From Procambarus clarkii (lineage: Eukaryota > Arthropoda > Malacostraca > Decapoda > Cambaridae), in NCBI RefSeq assembly GCF_040958095.1, contig NC_091156.1:17645751-17709750 (forward strand): a stretch of DNA of 64,000 nucleotides. Direction: 5' to 3'. Within the stretch, counting starts at the first letter, position 1. Each line of letters begins with the position of its first letter. Below the pieces are notes generated by a model. It ran no database searches. It was given only the letters and a program-made list of their open reading frames with translations, and was not told where the DNA came from. The position numbers and the translations under genes were made by a program. Positions 1-64,000 of the stretch are shown here, in pieces.

Positions 1-206
1 GAGCCAAAGGAAGGAGTCGGGCATCGACAGTCTTCTCCATGGAGATGGGATGGAGCCGAGAAAAACAGTCAACCAGGACATTACACACTTCCCTGACATG
101 AATGGCATGAAAAGTCAAACCCTAAGAAGCCAGAGGATGAACTGCATGTGGAGTTCATCCTATGGAGTTCATTTATAGTCCAGCTAAAAAGAGACAGGGA
201 CTGAAG

Positions 207-223
207 TCACCCCCCCCCCCCCA
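207..223. repeat. poly-C tract
   Basis: A C homopolymer of about 16 nt lies inside the DIRS-like relic. It is only a low-complexity mark and a likely assembly-length uncertainty. Confidence 0.8.
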
Positions 224-3200
224 GTTAAAACAATGAACCACAGGGAGACAGCCCAAATGGAACAGGACCACAGAGCCCACAGAGGGATCCGAGCCCTCAA
301 CATTGCATGCCACACTACTGCAAACTCTCGCACAGTAATGTGAGTCCAACGAAGGCAAATAGACCAAGCACTCCCCAGACGAGTTAGGGGAGTGCTGGTT
401 ACAAAGCCCCAATCAAAATCCGAGGCATCCGTAAAGATGTCGAGTGAGAGCGGAGGAAGACCCCAGGGAACTGAACCCCGAAAAACCTGAAGAGGAAGCC
501 GGCAACACAGCAACCTGTGAGGGGCTCCCAAGTTCACACCCAGCGAACATGGCTGCGGTAAAAGAGCTGGCCCCAGAGAAACCAAAGCAGCCTCCAAGGC
601 TAATCCATGCCCAAGGGGAACATGAGGAGGGCAAAGTTGAGGTTCCCACACACCTGCTTGAGCAACTGCTGAGTCACCCAGCATCCACTCAACACAAACA
701 TATGGCAGTTTGCAGCCAAGTTAAGGTTGGCAGAGACAAGGACAGCGAAGCTGGCTGAGAGTCCTAAATGAGGCCCAGCCAAGACCAAACCTGGGATGTA
801 ACCAAAAGGGACTTCCACCAGTTCACCAGGAACCTGAAACCAGTGATCTGAGAAAGAACCAGATCCCAAGCCAGCAGACATGTGGACCAGCTGGGAGCTC
901 ACACTGGCTAGTCATTGAGGTAGGCCCGAACCCGAACACCGAGAAGACGAAAATGGGTCACCACGATCCGAGCCAAACACGTAAAAACATGAGGAGCCAG
1001 ATGGAACCCGAATGGGAGAACCCAAAAACGGTAAGCCTGTCACCCCACGACAAGTTCTAACCAATCATCCATGCCCCCATCTCGAGAACAAGACAGACCT
1101 GGGACAATGCGGTCATCCGAAATAAATGGCAAGAAATGTACTGGATCAACCCAGACTAATTGAGGATGAACCGTAAATCTGGAGATTCCCTCTTCAGAAC
1201 CAGAACCAAGTGGGAAACCCACTGAGGGGGGGAAGAGATGATCTTGACCATCCACAAAGACACTCACTCCAAGATTACCTGGCATAGACAAGGACAGGAG
1301 GCTTGCCCAGAAAGAAAAACTCCACCTCAGGCTGCACAAAATGACCCAAAAAGCCCTTAGAGGATGGAGCCAGGTGCCAGCAAATTTGCACCAGCCTCCC
1401 TCCCCTCTTTAGCCCATCAAAGGAGCATATCACAAAAGAGCCAGTGTGAGCCCCACAAACTGAACTTCCAAATGGCATGAGCACAGCGTCGACCTGACAA
1501 AGAAGAACCTGCCAAGGGAAGCACTAGTGGCCTGGCCACCGAGTCCAGAACCGGCCAACCCTGACCAACAGCAGGCACAGCCCTCCACTAAACTGCCTTG
1601 AAACACAAGGATGACCCCTAAGACACAGGAAGTCTGACACTGGCCGACAAGCAGTAGCTGCAGAACAAAAACTGGTCCACAACTTCCACTGGAAACAACA
1701 ACGGGGAAAAGGGAGAGATGGAAATAAGAGCTATGGTCCACACCGAATCCAAGGAAGAGGCTATCACGGCCTGTCGACACACAAGCCGGGAGGCAAAAAA
1801 CTCTGCCGCCACCTCCTGAAGATAAGGGGCATACAGCTTAAGAAAAGCTGCCGACAACGTCACAGCAGAGACCAAAACCCCAGGAAAAGGAGCACTGCCA
1901 AGTGTCTCAACTTCCTCCAAGAGCCAACTGGAATGCAGCTCCAGAGACCTCAAGAAATGTACGACAGCACCCAGGTGCAAACGAATGCGAATGTCTTCCA
2001 CAACCAGCATAGCTGACAACAGAGAAACCTGAACATGGAGCTGCAACATCCCAATGTTCCTATGGAGAGCAGGAGCAAACAGGCAGACATTGCAAAGTGC
2101 AAAGGAAGTGTACTCAGAAACACCTGTAATATGGAAGAAGTCTCATGCAAATCAAGCAAGCAGAACCAACAGAAATTGCACTAAGCCCCAAGCAAAAACA
2201 AAGATTTGTCTGCCAACTAGGATAACTCCAGAACCTCATAGCACATCCACAAAAGAGAGGAAGACTTGAACTCTTAAAGAGGCTAGATCCATCAAAGAGG
2301 CGGAATCTGGGACGCACATTAGGTGTACACACAGCTTCTGCCAGAGGAAGCCAAGAGGTTGAAAACCTCAGGAAGGATGTACCGAAGAACCCAAAGGCAA
2401 CCAGAAATGAACCCTGGGAGGAGCCACAGAGGTTCACCCCATTTGAAACCACCTACCCTGCAGAAGGCATAAATGCCATAATTGTCGAATTTTAAAATCG
2501 AGCTAGGAAAAAATCATCAGGACAAATGGGTGACCTTTGACTCGCCACTGGCTTCCTGTCCTTGTTGAGTCCAGAAAAATGTTGGAGACCCTTAGGTAAA
2601 TTCAGGTAAATATCAAACTCATACAGGGAGGGAGGGAGGGATATGAAAACCCCTTACCCTGCAACAGAAGACCTTCTGCAAAAGGAAAAAAAAAAGAGCC
2701 CAGGAAAGATAAAGTAGAGCCCAAGGGCCCATAGTAGTACCCTCTCTCCAAGCCCTGGAAACCACAGCATAGGGCCCCAGAGCAGATGCATCATCAATGC
2801 CCACTGCCTGAGATAGAGAAGCAGAGTCCAAGGGAAAGTCTTCAAAGGTTGGGGCTAACTGAAAAGAAGGCCCAGAAGCCTCAGCAAGATCAACAGGCTC
2901 AACTGCCTCAGCTCCCAAGTCGAAAGGGATGAACTCCGGAGTTAACTGAGCCACATCCAAAGCCAAGCCTTGCCCTGACCCCCAAAACCCTCAGACACAT
3001 TGGAGCCAGAAATAAGGAGAGAGAACCAGATGGGGGGTGCACAACTCCCGACAGGGAAGGAAGCGGAGGTGCAGACGGGACCACAGTTGAATTAATCAAC
3101 ATCTCCAATTTTGAATCCCTAAACACCAACTGGGGCAGCTCTAGGGCATCCAACCGGGCACACAACCTAGACAGCTGAAAACAGAAAACCAGAAGCATAA

Positions 3201-3954
3201 AGCAGTCACTGCCTGAAAACCCTGAACGTCAATAGAAGGGTTTGTAAGAGGAGTAATGTGTGGAGAACATGTCCCACATAACTCGGGGTTTAAGTTGTCA
3301 CTTACCCAGCAAGCAGCATGGGTGGCAGAAGAAATGTGCCTCACCATGTGGCACAGACAATGCACAAATCTCGAACTCGAACAAGGCGAGAGTTCAGCAG
3401 AGATATCTACGGGGCCAACAAACCCATAGGAGTATTCCAGGGTCTGCAGGGAATGGCGTTGCCGGAAGCCTAGGCTCTGGGAATGCTATGCTGGAAACCC
3501 GGAATAGGAAATAGATTCACAAAGAGAGAAAGTCTCTCTGAACCAGGAGACAAATGGGAGAGAGTTATCTGGACAATGAAATGGGTGTAAGTAGGTCCAC
3601 ACAGCTCACTTAAGACTGAAAAGATTAGCAGTTGGTGTGCTGTAGTTAAGTCGCACGAATCCCAGTGTGCCCTACCAACCAAAACTGACTCCCAACCCCA
3701 GGGATGACAGAAAGCCCCAAAAAAATGGATTTACCCAGGGTGAGGACCACCACACAAGGGAGGAAGTCCTCCAAGAGAGAAAACCTCGAACACTTCAGGG
3801 AATAGAACTTTGGCAGTGCAAGGACAGCAATAGGGAACACACAGGGAGGAGAACCCTGTGCATATGCAGCTCCAAATGCACAACTCTCCTGGCTCACACA
3901 GCACACACGTGCAGTAGAACAACCACAAAGGCAAAACAAAAACATCACTTTGAT

Positions 3955-4232
3955 TTTTTTTTATTGATATATACAAGAGTTGTTTCATTCTTGTACAGCC
4001 ACTAGTACGCATAGCGTTTCGGGCAAGTCCTTAATCCTATGTTCCCTGGAATACGACTCCCATGAAGAATCGTTTTTACAACCAGGTACCCATTTTACTG
4101 TTGAGTTAAACAGAGGCTACAGTTAAGGATTTGCACCGAGTAAATCGTCCCCGGCCAGGATACGAACCCGGACAAAGCGCTCGTGGAATGCCAGGTGAGC
4201 GTCTTACCACTACGCCACGGGGACTGAAGCAG
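3955..4232 (-). mobile_element. tRNA-derived SINE, copy 1
   Basis: Read on the minus strand, 4150-4228 forms a tRNA-like head: an A-box-like stretch (GTGGCGTAGTGGTAAGACG) and a B-box-like GGGTTCGTATCC. It is followed by a body ending in a T-rich stretch on the plus strand (an A-rich tail on minus) at 3955-3965. A second copy with the same body (plus-strand phrase CAAGAGTTGT..CATTCTTGTACAGCC) lies at 47165-47457 in the same orientation. It is inserted in the DIRS-like relic. Confidence 0.75.
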
Positions 4233-4739
4233 AACATGGGAGTCATAATAAAAGAGAGGGCAGCTGACACTGTTTACCATCAGCAAAGAATTGAAGTTGG
4301 AGCAGCTGGCTGACCCTGGCCTACCTTCCTCCTCTCCCCGATAAAGGGGAAGGGGAGACTGGGTGAACAATCTTGCACTAGTTTCATGAATTTTGTATTG
4401 TTTACATTGTTGAGGGAGTTCTTTTGCAAATTTTGATATGTTGATCTTTCCCTATAACTAGTAGTGATTTGTTTTGTCTTGCTGATTTTGTGGGTGCTTT
4501 CCCAGTGGTGGGAGAATGATTAAAATTCACTAGCAATTTTATCATAGTGCCACTAGAGGGAACCAGATTCTGGCTCGTGGTCCCTGGTAGGCTGAAAAGT
4601 ACTCCATGACTGACCCCACCTAGCAGTATGGCACTATATCAGCATTGTAGCTTCAGGAAGCCACAAGGGGTTCCCACTAGAAAAGACAAAGACTTGGATT
4701 TGTCTGACAGAAGCATTTAATTTAATAAGGATGTGTTCA

Positions 4740-5713
4740 TTATAACTTGCCCCTTTTCTCAATTTTATGTGGTAGGGAGGCATCAGCCTAGAATGAATAG
4801 GAGAGCAAACAGGTAAAAGGAATAAAGATATCCAAAAAAAAAAGACCCCCATCCATTGCCATATCTTACACACAACATATTGATATATCATATAGAACCA
4901 GCACTGTCTGATTATAGGAATACATCAACAGCAACAACCTATCATTTCATACAAACAATTTTCACGAACTTATTCCCTTAGTTGATTCCACCTTGCCTTA
5001 TTCCCTATCACTTCTCGTAAGCCATTTATCTATACTCTACACTTTTACTCACTCTCACTCATCATGTACATCCATCTTCTTGACCTGCCTTTCTTCCTAA
5101 TATTTTCAAAATCCCTCACTCATATGCACTCTCTTAACCAATCTACCATCTTCCCTTTATTTAATATGACTAAACCATCTCAAAGTCAAATCTTGGGAAT
5201 TATTTTCTCAGAAGGAATTGCTACATGTGTGGACTTGTATATTGTGGGTTTATTACAGAAAACTATATTCAGTATAAATTCCATGAGCATATATTATTAC
5301 TCTAATAAACTGATAATATACCAATAATATGCGAGACCGGCGCGAGTTGGAGTGATCCTAACTTGTGGCGAGAACTGGCAAGCTGGGGGATGGTCAATAT
5401 CCGAGTGTGTGTGTGTGTGTGTACATGTGATAGGCAGACTGGCTATCCTACCTAGAGGTTAAAACAAATACCTCTGCTGACATCCCAGCTGACTTGATCT
5501 CACAGCAGTTTTCAACTATAAGAAATTTAAAAATTATGCCAATCAACAAAATGAAATTTAAAAATTATACCAATCAACAAAATGACACTATTTCTTTTGT
5601 TTAGTATATAAACCATCACCATCAGCCCCATTCATTCCCTATGCACATAAAAAACTACTGGAAAATAATGTAATGAAAACTAGAGCATCATTTCCATAAA
5701 ATACTGCACTCAC
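4740..5713. other. AT-rich non-coding stretch (3' side of the visible intersectin exons)
   Basis: No convincing coding sequence was seen. It holds a (TG)n tract at about 5405-5422 and a tandem duplication of about 33 bp at 5521-5585 (two copies of AATTTAAAAATTATRCC followed by AATCAACAAAATGA). It lies in the intersectin intron downstream of the 5714-5889 exon. Confidence 0.5.
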
Positions 5714-5889
5714 CCATGGCTGAAACAGAACTTGCAGTCCCTGCAGTACTGCCACAAGCAGATTGCTTGAGTGATGCTGGCAATGCTTGTGGGATATTGA
5801 AACCTCGTAATTTTAAATTAATCAGTTTACAAGCAATGCTGAACTCATGGAGATCCATCTTCCCATCACCATCAACATCAGACAATGCC
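5714..5889 (-). CDS. ITSN1: Intersectin, exon with second half of EH domain 1
   Basis: This 176-nt exon on the minus strand encodes [20 protein letters not shown], then [20 protein letters not shown] and [19 protein letters not shown]. It matches the calcium-loop half of the first EH domain of intersectin (human ITSN1 has ALADMNNDGRMDQVEFSIAM.KLIKLKLQGYQLPSALP). [13 protein letters not shown] is the EF-hand loop. The exon is bounded by an acceptor (TACTTCAG, ending 5890) and a donor (GTGAGT starting at 5713). Its phase matches the 8726-8880 exon: the split codon TG|G gives the expected Trp, so the join reads ..LGIIW-ALSDVDG. Intersectin is an endocytic scaffold whose EH domains bind NPF motifs. 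Later exons (EH2, coiled coil, SH3 domains) lie beyond the left edge. Arthropods have one intersectin (Dap160), so the ITSN1 symbol is by family. Confidence 0.93.
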
Positions 5890-8725
5890 CTGAAGTATTT
5901 ATCCACAATTAAGACAATGAAGGCATTAATTTACAAGTGTCACTTTTCAGTGTTCCAGGCAAAAAAAGACCAGAGTTATTCATGCACATGTTCAAAATTA
6001 ATGTACTGTACTGTAATTCCTCCTATCCTTGTATGTACTAAGAGAAAATAACCTTGATTTTAATGAAACTTTAATCAAGTTTACTGCCTCTTTGATATCA
6101 ACTGGGTGACTGATAAGTGGGATTTGCTATTGCTGCCAGATCTCTTCTGTACACATATTAGGGAAATACTGCAACATATTTTATGAGTGGCTTTTCGGAT
6201 TTATTAACCACACAAAAAATCTGCAAATACTGTACTTAGCGAGATCCATAATTATTTACATTACAGTTTTGCATATACAGGTACTGTAATTATGAATTTA
6301 AGCCCATTTGTACAACAGCAATGCAAAATGTGCATAAATGCAGGATAATTGTACATAATATCTCAAAAGTAGGTCTACAAAAATCCATATAACATGTGAG
6401 GGTTCATTTATGAATGATTTTGATTGTTCAATTATCACAGCAAATCTAACTCACTTTTTACGCTAAATTTTTATTTTATTAGAATTCTGAAAGGATCTTC
6501 AATTATTGCATCCAGAATCTTTTCCACATTCAATGTCACGCTTACTGGCCACAAGTTCACAGCAAAATGTTTATCCCCCTTTCTGAATATTAGAACCATG
6601 TTAACTACCCCTCCAGGCAGTTGGTTCAAATTGAGTTCCAGTATTAAATATTACATACTCTTTAAGTGGCCCACTAAGCTGCTCCTACCATTCCTTTAGG
6701 ACTCTCCTCGATACCTCATCAGGACCAAGAGATTGATTTGATTTGAATCTTTCAATCTATTTAAATATATCATTCTTAATGTGTTAAGTTAAAGATATAC
6801 CATCAATTTACCATCAAGATCTTGGTATATTGCTTTTATGCTGGGTCTTTCAGTCTTCCTTGGTAAAGACTTGTATGATAGTTGTAGAGGATGAAATGAG
6901 CAATATACTAGACATCCACTAGATGACAAGAGATTCTTCAAAATAGTCCTATCCTTTCCATTACAGTACGTTCATTCATTTTATATACAGTACGTACAGG
7001 CGTTAGTTGATCAAAACCTTTGGAAATGAACTTCGCTTCTCTGGCGATCTTAACTTCATAACCTCTTGCTTGACCTATCTTTATAATTACTGCAACAATC
7101 TATTAGGTGGGGCTCTACCCTTTTGTAGCTTCTAACTTTTTTTTTCCTAATTACATGTTTAATTTTGTCTGTCATCCATTTGGGGTCATTATTATTTATC
7201 TAATTTGTCTAGAATAGATATTATTTTCTTGTGCTATTTTCACAATAGTGCATTTATAAATTCTATATATTCTTTATTACTAAAGGATGGATCATTAAAT
7301 TCTGGTCCTCTTGTGATAGCTGCCTTGTCCAACTATAACCCTGTCTTAACTGCATTTAATCTGTACTTTGAAAATCTGGGACTGTGATAGTTATTATTTG
7401 TGTAGCAGCTATTCCAGTTTATACCAAATCGAATTTCTCTATGATCACTACTGCCCAGTTCATTGCTTATTTCTATATTGTAAATTAATATATCTGTTTG
7501 CCAGGACCAAATCCAGAATAGTATTATTTCTGGAGGGCTCAATAACAAACTGGGTCAAGAAGCAGTCTTTGAATAGTCTATAAATTTTATGCTGCACTTC
7601 AGATCCTCTTCCACATAGATGGCAACTCTGCTTCTTTATCTACCCATTTTGTCAGCATGAAAGGGCTAATATCCTTAATCTAGTACCGTACTCAATCAGA
7701 AGGCTTTGAGATTATGATATTTCATCACACTAGGGGGGTTTTCAAAGGAAGCTGTGTTTAGTGGAGCAGACAATAGAATTAGCTTCGTTCCTTGTAGAAA
7801 TATAGACTGATTAACAGCAGGAGAAAGCTGCTAGGGTCTGAAAACCTCTGCAGCTAAACTGCTTTGTTACAAGACCCTGTAACAATGACATCAATACAGC
7901 ATGTTGTTTTGCCCGACAATACATGATCCTTCCCTTTAGGAAATAAGGGATCTTATCAAACTAAATGATTCATTCAGAAAGGAAATTTCCATGTAACTCA
8001 AGGCCTGATAATCAAGTGCTGAAAACTAGATTTTATAAAGAAATTATATTCTTAATGATTTGCAATAATTTGTTCACCAACTTCATTAAATTTAATTTTA
8101 AATAATGAAAAGTTGAAATACTGTACTGAAATATTGTAAATTATCCTGTTTATGCTTGGTACTGTAATCCTAATTCTATGAAGCTCATACACATCATACT
8201 TCATACTTCATACTGTTCAGAATTAACTGAACATATGAATTAGCCAAATATACTACAGTAGTATAAATTAGCCATATTAACCACAACAGTCCAAAAATGA
8301 AAAAATTTGCAATTTTTGTACCACAACCCAGTTACTCATGGCAATTACCCATGCATTCTCATCTTTTACCTGCTTATCCCATCATTTATTGGAAAACAAT
8401 GAACATGAATTCATTCAGATTAACCGAAGATTCAGGTTACCGGAATTCATATTACCAAGCTCTTATAGCACATAAACTGTGACAATCAAAACCTCACCCA
8501 ATTTCTCAATAATCTATTTCACAATCTATGATGTCGAATTAGTATTTGTAATTCATTAATATACAGTGGAATACTGCATTTTATTTTAATCCTGTACAGT
8601 ATATAAATAAGTATAAATAAGCACAGAATGAAACAAATTGAACAGATTTAATTACAGCATTCTGGCATCACATTAAAAAGTACTAATACATGCACAGTAC
8701 ATGTATAATAATACACAAAACTTAC
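5890..8725 (-). other. Intersectin intron between the two visible exons
   Basis: This intron of about 2.8 kb contains a degenerate LINE reverse-transcriptase fragment (6480-7640, minus). The rest is AT-rich sequence with frequent TACTGTA-type short repeats. No other gene was seen. Confidence 0.7.
6480..7640 (-). mobile_element. LINE fragment (endonuclease end to reverse transcriptase start), degenerate
   Basis: On the minus strand, 7400-7560 encodes SSDHREIRFGINWN, the typical C-terminal SDH motif of an APE-type LINE endonuclease. Around 6640-6770 it encodes NQSLGPDEVSRRVLKEW, the 'KSPGPDEIxxRVLKE' entry of a non-LTR reverse transcriptase. Stops and frame changes are frequent, so this is an old dead copy. 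It sits inside the intersectin intron in the same orientation as the gene. Clade was not resolved. Confidence 0.7.
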
Positions 8726-8880
8726 CAGATGATTCCCAGTACTGGTGGAGGTAATCGAGACTGAAGGAAAAAGCCCTTGGCTTGGTCACCTGTGATGAAA
8801 CCACCGGTGGGCCGTATAGTATTAAATTGCTCTTCATGTTTCACCCGTTCACCGGGTGTAACCACCCATGGATCACCCAT
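8726..8880 (-). CDS. ITSN1: Intersectin, likely first coding exon (start of EH domain 1)
   Basis: This 155-nt exon on the minus strand encodes [20 protein letters not shown], then [20 protein letters not shown] and [11 protein letters not shown]. It aligns with the intersectin N-terminus (human ..[48 protein letters not shown]). The donor is GTAAG at 8725 and the acceptor ends TATCAATAG at 8881. The first three exon bases are ATG, and intersectins begin only a few residues before the conserved Trp. Translation probably starts here, with an untranslated upstream exon. It joins in phase to 5714-5889. The start is inferred; homology is strong. Confidence 0.9.
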
Positions 8881-9079
8881 CTATTGATAAAAATAAAATA
8901 TTACATGTAACAAAGGCATACTATCCTGATAATTAACATTGAAAATAAATGTAACTTATTATATTGCTATCACAGGTGTTCCCCATCACTACACCTTAAA
9001 CTCAGGTTATTACTCTTAGCACCAACTCAATGATCCTTGAGATACAAACCTCACCTGATGAATTATGCAAGACTTTTTA

Positions 9080-10590
9080 TAAATTCACACATCAAAATTA
9101 GTACAGAAAACCATCATGCAACAATCATCTACACATCCCCAGATAGGACAAACAGCTGGCTTGTTGGACAGAACCGCCATGCAGTGGACCTGAAAATGGC
9201 AGGCCTTAGAAAAGGTGATTCTATAAGAAACAGGCAGGAAACAGAGCCCTGACAACAAAAGTGCAAGAAGTCTGCAAAAATGCTGGACCACAGATACAGC
9301 ACAGAGTCAATTATGGACCAATTCTAAGATCAAAGAATGTAAAAAAAAAGGACAGAAAGAGACAAGGACACATCAATGTCTCTCCCAACTGCCAGTAAAA
9401 GGGGTGCCTCAAGAGCAAACAAGATAAGGTGATAGTAGAGACAACAACTCATAAATCCAGAAGATCCCAGACAGAAAAGACCAATGGAAACTGACAAATA
9501 CAGTATTATCAAAAAGAAAGATACTATACTAATACAGTATGCAGCCCCAAGAAAACCTGCCACCTGACTCAAAAGACTGGACACAAAGCCAAGAATCCCC
9601 TACAGAAAAATTGTGGAAAGCAGAGAGCCATAAAGATATAGTACGCTGCTGATCCTTGGAGAGAGGTGGATCCTTAGGAATGGGGGAGGGGTTGAGACAA
9701 CACAAGAAAAAGACCAAAAACTTGGACAAAAGTGACCCCAATGGAGCCCACAAAAGAACCCTCAAGTCAACATGATTTGAGAAGCAGAATGGACCAGGAA
9801 AAGAAGGAAAAATAAGCCCACCATAGGCAAAGCAAAATATGTCCTTCATGATGCTGACCAATCAGAAAACTGGGCCTCAAACTGAAAGCTACCAGGACAA
9901 CACAAAAGGCAAAAAGGCCCACCCGGAGATCATTGAATTGGTTGCCAAGCCAGAGGAAGTAGGCCCATCCATCTCCCAAGCTGTTGAAGCATACAGGAAG
10001 AGAGATCAACTTCGAAAATGGTTGATATGCTCTAAATGGAAACAGCACCGAGGACAAAAGCCAGAGATGGCAGAAGAGGGGATACTCTAGAGACCTGCCC
10101 CACAGGAAAAAGAAACAACCCCCTCCCCCCAACATCACAGAGAAGCAATCTGAAAAAAAAGACAGAGCAAAACCTAGCAGGAGACACACAAATTAAGAGA
10201 CAACTGAAACCCCAGCCAAGGGCAGATACAATAGGGATCAGCCCGAATGCTAAAGGAGAAGGAAGCAAACCAAGAAACAGAATCAAAGAAGAAGAGATGA
10301 TACAATACACCTTGGGCAAAACAGGCATTCACCACATTGCCCTAACAGCAACAGCAGCAAAAGAAGGCCTAACAAGCAAGCAGGAAACCCCACTAAGCCA
10401 GTTGTGGCACAGCAGGAACACTACACCAGCAAGTGTGGTAAATAGGGAATCATTACCAAGCAAGTGCAAGCCCTCTAATCCATCATCCTCAATGCCAAAA
10501 CCAATCAAGGCACCTAGGGCTAAATGCTCCACTCACCAATTATTAAGATTCAGAAACTCTTGTTCTCTGTTAAGGAAAAGGCTATCTTAA
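9080..10590 (-). mobile_element. Unclassified retroelement-like relic
   Basis: This block has one-sided composition: A/C-rich on plus, T/G-rich on minus. It carries long overlapping open stretches on both strands, the longest being 184 residues on plus at 10036-10590 and 140 on minus at 9767-10189. The style resembles the gag-like part of the DIRS-like relic at 1000-3950. No catalytic motif was recognised, so I do not call either open frame a gene. It is probably a gag-like part of an old retroelement and is broken. Confidence 0.3.
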
Positions 10591-10624
10591 CCTCTAACAC
10601 AAATATGTTTATTTGAGAAAAATA

Positions 10625-11135
10625 ATTTCAGGCGATGAGATGACTTCACTAGAACTAGCATTCTAGCAATTACTAGACACCTGCCTTAACCCACTCGGCC
10701 ACAAGAGGATGAAAGTCATTCAACTCAAAACTACTGAAATCATTGGAAGGTTCTGGAGACCTCAACTGGTACCACAACCAGGATTTTACAAAAGGCCTGC
10801 ATACACTCTGGCCTGGGGGTAATTGTGTTCTCACACCGTGTTCTTTAAAACACAGAAATTAAAGTGGCGTGATAAACAGTATGAGAAAATCTTTTGGGGT
10901 AATGAGGTGACTTGAACTGGCATTCTATTGATTCCCAGACACTTGCCTTAATCCACTCAGCTATTGTGATTTCCTTGTGTTTTCAAGGAGGAGTGTAAGG
11001 GTTGGAACACCATTACCCGCAGGCCAGAGTGTATGCAGGCCAGTCATAAAATCCTGGCTGTGGCACTAGTTGACAACTTCAGAACCTCCCAGTGAATTCA
11101 GCAGAGTTTTGAGTTGAATGGCTTTTGTCCTACAG
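10625..11135. repeat. Inverted-repeat (foldback) block with two tRNA-like segments
   Basis: Two arms are inverted copies of each other: 10710-10835 and 10988-11130 (shared phrases CTCAACTGGTACCACAACCAGG and GCCTGCATACACTCTGGCCTG with their reverse complements). Beside them are two direct, minus-strand tRNA-like pieces, at about 10630-10705 and 10890-10965. Read on minus, these have the Leu/Ser-tRNA-type opening GGCCGAGTGGGTTAAGGC. The arrangement looks like two tRNA-derived SINEs combined into a foldback. Confidence 0.6.
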
Positions 11136-11419
11136 TATCACGATCGAGCGGGCTAAGGCTAGTTTAAGTTACAGTACTTCATTTCCCAAAATGATTTTCT
11201 TACTGATATATCAAGCCATTGTGATTTCTTTGCATTTATTTTACAGAAGATAGTAGCGCTCTTGTGCTTTGATATTACTGCAGTATATTATATACACTGA
11301 AATACTAGCTAAAATGGGCTTAATTGCTGCAAGTGGCTCATTTTCTTTTAAAATAATTGTAACCATCGAATAGGATGAAAATATGGCATGACCACATTCC
11401 CAAATAATGATCACCAAAC

Positions 11420-11600
11420 TACCTTGAGGTTACCCTGAGGTGTTTTCGAGGTTTAGCGTCCCCGAGGCCCAGTCATCGACTAGGTCTACTGGTTCCTGGA
11501 CTGGTCAACCAGGCTGTTGGACGTGGCTGCTTGCAGCCCGACGTATGAGTCACAGTCTGGGCGATCAGGTATCCTTTGGAAGTGCTTGTCAAGTTCTCTC
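11420..11600 (-). mobile_element. 3' end of a LINE (minus strand)
   Basis: Read on minus, it encodes a run like FDKHFQRIPDRPDCDSYVGL.AATSNSLVDQSRNQ followed by GGCCTCGGGGACGCTAAACC. This is the C-terminus and 3' UTR of a LINE family also seen at 48000-48180 (plus). Short pieces of the same 3' end occur at 19060-19115, 48750-48815 and 61290-61350. Confidence 0.6.
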
Positions 11601-12141
11601 AAGAGAATTTCGTGGTAATGTAATTCTTAATAAGAATTTCAATGTATGCCATCCTGCTGCACCAGAAATCATAAGCAGACTGATGGAGGTACCTTAATGA
11701 CTTCAGAGACACCAAGCCTAACAACCAAACGCCCAGACAAGTGCTTTGTTGGAGTTAGAAATGGAACGTTTCGGCCACATACCCAAGTGACAAGAGAATC
11801 TCAGAGTCTTATCCATAAGAGGTTTATGAATATTAAAACCTCTTTAAAAAATGACGAGCGTGTATTATGTGACCCCGCTCGTCACACAATACAAAATTTC
11901 ATAGAACGTAGAATTATGTAATATGCGTGTGCAGATAATTGTCACGTGAACTCAAAAGTTACCACGGTGAACGCCTCCCAACATAACTGTCCATGAAGCA
12001 AGAGTTACATCCTGAACTTGGCGGTCTGCTGCCACAGAGCTATAATCGCTGAGTTCCTATCTTTAATACCTCCATTCCTTTACAATACCCTTGGTCGAGG
12101 GCAACAATTGAATACGAAACAAGGAGCATGCTCTCCCTCAC

Positions 12142-12250
12142 CTTGAAGACCCGTGTTAAACTAGAGTATCATGTCAACCTCTACTGTCACACGAAACCGT
12201 AATATTGACCACTACATGGCGAGGCTCGCCGATAGGTCTTTTGTTTACAT
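12142..12250 (-). promoter_or_regulatory. Candidate untranslated first exon / promoter side of intersectin
   Basis: On the minus strand a good splice donor (CTTCAAG|GTGAGGG, boundary at 12142/12141) follows a non-repetitive, slightly CpG-containing stretch with no open frame (ATG triplets are closed by nearby stops). The next likely coding exon (8880) begins exactly at an acceptor with ATG. A leader exon here would fit. The only evidence is splice signal and position; the 5' limit is a guess. Confidence 0.3.
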
Positions 12251-13370
12251 CTCTCTCTTCATATTTGGCCTAAAAATTTTAGTTATTTACTTACAGAGTA
12301 ATTTATTATAAATACAGATAATACATTTCAGGATAAAAATTAAACGATAAAATTTCAATATGAAATAAAATATTTGGGCAAATACGTGGTTTTATCCCTT
12401 AACTTTGCCTTATCAGGAGAGCAGACGACCGAATGTCAATGGAAGTAATGTTACCAAACCAAGGAAGTCTGCAAACTTTCCTGCACTCAAAACTTAATTG
12501 TGTAATAATAATATCGTGGCTTATATATACATATAATGTATATATACTTTTTATATAAAATATTTAGATCTATTGAAACACTGTCATTATTTTCCCATTT
12601 ATATTGATTTGATATAGGTATTTGGGAATACTGTAATCAGCATCGGGTGCATCCCAGCACCGCCCACTTTTAATACTTGATAATTGATATACTTACAATA
12701 TTTATTATTAAACACTTATATATAAATTTTGTTATTAAGATTGTATGTATAATTTCCCATAACTGTATAATTAACATTGATGTATATACATAAATATAAT
12801 GTGTGAAATCACGACGAAATTAACATGTGATGAATAATCATATTTTCATATTTTTCCTGATATCCTAAAAAAACAGAAATAACTCCAGTTCATTTTTTTT
12901 ATTATTAACAAGCTTAGGTATACACAGCAATGTGCTGCTACCCTATTCTATATGAAAGATTACACAGTGTAGATCAAAAACTAGCTATAAGCTCATTTAA
13001 TATTCCCATCTCGCAGGATGGTTAGTCATACATGGAGTCAGGGAGGAGCAAATACCAGCCTCAATACAAAAACAAATCAACTCTGACTAAAAATTAGGTG
13101 AGAACATGAAATATAAGGCTGATTTATTAGCCCCCACTAGCAAAATCTGGGTACAGCACAAGAAATATATCTTCCCATATTCTTGCAACGCTACGCGTGC
13201 TAAGGGTTGTACAAGAATGTAAGAACTTTTGAATATATATAAAAAAAAGTAATTACAGAGGTCAAAGCACCTCTTACCATTTGGTCTGAAGTCACTTATA
13301 ACAGGGCAATCACAGATATAGTGTTGTCCCAGCTCTAGTTGGAACAAATGTTCCAACCTATGTCTTATTC
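12251..13370. other. AT-rich stretch, no gene seen
   Basis: Very AT-rich, with TATATA tracts near 12525-12560 and 12720-12800. Around 13180-13230 is the phrase ACGCTACGCGTGCTAAGGGTTGTACAAGAATGTAAGAAC, which resembles one at 13725-13770 (ACGCTATGCGTGTTAATGGC..). Both are probably repeat debris. Confidence 0.4.
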
Positions 13371-13374
13371 AAAA

Positions 13375-13560
13375 GTAAAACCAAACAGTACCTAATTTCA
13401 TCAAATTCATCATCATTTCATAAAAAAAGTACCTAATTTCATCAAATTCATCATCATTTCCTCAAAAAAGTACCTAATTTCATCACAGTCATCATCATTT
13501 CATCAAAAAAGTTCCTAATTTCATCATCATTTCATCAAAAAAGTACCTAATTTCATCAGC
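13375..13560. repeat. Tandem repeat of about 40-45 bp, four to five copies
   Basis: Successive units each contain AGTACCTAATTTCATCA plus CATCATCATTTCATC and an A-run. Later units are shortened. It is a small non-coding minisatellite. Confidence 0.8.
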
Positions 13561-13724
13561 TTCAAACCCCCCACACTGTATCTTGTGCCCAAAATTAGTA
13601 CTTAAGACATACAACTTCACCAGTATAATCAATACAATCAATTATTATTGTCGTTATTATGTTGAACTCAAATTCTGCTAAATGTACCTATTAATACTTT
13701 TACTTATTGCTTAGATTAAGGATC

Positions 13725-13850
13725 TCCTGAAACGCTATGCGTGTTAATGGCTTTGCAAGAATTTAAGAACGCCAATGTTAGGTAGTATCACAACCCAATG
13801 TACCTTCTTGTATAATGATAAGTGAAATAAAAATAAAATAAATGTGACAA
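13725..13850 (+). mobile_element. Short LINE/SINE 3' tail fragment
   Basis: The phrase ATGTACCTTCTTGTATAATG followed by an A-rich (AAATAAAATAAATG) tail looks like the 3' end of a retroposon. No coding part is attached. Confidence 0.3.
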
Positions 13851-14149
13851 TGTCTGATCACGAAGGAAAATGGGCAGGAAATTCCTTAAGTGCTTTGGTA
13901 TTAATCAATGCATCTTCAGAAGGATGAATTTTACAAGTTAGTGGTGGTGATAAATAATAATATATTTATGCAGCTTCCCTAAACCATTTACGAAAGTATA
14001 CGCATACACTAGCTAAGGCTATCTTTTATACGCTTCCTAAGACTAGCTTATACACTAGCTAAGACTAGCTTATGTACCTGAATTTACCTGAGAGTCACTA
14101 ACACTCTAGTGGCCTCAATGAGGACAGGAAGCCGGTGATTTGTCAAAGG

Positions 14150-14417
14150 TCCCCCATTTGTTCTGATGATTTTTTCAATCTGGATTTTAAAGCTCAGCAG
14201 AGTTGAGCATGGATGTAGCGGGCTCAGCAGTTTTTCCAGTTACGACTTCAGCGGGTAGGCGGTTCCATGGGTTTGCAACCTTGTAATTGAAAAAGCATTT
14301 CCTGTTTTCAGTCCTACACCTTGACTTGTTGAGTTTGAAACCGTTGTTCCTTGTTTTCGTTACATCTGACCTTTTGAAGAAGTTGTCCGAATCAATATAA
14401 AGGACTTTATGATTGAT
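14150..14417 (-). mobile_element. LINE C-terminal fragment
   Basis: On the minus strand it encodes FFKRSDVTKTRNNGFKLNKS, then CRTENRKCFFNYKVANPWNR and LPAEVVTGKTAEPATSMLNS. This is the conserved C-terminal tail of CR1-like non-LTR reverse transcriptases (..TRGNGFKL..FF.NRVVN.WN.LP..VV). It may be the far 3' part of the same copy whose reverse transcriptase lies at 15925-17450: same strand, correct order. Confidence 0.65.
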
Positions 14418-14600
14418 TGATTGATGAAGATTAAGCCACCCAATAGGTGGCATGGGCATGAATAGCCCGTAAGTGGTGGCCCTTTTGAGCCATTACCAGT
14501 ATCAAAAGATGATACTGGAGATCTGTGGAGGCGCAACTGCACCCTGCGTGACGGGAGATGTCTCCCGGACCAAATGGTGAAGGACTTTATGTTGATCCGG
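14418..14600 (-). mobile_element. 3' end of a LINE with (ATCA)n tail and hairpin
   Basis: On minus it reads CTTACGGGCTATTCATGCCC, then a small hairpin (CCACC..GGTGG), TTAATCTTCATC and (AATC)n. The same 3' end occurs at 56030-56090 (after the LINE ORF1) and at 58075-58140, so the three mark one LINE family. Confidence 0.6.
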
Positions 14601-14636
14601 ACAATTTATATTATATTTTATCAATATAAAAGACAA

Positions 14637-14803
14637 GGGCCATGATGAGGGTTCGAACATATGTCCGAGAGGATTCCAGACGCGCCTTAATTGACTGTGC
14701 TACGACATGGTTAAAGAGAATTTCAACCGGGAGTTCAACTTACCTCATAGTTGGCGCGTCTGGGATCCTCTCGGACGTAGGCTCGAACCCTCATCACGGC
14801 CCT
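14637..14803. repeat. Foldback of two tRNA-like halves
   Basis: The arms 14637-14690 and 14755-14803 are inverted copies. Both contain GAGGGTTCGA or its complement, which looks like a pol III B box, and GTCCGAGAGGAT..CAGACGCGCC. The loop is about 65 nt. It can fold into one long hairpin. Confidence 0.7.
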
Positions 14804-14862
14804 TTTGGATTTGTTCATTTGATGCACCACGCTATTGTGATTTCTGTGTGTAACAAAGGACT

Positions 14863-15925
14863 TGTAATGTACGCGTACATGTACGTATTTGGTTGATTAG
14901 ACACACAAAGTTTAGTGGTTTTGATATTTATTTATTATACAGTCATGGTTACAGCAGTCGGTTTGCTGGCAGTGTAGTGAAGTGTTGTAGTAGTTGAGGT
15001 GAAACCTGGAGCAGGACAGAGAGTCGAGTAAGGCCGGGATAGAGAGCTCGGATGCAGAGTGAGAGTCATAGAGCGTGGCGCTCTGAATGCAGGTGGAGTC
15101 GAAGAGCTCGAGTGCGGGACGAGAGCATGGATGCGGCCGGAGTCTGGCTGTCTGCTCTGTGTCGGGACTGAAACATTTTATGAGGGTAGGAACGGGACTC
15201 GTTGAGTGTTACATTGTTGTTGGTGAATGTTGAAGATGTGGGGTATCTCTCAAGCTTCTGTACTGAACCACATTTAGAGTTTAAACTGATGATGATTTGT
15301 TTTTGCCAATTCAATTAAAGACCATAGGGCTGGTCAGACCAGTGAATTGATGGAGTACATATGTCGCTCACAGCTGAGTGCTACAGGAGTTAGCAGGACT
15401 GTCGGCGGGCTAGCCGGCCTAGTGGGAGATGTCCGGGTGTTAAAAGAGGATTGGTTTGTAATTCCAGTTCCCCGATGTTGGTAGTCTGGTCGAATTTCCT
15501 TCTTCAAGGTGTCATAGTCGCAGAGGTGATCGAGGCGTTCTTGAGAGACGACCGTGCGAAGGATCCGTCCGCTTCCCGGCACTTGTATTTCCAGTAGTCG
15601 TTATGGATTATTGAGTTATGCTGTCCGTCCTCCTTAGGAAGTGCGCGGCCACGTCGGATATACCCGGAGAAGGCAGTATGGGAACCTGTCTGCCTGGTTG
15701 GTGCCGGTGCGGGTTCTGGGGAAAGAGATGGTGCCTGGGCGGCCGCATGCGGAGCTGGAGAGCCGGTGACATGGACTAAAGCATCGGAGTCGGTCGAGTC
15801 TTCGGAATCGGCCTCGTCGTCCTGGTCAGCTGTTCTGGGGGCTGCAGCCGTCCTTGTCAGTGGGGCAAGCTTGGAGACTGCGGAGTCGCTGTGGCCGGAC
15901 AGTGAGGACTCCCTGAGGGTCGGCT
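14863..15925 (-). mobile_element. LTR retrotransposon fossil: LTR plus adjoining 3' pol remnant
   Basis: 14863-15385 matches, in the same orientation, the solo LTR at 46398-46896. Both begin TGTAA.GTACG and end CTACA in plus-strand reading, both share GGAGCAG.ACAGAGAG and CTGTCTGCTCTGTGTCG, and both carry a poly(A)-signal-like AATAAATA on minus. The adjoining 15386-15925 carries, on minus, a basic pol-C-terminal-like segment (GYIRRGRALPKEDGQHNS). This is a broken fragment, probably Gypsy-type; age unknown but clearly diverged. Confidence 0.55.
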
Positions 15926-17450
15926 ATGCCCCACATGTTTTGTCAATATTAAAAAGCATTTTCCAGTCTTTTGACCATTTGTGGAGTGTATGTAGATCTC
16001 TTTGTAGGGCTCCAATATCATTATCATTTCCCACTTTACCATATATATCTTTGTGTCATCTGCAAATTTGATGATGTGGTTTGCAATATTCTCATCTATG
16101 TCATTGATGTATATGACAAAAAAGGCTTGGCCCCATAATAAATCCCTGAAGTGAATTGTGGGGTTCAGTCCCTGAGCCCATTATGTGCCTCTGTAACCCT
16201 TTCCACTACCGCCCACAAGATGGGTATGGGGTGCATAATAAATGAACTAAACTAAGTACCCCACTCACCACATTTCTCCAGTCAGATTCAGACCCATTTA
16301 GTACGACCCTCTGATTTCTTTATTTCAACCATTGTTTTATCCATTCTAGTATTCTATCATTTATTTCATGGGCCTGTAATTTCCTTGCCAGTCATTCATG
16401 TGGTACCTTGTCAAAGGCTTTAGCAAAATCCATGTATACTACCTCATCCGGAAGTCCCTTTTCTGTGTAGCTGGTTACCGTTTCCAAAAACGTGAGTTTG
16501 TAAGGCAGGATCTATTTTTTAACAAACTCATGTTGTGTCGATTTTACAAGATTGCTCGCTGAAAGATGGAGAATGATTTCCTCCCTTATGATTTTCACCA
16601 TTAGCTTGCAGATGTGTGATGTCAAGCTGATTGGACGGTAATTTTCTGCTGAGCTCTTTCTGCCTTTTTTTTGTTTTAAATAGGGGGTAACATTTGCATA
16701 TTTCCAATCTAGGGGGGACTATCCCTTGGTCCAGAGATTTTGTGAGAAGTAATTTCAGCGGTAGGCATAGTGCTGTTAGTTCCTTTATAACTTTGGATTG
16801 GACTCCATCCACATCTGGGGCTTTCAAGTCTTTTAGTTTACCTGAGTTTACCTGAGAGCCACTAACACTAGTGGCCTCGACGAGAACAATGCCAATGTTC
16901 TTCTTGATTATGTCGCTTGTTATAGGTATTACCATAAATTCATTCTCTTCACCTTCAAACATTTGTGTGGATGATGGATGTCTTCTAACCTTTCTAGTGT
17001 GAACACTGATGTAAAATATTCATTCAGAATGTTTGCTGCCCTTTTATCTTCCATTATAACTTTGTTAGTTTTATCTTTTAAGAGTCCTGCCGAATCCTTT
17101 GTTTTTATTTTAGTTCTTATATAGGCATAAAACGATCTTTGATGTTTTTTTATTTTGGGGGCAAGTTTCCTTTTGTAGTTTTTTTGGCTCATTTGATTTC
17201 TTGGGTGGCCGAGTTTAGTGCCCTTTCGTATATCTCATAATCAATATTGTCCATTGTGGATTTGTACGTTCTCCAGTGGTTCCGCTTGGTTGTCAATGCC
17301 CGTTTTACGACCTGTGTAATCCAACTAGTTCCCTTTCCTTTATTTCTCTTTATTTTGCACATATTTGAACGAGTTCCGTGATGACCGTGAAATTTTACCA
17401 CGATGCTTCCACGTCGAGCTCCCCAATTAGCTTACATAATATACTTGCTA
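15926..17450 (-). mobile_element. CR1-like LINE reverse transcriptase fragment, degenerate
   Basis: On minus, from 17400 downward, it encodes WITQVVKRALTTKRNHWRTY, then NYKRKLAPKIKKHQRSFYAY, NILNEYFTSVFT, DLKAPDVDGVQSKVIKELT and NDIGALQRDLHTLHKWSKDW. This is the pre-RT region, RT entry motif and post-catalytic segment of a non-LTR reverse transcriptase. A short repeat (16838-16890, TTTACCTGAGAGYCACTAACACTAGTGGCCTCGA) and a foreign 3' tail (16130-16257) interrupt it. The frame is broken at several points. Confidence 0.75.
16130..16257 (+). mobile_element. LINE 3'-tail fragment, plus orientation
   Basis: This stretch (ATTATGTGCCTCTGTAACCC, CCCACAAGATGGGTATGGGG, ending AACTAAACTAA) is the reverse complement of 49140-49260, the 3' tail of a LINE. 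Here it lies inside the CR1-like LINE relic. Confidence 0.65.
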
Positions 17451-17760
17451 CAGACTTCAGCTACAGACCATGTAAACTACAGGTGGATGTAGTTTACATG
17501 GACTTTGTAAGACATTTGACAAGGTACCACATGAAAGACCTTTTCTTACAATGTACCTGTTAATATTTTTTTCAATTTTGCTAGAAATTCGGGCAAGCCC
17601 GAATAAGCTCGGGCAAGATATACATATTGGAGAGTATGTCCCAGTTTTCGTTCACACAGTTTACAATTGGGAGGTTGACCATTGGGGGGGATTCATTACC
17701 TGCAGCCACCTGCCATAAATTTCAATATCCCAGTCTACGTCTGACAATTACAACCTCACA

Positions 17761-17960
17761 GTCATGGCCGCAGCCCTTGACGGCCATGACTGAAATTGAG
17801 ATTGAAATAAGTTTATTGAGGTAAAATACACACAATGGGATGAGGTAGATCCAGCTACCTCATCCCTTTGTGTTCTCTAAATCCCTAAATTTGTGATCCC
17901 TTTATGATCCCTAAATTTCAATTCCAATTTCTGTCATGGCCGTCAAGGGCTTCAGGAGGG
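17761..17960. repeat. Multi-hairpin foldback element upstream of Tim8
   Basis: The outer arms are inverted: 17772-17806 (AGCCCTTGACGGCCATGACT..) and 17925-17955. The left edge also forms its own hairpin (GTCATGGCCG at 17761-17770 with CGGCCATGAC at 17781-17790). In the middle, 17837-17848 (GGGATGAGGTAG) pairs perfectly with 17855-17866. It ends about 235 nt before the Tim8 start codon. Confidence 0.7.
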
Positions 17961-18194
17961 AGGGTATAGGGGGGGAGGGGGTTCCTCCCTGCCATCTGTT
18001 GGTCGCCTCCACAACTATTGTAAACAAACTCGGTTGTTAACTAGATGTTATATTAATACTGAGATATACGAGAGGAATGCACCTGGAATAGATAGCTAAA
18101 TATCTAAATATTTCAAAAGAAGTTTCAGGTCTTTGTTAAGCGTGAGGTGTGAGGAGGAAGCGGAGGAAGGCATCATAGAGGAGCAGCCAGAGAT

Positions 18195-18278
18195 ATGAGT
18201 GTCTTGGACCAATTGGCTACAGCCGATCCTCTCCTGGCCAGATTCATTGAGGGAGAAACACAGAAACAGCGCTTTCAG
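18195..18278 (+). CDS. Tim8: Tim8 exon 1
   Basis: The exon encodes 28 residues from ATG to Gln28, donor GTAAAT at 18279. The 5' flank (about 18020-18194) is non-repetitive and purine-rich just before the start, and is a likely 5' UTR. No TATA box is evident at a fixed distance. Confidence 0.92.
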
Positions 18279-21200
18279 GTAAATGACATGTCAGTTATCT
18301 ATGATGAGCGAGACTGGCCAGAACAATATTTGGAGTGGAAGGCGAGGTTCTCGTGTTTGGAGGCTGAGGTTCTCGTGTTTGGAGGCTGAGGTTCTCGTGT
18401 TTGGAGGCTGAGGTTCTCGTGTTTGGAGGCTGAGGTTCTCGTGTTTGGAGGCTGAGGTTCTCGTGTTTGGAGGCTGAGGTTCTCGTGTTTGGAGGCTGAG
18501 GTTCTCGTGTTTGGAGGCTGAGGTTCTCGTGTTTGGAGGCTGAGGTTCTCGTGTTTGGAGGCTGAGGTTCTCGTGTTTGGAGGCTGAGGTTCTCGTGTTT
18601 GGAGGCTGAGGTTCTCGTGTTTGGAGGCTGAGGTTCTCGTGTTTGGAGGCTGAGGTTCTCGTGTTTGGAGGCTGAGGTTCTCAAGGTTGGAGGCTGAGGT
18701 TCTCAAGGTTGGAGGCTGAGGTTCTCAAGGTTGGTCTGGAGGGATTGGGGCTTGTGAGGAGTGGAGACATCTTTGGTGATGCTTGTGTGAGTGGGGTCTA
18801 CTGAACGTTTTACCCATCTACGTCATCGCTACTCTAAACACTCCTATCTAACCTAATGAAAAATAATAGATACCATTTTATATATGATACACAGTATAAT
18901 ATATGAAGCCATAGAATTATTAAGGTCAAACACACTATATTTACAAGCTAAGATCACTCAGATGTGCTGTTTGGTATAGCAGGTACATGGTGGACTTGTG
19001 TAAGCTAGCCGGGGCAGGCCTATAGCCTGCCCCGGAGTCCTGTGTGGGGTTTAGTCCCCCCATACCTTGAGGTGCTTCCAGGGCTTAGCGTTCCCGCGGC
19101 CCGGTCGTCGACCAGGCCTCCATACAGTTACAGTAGTTGTGTTAGTCCCCCACACTGCCCCGGGCAGTGTGGGGGACTAACCCATCTCTGAGCAAGTGCA
19201 GTGCTTTATGCGAATTCCACGGTGGAATCATCCGAGCGATGTAATCCTTGGGTAACGTAGAGATGGTTCAGTTGGGTTCGTTAATTGTGTACTCCATACC
19301 TAACCTGTGGGTAGTGGTGCATTCCAGATACACCTTTCTACCGCCTAGGGATTTCCAACATAGTTGGAAACTGGCCAAGACATGGGGCACTTTTATTTGG
19401 ATACTGAAATGTGCAACATTTAATAGTATCAAGCTGCTTCATTGCACTTTCAAGCAGTATTTTCTAAAAAGATCCCCAAAGGCAACCCGATTATGTCAAG
19501 TGACATTATTCACCTTGCACAGCATGTGTATAAAAAAAGAAATTTAGGTTATGTTTAGAGTAGCAATTCTCTGTTCGAGAATTGCTACAGACAGAGAATT
19601 TAAACAGAGAATAGAGTTCTCTGGAGTCTTTTAGGAGCCCTGATTGTTCAACCTGACCTCTTACAGAACACTACATTGCTTTTTATGCTATTGATCCCAC
19701 TAAAAATGGGGCAGTGCTTTAGGGAAATTAAAATCTTCATAGTACTGTAATAGTTCTGTAATTTAAATTCTGGTAACCAAAATCTTGGGTAATCCGAATA
19801 ATTTTGAATGTAATTTTTTTTTTTACTGAAAAACTATAATAAAAATTTAGGTTACTAAGAGTTTTACCGAACTAACACTCAAATAAATTAGATTTTTTTT
19901 TTTTTTTTTACTTTCCAGGTAAAAATTTGGTTAACTCAAATGTCCATCTACCTCAAATGGCAGTGGGCCCCATATGCAGTAATATGGGTTATCAGGTGTA
20001 GACATTATTGATGCTTCATGGGTCTAATGATTTTTGCCCCAGTTAGTTACATGGGTTGCCTAGGCTCTGATGCTTCTGGTTAGGCAAAACTGGTTAAAAC
20101 TGATTAGGATAGCTGGGCGGGGGGACTAGGGCTCCCCCAGAAGGGAGCCGAGCGGACAGCACACTGGACTTGTGATCCTGTGGTCCTGGGTTCGATCCCA
20201 GGTGCCGGCGAGAAACAATGGGCAAAGTTTCTTTCACCCTATGCCCCTGTTACCGAGCAGTAAAATAGGTACCTGGGTGTTAGTCACCTGTCACGGGCTG
20301 CTTCCTGGGGGTGGAGGCCTGGTCGAGGACCGGGCCGCGGGGACACTTAAGCCCCGAAATCATCTCAAGATAACCCCTTCTCCCTCTTGAGGAGGGGGGT
20401 GCTGCGCAGACAGCGGCGTGTGATATCATGCTCATATGCTCGTTTCTTTTTTGGGAGTTCTATCCACTTGTTCGGCTTTTGGTAGCAATTTTCACCAGAA
20501 TAGGGGTTTGTTTTGGGACGCTTGCCTTTCTGGGTGCCTGACCCGGTCGATGGCAGACATAGAATGCTTCCAACCACACGGGGGTTTCTATAGGCCATTG
20601 CTCCCCATGCCTCTCTGAGGAGGCTAGGTTCTGGCTCGTGGTCCCTGGTAGGCCCACAGAACTCCATACACATGAATGATACCAAAGTCTGACATTAGCA
20701 TATCAGCCTGGATAAGCTTCGGGGAGCCTCCGGGTCTTGCCCAGAAAATGGCATTTCATTACATTCAACGCTGGTTTTTGGGATAAAACTAATTATTAAT
20801 TTTTTTATTATATGCTATTGTGATAGCTGAGAGTCATAGACATGATTTCAGTTGACATTTGTGTTTGTTAATTTTTGACCATTTTGGAAAATTTTTGACA
20901 CGTACTTTAATAAAGTATTTTTTCTCCCTTCCTATTTATGCTACGATGCTGAGACTTAGATCAGATGAAACCCTTTATATACAACTAGTCAAAAAAGTTT
21001 GATTGAAATCGAACTAGTTTTCATTTATTCCATATTTTTTTAAATTTGGGAACCCATGCCCCCTTAATGTTGTTTTTCTCTCGGAATAGCATATGATCTT
21101 CATTTTCATCAAATTAGAATATAGGTTTTCAGTATAGTTTACTGTAAAAAAAAAAATCGTCAATAAGGCATTTGAAATATGCGGCAAATTTAGACCAAAA

Positions 21201-24200
21201 AAAATATAACTCCAAATGTATAAAGTTTATGAAAAATCCATTCTGAAGGGATTGTAGAACAGACAGCTGAGCACACAATGTCAAAATACTAGTAGTGAGA
21301 ATTGGTTAAAAATTGGAATTTTAGAAGTCACTCAAAAATGAAACTAGTTTCAGAGATAATTGAAGTTGAAGTTATCGACAATGAATAAAGGTAATTTTAA
21401 TTCGTTAATTTAATTGTATGTTTTAATAAACATTGTTTGGCATTCATACTCGAATATGTGTTAAGTTGTAGGGCAATATATGTTGAAATGAAGTCAAGAA
21501 AAAATAACTAAACAAACACAAAATCATATAGGTATAATTATAACAATTATGATGTTAATTGTTAACAATCAAAATATAGGAATAATTATAACAATTATAA
21601 TGATTTAGGGGGGGATATTTAGGGTATACTTTACATAAGTGAAAAAGCCCTAATATGGTCCCTAATCACCAAAAGAACCTAAAGAGACAAAGAAAATAGT
21701 TTGAAATAAAAGAAAAAATCAGCCAAAAAAAAAAATTAAGTCCCAAGTTTTGCAAGTTGTGACTGACTTATTTGTTGACCAATTTATAGTTAAGGAAATA
21801 TATGCATTCTCCAGGATGTAAGGGTTACAACAAAATCAGATAATAGACAAAGGAGAAAAAACTAAAATCTAAAAAAAAAAATTTACCCTACAAAATTTGT
21901 TTTTGGGACATTGATGAAAGTAACATACTGTATATTAACATTGGACAATGTATTTATATGATATATAACAAAATAGAGCATAATAACATAGTTACTCATT
22001 ATTATTTGTTATTATGTATTACTCAGCAATGATATAAAGGCACCAACTGCATATCCACTTTGTGGACACTTCTTACTACTATTCTTCTTCTTTGAGCAAC
22101 GGACAGGTGCTTGCATCTCTTTATTATGGCATTATCCTTCAGTTCCAGTTATTAGGAACTGTTCTTATCAACTAAACATTCTTATTTTTTAAAAGTTTAT
22201 CTAAAATAAATTTCTGAAAATATTTTGATAAAAGTTTCACGACACTGCAGCCAATTTGGAGATTTCACATTTTTAAGTTATTTTTTACATAATTCAAATA
22301 TTTTTCGCTACCAGGCCCCCAATGTGCACGGTCTAAGGTTAATGATGAGGAACTTAGTAGTTATTTTAGTCTATTGGCTAATAAAGAAAATGACCCATGT
22401 CTTGCGTGATCTATGTTCTCAACAGGAATGAGGATGCTGGGCACCGGAGTGCCTCGCCAGGGTCTCCATGGGAGCACAGCTGTCAGGTCTATAAACTAAC
22501 CAATAGCAGCAAGGCACAGGTGCAAGATCTAATGGTACTGTATAGACATACAGTGGTACCTCTTTACGAACTTTTCGGGTTACGAGCCCAATTTGTTCGG
22601 AAAATTTGAATTGGGTTACGAACTTTACCTCGGAATATGAGTTTGTTGATACACGTACGGCCAACCAAGCACATGGTGGCACGGCGATCGCACCTCAGTT
22701 TACCAGTGCCTTGCGCCCAGTGAATATCCCACCTGAATTCTTCAAGGATTTTCAGGTTTTTTCTTCGGATTTTTGGCTATTTGAGCATAAGTTATTATAT
22801 ATCTCGCCATGGGTCCCAAGAAAGCTAGTGATAAGGTTCAAGGCAAGAAATCATATGTGAGAATGACCATAGAGAAAAAACGAGATCATTCATAAACGTG
22901 AAAATGGTACGTGTTGTTGAACTAGCTAGGCAGTATAACAAATCTTCAGGGGGAAGGAGGAGTAGGCAGTAGAGGATGTCCCTTCCTCATTAAGAAAATG
23001 TGTGCAGTATGGGAAGAACTGCAAAGTTTTGCTGAAAAGAATCACCCAGATTAAGCTTTAGCAGGCCGCTGCATTGATCTTATTAACACTTTCGCGCTCT
23101 CGGCGCTCAAAAAAAAACAATACCCCAGATGCTTTCGGCACTTCGCGCGCCTACGCGGTAAGACCGAAAAAGTGTACACTCTTTTGACTGTCCTGACAAT
23201 AATTGAAGGCGCACGTATTTAAATTTGGTATCACTGTGTTCGCAATGAAATTGTCTATAAGAGCATACCTATAAAATGCCGCCCAAGCATAAGGAGTATC
23301 AACACCAAATAAAAAACTATGCAGATCACTCGCCGAGAGCGCCAAATAGCAACAAAATGTTTCCACTCTCTTAATGGTTGCGAAGCCTACAGTTGTCCTA
23401 CATCGCTAATTTTGGTATCATTGGAATCGCAATAAAATTCTCTACACGGACATATGCATATGAATGTTTAATATAGGTAATTGCCCACCCACAAGAGTGT
23501 GTGAAGTGGAGAGTAGTTAGCCGCGAGCGCACTGGCGAAAACACAGGGGGGAAATCATGCTTGGAAAGTTTATACGTTTCCTGACCCTACTTTTCTATGT
23601 ACGTATTTCTTTTTTATACCAATGTGTTCGCAATAAAATTTTCTATAAGATGAAATGTATAACATTTGTACAAAGCATGTGTAAGAGAAGCGCCAAATAT
23701 AGAACCACGTCGCTCAGTATGCGTTCGCGGCAGAAACGAACGCATTGTTTTCGTTCGTTTGATGTTTGTCATGTTTATACTTGTTGAAACATTTTATAAT
23801 TTGTATGACAGTGATTGCAGTAAAATTCCCTACACAGACATATACATAACACATACAAATATTTCCCACGTGTTGGATATATCAACGGCTAAAGGGAACC
23901 CACTGCCACACGCTCGCCACACCCCCAAACATACTTTGTGTATTTTTTTTTTTACTCATAGAAGTTTATGTGATATAATATTCATTCTGGTACCAAAAAA
24001 ATCGCAAATAAATTCTCTACAAAACGTATATAATCTGAGAGTATCCCCATCCATTTCGGTTAAAAAATGGAATTTATAGAAATATTTTTTCGATGGACGA
24101 GAAAAGTAGGCTGTTATGCGGAATCGTAAGAAAAAACGGCGACGAGTTATCTCTAATCTAAAGCGCGAAAGTGTTAATGACAATGTGATGTCTCACTACA

Positions 24201-24342
24201 GACAAGTGTTGCAAAGAAGAGAAAAAAAATCTTAATGAAAAACAATGAGAAAATCATACAGTGAGCCAGAAGCAGGTCCTAGTGGTATGCAAGCAAAACA
24301 TGCCAGTGTGTGTACCCCAGAGAAGTCATCACTGCCTGATGT

Positions 24343-24397
<55 letters not shown>

Positions 24398-27300
24398 TTT
24401 TATTTAGGTAAGGTACATACAATAAATTTTTACAAAGATTGGTTGACTTATAGGTAGAGCTAGTACATACAATGCCTAAAGCCACTATTACGCAAAGCGT
24501 TTCGGGCATGATAAACTTAAATGACAAGCTTAATACTAATTGAGCATAATGAGTAGATGAAAACAAGAAATCAAAACATAGATGAAAAAGCAGCACAAAT
24601 ACAAATATGTCGACAAACAGCGCTCTTTAAAGAAAAACAGACATTGGTTGAAAATAGAAGGGTAAGGTAGGTTACAGGGAATTTATTAGGTATAGCTTCG
24701 TTTTTAACTTAAACTGGTTGAGAGAGGTACAGTCTTTAACATGGTCGGGAAGGTCATTCCACATTCTGGGCCCCTTGATTTGTAGAGCATTTCTAGTTTG
24801 ATTAAGTCGTACTCTAGGAATATCAAAACTGTATTTATTTCTGGTGTGGTGCTCATGGGTTCTGTTACAACCTTCTATGAAGCTTTTGAGATCAGGATTG
24901 GCATTATAGTTTAGCGTTTTATATATGTATAATACACATGAGAGAATGTGCAGAGACTTAATGTCTAACATATTCAGAGATTTGAGTAGGGGTACCGAGT
25001 GATGTTATAATGGAAGGGGACTTCCCTTCCAAACAGTAATACCTCTCCTCCTCCCCCCTCCTCACTGTCTTCCATATGCCAACAGGAGTCATCAGTAAAG
25101 GTATGTAATAACTTGTATGTACTTTTGTAGTGAAGATTTGGATGAATTGGGTAAAAAATTTACTTTGAAGTGAAGTTTTTGGGAGTCGGGAACGGATTAA
25201 TTCATTCCCATTATTTCTTATGGGGAAATTTTCTTCGGTTTACGAATTTTCAGGTTACGAACTCTCCAGGAACGGATTAAATTTGTAAACTGAGATGCCC
25301 CTGTACACTTGATGGCTAGGGAAGTGACATTATGAATGTCACGTTCACCCCCGTGACAGCTGTAAGTTTACCCTCTTGCCACAAGCTTTCTCCTCCCAGC
25401 TGGCTGGAGTCTCTTGCAATGGCTACGCCATTCACAATGGTGGGTGCTCTGGGTCCCACTTTCAATGGCGGGAATGCTTAACTCATCCTATCTAATCGTC
25501 CACTGGACACCCAATGGCTATCATGTCATCACCAATCTTGTTAGCAATGTGGGCTTTCAATTGATACCAAACATGCTGAACTTAAATCCAGTCATAAGGA
25601 AAATAGGATTAGTGAAATGACTTTGTGCACTTGTGCACCCAAAGGCAGATTTCTCATCAGCCGTGGGAAACCTAAGAAACCATTCTCTCACACTATACAA
25701 CTCGACTGACCTTTTGTTTACTTAGTAAGAAAAGAGTAATGAACAATAATTTTTTTTATTTTTCAGTGTACTGTACTGTACTGTAGTTACAAATGGGTTA
25801 TTCACAGAATTCTTTTCTCTCGTATTTTTCCGTATTTAACTTGATTAGGTTTTATTTTGCAAAGACAATAAAACTACAAATGGGACTCCCTATCTTACCT
25901 GTTGTGGTCAGCACTATAGAGTCACAGCCAATAGGTCTGGTTCAATTCCCATGGCAAGACAGAATCATTTTGGCAAATTTTTCTTTCACCTTATGTTTTT
26001 TTTTTCCAGCTTGACCTATGTACCAGGAGTCTGGCAACTGTTGTAGGTTGCATCCTGGGGAAAGTCAGTAGTTTCTGTTCCCATTGTAATAGGAACAAAA
26101 TACATTTTATTTTTTAAAGCTATACTTTTGAAACTGAAGTAGCATAATAAGAACAACGTAGGAATTTTATAAGCTGTATTCAAGTAACAGATCCCCATTG
26201 TCTTGTACAGCACGTATATAAAATAGTACGGCACCCAATTATTTAAATCTGATGTACTGTACTGCATTTACAATCTATTAAAATTGGCAGGATACTACAG
26301 TAGTAATAATTTCAAGAGTAAATTTTTTCATGAACTTTACCACTGTATATACAGGTATCTTAAGATTTTGTTTTAAGAAGTTGCGCAGTGACAGCGCATA
26401 TTGACAGCATCATTATTTCTTGTCTACAGTTGCCGTAGAAGAACCAGAAAGGAAAATACATAAAAGGATTGGTCCAGTATCTATGATGGAAGGAACTGTA
26501 GTGGACTGCACAAACATGGAGGATACCAACACGTCATCAGAGGAGGTTGTTGGAGAGAAAAAGTCCCAGAAAGATTCAAGAAAACGCAAGAAGCACCTAA
26601 TCCACCAAATTACAGCACAAATGGAATTTTACTTTAGCTCTGCTAACATTACTAAAGATCGCTTTATGGCAAGTCTAATTAAAGATGGCCCATACGTTAA
26701 TCTAGACACATTTTTCAAGTTCAATCGAATTCGTTCCCTAACAACTGATATAAATTTGCTAAGAAAGGCTGTCAGTAAATCATCATTGTTGGAACTCTCT
26801 GAAGATGGGCTTAAAGTAAAAAGAAAATTTGAAGTTGAAGTAAAGGATAATGAAATGGAATGTACCATATATATCGAGAACATTCCAGCTCATAGTGATC
26901 ATAGTTGGATTCGAGAAGTGCTAGCTCAATATGGAACTATAGATTACATATCCCTTCCACGTTATCGTCGCTCGGGCAAACCCAAAGGCTTTGCGTTTGT
27001 TGAGTTTAAAACTCCTCAAATGGCCAACTCTGCATTAGAAGCATTTGGGGCTTTAGAGTGTAGAATTCCAGTAACAATCGATCCTTCCGAATTGCTGAGT
27101 ATCAAATCGTATGAGGGTAATGTGGAAGAGGAGCAGTTGAACACAAATGAACAGGGGACACCAAACAAATTCATTTGCTCTTTAGATCTAAAGCAAAATG
27201 CACATAAAATTAGTGATGATAAAGATACAGCCTTTAAAATGAAGACAGAAGTAGAAGAGAGGAAAATTGAAGTTGATGATAGAATGGGGGAAGATGTTAA

Positions 27301-29429
27301 TAGAAAGAGAAAGGAAGTGGAGGACAAATTTGAAGAAAATGACTCTGAACCTAATATTCATTCTGCCAAAAAAACAAAGTTAGATGATGCCATTAATAAA
27401 TCTGCTTCAGTTACTTGTACTGAAAGTGGTGAAGTAATGGAAGAGGGGTTGTCTTTAGGTAGCAAAAAGAAGAAAAAGAAACGTAAACGTAATAAGAAAG
27501 AAAAGGAAGAAATAGTGGAGAGTATTTATTTAAGGGTAATGTCAAAGGAGGATTGGAAGGGGCTGAGAAATCAGTATCTAAATATGCAACGAGAGAATAT
27601 GAAATCTTTAAAGAGGCAACTGCAAGAGAGATCAAATATGCAGTGTGATTATTCAGAATATTGTAATCCAAATTTCATTAAAATACCAGAGAAATGGGAT
27701 CGAAGAGAGAATACAGCCAGCAGTGTATCTAATGAGAATCAGAATTCAAAGCCACAGTTTATTCCAAATGCAATAATAAAAATAAGCTTTGAAGAACCAC
27801 CACAAGACCCAAAAAAACTGAGAGAGACTATACGTGAAGGGGGCAGTGGTGGCGTGGCGTATGTGGATGTTAGTGCTACAGAAAGAGATGTTTTTGTTAG
27901 GTTTTTGTCTGAGGATGCAGCTTCAGCATACAAAAAGTCTGGGTGTTGGAGTCGTATGGAAGTTTTATCTGGGACAGAGGAGGAAGAGTACTGGAATCGC
28001 ATTATTAGTTGTTGGTCTCAATTAAGAGGGCGGAAAAACAAACAAACTGGGAAAGGTACACTTGGCTATTCTAATCAAGTACGGGGCAGAGAAAAGCTAC
28101 TCCAAAAAGCCTTCAGAGAGGCACAGAATACCAAATTGAATTCACATATTGTTTTTGAAGATTAATTGAAGTACTATAGTACAGTACTTCAATTAACTTA
28201 GCACTGTACCAAAATTACATTTGGATCTTGTTTAAATGTGATCATGGTATTGGTTAATTAAAGATTTAAATTAGATTTAAATTTTAGCTACTAAACTTAG
28301 TCATATTTCCATAAAATGATTACTTAATGTAGAAGTAATGTACAGATTCTCACTGCAGTATAATAAAGGTACAGTACTAAACACATGCCTTTTTATTTAA
28401 TGCTGTTTTGTTTAAAAAATTTGGATATACTGTATGGTACAGTACTGTACTGTAATTTTTTTATATATAGTGGAACCTCGATTAACAAATTTAATCCGTT
28501 CCGGCACTGAGCTTGTCATGTGAAATGCTCGTCTTTCAAAACAAATTTCTCCATTTAAAATATTGGAAATAAAAATAATCCATTCCACCACCGAAAAACA
28601 TCAATATGATTTTTTATTTTTTAAATAATGGAGCAGCCTACCTGACATACACTGAATGAACCTTTGACATTTTTCTTTTTTCAACCTTGCTCACTTATTT
28701 TTATTTTTTATTTTTTTATGGCAAAAGGTTTGTTCAGTGTTTGTCAGGTAGGCTGCTCCATTATGACAATCTTTCTTTGTTTCAAATGTGTTCAATTTGT
28801 TTTGAATTTTTCATCCATTTATTAATAATGGAGCAGCGTACGTAACACACACTGAACGAACCTTTATGACATTTGTTCTTTTTTTAATTTTTTTTTAAGT
28901 TTTTGTTGTTTATTCTACAAAAAAATACAATGCTTTGCAACATCACAGCAGTCACCCCTTTACATCCCAGCATCATTAGCATCTTTAAGTAAAAAAAATT
29001 ATTTGCATCGTCAGAGTGCACGAGAAGCAGCGGGAACACACCATGTGGTTTTCTCGTTAATCAAACTTGCCAATCGAGACAAATTGTCGGCGATCGGCGC
29101 GATCGTTATTCAAAATGCTCATAAATTGAGGCGCTCGTCACTCGAGGTTCCACTGTATATACTGTACTGTATTTGTTAATAACAATACTCTAAGTATTTT
29201 ATCTGAACACCTATTATTCGGATTTGCCAGCTGTTTTGATTTAGTCATGAATGTCCTATTAAAAGAAATACAGCTATTACTGTATCTGCATGTTTGAGCT
29301 CTAGATTCAGCCACTTGCTGACATTCTTGTCTATATGGCGTTACTTAAATGTGGAATAAATTGCCAGATAAATGTTGAGTGACTTGACATCCTACTACTG
29401 TACTGGGTCTAGAGCCCAACCTTTATTTA

Positions 29430-29471
<42 letters not shown>

Positions 29472-32400
29472 GTAATAGTCTTCTCACAGACATAGTAGCA
29501 TAGGATAAAACCCACAATTATGCATTTGTGAATTTTATGAAAAGAAGTCACAGTCTTTTGCACTCCTGAGTGCTTTAGCAAGGTCTGAATATGTGGTTAG
29601 GATGAGATTTGCATCTTGGTGACTAATGCCTTAGTCGTTGATAAGTCCCATAAGTCGCCCCCCTAACCACATACTGTACTCAGATCTTAACAAAGCACCC
29701 AGAAAAGTGTGAAAGACTTAGTGTACATCTTAACACTATCGCTAGCTTTGGACATCACTCGCGTCCACTTTTTTTCTCTCGAGTCCTACCCTTGGACTGC
29801 ATTCGCGTCCAATACAAAAATATTTGTATAAAATTTATTTTTTATCCGATTGACTTCGGGATACAGTAGTTTCAAAATACGCTCCATTAGAGTGCGCACA
29901 ATTTGATCCCAAAAAGAAAGATGTAATCCAAAATGTGATGTCAGAACACTTGAAAGATTATAAATACGTTTTTGGTCAAAATTTTAAAATATTTGTTAAA
30001 ATTCTATTTATTGTGCTATTATTATGGGACTAGTTTTAAAATGCGCACTTTTACATTGTGAACAATTTGATACCAAAATGAAAGATGTAACACAAAAATT
30101 TGTCAGAATACTGGAAAGATATAAATAATTTTGTGATGATGAGTATTCAAAAATAAAATATTTGTTAAAATTCCAGTTATTGTTCTATTATTGTGGGACT
30201 AGTTTTAAAATACGAGCCTTTATATTGCGAACAATTTAATGCCAAAACAAGCGATGTAACACGATAATTGATGTTATCAAACTGAACAAGTATACACATT
30301 AGGTTGTGGATGTGATAATTGATTCTCGTTCACGGGTAACTTGAGGCTTTGCTATTTGTAGTCATGCTGGGCTTTTGGACAATATATGCATATACACCTG
30401 CAGGGAATTTAATTGCGAACACAATGATACCAAAATGAACGACGTAGCATGAGAATTAAAGCGAAAAATCTGAAACGAGTATACACATTTTACTGATTTT
30501 GTGTGCTCACGGGTAACTTGCCAATTTTAGGCTTTGTTGAGGGGAGTCGAGCTTGGCTGTTGGACCTTATATGCATATACATTTGTAGGGAGTTGTATTG
30601 TTAACACAATGATACCAAAACGAGCGACGTAGCACGAGAATTAAGGTGAGAAATCTGAAACGAGTATACACATTTAGTGTCGCCGAGCGCTCGCCCGCAC
30701 CGCCAAGGCTACTTCATGCATACGCGCGGAGCACTCGCCCAAGGCGCAATACTGTTAACATAAATTTCACAAATATATAATTGTGGTTTTTTATCCTAAA
30801 AAAAAATAATGCAGTAACTACAAGATGGCATTCATGCCTGTTCTAGCACTTCTCAAACATGCAATCTGCCACCACATGGCAACCTCGTCATTTTGATGTC
30901 TTAAATGTGTAGGAGCTTAATTCTCCAGAATTGCATTTTATAACAAAAAATTTAATAAATGTCTGCTTTGTCAACTATGGATATTTTTTCTGTATAGTAT
31001 TTTTGAAGATAGTACTGTTAAAGGTTACAGATTTAGTATCCAAATACGGATTTATCCTGTGTTGAGAATGAATGTTTACTATAGAAAGTTATTTATGGAT
31101 CGGAGCTTATCCTGTAGGCTGCTAATCTTGCCCTGCATTAAAAAAAACTTTCCGATTTTTATTTTGTTTAAGATCGAGGTGAAGACAGGTGTATATATTT
31201 AAGAGGCCTAATGCTGTACCGTATAGATTTTACACCAGAGGCAAGTGCATCCTTTGGAGTTTAGGCAAAAAATTTCTTAATGGAAATTGCATAGGCATAC
31301 ATTAAATTTACTAAGTGTAATGTTTTGTTTTGCAGTTAAATATGTATACTAAAATAAGGTTGATTGAAATATTATTGGAAATCTTTAATTATTTTTCAAT
31401 ACTGCCATTAAAAGAAGAAAAATGCAGCTCATTTAAGCATCAAAACTTGAAACCACTCTTAGACATCCTGTATATGACTGTTCTGTAATTATACATGTAC
31501 ACACCATGCAGTAATCTTGATTTGTTGAAATAAGCTATTGTAAGTGTATTGTATTTTATTAACCCTTAACTAGTTCTCCTAATGAAGTCCTTCATTATGC
31601 TGCATAAAACTACAAATAGTTTACAAAACTTATGTGTAAACATTTGTCATTTCAAGCATAGGAAGTAATCTCGGATAGTAATTGGAGCTGTTTAAAGAGT
31701 TAATCATTAATAAAGGAAGATCTGTTATCTGTTGTTTCTGCTAGTTTGTTTCTTTACTTATAAAACCAAGACAAGCAAACTTAACTGTGTATATATTGTG
31801 TGATTAGTTGTGCAGGAACATTATATAGGTTCTCCGTTTTGCCCTTGTATACAAATGCTGCAGTCTGGTACTGTAGTTATTTTTCCTTAATTGTACTTTA
31901 TTTTTCCTTACGGTAAAGAGGGAAATTTCTGTGAAGGTATCTATTTTAAAAAATTCCATATGGATCTGTAATTTTTTATATTTTACAGAGTGAATATCCA
32001 ATTTGTAAAGATTTGCTATTTTCCACTGTTAGTAAGCATCATGGAAAACTAGTACCACTGTATTTAAGCTAGTTATCCATGTCAGTTTCTTGGATGTTTA
32101 CTAAACTGTCTAGTACTGCCTGGTAATATTACTCTTGATTGCTGGATCAGTTAGGCTGTTGGAGCTTTCAACTCGGTCTGATGTAGATGCTGTAGCCATA
32201 CTTATTAGAGGTGTCTAACATAAATGTATAGTTTATCTAGATGAGATTCCACATTTTTGTTCATCAGTGTTGTAACAATCACTCCCCAACAGGCCTCTTG
32301 TCTCCCTTCCTATCTTGTTCTTCCTAAGTCGCGGATACAATTTTTGCTTAATCCTTCTCCTGCCTACACTTGCACAAATTCTTTTGCTAATACTAATATC

Positions 32401-35400
32401 TTGTTTATACTCCAAGCCCAACACTACAATGCAAACTCACTTTACTCCAAGAGAAAGGTAACAGACCTCTCAGAAATAATAAAAGATGCAAGTACAGTTT
32501 CTCTAACATTCTCGGTGACTGCCTCAAGCTAACCAAATTACTGCATCATATATATATATAAAGGATCCTAAAATCTATGGCTGCCTTAAAAATTCTTTCT
32601 TTTCCCATACTTATCCTTACTGTAGCATCCTATTGTATCAGCCCTTGTACATGTAACCTACTACCTGTGTCCCAGCCCTTGCCATGCTCTCCATATTATA
32701 CAATAAGTGATGATAAACATTTACAGTACTTATGCCAATAAGCATTTACAGTAATTTATGCCAACATTATAATGGCATACTGCCAATGTACCAATGAACT
32801 GCATATCTATGATTTTCTTAGCTGTTACCATTATTTTCTCCAGTATTGTGTAATTAGCTTGCTACCCTCCCCTAATATTAACTCTCCTCAATTATCATCC
32901 CTTATTATATTTATATGTACTTTTAAGTTTCACCCATATACTAACTACAGTATAAGAAACATTTGTTTCTAACTTTGAAGTATTAACCTGAGATCTATTA
33001 TACAAACTCACTGCAAGTAACCTGAAATCTATTCAAAACTTTTAAAAGCAATGCTGTAATATAATGCACTAAACTCGCCTTTAAAACTTGCCCATAATTT
33101 GTGAGGACTTTGCTAAACGTACATTTTGCCATGATCCTATTATGTGTACACTACATCAACTCTGTAATATAACTTCATATTTGCTTTTGCAAATAAAGTT
33201 GTTTATGATAGCATTTATCCATTCATCCTGATTTTACATGAATAAGTGAATTTTAAATTCCTCCATGGGCACAATACTTTTTTTTAACGATATGTGGATA
33301 AAGTAAGCATTAACATATGCATATACATATATAAAACACTCTGGTGCTCTAAATATCCTGAACACCAAGTGGTATCTTGTCGGTGCTTCTAACCAATTTT
33401 TTGAGGACCAAACCACACATCAGACGATTGAGAAGTTAAGACATTTTGATCCATCCTTGACCATTATAAAGTCGTGTGTGGTCCAGGATGGTCCAGGACA
33501 GGCCAAAATGTCGTAATTTCTCCATTTTCTGATGTGTCGTTATTATTGTGACTCATTGTCAACCAAGTTTTTGTTTCTGAAGATCAAGTTGGCTCTCACT
33601 TACTGATCCAACATTGTTCTTTTTTGTAACATTACAACCATTTTTCTAATGGTTTCTTACAATTTGTCACCTCTGATCAGACCACTCCAATTGGAGATGG
33701 TGTCACCGTGGAGAATTATATCCATGACTCCCTCATCAACTTAGTTGTTTAGGTCCAGGGCAGATCAGACTAGACCTTCATCATTTTGTTATCATATGTG
33801 ACACCCTTTCTGGCATCTGACTCCATTGTGTTTCAGTTTGTCATAAACACATTAGAAATTGTGCTGGACTTGTGTCACACTGAGTTCTTAGTGTCTGCCA
33901 TCCTTTCAGAAAATTGGGAACATAATGATTTTAAATAAACAAATTCCCTTAATATAGATTTAAACTCTCCTTCTGTTGGCCTTTAATTTGAGTGAGCCAT
34001 ACTTAAATGCACAATTCTCTCTTGGGTCACAACTGATGAATTTACTGGCTCTGTTAATCTGGAGGGCAGTTGAGTGTGGTTTATGAAACCTTGTTTATGG
34101 CAAAGTGTGAGAGCTAAACAAAGTGTAGCTAACCTTTTATATCAATTTAAAAGTTAACGGGAATAATGCAGTGGTGAGGTTAAAGATTCATGGAGCAGAC
34201 AAAGCTCCATCTTTATCCCCAACAGTTTTACATTTTTTGTGGTGGGGGTGTTCTTAAACTCCATAGTGTAACGGGTGCCAGCCTTTAACCTCACTGGTTA
34301 AATACTGGTCGTTATGAAGTAAATCTACAGACCACAGTTCTGTGTAATCTTCATATCAACTCCTCGAGATCTAAAATGTTCGATCGTTTAGATATCATGA
34401 CCCGAGGACACTGTACCCTTCTATGCTACACTGCAAACCTCTGAAATGCTGCCACCACCTGCTACCCACTGAGTAATCCCCCCAATTGACGGTGAAGCAG
34501 GATACCGTCAATTAGGCATAAACCCTGAAGGAACACCCAGTTAACAAATCTTATCCCTAATTTTCTGATAAGTGTGGAATTAAATCGAAGTACAAAGGGA
34601 TTATCTGAGGTATTAAATAACTGCTTGCAGGCTTGCAGAGGGTGCTTAGTCTCAAGCATGGGGCTTGAGCCCAACAGCAATGTAAAATAATCGGGGGAAA
34701 ATTTCACTAAACGCCATAAAATTCTAAAAATTTATTAAATCAAAGATTATAAAATAAAAATAAAAATTAATACGCCTTATCTGAACACTTCCTAAACTGA
34801 ATATATTCCTAACTGAGGAAATGACTACAAAAAGTAATGTGGATTCTACACTGTAGTAACTCGGACAGAACCTTAAATACCACAGCTAAGCCAGTTGTTC
34901 AGCCATGCCTCAGGAGGAGGAGATGTTGACCCCCAGGATGTCTCAACCCACACTGACCTTAGCCTGCTCTCTCAAGCTGTGAGACTGCCCTAGGCTAGTT
35001 GCCAAATTAATTTTTGAAGATTACTAACTAAACTCCTGTACTCATCACTTTAAGGTGACTTATTATCCAAAACAATTGGGAAATATCTAGACACGTGAGC
35101 CAGGTTAATTATACAATATTCAATAGCACTTGCATTTCACTAATTTACATGAATTAACAAGCAAGCTGGTAGGTACAAATTTTCCAGTAACGAGATTCTT
35201 CTTACATATATTCATATTCTTACTGAAGTCAAATGTTTCTTTGATAACATACGAGACTAATTCTTTATTCCCAATTGACGTTAATTTTAACACAAGTACT
35301 TAACCACGATTGATTATTCCTACTAATTCTTTAAAATTAATATCTAAAATTAATATCTGAATTATTCTCCTAGTTTGATGACTCGACACAGGATGCATGT

Positions 35401-38400
35401 GGTGCTGCTGTTTTCTACATAAGAGCTATAATCCCTTTAGGAGGGATGACCCTAGCCTGTCAGGTCAACTACCCACTCGCTCCATATTTTTATGAAAGGT
35501 GTATCCTCCCTTCTTATGAACACCAACTTTTAATATTAGATCTGTGGATTTTCTATATTAAGTCCTACTGTTACGATAGGAATGGTTAAAATTAATTCCA
35601 GTATCTTGGAGATGGAAATAAATAGCATGGTGATACTATCCTTGGCAATTTAGAATGCAAAGGACATTCCATAATCTATGTTGATGTCTACTGTACTGGA
35701 AAGACTATTATCTGATCGTGATTATACAGTCTCACCAGCACAAATATTTTCCCTAGCCCTTGAACAGATTAGATTGATCACTTCATGTTTTTAACCATGA
35801 TAACTCCAGAATCGATGAGAAACAAATACAGTACTTACATTGATACTGCTATGTACTTGTATTACCAGAGACATTGACAGAGAGATAATGAAAATGGAGC
35901 ATAAGTATAACAAGGCTCAGGCACGTTAAAGGGGAATTCTTTTTGGCAGCAACTGTATGATGGCTTGGCTGGCTTTCTGCCTATTCCATCCCTCATGTTG
36001 ATTGATTTGCTGTTGGTGTTTTCTTCATTCATTCTTCTTGATTCACTGGTTGCTGCCTATACTGCCATGTTTCTTTAAGCCTCGACTCTCACTCTGATGT
36101 TGAGGGTGAAGTGAATGTGTCCTTCCTTTCTCTAGCTGTCGGGGCATTCTTTGACCGTAGTCCATTTTGTACTGTCCTTTGGTTGCAATGTAGCATTTTA
36201 CTACACTTCTCAGGCTTCCATGGGGTAATTCGGTCCAGCCACAAGATTCTTCAATCTAGGGATGTGTGATTGTTTGCTTTTCTGGGGAGGAAAGCCCCTT
36301 GTGGTTCTCTGAAGCTACTATCTCAGATAGTGTGCCATACTACTGGGGCCCCATTAGTCATGGAGTTATATTGCCTACCTATGGCATCAGAATCCATTCC
36401 CCACACAGGCATAAAGGGAGCATTGGCATTTATTTACAGTATAAAGGTATTCATTTATACCTCTATTGAGAAAAGCACCTAGAAAGTCAGTGAAACCAAA
36501 GAAACAACTGCCTAGCTTCAAACTAGACTTGCAATCTTGAGAACCACCTAAAGAACTCAAACTCAAACATGACGATCGAAATTTTAATGAAACTAGTGCA
36601 AGCTCTTGCTCAACATCCACCCCCTCCCCCTTCCCCACTCATTTAGGGGGAGGAGGAAGGCAGCCTGCAGTCAGCCGGGTGCTCCACCCTCAGTTTTATT
36701 CTGATGGTAGTGTGTACTGGGTTGTCTTTGTTGCTTTCACCCTGATGATTTGCTTTCAGCCATTGTTTTCTGCCTTTGTGGCTGTTCGTATACACACTGG
36801 TGCAGCATGAGCCAAGAGTTTAGAACACTTGGAGCTAAATGTGCTTAGGATTCTCTTCTCTGTGTGCTAACTAGTGCTGCCCTTGCGCTGCATTCAGGCC
36901 CTCCCCCCCTGGAAACTCTTGTGGGTTTTGTAGTACTATGGATATTCACTACCCCATCCTCCCCTGAACCTGCTCTCACTTCATGCGAGTTTGAGGTACA
37001 TCACCAGTACCATGTGCTGATGATCAGTCATTCTGCCTCTGCCTTGCTGCCTGTTGGGTTGGGGACACCTTCGACCCATAGTCATATGGGGTTTGCTCCC
37101 ATCATGTTGCTTTCTTATTCTGACCCAATGAGGTTAGAACTTTTTAGGCAGTGACCATTCTGTATGTTAGGTTTGCTAGGTTGCAGCAGTCTGGGTTATG
37201 TGCCCATTTGGATGCTCAGGAGCTGCCCTGGTTGACATATAGGGACCTGAAATTCGAGATGTTGGTTAATTTGACCTTGGCTCCATCTGCACCTCCCCTC
37301 CACTTGGGCTGGACGGTACAATGATGGTCTCATTTCATGCAGGTCGGCTTTCAATCCCCAACCGTCGAAGTGGTTGAGCACCATTCCTTTTCCCTGTCCC
37401 ATCCCAAATTCTTATCCTGATCCCTTCCAAGTGCCTATTTACAGTAGTCATAATGGCTTGGTGCTTTTCCTTGATAATTCACCCTCTGATCCTCCCCTCC
37501 TGCTGCCAGCCCCAAAGTGTTTGAGGGTTTTGGGTTTGGGGCAGGGCTTAGCTCAGGATGTGGCTTGGTTTTCTTCAGGTTGCCTTTTGTGAATCGGATG
37601 CGAAGGGAATTGAGCCTACCAGTCCCTCCGAGGCTCCTGATTCATTATTTCAGGCAGACCCTTCCTTCTTTGAAACCGCTCCCTTAGACTGCTTCTGCTT
37701 GTCGGCTCATTCAGGACCTGTGTGTTCAGGGTGGTTGTTCTCGCTCTTTGAGGCAGTCTGGTAGGGCTGGGGTGGCACCTGTTGTTGGTTGGGGTAGACC
37801 TTCTGTGGAGCCAGAAGCTGGGTTGCATGCGCTTCCCTCGGCCGGTCATTCTTCATCTGGCCAGCACCATGCTCGCTCTATTTGGAAGGCGGCCTCTCAC
37901 GGTTCATGCCAGCCCTTTTGCGGTTTGCCCCATTGATAGGCAGTAAGGGGGGGTGGGTACAGCTTGCTTAGTTTGCCAGTACCTAGTCCTACAATTCAAG
38001 GGCTTTTCAGGTAATTTTCTTTAGTCTGCGGTAGAGTTCGTCAGTCTGTCCTCCCTCTGGGGGTTTGGGTTTTTCCAGGAAAGCTTCCTCTCCTCGCCTG
38101 TCAGATCATCTTGGAGTGAGCGACTTTGGATGTAATAAATCCACCCTTAGGATTTAGGTGATCCAAGCGATTCCTGTGGGGGGGGGGGGGGGTCCCACGT
38201 CATCATAGATAGTTTCTCTCTCTCACATCCCTTTTCCATGGAGTTGTCCATCCAAGACGTTTTCTTGTTTTGTTTGCAAGGCATTTAGTTGCTCCAAGGT
38301 GGACCTCTTGAGATTGACATGGAACCGGCTTTGCCTTTTCCTGCAGATTGGCCTGGTGGCACACCATGCTGGTTCGTTCTTCTCTACCTTTCTAAGCCTC

Positions 38401-41289
38401 TGTTATTCTGTCAAGAGTTCCACCATTTATGTGGTGCACTGGTGGTTGTTTTAAAAATAATTTGTTTTGTCGGAACAGGCAGTCAGTGTATATTTACATG
38501 TTAGGTTTATATCGAGGTCTTCTCCCGCCACTCCCTCCCAGGTCGAACTACTAACCCTTTCCAAGATGCAACTCCACAACATGCTAACTCCTGGTTACCT
38601 ATTTATCGTTGGGTAAAACAGTGGCATTAGCTGATAGGAAATGAGCCCAACCATTTCTGTTTTACCCAGGATTAAAACCCAGAATTCCTGATTGCGAGTA
38701 GAGAACAAAATCGACTGTACTGTACTCCCACCTGAATCTTCTTCGTGGCAACAGTATGAAGTGTCCTGGTGCTCCTTTCACCTTTTCATCCTTTTCCTGG
38801 CATTCGGCACAGATACTCCCTTGGTGCTGTTTCACATAAGGAAATGAAGATTACCTTTACATAAGGTATTGAAACTAGGTGGAGGGAACAGGAGGCCAGA
38901 CACAGGATACCAAATGGGAGATGAAGTCCTCCACGAAACAGAGAAAGATCTAGGAGTCAAGATCACACTGAACCTGTCTCCTGAAGCCCACATCAAAAGA
39001 ATATCATTTGGGGCATTTGTGAGGCAAGCTAACATCTGAACCATCTTTAGAAATTCGTGTACAGAATCCTTTAGAACCTTGTATACCACATATGTAAGAC
39101 CAGTTCTGGAGTATGAGGTTTCAGCATGGAGTCCATACCTTGTCAAGCATACAACAAAGCTGGAAAAGATTCAAAGGTATGCCATTAGACTAATCTCAGA
39201 ACTAAGAGGTATGAATTATGAGGAAAGGCTGCAAGAACCAATAAAACTGCCCCTCGCCTCACTGGAAGACACGAGTTCGGGAAGACATGTTCACCACATA
39301 CAAAATTCTCTGGAATTGACAGGGAAGATAAGGACAGATTATTTAGCATGGGTGGTACATGCACAAGGACATGGGTAGAAACTGGGTACCCAAATGAGCT
39401 ATAGACACATTAAAAAGAACTTTTCCAGTGTCAGAGTAGGTAATAAATGGAATGCATTAGGAAGCGATGTAGTGGAAGCTGACTCCATACAGTTTCAAAT
39501 GTAGATATGATAGAGCTCAATAAGCTCAGGAACCTCTACACCAGTAAACTGACACTTGAAAGGTGGGACCAAAGAACCGAAGCTCAACCCTCGCAAGCAC
39601 AATTAGGTGAGTATATCTCCAGTTCTCTCTCATACAGGTGGCTCCTGCTTCCCCTAATCAATTTTGGTCTGGATCAAGATTTTTATTTTCCATAGTTGGT
39701 TATCAGGTGAGGGACCTTCATGCTATCTTCCAAAGGCTTGAGTTCTGCTCTTTCAGCCCTTGTCCTCGATTCTGTCCTTGGCCTTCTCCTTATTTTCTGG
39801 CAGAGGCAGACACATTTGGCTTCCACAATACAGGGGTTTCTGTGTGGTTTGGTTTATCCAGCTGGTGGTTGTGTCTTCTGATATGTCTTGTTGTGGCAGT
39901 CCATTGCAAGCCACCCCCCCCCCCTCCCCACTACTAGATACATTGGTTCGTGGTTCATCAGCTCCAGACTGACCATGCTAGTTGCTGGGATGCCAGCAGA
40001 GCTGGCAGCTCTGCACATGCATGCTCTGGGGTTTCATGCCCAGGTTCAAATGAACCATTTAATTTTGATTGATTATGCAGATGAGTCACAATAACATGGC
40101 TGAAAAATGTTGACCAAACCACACACTAGTAAGTGAAAAAGACGACAACGTTTCGGTCCGTCTGGACCATTATCAAGTCGATTGTGATAATTATCACAAT
40201 TGACTTTCACTTTCTCTTCACTTTCTAGTGTGTGGTTTGGTCAACATTAATTGATTATTTTGTGGTTTCAGTTGCAACCTGTCCTAGATTCAAATCCATT
40301 ACATGCAACAGTCGACTCCACAGACACATTCATAAGTTTTTACATGCTGTTCATTCAAAACGGGAATTTTCTCAAATATAAATTAATATTACAATACAGT
40401 ACTGTATACAGTATTAGCATATTGTGCATATATAGGCATAGATTAAGTTAGGTGTTTAGGTTCTACTGGGGATTATTTGTATTTGTAGTACATGTGTGAA
40501 GCATTTATAGCATTGTGGTTCGAAAAAAAATTCGTCAGTGAAGCACTTGTTCCAGAATCGTTCAAACATCATCAGTTGTTAGTCGTGTGTAAACCGTTCA
40601 TCATTCATAAACGGGAGGTTTGGCAGGTGCATGGAACCACTTTTGGGTCTTTGTGTGGAGGACGGGCTGTTCTGTTATCTGCTTTGGTGTTTCATTTCAT
40701 GAACCATGCAGGTTCATGTGTTGTCTTACCTGCCTGCTGAGGGGTTTCCTGTGTGTGTGTGTGTTCATAACAATCCTTGCTCTGTACCTCTGCAAGGACT
40801 GTGGGGGGAGGGGGGGGTCAGGTTCTGACTCTAGGTTCCCAATAGGCCACCAGAATTCTGAGACTGGTGTATGTGTCAGTGGGTTCAGGGAACCACTGAG
40901 ATTCGCCCAGAAAGGGGCATTTCAACATTTTTATTTTTATATTGTACCCACAAAATTTTTATTTAAAATTATTATTTAATTCTTTTTTATTTAATGTACA
41001 GAAATTTAAAATTACTGTTCTGTAATAAAAAGAATTCCTGTTGTTCTTATGAAATCATAAATTTCATCAATTACTAAGTAGTCAGTGATTATTTGTTGAC
41101 ATTTATTTACAGGTCCTTGTTCATGAATTGACTGAGAAGTGCTGGGACAAGTGTATGGATCGCCCATCAACACGTCTCGAGTCCCGCACAGAGAGCTGCA
41201 TCACTAATTGCGTAGAACGTTTCATTGATGCAAATAATTTTGTTGCCAACCGCTTGCAGAAAGTTGCAACTACTTCAGGACTTATGTAA
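18195..41289 (+). CDS. Tim8: Tim8, small TIM chaperone of the mitochondrial intermembrane space (gene span; exons 18195-18278 and 41113-41289)
   Basis: Joining the two exons gives an 86-residue protein, close to the usual length of the family (human TIMM8A is 97). Residues 1-28 are MSVLDQLATADPLLARFIEG then ETQKQRFQ, matching the human FIEVETQKQRFQ. Residues 29-86 hold the twin CX3C motif (CWDKC at 38-42, CITNC at 57-61) and the conserved NCVERFID. In the family, Tim8 pairs with Tim13 to shield hydrophobic precursors such as Tim23 between the outer and inner membranes. Both introns ends are canonical (CAG|gtaaat, ttatttacag|GTC) and phase 0. The 22,834-nt intron contains LARP7 and many transposons. 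No AATAAA lies between the stop and the PEX3 start 97 nt downstream. Confidence 0.93.
18339..18735 (+). repeat. 22-bp minisatellite, about 18 units, in Tim8 intron 1
   Basis: The unit is GGCTGAGGTTCTCGTGTTTGGA. About 15 near-identical copies are followed by three variant copies (CTCAAGGTTGG in place of CTCGTGTTTGG). It begins some 60 nt after the Tim8 exon 1 donor. Because 22 is not a multiple of 3, the array is open in more than one minus-strand frame and gives 22-residue protein repeats that are not genes. Confidence 0.97.
19009..19181. repeat. Pair of GC-rich perfect palindromes plus LINE tail piece
   Basis: 19009-19019 (CCGGGGCAGGC) pairs perfectly with 19025-19035. 19141-19160 (GTTAGTCCCCCACACTGCCC) pairs perfectly with 19162-19181 around a single central base. 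Between them, 19060-19115 is a short piece of the LINE 3' end (GCGGCCCGGTCGTCGACCAGGCCTCC). Confidence 0.85.
19182..20129. other. Tim8 intron sequence, no gene seen
   Basis: AT-rich with T-runs (19806-19825, 19890-19910). A near-palindrome lies at 19560-19590 (AGCAATTCTC..GAGAATTGCT). No feature is supportable. Confidence 0.5.
20130..20375 (+). mobile_element. tRNA-derived SINE (Thr-tRNA-like head)
   Basis: The head GGAGCCGAGCGGACAGCACA leads to an anticodon-loop-like CTTGTGA (anticodon position TGT) and a strong B box (GGTTCGATCCC). The body reads GGCAAAGTTTCTTTCACCC, then TGCCCCTGTTACCGAGCAGT, and ends GGCCGCGGGGACACTTAAGC, shared with the LINE 3' ends in this window. SINEs that borrow a LINE tail are a known pattern. 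Confidence 0.85.
20380..20770 (+). mobile_element. Terminal-region fragment of a DIRS-like element (fossil)
   Basis: The stretch GGTTCTGGCTCGTGGTCCCT then GGTAGGCC.ACAGAACTCC, continuing to TTGCCCAGAAAATGGCATTTC, also occurs in pieces at 4550-4600 (in copy 1) and 40820-40925 (in copy 2). It is an isolated terminal fragment. Confidence 0.4.
20771..22550. other. AT-rich intron sequence, no gene seen
   Basis: Dominated by A/T runs with short near-repeats such as AGGAATAATTATAACAATTAT and its variants (21530-21600). No open frame looks like a protein. Confidence 0.5.
23087..24173. mobile_element. TTAA-flanked element with internal repeats (copy 1)
   Basis: Perfect 12-bp terminal inverted repeats (CACTTTCGCGCT / AGCGCGAAAGTG) are flanked by TTAA on both sides (23083-23086, 24174-24177). 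It is inserted into the Tigger element. TTAA duplication is the piggyBac signature, but no transposase is present. The interior repeats a motif (GGTATCA..GTGTTCGCAATGAAATT.TCTATA) about every 170-200 bp, five times. Related copy: 29734-30754. Confidence 0.8.
24349..24999 (-). mobile_element. Truncated LINE 3' end with 12-bp target duplication
   Basis: A 12-bp target duplication TGATGTTATAAT flanks it (24337-24348 and 25000-25011). On minus it encodes LNYNANPDLKSFIEGCNRTH, then RNALQIKGPRMWNDLPDHVK and SLNQFKLKTKLYLINSL, the C-terminus of a non-LTR reverse transcriptase. A 3' UTR and a (TTA)n tail follow (plus-strand (TAA)n at 24343-24396). It is 5'-truncated. Same family: 45667-47110 and 60800-61190. 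Confidence 0.92.
25306..25880. other. Intron sequence between the Tigger element and a SINE; no gene seen
   Basis: No homology was recognised. CTGTACTGTACTGTA short repeats at about 25770-25785. Confidence 0.5.
25885..26090 (+). mobile_element. tRNA-derived SINE fragment
   Basis: A B-box-like GGTTCAATTCCC at 25938 is followed by CTTTCACCTTATGTTTTTT, CCAGGAGTCTGGCAACTG and GGTTGCATCCTGGGGAAAGT. The same body is at 63150-63300 (plus). The head is degenerate. Confidence 0.65.
26430..28165 (+). CDS. LARP7: LARP7 (La-related protein 7), large 3' exon
   Basis: About 578 codons without interruption. Domains in order: basic N-terminus; La motif (HQITAQMEFYFSSANITKDR then FMASLIKDGPYVNLDTFFKF NRIRSLTTD); RRM1 (CTIYIENIPAHSDHSWIREV to KPKGFAFVEF, the RNP1 motif); an acidic/basic linker ending in the KKKKKKRKRNKK run; and the C-terminal xRRM (YLRVMSKEDWKGLRNQYLNM, AYVDVSATERDVFVRF, CWSRMEVLSGTEEEEYWNRI). 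The length fits human LARP7 (582). In the family, LARP7 binds the 3' end of 7SK RNA and keeps the P-TEFb-inhibiting snRNP stable in the nucleus. A polypyrimidine tract and TCTACAG acceptor end at 26429, so at least one upstream exon exists; it was not identified. If translation starts inside this exon, ATG 26483 gives 560 residues. It is nested in the Tim8 intron on the same strand. Confidence 0.95.
28362..28367 (+). promoter_or_regulatory. Poly(A) signal AATAAA of LARP7
   Basis: Canonical hexamer about 200 nt after the LARP7 stop, the first AATAAA downstream. The same-strand Tim8 precursor also crosses it, so it must be skipped for Tim8 to be made. Confidence 0.65.
28468..29155. mobile_element. 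Tigger-like MITE with internal hairpin
   Basis: The ends AGTGGAACCTCGATTAAC and ACTCGAGGTTCCACTG are inverted, with TA on each side (28466-28467, 29156-29157). Inside, 28625-28665 (AATGGAGCAGCCTACCTGAC..) and 28722-28765 are inverted copies, and a third copy lies at 28828-28880. There is no transposase. Confidence 0.8.
29432..29470. repeat. (TTA)n microsatellite
   Basis: About 12 units of TTA/ATT. Confidence 0.9.
29734..30754. mobile_element. TTAA-flanked element with internal repeats (copy 2)
   Basis: Flanked by TTAA (29730-29733, 30755-30758), with imperfect terminal inverted repeats (CACTATCGCT and the complement of GGCGCAATACTG). Internal motif AATTGCGAACACAATGATACCAAAA-type occurs about five times at a spacing near 170-190 bp, the reverse complement of the motif in copy 1. 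No transposase was seen. Confidence 0.7.
30759..36200. other. Tim8 intron, mostly unassigned sequence
   Basis: AT-rich, no host exon recognised. 33400-33545 contains ACCAAACCACACATCAGA with an inverted partner, related to the MITE at 40106-40248. Around 32410-32500 a short LINE-like peptide (NANSLYSKRKVTDLSEIIKD) is visible. 34260-35570 has a different, more even base composition and may be an unrecognised old element. Confidence 0.4.
38177..38193. repeat. poly-G tract
   Basis: A G homopolymer of about 15 nt inside the DIRS-like relic. Confidence 0.8.
38560..38715 (-). mobile_element. SINE fragment (minus)
   Basis: On minus, a GGAATTCTGGGTTTTAATCC B-box-like region is followed by GGGTAAAACAGAAATGGTTG and CAACGATAAATAGGTAACCA. 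It resembles the SINE at 59495-59640. Confidence 0.45.
38840..39615 (+). mobile_element. CR1-like LINE C-terminal fragment
   Basis: Plus strand: PDTGYQMGDEVLHETEKDLG then VKITLNLSPEAH, later TLYTTYVRPVLEYEVSAWSP and LEKIQRYAIRLISELRGMNY, then a 3' end GAAGCTCAACCCTCGCAAGCACAATTAGGTGAGTA (in pieces). This is the thumb and C-terminus of a CR1-like reverse transcriptase, with frame breaks. It is inserted in the DIRS-like region. Confidence 0.8.
40106..40248. mobile_element. Short MITE with 24-bp perfect terminal inverted repeats
   Basis: The left arm at 40106 begins AATGTTGACCAAACCACACA and runs 24 nt to CTAG. The right arm (40225-40248) is its exact reverse complement. The inner part is also inverted: GTCGATTGTGATAATTATCACAATTGAC. 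It is a 143-bp foldback. Confidence 0.9.
40275..40668 (+). mobile_element. MITE with CAACCYGTCCT ends
   Basis: It starts CAACCTGTCCTAGATTCAA and ends GTGGAGGACGGGCTG, inverted ends of about 12 bp. Its interior (ACATGCTGTTCATTCAAAAC, GTTTAGGTTCT, GTGGTTCGAA) is the same as in the 58264-59392 cluster. It has no coding capacity. Confidence 0.8.
41113..41289 (+). CDS. Tim8: Tim8 exon 2 (twin CX3C)
   Basis: Acceptor TTATTTACAG ends at 41112. The exon encodes 58 residues, VLVHELTEKCWDKCMDRPST then RLESRTESCITNCVERFIDA, to TSGLM and TAA at 41287-41289. Both disulphide-forming cysteine pairs are present. Confidence 0.95.
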   Translation, partial: VLVHELTEKCWDKCMDRPSTRLESRTESCITNCVERFIDANNFVANRLQKVATTSGLM

Positions 41290-41386
41290 TGCTTATACAG
41301 GATTTAAAGCACAGAATTAAGTTTATTTTGTGTTTATTTCCATATTCTTACACCCTTGTTTTTAAGTGTCAAATTTTCACAGGACA

Positions 41387-42595
41387 ATGTTGCTCAGAGT
41401 GAGAGATTTTTTATACAGACACCGGAGGAAGTTTGTAATTGGAGGTGCAATAATAGGTGGGATTGCTCTCCTTAGTCGTTATGCAGAGCACAAACTTATT
41501 GCTTGGCATGATCAACACACACACACTTTGATGGAAAAACAAAAAAAACGGCAACATTATGAAAATACACATAGAACAGCAAATGCAACAGTTATGAGCT
41601 TGTCTGTTAGTATGAAAGAGATTATATCAAGGGAACTTGATGCAGATGCTCTCCTTCAAGCAGTAAGGGAACAACCACAACACAAACACAGTATTTGGCA
41701 GCAACTCAAGGTTGTGGGATTCAGCCGTGCGGTTTCCACTGTTTATGTTGCAAGTTTGGTAGCCACAGCGGTGCACATACAACTCTTGCTACTTGGAGGA
41801 TATACTTTTGGGGACCTCATACACTCTGGTCATGCAAACATACCAGTATCCCAGGCATTGCAGCAGAAATATCTTGCTGTTCTTCATTACCTTGTTGAAG
41901 AGGGCATTCCTAAACTGTTGCAGCATATAACTCGAGCTGTTACTCATATTGTTGCTGGATTGCCTCTTACTCGACCTCTTACTTTATGTCAGTTAGAAGC
42001 AATTTTTCAGGAAATTAAACTTGACCTAGCTGGAGAAAATGTATCATATGAACTTCATGATGGGAAAAGGCCTAAGCTAGAGCCATGGAGCAGATATGTT
42101 CTTCATACACCTGTACCACCTGAAGGGGACTCAGGAGATGATATGGCACTCTACAATATGCTAATTGAAACAAATGATATCCTTGCCAGTGAGGATTTTA
42201 GTACTGTAATGGACACACTAGTTCAACACGGATTTAATCATTTGTTAGATAGAATGGCTGAATTTTACCCACTCCCTAAAATTCCACACGAGTTCAGTGG
42301 TAGTAATGAAAATTGGGTTGACAGTGTTAGAAGAGATATACCCCCTAGTGTTTCAGATAATGTGGTTGAGAGTTCTTCACTAGCCCAAGGGACTCTATCT
42401 TACAACTCCAGTTTCTCTCATAACAGCACTCTTCCTGTGGCCAAATTAGTACCACTTTTATCAGGAGTAGTGCATGCTGCTCTATCCCCTGCACCTGGCC
42501 AGCTCTTACAAAAGATTCTCACCGTTGACAAACTTGATTCATTGGGAGCAAATGTTTATGAAGCTTTTGCATTGCCTCTTAAGCAACAGATGTGA
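41387..42595 (+). CDS. PEX3: PEX3, peroxisomal biogenesis factor 3
   Basis: Predicted 402 residues from ATG 41387 (human PEX3 is 373). The N-terminus MLLRVRDFLYRHRRKFVIGG AIIGGIALLSRY is the basic stretch plus first membrane segment that targets PEX3 to the peroxisome or ER. Family matches continue: HYENTHRTANATVMSLSVSM, IWQQLKVVGFSRAVSTVYVA, QLLLLGGY, a long middle, LDRMAEFYPLP and the C-terminal LGANVYEAFALP. In the family, PEX3 anchors PEX19 so membrane proteins can enter peroxisomes. The frame stays open upstream (from 41366), but a TTTTCACAG acceptor-like sequence ends at 41382, and Met at 41387 matches the family start. The reading frame has no intron, whereas PEX3 is usually multi-exonic in animals. 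It begins 97 nt after the Tim8 stop. Confidence 0.95.
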   Translation: MLLRVRDFLYRHRRKFVIGGAIIGGIALLSRYAEHKLIAWHDQHTHTLMEKQKKRQHYENTHRTANATVMSLSVSMKEIISRELDADALLQAVREQPQHKHSIWQQLKVVGFSRAVSTVYVASLVATAVHIQLLLLGGYTFGDLIHSGHANIPVSQALQQKYLAVLHYLVEEGIPKLLQHITRAVTHIVAGLPLTRPLTLCQLEAIFQEIKLDLAGENVSYELHDGKRPKLEPWSRYVLHTPVPPEGDSGDDMALYNMLIETNDILASEDFSTVMDTLVQHGFNHLLDRMAEFYPLPKIPHEFSGSNENWVDSVRRDIPPSVSDNVVESSSLAQGTLSYNSSFSHNSTLPVAKLVPLLSGVVHAALSPAPGQLLQKILTVDKLDSLGANVYEAFALPLKQQM

Positions 42596-42700
42596 GATAA
42601 TTATTGTTCTAAAGTTTAATGTTGGGATTAATATCATTGAATATTAAAGTTCAGAAGTGTTTTTGTCATGTTTTAATTTTAAATATAAAATGTACATTAT

Positions 42701-42706
42701 AATAAA
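42701..42706 (+). promoter_or_regulatory. Poly(A) signal AATAAA after PEX3
   Basis: The first AATAAA downstream of the PEX3 stop (106 nt). None lies between the Tim8 stop and the PEX3 start, so a Tim8 transcript may end here too. Confidence 0.65.
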
Positions 42707-42709
42707 AAA

Positions 42710-44450
42710 AATGAAGTTTAAAATATATGTCCAACTTGTGTAATTTTACCACAAAATATTGTTTAGGGCCATCCTTTAGGGACTAAAATTACATAATATT
42801 CTGAAATAATGTAATTGTTGATATTTGTAGTGTAGAATCATATTAACAGGCTAATTGGTCAAAGAAAAATTACATTTATTAAAGATGTTAAGGAACAAAA
42901 AAAATTATATACACAGTAAGTCAACAAATTAAATTAGATATTAATTTTTTGAAACTAAAAATTGGTTTAGTATGATTTGTTACTCTAAATTGAAATAGCT
43001 TATCCATTTGAAGTTATTCAACTGCAGCTACTGATATAATTTAAAGCAGTCATGTTACTAAATAAAAAAACAAAAGTGGTTATCTAATTCATTTAATGTA
43101 TTGAATATAATATTTAACCTGTTTGTGGTTTATATTTAACCTTAATTTGGACTGTTACATAATGAATGTCCCTTCCCCAGGCCTCTGGAATACTTGCTGG
43201 AAGTTTGGCCAGAGTGCTGCACTTTGTCAGGATAGTGTTTTTTTTCCCCTTAGCACATGTTCATACAATGTCCTCAGCCCCCTCTTATGCAAATTTACCT
43301 CTAAATTATCATAGGCATTCTTACTAAGACCCCTATGATGTATTTTGATTAGTTTTCCACATTAGGTTCCTTTTATTCCATCCTCAGTTGTTCATACCAC
43401 TCCTCCATGGTAATGGCGCATCCTCTGAAAATACCTTCTCCATTTGAAACATTTTAAACACTAGCACACTGCATTCAAGCCACAAGTCTCCAACCTGTTA
43501 TTCTTATCTTTCAATTACAGAAGTAACACCAATTCCTCCCCCAAAGGGAAGAAGCCTACCGTTCAGAGCCCTCCATCATAAAGAGCCGTATAACAATTTG
43601 TTTCAATCTTATTTGCAATTATCTCTGCACCCTGAAACATTTAATTTTGCTTCTTCCCCTATTGGAATTTTCACAACTCTCCCACACTGGTCCCTTGCAA
43701 GACCTTTCTCTGTTGAGCTTAACTTTGCAACTGGATCTAATTGTATAAATTAGGAGAACTCGTTACCCTCAGTTACTGAGTATGGAATGTTGCATATTGT
43801 ACAGTATTTCTTTGAACTCTTGCTCCCTCCTCCCCAACAAGTACACACGTCTTTTCAGTCAATGCAATGTCCACAGTTTTTATGCAAATTTATCAAAGTG
43901 CCATTTTGTTAACTACAAAGTGTTAAAAAAATCAGCCCCTCATAGGAACCAATGCTAATTCTGGACTATTCAGACTTTTTTTTAGCATTTCTATTTTTTT
44001 TTTAACACTTGGCATTATCACCAAATTTTTTTTCAATTTAATCACCAAAATTCTCACCTTAATTTTAAGCTCATTTTAGATCTTTACCCGCATGTTTATT
44101 GCTTTTAGACGATTTTAATTGGTGACATTTTATGGGGCAATAACATTACCAATACCTGCGGCTGCCTTTTGGAAATGTAACATTCTACAGACACTACAAG
44201 CCTGTTAATTATTTATAAGCGAAAAAGTGACTATAAGCAATAAGTCATATATGTGCTGTCTTGTGCGAGAGCTGGTTGCAAGCCTCACAGAAGCGTCAGA
44301 AATTGCGTCACTTAGAATGCAGTTTGTTAGCATCGGCTGAAACATGCATGTAACATAAGATGGCTGTCGACAAGTAAAAATTCATTGTCGGCAAAACATT
44401 TATCTTAAATGACCTCTTCTCTCCTTGGTAGTCAACACTTGGGATCTGCC
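42710..44450. other. Intergenic stretch, no gene seen
   Basis: AT-rich at first, then more mixed with long T-runs (43975-44035). No protein similarity was recognised. Confidence 0.5.
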
Positions 44451-44454
44451 CTTC

Positions 44455-45440
44455 GTAAGTAATTATCAAAAGGCGCCAAGTCGGGGAAACTATGTAGCAC
44501 CATCAGATGTACAGGATATTCAAAGGGCGGGGATATTATAATAAAGGGATATTCAAAGATAGTGTCCTAAGAACCACATCAAACGGACATTGATTACACG
44601 ATTAAAAATTTGCAGACAACTCGTTAGGCAATGGGGAGAAAGTCCTTCGAGAATGACCCTAGTGAACCGGTTTCCGAATTCGAAAAATAACCACCTGAAA
44701 ATAACCTCAGTCCCTGAGGACTGGCTTGACTCCAAGATACGGTTATAAATATTTAGTAAATACTGAAACATGTATGGAGGAAGACTGCGAAGCGTCTCAT
44801 AATGAGTGTCATCTGAACCCGCTGCCGTAGAACCGCAGGGTCCGGGCAGACTGGAGTTCCGAAAAGAAATGGGATCGTTATTGGGAAGCTGGAGTTGTGT
44901 TCGAAAATTTAAGGGACAAGATTCAAAAGAGGTTTACCCTTTTTACCTTCCTTCCAGTAAGGAAGAAGTGCGTTAGATAAGAACTGAAGCTAACAGACAA
45001 AAAGTAGGAACCCAGTTCAGTCGCGACCGACACCGGATCCACAAGAAAACCATGGAGGTGGAGGACTGGCAAGGCATCTGGAACACACTTACCTGCTATC
45101 TTACTGATTTTCTTCCAGATCTGGGAGAGGAGTGTCAACTGTAATGGTGGAGACAAGATTTCCAACTCACCTTCTAAAACAAAATAAGAGTCAGGCATCT
45201 GTGTTGGCGCTGCTTAAAGCGGACAGCCAGAGCACAGTCTGAATTCCACCACAGAACGTACTACCGTGTGCCCCAGGAGGTAGAGTAAGGAACAGAGCTG
45301 AGGGCAGCATTGATTACCGTCATGAAAAAGGAGGGGGACTCTAGGGAGAGGCAGATCAGAGAGATCGGAAAGAGTAACGTGTAACATGACTATTCCAGTC
45401 AGCCTTGGCAAACTCCCACTGAGGGAATATTTAAGGAGGA
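44455..45440 (-). mobile_element. Jockey/I-like LINE fragment (endonuclease-RT linker)
   Basis: On minus: PDSYFVLEGELEILSPPLQL, then IWKKISKIAGKCVPDALPVL and DPVSVATELGSYFLSVSFSS. The last matches the DP..VA..L..YF..VS region before the reverse transcriptase of Jockey/I-type LINEs. The edge phrase AAGTAATTATCAAAAGGCGCC recurs at 48700-48730. Degenerate. Confidence 0.6.
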
Positions 45441-45665
45441 TGGGAAAATGGTCACTTTTTTCATAGCGCTCGCACCGCTCCTATACCAGGTAAGTCCACT
45501 ACGGGCTTACCATAGCCCGTGCTACTTGGGAACTTGTTCCGAGTAGCTGAATCTATAATAACATGGTCACTTATGGTCATCAAAAACCCGCGATGCGAAA
45601 TCTAAATGAAGAGACGAGCAGAGAGAAGGGAACTATCAAGGGAAAGTGCCAAGCCATTATGACTA

Positions 45666-45666
<1 letters not shown>

Positions 45667-45696
<30 letters not shown>

Positions 45697-46397
45697 TAAA
45701 TTTTTATTCAGGAAAAGTACATACATAGTTGATTTACAAATATAATGTTGGATTTATAGATAGAGCTAGTACATACAATACTTAAAACCACTAATAAGCA
45801 TAGCGTTTCGGGCAAGGTGTGGGGGGAAAAAACACTTAGACTAAAACCTAATAGTAATTGGGATTAGGTATAAATTGTGTTGAAAAAAGGAATAAAAAAT
45901 AAAAAAGGGGAAACGGCAGAAATCAGCAATTGTACAAGTTGGTGAACAAACAGCATTGTATAACAAAAGCAAGACATGGGTTGACATTTAGGGGGTAAGG
46001 TAGGTTACATGGAGTTAATTAAGTAGCACTTGGGTTTACTCAAACTGGTTGAGAGAGGTACAGCCTTTGACATGATTGGGAAGGTCATTTCACATTCTGG
46101 GTCCCTTGATTTGTAGAGCATTTCTAGTTTGGTAAAGTCGCACTCTTGGAATATCGAATAGGTATTTGTTTCTGGTGTGATGCCCACGAGTTCTGTTACA
46201 ACCTTCTAGGATGCTTCTAAGGTCAGGATTGACAATGCAGTTCAGAGTTTTAAATATACAAGAGTACGCATGAGAGGATGCATGTGCAGTGACTTAATAT
46301 CTAACATATTCAAAGATTTGAGTAAGGGTATCGAGTGCTGTCTGGGGCCAGAGTTAGATATTGTTCTAATAGCAGCTTTGTGTTGAATAATTAGAGG
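45667..46397 (-). mobile_element. LINE 3' end with (TAA)n tail, interrupted by the solo LTR
   Basis: Same family as 24349-24999: plus-strand (TAA)n, then GATAGAGCTAGTACATACAA, GCATAGCGTTTCGGGCAAGG and GGTTGAGAGAGGTACAGCC. On minus the end of the reading frame is LSKPKCYLINSM. It continues across the solo LTR to about 47110, where minus-strand SKTVGILSKIRYVPRPAL and HLLISIMVFVLGG give the preceding part of the reverse transcriptase C-terminus. Confidence 0.8.
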
Positions 46398-46896
46398 TGT
46401 AACGTACGATTATATTACGTTGTTGGGTTGATTAGATACAGTGTTTAGTGAGTTTCATATTTATTTAGTAGTCCTGGATACAGCAGTGTCGTAGACGTTG
46501 AGACGAAGCCTGGAGCAGAGCAGAGAGCCGAGTGAGGCCGGAGTCGTGGAGCTCTATGTGGGAGAGCGTGGCGGCTCGATTGAGAATTGTGAGTGTCTGA
46601 ACTCGGGGAGCGAGAGCGTGGCGGCTCGATGCGGTCGTAGTCTGTCTGCTGTCTGCTCTGTGTCGAAGCTGTAGCGTCTTGGGTCGATTAGGACTCTACA
46701 CGCCGAGTGCTACATTGTTGACTGTGGAAATTGAACTGTCTTCTATTCATCAAATCGTTGCTTATATGGTGATTACACCTCAGCTTCCTCCAACAAGGTG
46801 AGAAGAGTATTGCCTGTAATTGGGGAAAGGATCGTTGCTTCTGTAATTAGTTATCCTATTAAGATAATGAAGCGAGTATAAGATTAACTCGCTACA
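46398..46896 (-). mobile_element. Solo LTR (fossil) with 4-bp target duplication
   Basis: 499 bp, TGTAACGTACG.. to ..CTCGCTACA, flanked by GAGG on both sides (46394-46397, 46897-46900). It matches the LTR at 14863-15385. No internal region remains, as expected after recombination between two LTRs. Family probably Gypsy; it is younger than the LINE it lies in. Confidence 0.8.
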
Positions 46897-46900
46897 GAGG

Positions 46901-47110
46901 ACGTAAATGATTTTGTGTAGTAGAACCCCCAAGCACAAATACCATAATTGAGATAAGGAGATGAGAGAGTAAGAGCGTCACCAAGGCAGGGCGAGGTACA
47001 TATCTGATCTTAGAAAGAATGCCAACAGTTTTAGAAACTTTGATATATTTAGAATGTGTCCCCCTGGAAGCACTTGGAAGCTATATATAGCACTTGAGAG
47101 AGAACAAGTC
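46901..47110 (-). mobile_element. Upstream continuation of the LINE split by the solo LTR
   Basis: Minus strand carries SKTVGILSKIRYVPRPALVT followed by LLLSHLLISIMVFVLGG. This is the reverse transcriptase C-terminal region that directly precedes the 45667-46397 part. Confidence 0.7.
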
Positions 47111-47164
47111 AGGGAAGGGTGCGAGTGAGTCGACGTAAATTGGTTCACCAGGATTTATTTATTT

Positions 47165-47457
47165 TTTTATTTTTTTTTTTTTTTTTTTTAGATATATACA
47201 AGAGTTGTTACATTCTTGTACAGCCACTAGTACGCGTAGCGTTTCTGGCAAGTCCTTAATCCTACGGTCCGTGGAATACGACCCCCTGCCGCGAAGAATC
47301 GTTTTTTCATCCAAGTACACATTTTACTGTTGCGTTAAACAGAGGCTACAGTTAAGGAATTGCGCCCAGTAAATCCTCCCCGGCCAGGATACGAACCCAT
47401 GACATAGCGCTCGCGGAACACCAGGCGAGTGTCTTACCACTACACCACGGAGACTGC
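47165..47457 (-). mobile_element. tRNA-derived SINE, copy 2
   Basis: Same family and orientation as 3955-4232. The tRNA-like head on minus lies at about 47385-47457 and the A-rich tail on minus at 47165-47192 (T-run on plus). It is inserted in a Jockey/I-like LINE remnant. Confidence 0.8.
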
Positions 47458-47970
47458 ATTTAGAAGAGACAAAGGAGAGAGAGGACAAATGGTTCAAGGC
47501 GGCGGCCAAGGGTATTCGTCAGAACATCGCCCCAGAGGGCATGACGACAGTTAAAATCACCCAAAAGGAACACATGCTCCGGTAAGGAGACCAACAGGTG
47601 TTAAAGATCAGGGAGAGAGAAAGGAACATTTGAGGGGAGATAAATGGAACAGTGTACCACTTATTCACATAGATATGTGCAGCAGAGGAAAGAATGAGCG
47701 ATTGGAAAAGAATGGGTAACAAAATGATTATCATTACGGATCAAGAGAGCAGTAGAGTTGAGGGCCCCAGCAAAATTTGGAGGGAAGGGGAGAAAGAAAT
47801 AACCGCAGAAGCGACTAAGACTAGTGCCAAGCATCAGTTTCCTGGAGACAAACACAGAGCGGCAAAAATTGCGTTGGACTTCTTTAAGTTGGCATAGAAA
47901 CCACGAATATTCCACTGAAGAATACACACTCAAAAACAGAGATAAACAGATAAAACCAAGACAGTATACC
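47458..47970 (-). mobile_element. Jockey/I-like LINE endonuclease fragment
   Basis: Minus strand in shifting frames: TALLIRNDNHFVTHSFPIAH, then CSIYLPSNVPFSLPDL and HVFLLGDFNCRHALWGDVLT. The last is the GDFN..H..WG core of an APE-type endonuclease. Degenerate. Confidence 0.8.
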
Positions 47971-47974
47971 CGAT

Positions 47975-48180
47975 AGGATCAGGGATGCCGGAACAATCGT
48001 GGACATCTTCAAGAGAAATCTAGATAATTTTCTCCAACGAGTGCCGGACCAACCGGGCTGTGGTGGATAAGTGGGCCTGCGGGCCGCTGCAAGCAACAGC
48101 CTGGTGGACCAAACTCTCAGAAGTCAAGCCTGGCCTCGGGCCGGGCTTGGGGAGTAGAATTCCCAGAACCCCATCAACCC
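47975..48180 (+). mobile_element. LINE 3' end (plus)
   Basis: Plus strand encodes RDAGTIVDIFKRNLDNFLQR VPDQPGCGG, followed by ASNSLVDQTLRSQAWPR, the C-terminus of the LINE family whose tail is also seen at 11420-11600. Confidence 0.75.
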
Positions 48181-49139
48181 GGGTCAGTGAAATCAGGATT
48201 ATGGGGCAGAGGTAAATCTAGCAAATATGATTGAATCATGGGGGAGGTAGGATGGGCTCAACCCTACCGCGGAGGTGGGAGGGGGAGCAGAGAGCGGCCC
48301 CCCTGTACTGAGGGCTATAGAGCCCATCCTTCCATCACAGTACGACTCTTTAGAAGGGGGGGGGGGGTCTAGTCGTCCACCCTGAGTCTGAGAAGCTGAA
48401 CGAGCGTCAGAAATCGGCATATAGCCAACATTAATATAATTTCATCCACAATTGAGCCTCATACCCAACATGGAGCCACAATTAGGGGATAGGACACCCG
48501 ACAAGACCAAGATGCCCCTCCAAGGAGTGCATCGTACGTGGATACACACCCTGCAATCGTCACCTTAAGAACCGTTAGTCCAAGATCGGGCTCAGCAACG
48601 AAGGCAAGACCACGTCAGTACTACAGTTCTACGGGCGAAGAAGAAGAAGAAGAAGAAGAAAGTACCTTCCCAATCACCCGGCGTCGAAACAATGGCACCA
48701 AGTAAGTAATTATCAAAAGAAGGCACCAAACCGGGAAGGCTATGTAGCACCTGGTCGACGACCGGGCCACGAGGACGCCAAGCCCCGGAAGCACCTCAAG
48801 GTAGGTAACCATCAAATGTGCGGAATAATCAGTGGGCGCTAAATATCACCAAGGATGCCAATACGAGAACAAAAACGCATAAGGCGAACGATATCAAAAG
48901 TATCCGAGTCACCAAGAATTCTATTGAGGGACAGGTGACCGCGGGGGACGGTCGGAAAGCAAGACACGCTCGTCCTGGAAGTCAGGACATTCACGACCGT
49001 AAGAGGGACAATGCAATTAGGACAATAAGGAATAACGGCACCAAGTCGGCTGGTAGGAATAATCAGAAAGAAGAGGTGGATATGAAAAATGAAACATGGG
49101 AGGGGAAAAAAAAAAACACTAAAATTTTAAAGACGAAGC
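48181..49139. other. Repeat debris, no gene seen
   Basis: Contains a G-run (48357-48367), an (AGA)n tract (48637-48660) and LINE/SINE pieces at 48690-48830 (ATTATCAAAAGAAGGCACCA, ACCGGGCCACGAGGACGCC). The 135-residue open frame at 48818-49225 is low-complexity and is not a convincing gene. Confidence 0.45.
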
Positions 49140-49900
49140 ATAAGACCTCAAAAGTTAGTTTAGTTTATTATACACCCCATACCCATCTTGTGGGTGGTAG
49201 TGGAAAGTGTTACAGAGGCACATAATGTGCTCAGAGATTGATCCCCACAATTCATTTAGCTAAGCAAGTTACAATCTTGAGCTAGTTACAACATTCAATG
49301 CACGTACATCGTCACATCAACACTGTGCTCGAGACTGACCACAAGTAGAGTTTCGAATTCAAGCAACTTGCATATCAATGACACTAGCTCTCTTCATATG
49401 TTTGCCCTGCACACCGCCCTCCATCCAGTGGGCAGCGGTGGATAGGTTACAATCACTTAGTTACTACCTACAGTTAGTAAATTGGGGATACTTTATTAAG
49501 ACTTCTGGCAGTAGATAATTTTTTAATGAAATTTACACATCTCTAACATATGTTATGGAGTTCTCTGAATTCAAATATCTTTTCGCACTCCATCACAGTT
49601 ACGGAGGGTGTGCGAATTTTGTTGACAGTTTACATTTGGTCAGGTCTACACCTGATAATGATAAGACCCAGATATACTTGTAACCGAGTCTAAGCCGAGC
49701 AGTAGTAAGATCTAGAATTCTGCCAATTGATCCATAGATGTGTGGCTCCTCTTGCATGATAGTATGATGAATGGAATTACCGATGTCTATTTCACTTTGC
49801 CTCAGATCTACAAGATTTTGTTGAAGTTCTCTGTGTACTATTGCTCTAGGACAAGAAATGCTGTCCCACAGAACATCACTCCTACAGCCGCCCACCAAGC
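49140..49900 (-). mobile_element. LINE C-terminus and 3' UTR
   Basis: Minus strand: LQQNLVDLRQSEIDIGNSIH, then HTIMQEEPHIYGSIGRILDL and TTARLRLGYKYIWVLS. This is the cysteine/HYV-type C-terminal region of I/Jockey-type LINEs, followed by a 3' UTR (49140-49260) shared with 16130-16257. Confidence 0.7.
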
Positions 49901-50824
49901 TCCTTCACGACAACGGCCAGAAAAGGGAGGCATTAAGGGCTGTGGAGATTAAATCAAACAAGCTAATAATGACATTGGTATTTTTTTTTGGGGGGGGGGG
50001 GTAGATCCGAAGCGAAACTGGCTAGTACTTAATATGTTGAATTATGAGGCAGGAGTAAAGCGGTTTGTAAATAATTTTTCAAACATTTTTTTAATATTGG
50101 CAGGTTTGGTGTGTACAGTTGTTTATGTCAGCATATTTAAGACATTTTAAACATCCTGCGGCACAGACTATACTAAAGTGTCTTTCAGGCTTGGTGTCTT
50201 TTGATAATTATTTTCTTCGAGGCAATTATCTGAAACTGTAAGAAGTGGTCACATGCTCGTGCATGTGACGTCATGCCTTCACTAACGCCTCCTTCAAAAA
50301 GGGGACCGGGAATGCAGACGAGCCACCGCCTCAAATAATACTGTAGGACCCGACCCCAAAGAACATTTCGTCCCTCATCCTTCCACCAAGAAGTTTCCTT
50401 CGAGCCACAGCCACTGGGTTGGCTAGACTCGCAGATGAAGATTAACCGAATTTACGGGTCGCCACGCACGACACACGGGTCCCAATTTTCCCCAGCTATT
50501 AGTTTGAAAGGAGCACCCTTACCAGACTCTGAAGGAACCCGCCATCGTGCAGAGCCTGCTGGGTTTCAACAAAACACCAGCCTCTCTTCCCCCCACCACC
50601 GCTGCGACAAGGTACAACTGCCATGAGGCCATAAGCAAAAAAAAAATCCATATTTATTCGTTATTATTTATGTCTGGAACAACGGTGAGCAGTGGCGCCT
50701 CCATAAAATATTGTAGGAATTTCAGAGATTCACCCCCTTATAATTTAACTAGCACGTATAATTTTTGTAATCTATGTCCAATGTACACTACACCCGATTA
50801 ATAAGGACCAGAAACTGATTAACA
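49901..50824. other. 3' flank of the crustin-like gene, no gene seen
   Basis: A T-run then a G-run at 49981-50002. 50440-50640 is GC-richer but has no recognised coding signal. Confidence 0.45.
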
Positions 50825-50830
50825 TTTATT
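50825..50830 (-). promoter_or_regulatory. Poly(A) signal AATAAA of the crustin-like gene
   Basis: TTTATT on plus, i.e. AATAAA on minus, about 38 nt past the TAA stop. Confidence 0.6.
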
Positions 50831-50867
50831 AAAATTATGTGTAAATACAAATTTATAAAAGGTAGGA

Positions 50868-53837
50868 TTACAAATAATTTATATGTGAAGTGTGGTGGCT
50901 TGTTGCCGTGGACAAGCGCTCGGCTTCAGTTGCAATCTCCTGGGCTGTTCCCAGGACCTCCATAATGGCCGTCATCACTACTGCGGCTATAGATGTTAGT
51001 CCTTCACTATCCTCCATTTCTCGGAACTTTGAGCCCATCCTTTCGATAATTAAGGTAATTTGTCTGAGGAATTCTTCCACGAGATGGACGAGTGGTCCTC
51101 CGTAATCGGCAACGTTACTCATTTTACTTGCAACATTTAACGAATCATAGTTCAAATTTTCAACTTTGTCCGCCATTTTCAAGATCTGTAAGCCAATATC
51201 CCTAAGTTGTAGAGGTAGTGGGAGCCTCCCGGGCTGGCCACCAGGCGCCACAGTGTCCTCGCCCTGCTGCTGCCAGTTGTTATAACTGGCTTTTCTTTTA
51301 GGTTTCTCGTCGTCCCTTTTGACAGTGTTATCAAACATTTTCATTAACGTAGTCAATAACTGGAAGTTTCCAGCATTGTTCAAATCCTCGTCACGCATAA
51401 ACTTTGTTCGCATTTGTTCCACTGGAAGGACGTATCGTCTCCTACGATATTTTGGAGGAAGTAGTGTTGGTGCCTCTTTGTCATCCGATTGTCCTCGTAT
51501 ATTTTGCAAGTTATCCATACTCGAATTATTTTCATTAACCTTCAGTTGGGACCCATTATTGCTCTCATTGTGATTAGGTAAAAGTGCTTGTAGAAACACA
51601 CTTCTCTGCATTTGGGAACTTTTACTAGAACCATTACTAGTTACATCCTCTTCAGCCCCATCGTGCGTGTTAACATCTTTAGCAACCATGTCAGCCGTCT
51701 GTTGCCGCTTCCGATAATTAGCTTGTACAAATTCGTAGCCATACTGTGAATGGATTGTTTGTTGCTGGGTTTCGCTCTCGTATTTCGAACGAGTTGAAAA
51801 CTGTTCTTTCCGCTCTACTGCAATTACATACGGCATTGTTGCTTCTTTGGGTCGTTGATGCATGCAATCTCTGTCATTACTCGCTTGCTCACTTGTTAGT
51901 TGTACCAGATCTTCGTCTTCAGCCTCCAGTGACTGGTCACTTGCACGTGGAGGATTATTTCCGAGTGGTACCACTGACAACAAGCGTCTCCCATGGTATA
52001 CCATTGATGGTGGACCTGTATTATACTCAGACTCGTGCACATGTTTGTCTTCAGAACCTCCCATCAGTTCCTTAGACTTTATGGTGTGCACATCGTAGGT
52101 ATTGTCACCGTCAGAGGATAAACTCTGACCTATATCCTCGGTATATTTATTCACAATCTCTTCACTCTGTGAATCTTCTTTCCATACTTGGTGAAATCCT
52201 GAATATGGATCCAAATTTTTATCATAATGCTCGTATCTTTCAACTTCTAACTTTTTTTGTTCTATAATCTCTTCCTCTCCAGAATAATCAGCACATTCAC
52301 CCACCTCTGGGTGATAGCCGTCTAGCCCACAACTCCCATCCTCGTCTTTTACAAAGTGTTTAAAATTATTTTTATCATATAGTTCTCTCATGTTAAAAGC
52401 AATTTCAGATTTCTCCAAGACTCCATCCATATTACTAGAGCTCTGCCCCTTATTCTCTACCTCTGGATCATTGTATAAATCGCCACTCTTTACATCTTCA
52501 CGAGTCTCTAGATTCCTTACATTTTGGGTATCTTCCCGCCGCGTACGGTAGACTGGTGCTGCTGCAGCTCTCCTCGTCTCTAGCGAGTCACTTTCCTCTT
52601 CCAATTTCATGGAGCCTTTCAACTCTAGCTTTTTCATGTTTTTTGCCATATTATCTAAGTGTTCTTCACTTGGCTGGTGTTCATCTAGTAAGACAACCCT
52701 GAGAGGAATTCCATTCTCGTCTCCAATAACATGACCCGTTTTATCCACTACAAACAATCCATTTACAGTTTGCTTAACTGACACTCCAGTAGAATTCTGC
52801 AGTTTAAACGTAATCTTTCCAACTGCCAGTTTCACGTCATTGCCGTTGTAATCCGTTAAGTTTACCACTCTGCCCATCTGGTCCACCAAAGTGATTGTGT
52901 TACCTTTTCCATCTACGATAACCATGTCCTCCAACACTTTTTGACTATTTCGAGATCTAAAGTTTATGTTTTTAACTTTAATTATTCCATTTTTGTCCGT
53001 AATCAGGTTGCCATCTTTGTCAATTATGGCATTTGCAGTTACTTTATCTGAAGCTACAATGGAGATGGAGGCATTCTTGCCGGTGCCAAGTGCCTCTCCA
53101 GGTACCGAGGAGAAGCTCATCACAAACATCACACCATCATGGTTCAATACTCTCAAGGCGTCAGTCCTCGTAATATTTTTGTTTTGTCCTTGCAACTTAT
53201 CACCTATTGAACTGCTACGAGCAGAAACTTGCTCAGAACCATTCCATGTTTTGTTATAAAGTTTCTCGGCATGCATAGTCAAGTTTGGAATTACCGAATG
53301 CTTTACTGTACCCACGAACGACCATTCTGTGGCAGATACAATGCCAGCCACCACTTTAATCCCTTCATCGTTAAAAACTAGAGTGGGACCGCCACCAGCC
53401 TGCACCAGTGTTAAAGTATTGTCAACGGAATCTACCACCAAATCACCATTTTCGTCCTCTATAATGTAAATTTGATCCTTTTCAGATAACTGCACATTTG
53501 TTTGAGTCTTGTGTAAAGTTGAGGAACTAGTTACATTAGCACCAGGAGCGAGCAAGTGTGGTGACGGGGGCGAGGGGGCCACAGTGACCACGTCTCCTGC
53601 CCTCACCGCCACGGGGTCGCCTCTACTGTTCACCACAACACTGACTGGCTCCTCGTCACGCGTCAGTATCACTGGTATCGCTGCACCTGACCCACTATTT
53701 CTAGCGCCATTTGGATTATACCGAACAGTATTCCTACGGTGTCTGGGTGCAACAGCAGTTTTGCATACCCTAGCCATGAGGCAGGCATCATCACAGCACT
53801 TATCAGACACGGCGCAGTCAGAGTCCGTGCTGCACAG
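50868..53837 (-). CDS. Crustin-like gene, exon 4: second half of WAP plus unknown C-terminal region
   Basis: 989 codons open, acceptor ATTTTCAG ending at 53838. It begins LCSTDSDCAVSDKCCDDACL (WAP cysteines 3-7). Then come beta-rich segments built around D-x-D/N-G turns (IIEDENGDLVVDS, IIDKDGNLITDKNGIIKV, VVDKTGHVIGDENGIPL), with about a dozen N-x-S/T glycosylation sites. Next is a long acidic disordered region with dibasic sites (RTRRED; YHGRRLL; KYRRRRYVL near residue 975). It closes with amphipathic helices (LRDIGLQILKMADKVENLNY; VEEFLRQITLIIERMGSKFR; AVVMTAIMEVLGTAQEIATE) before TAA at 50868-50870. The composition fits an extracellular, possibly proteolytically processed protein. The function of this part is unknown. 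Confidence 0.85.
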   Translation of the reverse strand: MCSTDSDCAVSDKCCDDACLMARVCKTAVAPRHRRNTVRYNPNGARNSGSGAAIPVILTRDEEPVSVVVNSRGDPVAVRAGDVVTVAPSPPSPHLLAPGANVTSSSTLHKTQTNVQLSEKDQIYIIEDENGDLVVDSVDNTLTLVQAGGGPTLVFNDEGIKVVAGIVSATEWSFVGTVKHSVIPNLTMHAEKLYNKTWNGSEQVSARSSSIGDKLQGQNKNITRTDALRVLNHDGVMFVMSFSSVPGEALGTGKNASISIVASDKVTANAIIDKDGNLITDKNGIIKVKNINFRSRNSQKVLEDMVIVDGKGNTITLVDQMGRVVNLTDYNGNDVKLAVGKITFKLQNSTGVSVKQTVNGLFVVDKTGHVIGDENGIPLRVVLLDEHQPSEEHLDNMAKNMKKLELKGSMKLEEESDSLETRRAAAAPVYRTRREDTQNVRNLETREDVKSGDLYNDPEVENKGQSSSNMDGVLEKSEIAFNMRELYDKNNFKHFVKDEDGSCGLDGYHPEVGECADYSGEEEIIEQKKLEVERYEHYDKNLDPYSGFHQVWKEDSQSEEIVNKYTEDIGQSLSSDGDNTYDVHTIKSKELMGGSEDKHVHESEYNTGPPSMVYHGRRLLSVVPLGNNPPRASDQSLEAEDEDLVQLTSEQASNDRDCMHQRPKEATMPYVIAVERKEQFSTRSKYESETQQQTIHSQYGYEFVQANYRKRQQTADMVAKDVNTHDGAEEDVTSNGSSKSSQMQRSVFLQALLPNHNESNNGSQLKVNENNSSMDNLQNIRGQSDDKEAPTLLPPKYRRRRYVLPVEQMRTKFMRDEDLNNAGNFQLLTTLMKMFDNTVKRDDEKPKRKASYNNWQQQGEDTVAPGGQPGRLPLPLQLRDIGLQILKMADKVENLNYDSLNVASKMSNVADYGGPLVHLVEEFLRQITLIIERMGSKFREMEDSEGLTSIAAVVMTAIMEVLGTAQEIATEAERLSTATSHHTSHINYL

Positions 53838-56800
53838 CTGAAAATATGGGTAATTTTAGAAACATTGTGAAATATTATGCTGCATAGTCTGTTACCGGAA
53901 CAAATCCTAAAACCAAGTTGGACATTCGACACACCTTAGTATTATCGTAACCTGAAGAATTTGTAGTCCTTATAAATGTAGTGCATTTTAAACGGCCAAA
54001 TTTCACACCCCTACTCTCCCCCGCCATCCCAAGCTACATCCAACGTTGTTACTGCGACCCGTAGAGGGGGTAGCAATCGACCATGATAAAGAAAGAAGAT
54101 TCGCCTCCTGAACAATCAAAACATTCATCAAGAAAGAACTTCTAAAAGCCAACAACACGATCAACACTAATCCCATCGACATCCGCCAGGAGGGAGAGGG
54201 AATCGTGCTCTTCTACTCCCAAGAAGCTGTAGCTGACCACTTGCTCTCTACCCCAATCCAGAAACTCCTATTTAGCCAGAACATCGAACTCTTCTTGCCG
54301 CGTCTGATGGATGGAGTCTGGGGGCAGCGTTGTGATCGGGCAGGACCAGGATGAGCCTCTGAGCGGGTACGACAAGCGTCAGAGCTTCAGTGGTTTCATC
54401 GCTGACCTCTACCTCACTCAGTCTCTCCTCACTCTTGACCAGATGAATGATTATGTTCACTGTAGAACAGACGCGTTGTTGACTCATCAACATTTGATGG
54501 ATTTTGTAAATATTCGAGAAGATTTTATGTTTGGGGTGGAAGCAAGCGTCGTGAGCAGGGTGAACCCTTGCCGCCCCAACAGCAACAAGTTCTTCTCCAT
54601 CTTCCCGGAAGCACGAAGCATGAAAGAATGTAGCCATTTCTGCTCTATACTTAACGGCAACGTTCCTATCCCACTGAATGATGAAGAAAATATAGCTTTA
54701 TTCAACGAAGAGTCTGATTTTTGCAGACAAATGCACGGCGTTTGATAAAAGCAACAGTATGTGGATTGGTATACAATGGGCCCCTAATGAATCTTTGTGG
54801 AAAAACCAAATTACTAATAGAGAAGCTGTTTACAAAAATTTTAAAATTGAAATTTTACCCTCTTTATTACGCACTAAAGCACTATGGCTGAAAGAACTAT
54901 TTGCCAGTTGTATCACTGCCTGGATACCTGACTGGAAACTAATAGAAGTCAGAAACTGTATCCAAGTTGGAAACCTCAACTCTCAGGTATTCGAAATTAC
55001 GAGCTTGACCAACGCCAACGGCGAACGCACCACTGCCGTTAGTGAATCACTATCACTAACGGCAGCAAATCTCGCCATCACAGCCGGGTTCAAATGTTTT
55101 GGCATCTTTACCCCACCTGTACAAGTGACAAACGGTACTACACCCTAGGACAGTGCTTAAAATGCTACAAATACACACACTTCAAGTGCCAGAAGATGCA
55201 TGGTGTAGCATCTGCGCCGAGGATCACTACTACTCTGCCAAGGCAGACTTTCAACGCTGCCTCGTCTGCAACGTCACAGCTGCCCGTGCAGACAGGAAGC
55301 CATCAAGCAATTGACGGACTCTAGTAAAACTTGAGCTGCCACGAACGATTCCACCAACACTGCACGCAGCAGCCAGTCAGAAATTTTCCCCGCCTTACCG
55401 AGCAGCAGCCTCTCCTGCAACCATCCCCAGCCGGCTCACTGGGGGACCACAGGCCAACCAACATCCCAGCCTCAACCATCACCAACGGGCTCTACCATCT
55501 CTACAACCGATGGTATCATCCCCGCCCTCATGTGCCTTGTTGAATGGGTCGCCGGGTCCGACAACCACTTGTTCGGGAGCATACGCAACACCCTATATGC
55601 AGCGAACGGCTTAACCGGGTTAATCGTTCCTGACGCAGTGCTGGCTGCCCAGATTAAGACACCTACAACGGCGCGCTCCCGCACCATCCAGCGATCTTGT
55701 AGTGCACTAGGTAGTGTCCTCCATGCCAGCGGCCAGTTCACCACCTACCATCAACACCCTATCCGATGGGCTAGACTAACGGTCAGCCCTCGTCGGCTAA
55801 ACCACCAATGCTCCCGCTGCAATGGCAACACCCGCTCCGCAGCCATAGGCCCATACCTGCACCTTCAACGCACACAACGCAGAATTAACCTAATTGACTC
55901 TTTAGACGATGTCTCAGTAGAAGTATCATCATCTCCCCACCATCTTAAGTCATGTCCTAGGGAGGACACTGACCCCGTCCATCCACAAATCTACATTATC
56001 AGCTATTGGTACTGGCTCCTAATTGCCTCTACTTACGGGTTATTCATGCTCATGCCACCTCTTTAGTGGCTTAATCTGTATCAATGAATCTACAGCCAAA
56101 TATATTTCTAGTTGTTTTTATTAAACAAATAGAGTCTTTAGGTACAGGAAAATCAGAAGCAATTTAAAATCACTTATTTCCCTAATGTTCAATTCTCACA
56201 AGCTGGCAACAATCTAAGCCTTCAAGCCTAATATAGACAATTGTATATTTAACGTCATACGCGAGAAAATGAACTAGGGATAACTTTAAAATAAACTAGT
56301 ATAAAATGTACTTACTGCCAGATGGGCCGATGTTTGTACTCTAGGACAATAATTACGTGCAGGAGGACACTGCCCGCGCTCTTGGCTCCACGTATCTAGT
56401 CATGAACAAGAATATGCATCATAACATTTAGTAATGCCTAGTATGGGGGGTAGAAATAGCCTAAGCTACTCTATTCCTTTGAGATGTATTTCTTGCTTAT
56501 CTCAATAAACATACTTGAACTTGAAATGCCTAATATCTGGTATGACTTCATTTGTGTTCAGAATACTTGAGGTATTGGAGATATGACTAGTTACCTTCCG
56601 TGGTGATTGGAGTTACGGGGGCCGTGGTAGTGGCAACCGTAGTGGCGGAGAAGGCTCCAACTATTGTGCTGGCGACGGGTGGCCCCAAGCCGACGGGTGG
56701 CCCCAAGCCGAGTGGATGCAGGTTGAACAGCAGCGGTGAAGTAGTGACTGTTCCCACAGCATCTACACTACTTTCCACGTCAATAAATATTGGAGTGTAA

Positions 56801-59800
56801 GTATTTACAGGGAAATTAGGGACGTGGGAGGCATCAGCAGAGGTAGTAGGCGAGAAGTCACTTAGGTGCACACTGTCTAAAATAACTTGGGCAGCTCGGC
56901 AGCAATAATGTTGAGTATTACCATACTGTTGTGACTGGCAGTAGTGAAGACACGAGTACCTGCAGGAAAAACACTAAGACATTGGCGCTCTGCTCAACTT
57001 CAGAGCAAAGCTAACTAGAGAGCTTGTAAATCATTACATATAAATTCTAGTAAAGTTAACATTGTATTATGCATCTAATAGAGAGAAAGCCATAATCTTA
57101 AAACATGCAAACCTGTATTTCATTAATATTAACTTTACATATTAAAATACAACTGGTAATGTGCAATTAAGTTTCTTGCAAATCACGACGCATTAATGTA
57201 CAATACAGCAAATTATCGTAAAACTGATTTGGTTACGTGGCGACCGTCACTCGAGTTAAAATCAAAAGAAAGCAAAGTCCGGAAGATAGCACAATATTAC
57301 ACAATATCTAGACATGCAGGATGCCCCATACATTAGCAGTATGACAAGACTAGTGTCAAAGGTATTAGAATCAAGGATTTTATCAATCCGCATACGACTA
57401 AGGAATATTGGGAAAGCAACGTACAATCTATCCAGAAAACTCAAATTCAGGAAGTGCAGGGCTACTTCAGGAGATGCCCAGATCATTGTGGCGCCAGTAC
57501 ATATCTTACCCAGACGCTATCAAGTTTTTTTTTTTGCGCCGAGACGAGACCACAGGTATTGGTAAAACTTTATAGTACGCAATTTATTTGTAATAGCAAA
57601 CCTCTCCGAATGGTTGCAGGTAGGGGTTATGAATAAATTGATAAAGGAATTAGTTTCTGGGAGATGGGACACGCACGAATGACAACGATAGCAACTGCGA
57701 GGTCATTAGAGGTAACACCAGTGTGGAGAGGAATCTAACAACATTTTACGAATATTTGTTAAAAATGGTTAAGTTACTGTTGGATTTCTATCAGTACAGG
57801 AAATAAAGGGTAAAAGAACTCCAAGCCATGAGAGTCCAGAGAGAGAGAGAGACTAACGTTGGCATAAATCCTAGTAGTATTCTAAACTGCATAAAAGTTG
57901 CTCCATGAAAATACTCTTCAAAGGGGAAGCGGCATAAAGGCATCAGGAGACTAATCCGTGCGTAAATAGCAGTAATTGGGAACACATTGCAGATGTACAC
58001 GGCCTGCAAGCAGACAACACGTACAGTAAAATATTTATAAACAAACAGGACTTTACAAGCAGCCGTCAAAGTGGCATTACAACTTACGGGCTATTCATGC
58101 CCATACCACCTTTTGGGTGGCTTAATCTTCATCAATCATCGCATTACAAGCGTGAATAGGAGCTCTGTACGGTCTGTGCAAGTTTTCGAAGGCAACACTC
58201 AACATAGATCAACCCGTCCTCACACTAAGTCCATTCCATACAGCGGTCGGCCCCAAAGACATCAATTTTAACATGCTGTTCATTCAAAATAGGTATTCTC
58301 AAATATAAATTAACATGGTTATATATATTAGTATGCTGTGCATATTTAGGCATTGGTTAGGTTAGATGTTTAGGTTCTGTTTGCGATTATTTGTAGTACG
58401 TGGGGTGGAGGATTTACATTGTTGTGGTTCGAACAAAATTAAGTCGCCAACTAAGCACTTATTAGAAGTGTTTGAACATCAGCTGTGAGTCTTGTTTGGA
58501 GGACGGGCCCATCCTCATAAACAAAGGCCAAAAGTGATTGTGCACCCGCTAAACCCCCTGTTTATGAATGAAAAACTGTTTACACACGACTCGACCGATT
58601 TCTTTCGAACACTTCCGGAACAAGTGCTTCACTGAAGAATTTTGTTCGAACCACAAAGCTATAAATGCTTCACCCACGTACTACAAATACAAATAATCGC
58701 CAACAGAACCTAAACACCCAACCTAACCTATCCTATGCCTATATATACACAATATGCTATTATAATATTAATTTATACTTTAGAAATTTCCCGTTTTGAA
58801 TGAACAGCATGTTAAAATTTATGAATGCGTCTGTGGGGTTGACCGCTGAATGTAATGGACTTTAGTCAAGGACGGGTTGTATAAATGCTTCACCCACGTA
58901 ATACAAATAAACGCCAACAGAACCTAAGCACCTAACCTATGCCTATATATGCACAATAAGCTAGTATAATTTATATTTGAGAAAATTCCAGTTTTGAATG
59001 AACAGCATGTAAAAGTTTATGAATGCGTCTGTGGGGTCGACCGTTGGATGTAATGGACTTTAGTCAAGGACGGATTGTTCACCGACTAATTGTTCGAACC
59101 ACAACGTTGTAAATATTTTCTTGTCTCAAACGTATTTGAATTTGAGCCCACGTACTACAAATAATCGCCAACTTAATGCCTAAATATGCTTATATAATAC
59201 TATTTTCATTTGAAAAAATTCCTGTTTTGAAAGATCAGCATGCTAAAATTTACAAATGCGTCTTTGGGGTAGACTGTTGGACGGAATGGATTTGGTCTGA
59301 GGACGGGTTGTGTGTAAATCTTTTTTTTCTTAAACGGGGTTTGGCGGGTGCATGGAATCGCTTTTGGCCTTTGTTTACAAGGACGGGTTGCGTAGGTGGT
59401 TTTAGACAAGCTCTGGAATGGGAAAGAAACATCCCTTCCCCCCCCCCCCCCGAGCCGACCTTCCCCGAATGCAACCTGTAACTACTACATCGCCAAACTC
59501 CCTGGTACCTATTTACCGTCAGGTAAACATACAACAGGAAACTTGGCCCAAACGTTTCTGTCCTGCCGCAGGAATTTAACCACGAACGTTTGTTGTGATC
59601 CGATTGCGCCACAGGTGTTAAGAATTGCGCCAGAGGGCATGTCACCAGTTACAAATCACTTTTGTAGTAATGGCTGTTACAAACGGCTTTTTAAAGTGGC
59701 TAACCTATATTATGAGCACTCATCATCCGAGACCTGCATGATGATTTATATTCGTTATATACCGAGCATCCAATACCTAGTGACACGTATAATGTTTAAT

Positions 59801-59938
59801 ATTATCCGTGTAGTGTACATGCAGCGGGCCACAGTCCCAAACCACAACAGCGTGCAGTGTCACCCACTTGTACGGCGAGAGGTCGGCCGCTGCAGCAGCC
59901 CACACCGCCACCGCCCACACAAACACCATCGCCGCCAT
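50868..59938 (-). CDS. Giant crustin-like secreted protein with WAP domain (gene span; exons 59868-59938, 56595-56959, 56316-56395, 50868-53837)
   Basis: The four exons total 3,486 nt and agree in phase at every junction, giving a predicted 1,161 residues. Residues 1-18 are a signal peptide (MAAMVFVWAVAVWAAAAA). Residues 26-44, SCLHYCQSQQYGNTQHYCC, resemble the crustin motif SCRYWCKTPEGQAYCC. Residues 45-145 are a Ser/Thr/Pro linker with a doubled GLGPPV. Residues 155-197 carry all eight WAP cysteines (155, 162, 174, 180, 186, 187, 191, 197; ..CPPARNYCPR.., DSDCAVSDKCCDDACLMARV C). Crustins are secreted crustacean antimicrobial or protease-inhibitor proteins of about 80-200 residues that normally end just after the WAP domain. 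Here about 960 further residues follow in one exon. I recognise no family in the extension. The exon model is inference from splice signals; additional small exons in intron 1 cannot be excluded. Confidence 0.8.
54075..56100 (+). mobile_element. LINE ORF1 with 3' end, interrupted by a foreign segment
   Basis: 54120-54305 encodes FIKKELLKANNTINTNPIDI then EGIVLFYSQEAVADHLLSTP. 54880-55320 continues with RTKALWLKELFASCITAWIP and, in shifting frames, GQCLKCYKYTHFKCQ (a zinc-knuckle start) and CAEDHYYSAKADFQ. 55510-55670 encodes ALMCLVEWVAGSDNHLFGSI RNTLYAANGL. This order (RNA-binding part, knuckles, conserved tail) is that of a decapod LINE ORF1. The copy runs straight into the 3' end seen at 14418-14600, with no reverse transcriptase. 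It is degenerate. Confidence 0.65.
54306..54880 (+). pseudogene. Intronless pentraxin + C-type-lectin-like segment (probable processed retrocopy)
   Basis: 54311 onward encodes MESGGSVVIGQDQDEPLSGY DKRQSFSGFIADLYL, a pentraxin/LamG end (family pattern GG..VIGQDQD..GG.FD..QSFSG.I). It continues with FSIFPEARSMKECSHFCSIL NGNVPIPLNDEENIALF and, after a frame change near 54740, TAFDKSNSMWIGIQWAPNES LWKNQITNREAVYKNF, a C-type-lectin-like fold (MWIG..W..NES.W). Two or more domains in under 600 bp with no intron, set inside a LINE ORF1, point to reverse transcription of a spliced mRNA. I recall crustacean channel-like genes combining pentraxin, lectin, LDLa and Cys-loop channel domains; that link is tentative. 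It is a fragment and not functional. Confidence 0.65.
56316..56395 (-). CDS. Crustin-like gene, exon 3: first half of WAP domain
   Basis: 80 nt, acceptor GACTAG ending at 56396 and donor GTAAGTA at 56315. With the G from exon 2 it encodes DTWSQERGQCPPARNYCPRV QTSAHLA, supplying WAP cysteines 1 and 2 in the crustin-like GxCPPxRxxCP pattern. Phase 1 in, phase 0 out, matching both neighbours. The exon is too short for open-frame listing and was found by extending the WAP domain upstream. Confidence 0.85.
56595..56959 (-). CDS. Crustin-like gene, exon 2: Cys motif and Ser/Thr/Pro linker
   Basis: 365 nt, acceptor CCTGCAG ending at 56960, donor GTAACT at 56594. It encodes YSCLHYCQSQQYGNTQHYCC RAAQVILDSVHLSDF and then a linker rich in T, P, S and V (TTVATTTAPVTPITTE). 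The CxxxC...CC spacing is that of the crustin Cys-rich region. Intron 2 is only 199 nt. Confidence 0.82.
58075..58140 (+). mobile_element. LINE 3'-tail fragment
   Basis: CTTACGGGCTATTCATGCCC with the CCACC..GGTGG hairpin and TTAATCTTCATC, as at 14418-14480 (minus) and 56030-56090 (plus). Confidence 0.6.
58264..59392. mobile_element. Cluster of CAACCCGTCCT MITEs in opposite orientations
   Basis: A plus-oriented part (58264-58515) and a minus-oriented copy (58501-58876) form a large palindrome. Two more partial minus copies follow (58877-59075 and 59076-59310), then the end of a plus copy (59330-59392). All share ACATGCTGTTCATTCAAAA, GTGGTTCGAACAAAATT and the end AGGACGGGTTG. A simple complete copy is 40275-40668. 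Confidence 0.75.
59440..59451. repeat. poly-C tract
   Basis: C homopolymer of about 12 nt between the MITE cluster and the SINE. Confidence 0.7.
59495..59640 (-). mobile_element. SINE fragment (minus)
   Basis: On minus: CCTGTGGCGCAATCGGATCA (tRNA-like start), then GGTTAAATTCCTGCGGCAGG and TGACGGTAAATAGGTACCAG. It resembles 38560-38715. Confidence 0.5.
59868..59938 (-). CDS. Crustin-like gene, exon 1: signal peptide
   Basis: On minus, ATG at 59938 begins MAAMVFVWAVAVWAAAAADL SPY. This is a classic signal peptide with likely cleavage after the Ala run. A TTGGTACAG acceptor ends just before ATG, implying an untranslated upstream exon. A donor (AA|GTGGGT) leaves two bases that combine with the first G of exon 2 to give Lys, so the join reads ..SPYK-YSCLHYC. 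The alternative donor six bases on (TGG|GTGACA) would break the phase. Linkage to exon 2 is inferred. Confidence 0.7.
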
Positions 59939-60059
59939 CTGTACCAAGACAATTAAAACCTGGCTTGTAATAGACTCAAAAGCTTTAAAATCTGCACAAA
60001 TTTTCTCACAAACTGTTCTCACCTTGTACTACTGTCAGACCCAGACTCAATGCCCTCAA

Positions 60060-60799
60060 GAAGGCCTTTAAAAGATGAATATTATGATTGTACAGTATAT
60101 TTCGATGGGTATCCTAAATAATTTTCAAAAAATTTTCCCATCAGCCACTGGCTTACCATATACTGGTTTACACCGTCACCACTAACTCACTCTGTCACCA
60201 GACTCGCCACTGGCTCACTAACAGCCGCTTGTTTTCCTCACAAAACGATCAAGGCCCAAGAGGAAAGACAAGAAACCTGTCCATGAATAACTGAGACGTG
60301 TACTTGGGACAAACATTGCCAGATACCATCACACCAGCGCCATCTGTTAACAGTTTATTATATTATATTTTGTTCAACTATTATATTTTATCAAATATTT
60401 GTTTATTATGAATTGATACAGCGTTCCGTTACATTACATATAATATATATTTTTTAATTTGATTCAAAACTAACTAAATGAAGTCCTAGTGAATACTCAA
60501 CTAGTTTTCGAATTTCATATTTCACGTTTGAGAATAATACACCATATTAACATAACCATGCATAACCTAACTTAACCTATCCTAACCATGGCTAGGGGAG
60601 TAAACAATAGCATTAATTACATAGTAGTTTTGTACTAATCACCTCCAGGGCACCTCCTCCCTAAGGACAGGTTGCCCCCATGCGTTCTGGTATAGGTTGA
60701 GGGTTTAAATCCCCTCATTGCTCCAATTTATTATCGCATTTATATATCACGTTAGTGTATATATATCAACACTCCTTCTGTACCTAAAGTTGGAGTGTA
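60060..60799. other. Unassigned sequence between the crustin-like and channel genes
   Basis: AT-rich, with TAACCTAACTTAACCTATCC-type short repeats near 60560-60590. No coding signal. The crustin-like promoter and leader exon should lie here or up to 62 kb but could not be placed. Confidence 0.4.
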
Positions 60800-61190
60800 T
60801 GGCGGAAGAGATCCATTACAATAACAAACTTCAGTACCAGACACCACTCTGCTGCCTTACTGAGATCTTTAAACATGTTTAACATCACATCACTGCACAT
60901 ACTCCCAAGTGTATTCTGTATCTTTAAAACTATGAACATCAATGCCAATCCTGACATAATAAACTGAGGATATATATGTTTGCTAGAGCTGTAGTAGAAC
61001 TCATGAGCACCACACGAGAAACACATCCTTTTGAGATTCCTGGAGTGAGACTAAACCAAAGCAGAAATGCGGTGTATCAAGGGTCTCAAATTATGAAATG
61101 ATCTCACAAATGTAATTAAAAGCTGCAAGTCTCCCAGCCAGCTCAAAAGAGAGACTAAGAAATATTTATTTAATATTATGTAACGAATTT
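60800..61190 (+). mobile_element. LINE C-terminal fragment (plus)
   Basis: Plus strand, several frames: LLRSLNMFNITSLHI, FKTMNINANPDII, HEHHTRN and RLNQSRNAVYQGSQI. This is the same C-terminus as at 24349-24999, more degenerate. Confidence 0.7.
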
Positions 61191-61289
61191 CACTCACATT
61201 TCTTCATTGAAAAAAGTTGTTTGTGTCTTACTGCTACTGTATCATAAATTTTATTGATTAAAAATGTATGTTTTTCTTCATTGAGTGTT

Positions 61290-61350
61290 ACCTTGCGATG
61301 ATTTCCGGGCTTAACGTCCCCGCGGCCCGGTTCTCGACCAGGCCTCCTGT
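61290..61350 (-). mobile_element. Short LINE/SINE 3'-end piece
   Basis: TTTCCGGGCTTAACGTCCCC then GCGGCCCGG..CTCGACCAGGCC, the reverse complement of the tail of the 20130-20375 SINE. Confidence 0.6.
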
Positions 61351-62078
61351 ATGTCATCTAATCTATTTTTTTATTTTGATCGTCTGATCTATTTTTGTTA
61401 AATTGCTTAATCAGTCATATATATGTTATCTTGTTTACTTTAAGTGTTTACCCCATTAAACTTTTCAATTTTGCTAATTTACTATACATGTTATGTTCTG
61501 GTAGTTTTCTAAAACACACCTATATTATATATATATCTCCTTCTATTATTAATGTTATAAAACCCGCGTAGTGTTGCCTGGTCACAACTATGGATTCCAT
61601 AATGTAATAGTCTTCGTCTGTCAAATTTAAATTTTGCTCTGCCCATTATTTTTGTTTGTATATATTGCATATCCTTATCCAACTGTATTATATCTATAAT
61701 ATATTAGTGAATTATAATTTTAATTTGATTCTTAATTTGACAAACTATCTGTATCCTAGTAGATTAATTATTTAAATCTCAATTTATCTCTGTTTTAAAA
61801 CAATCAAATTTCACTTTGTTCTGCTCCTTATTTTTTAATTATATTTAACTATTTTTACTTAGATAAGTAATAAATTGAGGATATATATGTTTGCTTAATA
61901 ATGTTAGCTATTTCTTTCTAATATTACATATTATTAATTTTACATTTTAAGTACATTGTATCTAACTCATATTTGTATAGTTCTGTGAGTCAGTACATTA
62001 GACAACCGACTATTAGAAAGGCGGGGTCCAAGAGCTTACAACTCGATCCTCCAGGCACAAATAGTAAATACAAGCAGT

Positions 62079-62082
<4 letters not shown>
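61351..62082. other. AT-rich sequence, no gene seen
   Basis: Mostly A/T with TATATA tracts. Nothing recognised. Confidence 0.5.
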
Positions 62083-62154
<72 letters not shown>

Positions 62155-62178
62155 CACACGTGTATATATATATATATT
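62083..62178. repeat. (CA)n then (TA)n microsatellites
   Basis: (CA)n of about 35 units at 62083-62152 and (TA)n at 62163-62178, about 85 nt past the stop of the ion-channel gene (minus). Confidence 0.95.
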
Positions 62179-62263
62179 TATCGCTATATGCGAAGGAATG
62201 AACTTATTAAATCATCTGTTGTGTTTTGTAAATTTTATTTCTTTGGGATAAGTTTGGAGCCGG

Positions 62264-63615
62264 TTAACTTTGAAACTCATCATGGATCATCCTGGTGTGA
62301 TAGCCGACGAAGCCGAAGTAGCCAATGACGAAGACGCCCATCAGTACGGGCAGGACGACCTGAGCGCCGGAATTCCATGAGCGCGGGTCCACCAGCTGCC
62401 GCCGCCTCTGCTTGCCCTGTCAACCATCAAGAACATTCAGTCTTTCACAGAGACTACCACTTTTCTCGGGGTTAATCAGAAGGGAATGAATTATTGGAGA
62501 GATTACTCATTCTTCTGATTGCATTAATCAGAGAAGGGAAACAAATAAGTAAATAAATTATATGTATATATATACTGTCACACAATTCTCCTGCATAACA
62601 GAAGAAACTGCCTCTTCACTTTTACCTTCGACATTGGAAGGTTATGAAACATTCTACTACACTTCCTCCGGACCAACATATAAAACGTCCTAGATGGAGT
62701 TCCAGACGAATGTTTACACCACACCACCAGGGTGCCCAACCCGGGGGGTTAAGTAATAATTGTAATTAAGAAGCAATAAGATGCTTATCTTAACATACTA
62801 AGAAGGTTAGGTGAGGTCGGTGTTTTCTATGAAGCTTTTCAAGGTAAACTAAAATATTCACAATCAATTAGTATGTCATATATGCACATATTAAATAAGC
62901 TAATATTGACTATAAGCAAGTGCGAGAACGGGCTGCACCTCCCGTAAGACCCAGCTAGGCAGGCGTGTGGCTGCAAAGCTCGCGGGTTCCTTGTTGCGTC
63001 TAGGTAACCAACTCTGTTTCACTGCCGGTTACTCGTTCCAAGCCTCGGTGACAAAGGATGTGAAGTCACCGTCAGGGGTATAAAGACCCCTGACCTCGGC
63101 AACATTTTCAGTCTGAGACTGCGGAGGTGAACGCCCATTCATGGATATGCTCACAAGTTATTAGTGCCGGGTTCGATTCCCAGATAGGACGATACATTTT
63201 GGGCACGTTTAATTCCTTACACTTTATGCCTCTGTTCGCCGAGAAGTAGGAACACAGGAGTCGGTCAACTGTTTTGGGTTGCATCCTGAGAAAGGTCAGT
63301 CATTATCCTAGGGAGACCTCGATAAGCTTAAGATTTCCCAGGCCCCGACAATGGGACAACAACTGCAACAGCATCTGTACGCGTGTATTGTGCATATGTT
63401 AGTGTCAACATGGTTGTTATTGTGGGTACCTTGTATTGCCTCTTGATCACACTACGTCCCGGAGACATGGGTGCTACTACGGTAGGTGATGGGGCCTGCA
63501 TGAAGGCGTTGATGGTCACTTGCACTGACACCATAATAAAGTCTGCCAAGATGCAGAAGATGAACCACACGTCTATCAGCTTCAAGTAGGAAGTCTTGGG
63601 CAGGCCGGAGGCGAT
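62264..63615 (-). CDS. Cys-loop ligand-gated ion channel, last two exons (62264-62416 and 63430-63615)
   Basis: Exon 63430-63615 (186 nt, phase 0 both sides) encodes IASGLPKTSYLKLIDVWFIF CILADFIMVSVQVTINAFM and then a short intracellular loop ending SVIKRQYK. LPKTSYLKLIDVW is the conserved M2-M3 loop and start of M3 in Cys-loop receptors. Exon 62264-62416 (153 nt) encodes GKQRRRQLVDPRSWNSGAQV VLPVLMGVFVIGYFGFV, the basic end of the M3-M4 loop and M4, then a short tail to TAA. In the family these are pentameric, plasma-membrane, ligand-gated channels. Subtype (anion-type GluCl/GABA/glycine-like is my guess) cannot be set because the ligand-binding domain and M1-M2 lie beyond the right edge. 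The short M3-M4 loop is a mark of some invertebrate groups. Confidence 0.82.
62417..63429 (-). other. Ion-channel intron
   Basis: 1,013 nt with canonical ends (GTACCC donor side at 63429, GACAG acceptor at 62417). It contains the SINE at 63130-63320. Confidence 0.75.
63130..63320 (+). mobile_element. tRNA-derived SINE
   Basis: B box GGGTTCGATTCCC at about 63168, then CACTTTATGCCTCTGTTCGC CGAGAAGTAGG, AACTGTTTTGGGTTGCATCC and TGAGAAAGGTCAGT. Same body as 25885-26090. Confidence 0.75.
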
Positions 63616-64000
63616 CTGTAACAGTACACCTCCATGACGGATTCAGTTATCGTCATACCTTACCAAAATAGTCATTGAACAAAACTTACATGTTTGATAT
63701 AATATGTAGAATACTGTATGACTTCTCTCATTCCTGGAGTATATTCACCAATATATTTTAAGAGGACTCGGATACCATTTAATATTTGGCATTAGATTAT
63801 AATGTACATCCTGTCAATTTATTGTAGAGAATAATAAGTGATCACTTGTTTATTTTGATAGGGCTTTCTTTTTGAGTTATAAATAACAAATGCACATCTA
63901 CCATGATCAAAATTGGTTCGTATTGCCCTTCCGGTTTTGAAGTTACGAATAAGTTGTAGTATCTGACCTAGAACAGTTTGCCCTTATGTTTACTATACAT
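63616..64000 (-). other. Ion-channel intron sequence at the right edge
   Basis: AT-rich, no exon recognised. The gene continues beyond the window. Confidence 0.5.

Follow-up and report, generated by a model that had tools for sequence, protein, structure and literature searches.

The crayfish Procambarus clarkii possesses, within the 64,000-nucleotide stretch of its DNA considered here ('the window'), a gene whose predicted product begins like a crustin and then continues for nearly another thousand residues. That its four-exon chain is a real decapod gene I view as confirmed, with splicing being read from the sequence itself along with the gene models of relatives. On comparison with those relatives, both the fusion of crustin-type head to long tail and a candidate cut site immediately behind the WAP domain are seen to be conserved. 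The head and gene layout are, as judged by comparison, homologous to those of crustins, and I file the predicted gene product as crustin-derived rather than as a crustin sensu stricto. Secretion, cleavage, the role of the tail, and any antimicrobial or protease-inhibiting action of the head are what I infer from these observations.

The gene and its exons

A preliminary description of this DNA had proposed four exons that agree in phase. That chain is exact, with GT-AG borders at all three introns and exon lengths of 71, 365, 80, and 2,970 nt, i.e., 3,486 nt or 1,162 codons including the stop, and thus 1,161 amino acids. The encoded protein, without its signal peptide, is ~126 kDa. The parts of the gene are as follows:

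59868..59938, minus strand: exon 1, start codon plus signal-peptide-like stretch, MAAMVFVWAVAVWAAAAADLSPYK (splice-border and translation check)
56595..56959, minus strand: exon 2, Cys-rich motif and most (~100 residues) of a Ser/Thr/Pro-rich linker (translation; Cherax comparison)
56316..56395, minus strand: exon 3, carrying the WAP domain's front part (GQCPPARNYCPR..), entered in intron phase 1 and left in phase 0
50868..53837, minus strand: exon 4, WAP back half, R-x-R-R site, repeats, acidic region, C-terminal part, and stop codon
50825..50830, minus strand: AATAAA polyadenylation-type hexamer, ~40 bases past the stop codon (read from the sequence)

Intron 2, of phase 1, lies ahead of the WAP domain, and intron 3, of phase 0, falls one residue before that domain's third cysteine. 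Exon 4 is contained within an open frame of 995 codons, which is far beyond chance as the longest frame among order-1 Markov copies of exon 4 (n=200; three frames, one strand) is 148 codons. A search of the animal's own 4.03-Gb genome, with seven candidates scored, turned up exon 4 once. Bases resembling a splice acceptor precede the first ATG (..TTGGTACAG|ATGG), such that a 5' untranslated exon may exist upstream. Intron 3, at 2.5 kb, holds open frames that resemble mobile-element derivatives. Scans of the window for Rfam families (gathering threshold) and for tRNAs gave no matches.

A crustin-type head

The signal peptide, crustin-like motif, and eight-cysteine WAP domain that had been proposed for the head are all present, that is, as a hydrophobic N-terminus (by eye), as C27-x3-C31-x11-C43C44, and as C155 through C197. 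The signal peptide is called from the hydrophobicity profile, which has its maximum at the N-terminus, together with inspection by eye. L20 and Y23, ahead of the YSC with which the motif begins, are common to the window protein and to a Penaeus chinensis protein, P0001, that is introduced below. Coordinates of the cysteine-bearing parts are these:

56899..56952, minus strand: crustin-type Cys-rich region, C27-x3-C31-x11-C43C44 (translation, alignment)
53763..53837, minus strand: WAP back half, C3 to C8, with C7-x5-C8 spacing (translation, Pfam)

The Pfam WAP model is passed by the window protein narrowly (21.5 bits versus a cut-off of 20.8) and by its Cherax relative at 22.0 bits, with three penaeid relatives scoring under that cut-off (P0001, 16.9; P0003, 16.2; P0005, 15.9). 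Searching the PDB by sequence gave no match better than E 0.057, the snake WAP protein nawaprin being found at E 8.5.

Crustins can be recognized by a signature which, in the available text of PMC10363340, is defined on penaeid crustins. As with crustins of types I and II, the window protein displays the twelve-cysteine signature, i.e., at least 12 cysteines, two CC pairs (at 43/44 and 186/187), and one 4-DSC/WAP domain. Its Cys-rich stretch, C27 to C44, is 18 residues long, where 12–20 is the crustin range. The C7-x5-C8 spacing as well is of crustin type, x5 being found at 12 of 13 other crustin-type loci of this genome (x6 at the remaining one, L040), versus C7-x3-C8, as read by eye, in all eight of the loci fetched from among 13 Pfam-WAP matches in the genome.

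The suggestion that this is a new crustin class nevertheless fails on three crustin features. Rather than the WAP domain ending a small protein, 964 residues follow C8 in a protein of 126 kDa, versus 179 ± 53 aa for 233 crustin sequences and 5.87–28.29 kDa for those of L. vannamei, as given in the available text of PMC7401287 and PMC10363340. The Ser/Thr/Pro-rich interdomain is 110 residues (28 in P0001), outside of the 4–18 residues that derive from penaeids. The head, lastly, is not cationic as a mature crustin peptide would be (residues 20–207, pI 6.1, net charge -3; WAP domain alone, pI 6.7; P0001 head, pI 6.6). As L. vannamei crustins span pI 4.15–9.69 (PMC7401287), this last feature is a soft one. 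Crustin classes are described in the available text of PMC7401287 as resting mainly on what precedes the WAP domain.

A continuation of about 960 residues, as had been noted, is borne out by the 964 counted here, versus the 4–25 residues that follow C8 at the 13 other crustin-type loci. The accompanying statement that known crustins stop just after the WAP domain is correct for those 13 loci but not for type Ib crustins, which carry >30 extra residues (PMC7401287). These loci come from a search of the genome using a barnacle protein, P0007, that gave 23 matches at E <= 1. Fifteen loci were fetched, one of them that of the window gene, and the count covers the 13 with a readable WAP back half, with L033 (unreadable) and eight matches left out.

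The whole WAP domain is found in one open frame at 9 of these 13 loci and is split at the other four (L036, L039, L041, and L043). In two such split, short crustin genes, on contigs C59 and C54, intron phases as read by eye equal those of the window gene, i.e., phase 1 before the WAP domain and phase 0 within it. The acceptor of the C54 gene falls at the identical residue (|FCATD versus |LCSTD here), and that of the C59 gene is shifted upstream by two residues (|PRLCPHD). A different layout is described in the available text of PMC5793079 for L. vannamei genes of types IIa and IIb, where one exon encodes the mature peptide.

Within a tree of 20 hand-chosen WAP domains, crustin-type rows, the giants included, separate from four WFDC rows with support of 96/70. 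The tree's crustin part does not resolve, with long branches flagged and the four giants forming two pairs rather than one clade. WAP identity to the window protein is 77% for Cherax, 57% for both P0001 and P0003, 56% for a short crustin, L035, on contig C24 of this same genome, and 53% for the barnacle protein. As the WAP domains of the penaeid giants are no closer than those of L035 or the barnacle, it is the shared tail, and not the WAP domain, on which the family rests.

Relatives in shrimps and in another crayfish

Decapod proteins had been suggested as the place to look for relatives, and indeed it is there that the closest full-length match was found, a 'mesocentin-like' protein of Penaeus chinensis (P0001; 1,160 aa; E 3e-56). 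This full-length search scored 7,998 candidates, those sharing the most words and of limited lengths, from 5.77 billion proteins, and gave as well an unnamed protein of 1,070 aa (P0002). An alignment of heads used as query added an uncharacterized protein of Cherax quadricarinatus, LOC128691337 (P0004; 434 aa), P0003 and P0005 of P. vannamei, P0006 of P. indicus, and the barnacle protein P0007. A profile search returned, among the 7,998 scored candidates, just the two proteins already known. No orthologue from crab, lobster, or caridean shrimp was returned, though searches of this scope may miss those of other decapods. The fusion is not restricted to the animal from which the window comes, its start at least being present in shrimps and in a second crayfish. 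P0003, P0004, and P0005 reach into the start of the tail, the long tail is found just in P0001 and P0002, and P0006 ends inside the WAP domain.

P0001 resembles the window protein in having, in the same order, a signal-like start, YSC-x-HYC..YCCR, a crustin-type WAP domain ending in CKTAV, R-x-R-R, VILT..PVSVVV, and repeats. It differs in its interdomain length, as noted above, in having ten repeat matches versus four, and in a tail that cannot be aligned with the window protein past window residue 560. The near-equal lengths of the two proteins (1,160 and 1,161 aa) are therefore taken to be a coincidence. The barnacle protein, a WFDC5-like double-WAP protein of 169 aa, shares the Cys-rich motif and WAP domain, ending in CKTAM where the window protein has CKTAV, but carries a second WAP domain where the latter has its tail. 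It is the sole short relative of the head to have been returned (E 5e-16), with length limits leaving most short type I crustins ineligible.

The Cherax protein is about half identical to the window protein. Identity is 20/26 in the Cys-rich region, 30/99 in the linker, and 39/52 in the WAP domain, and then, over the tail, 6/26 (residues 202–227), 18/35 (228–262), 42/60 (286–345), and 17/51 (346–400). What are supposed to be domains thus appear to be conserved versus Cherax, and linkers not.

Database labels for these relatives are 'mesocentin-like', 'uncharacterized', or 'hypothetical'. Mesocentin itself is tied to P0001 by an automatic label alone, and is set beside it here by name rather than by sequence. 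Going by titles only, none of the papers found to use the word 'mesocentin' is on a crustacean, and no mention of these proteins or of the four locus names was noticed in the literature searched, with most subscription journals outside it.

Candidate paralogues within the crayfish's own genome were considered as well. Of 45 matches to P0001 (E <= 10), two are the window gene and the rest were rejected as low-complexity. Those loci that were read (L011–L014, L019, L020, and L023) each form a short tandem array in which several frames are open. The other matches, which fall on contigs C3 and C14 as these do, I take to be tandem arrays too.

The tail

Repeats in P0001 have a period of ~88 residues, unit to unit. 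A profile trained on six P0001 units (iteration 0, and therefore penaeid-only) recovers seven strong units there, i.e., the six used in training plus an independent one at 512–588 (28.1 bits), and repeat matches in the P. chinensis protein cover residues 143–1038 of its 1,160. Features of the window protein's tail are:

53577..53687, minus strand: possible partial unit, residues 223–259 (retrained model, iteration 2, only; -0.6 bits with iteration 0)
53343..53441, minus strand: partial repeat unit, residues 305–337 (11.7 bits, penaeid-only model)
52983..53105, minus strand: possible partial unit, residues 417–457 (retrained model only; 5.7 bits with iteration 0)
52677..52922, minus strand: full repeat unit, residues 478–559 (47.2 bits, penaeid-only model)
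51435..52673, minus strand: acidic region, residues 561–973, net charge -28 (composition)
50871..51434, minus strand: C-terminal 188 residues, rich in helix according to a very-low-confidence model alone

The best of 1000 shuffles scored 7.6 bits, which the 47.2- and 11.7-bit units exceed and those at 5.7 and -0.6 do not. With retrained profiles the number of matches is ten for P0001 and four for the window protein (one full, up to three partial), these later iterations being partly circular as window-protein matches were among those used in retraining. The repeat would appear to be one that Pfam does not know. That is, the window protein and P0001, searched whole, gave weak, sub-cut-off Pfam matches (the best being DUF4367 on P0001, E 0.0015, 19.4 versus 22.1 bits), single units gave a best E of 0.03, NCBIfam yielded no tail match, and a PDB profile search had a best E of 0.03.

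Beyond the repeats, the acidic region is probably disordered, and two structure models, A4 and A5, are of very low confidence (mean pLDDT 27.8 and 28.1). No similarity to the penaeid proteins was found by blastp or hhalign past residue 556/560, and the last 600 residues (561–1161) have no detectable counterpart in those proteins. The tail possesses three cysteines after the WAP domain and 13 N-x-S/T sequons.

R-x-R-R sites

The pattern R-x-R-R is the classical one for furin. Three such sites, which like the repeats go unmentioned in the preliminary description, are found in the window protein:

53733..53744, minus strand: furin-type site R204-H-R-R207, right behind the WAP domain (kept in six of six spanning sequences)
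52536..52547, minus strand: RTRR606, past the last repeat (region unalignable with penaeids)
51435..51446, minus strand: RRRR973, ahead of the C-terminal part (motif scan)

The first of these reads RHRR in the window protein, RPRR in Cherax, and RYRR in penaeids, and every one of the six spanning sequences has it (the window protein and P0001–P0005, with P0003 and P0005 apparently from one gene). The surrounding residues, 202–227, are the poorly conserved stretch noted above, with all three arginines among the six residues identical to Cherax. The repeat part lies between sites 207 and 606. Shuffling the window protein gives a mean of 0.25 R-x-[KR]-R sites, with three or more in 5 of 2000 shuffles. 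P0001 has six overlapping R-x-[KR]-R matches at four places, a number reached in 0 of 2000 shuffles, three of these places being between domains or units and one within a repeat unit. Two features of a furin-processed proprotein are thus present in the window protein, namely a signal peptide, as called by hydrophobicity and eye, and an R-x-[KR]-R that is conserved within linker sequence.

Weighing the explanations

The exon chain is read from genomic sequence, and intron 3 contains those open frames of mobile-element appearance, both of which would fit a chain that artefactually fuses two neighbouring genes, with exon 4 coming from a transcript with its own start. I consider such a chain highly improbable. 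Exon 4 itself encodes WAP cysteines 3–8 and then continues in frame, placing tail and head in the same protein. The two short crustin genes, furthermore, have their WAP domain split alike, and WAP front, WAP back, and tail start are linked in four database entries, P0001, P0003, P0004, and P0005, which come from three species. An independent exon 4 gene, which the preliminary description had named as the outcome that would undo its model, thus is very unlikely as judged from sequence, half of the WAP domain being in that exon. Gene models of relatives touch upon the borders as well. P0002 begins exactly at the start of exon 4 and I read it as coming from a genomic contig on which just this exon was called, such that it backs the exon border but gives no evidence of splicing. 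P0006 departs from the family sequence at the end of exon 3, and P0005 joins it just ahead of the exon 3 motif, borders which may represent intron read-through in wrong gene models, echoing the intron positions seen here. Improbable too, if less so, is that the stop codon of a short crustin gene disappeared, with the reading frame now continuing into sequence unrelated to that gene. Such an origin has been proposed for type Ib crustins, with a hypothetical 39-residue example (in the available text of PMC7401287), and the last 600 residues without match in the penaeid protein would fit. A 995-codon frame, however, is not expected of non-coding DNA, and the tail is common to P. chinensis to about residue 560 and, at its start, to Cherax, which implies that the fusion is old. 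Stop loss could still have been the fusion's first event.

The reading to which I give about an even chance is of a secreted proprotein from which a furin-type protease frees the crustin-like head. A furin-type convertase of the secretory pathway would cut after R-x-R-R207, separating a crustin-sized head of ~20 kDa from the tail, with the latter (repeats, acidic, and C-terminal parts) serving as carrier or instead being a matrix or granule protein in its own right. This reading is favoured as the R-x-R-R is kept within a poorly conserved stretch and is placed between parts of the protein. Mussel mytilins and myticins, which are described in the available text of PMC11767717 as made from precursors with a C-terminal extension, thereby provide precedent for such an arrangement. 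Counting against it are a head that is non-cationic, unlike typical antimicrobial crustins, arginine clusters that possibly are coincidental, and the one P0001 site that sits in a repeat unit. Sites 606 and 973, in addition, are without comparative support as they fall in the final 600 residues, for which penaeids show no conservation, and cleavage would be needless were the tail to anchor the WAP domain. The main rival is that of an uncleaved structural protein, whether of cuticle, basement membrane, egg coat, or clot, with the WAP head working in place, by inhibiting proteases or by binding, and the scaffold being formed by the repeats. I hold this to be a substantial possibility, though short of probable. 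A tail that is long, acidic, and repeat-bearing, with its three cysteines and 13 sequons, would suit such a protein, as would repeats as extensive as those in P. chinensis and a head lacking in positive charge. It leaves, however, the conserved post-WAP R-x-R-R, within its poorly conserved surroundings, without a role.

Implications

Among the small defence peptides of crustaceans, crustins are a standard example. A crustin head on a tail of ~1,000 residues, as found in crayfish and penaeids, shows that this head has uses beyond the short peptides. The family supplies, in addition, a repeat that Pfam would not seem to know and a conserved candidate cleavage site, and it calls into question the database name 'mesocentin-like'. 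Returning to the proprotein reading, I would suggest, tentatively and as a possibility that I rate as somewhat less than probable, a conserved family of decapod proproteins that arose when an ancient crustin gene acquired a giant tail of repeats, with furin, at the conserved R-x-R-R, freeing the crustin from a carrier that forms matrix or granules. If so, then a defence peptide and a structural protein would be had from one transcript, and the repeat that makes up the carrier would be one not described before.

Repeats and open frames in the gene's introns and elsewhere in the window

Intron 3 of the minus-strand, crustin-headed gene contains several open frames (54003-56066), found on both strands, which look to be derived from mobile elements. 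One of these, as listed below, is zinc-finger-like (CLKCYKYTHFKCQKMHG), and a Pfam search with three further frames returned no match. Introns 1 and 3 each hold as well, as read from the sequence, a similar stretch (about 58080-58120 and 56025-56070, respectively; ..gattaagccacc..aggtgg..gcatgaata.cccgtaag..), a pair that is probably a dispersed repeat. Features of the window are:

18340-18726, tandem array of a 22-bp unit, 17.6 copies, 98% matches
26405-28165, plus strand, single long open frame whose product matches the domains La, RRM_1 and RRM_3 and which we take, going by domain order, to be LARP7-like
41366-42595, plus strand, single long open frame matching Peroxin-3 (PF04882, E 1e-34), which may be either a retrocopy or a gene lacking introns
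55046-55324, plus strand, zinc-finger-like frame in intron 3

Protein-like arrays and crustin clusters elsewhere in the genome

Searching the crayfish's own genome with the long-tailed Penaeus chinensis protein, P0001, yielded loci (L011-L014 and L016-L029; on contig C3 at 25, 33, 39.8, 42.9, 51.6, 54 and 58 Mb and on C14 at 25.9 Mb) with open frames of up to 3,224 codons that consist of short tandem units, e.g., TVVDGPGTPL. Several reading frames are open at once in these loci, as seen in the seven that were read, and the long frames probably are satellite arrays mimicking proteins. P0001 itself goes by 'mesocentin-like' in the database, a name that was apparently assigned automatically and in error.

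The equivalent search with P0007, a short double-WAP protein of the barnacle Amphibalanus amphitrite, revealed several crustin clusters (L030-L050). These are found on C24 (about 19.76-19.78 Mb), where the WAP is unsplit and most genes end in CKATV; on C44, with type II-like, Gly-rich genes; on C49, C54 and C59, with split-WAP genes; and on C79.

Crustins are described as Malacostraca-specific in PMC5437397. The barnacle P0007, however, possesses a crustin-like Cys-rich motif ahead of its first WAP.
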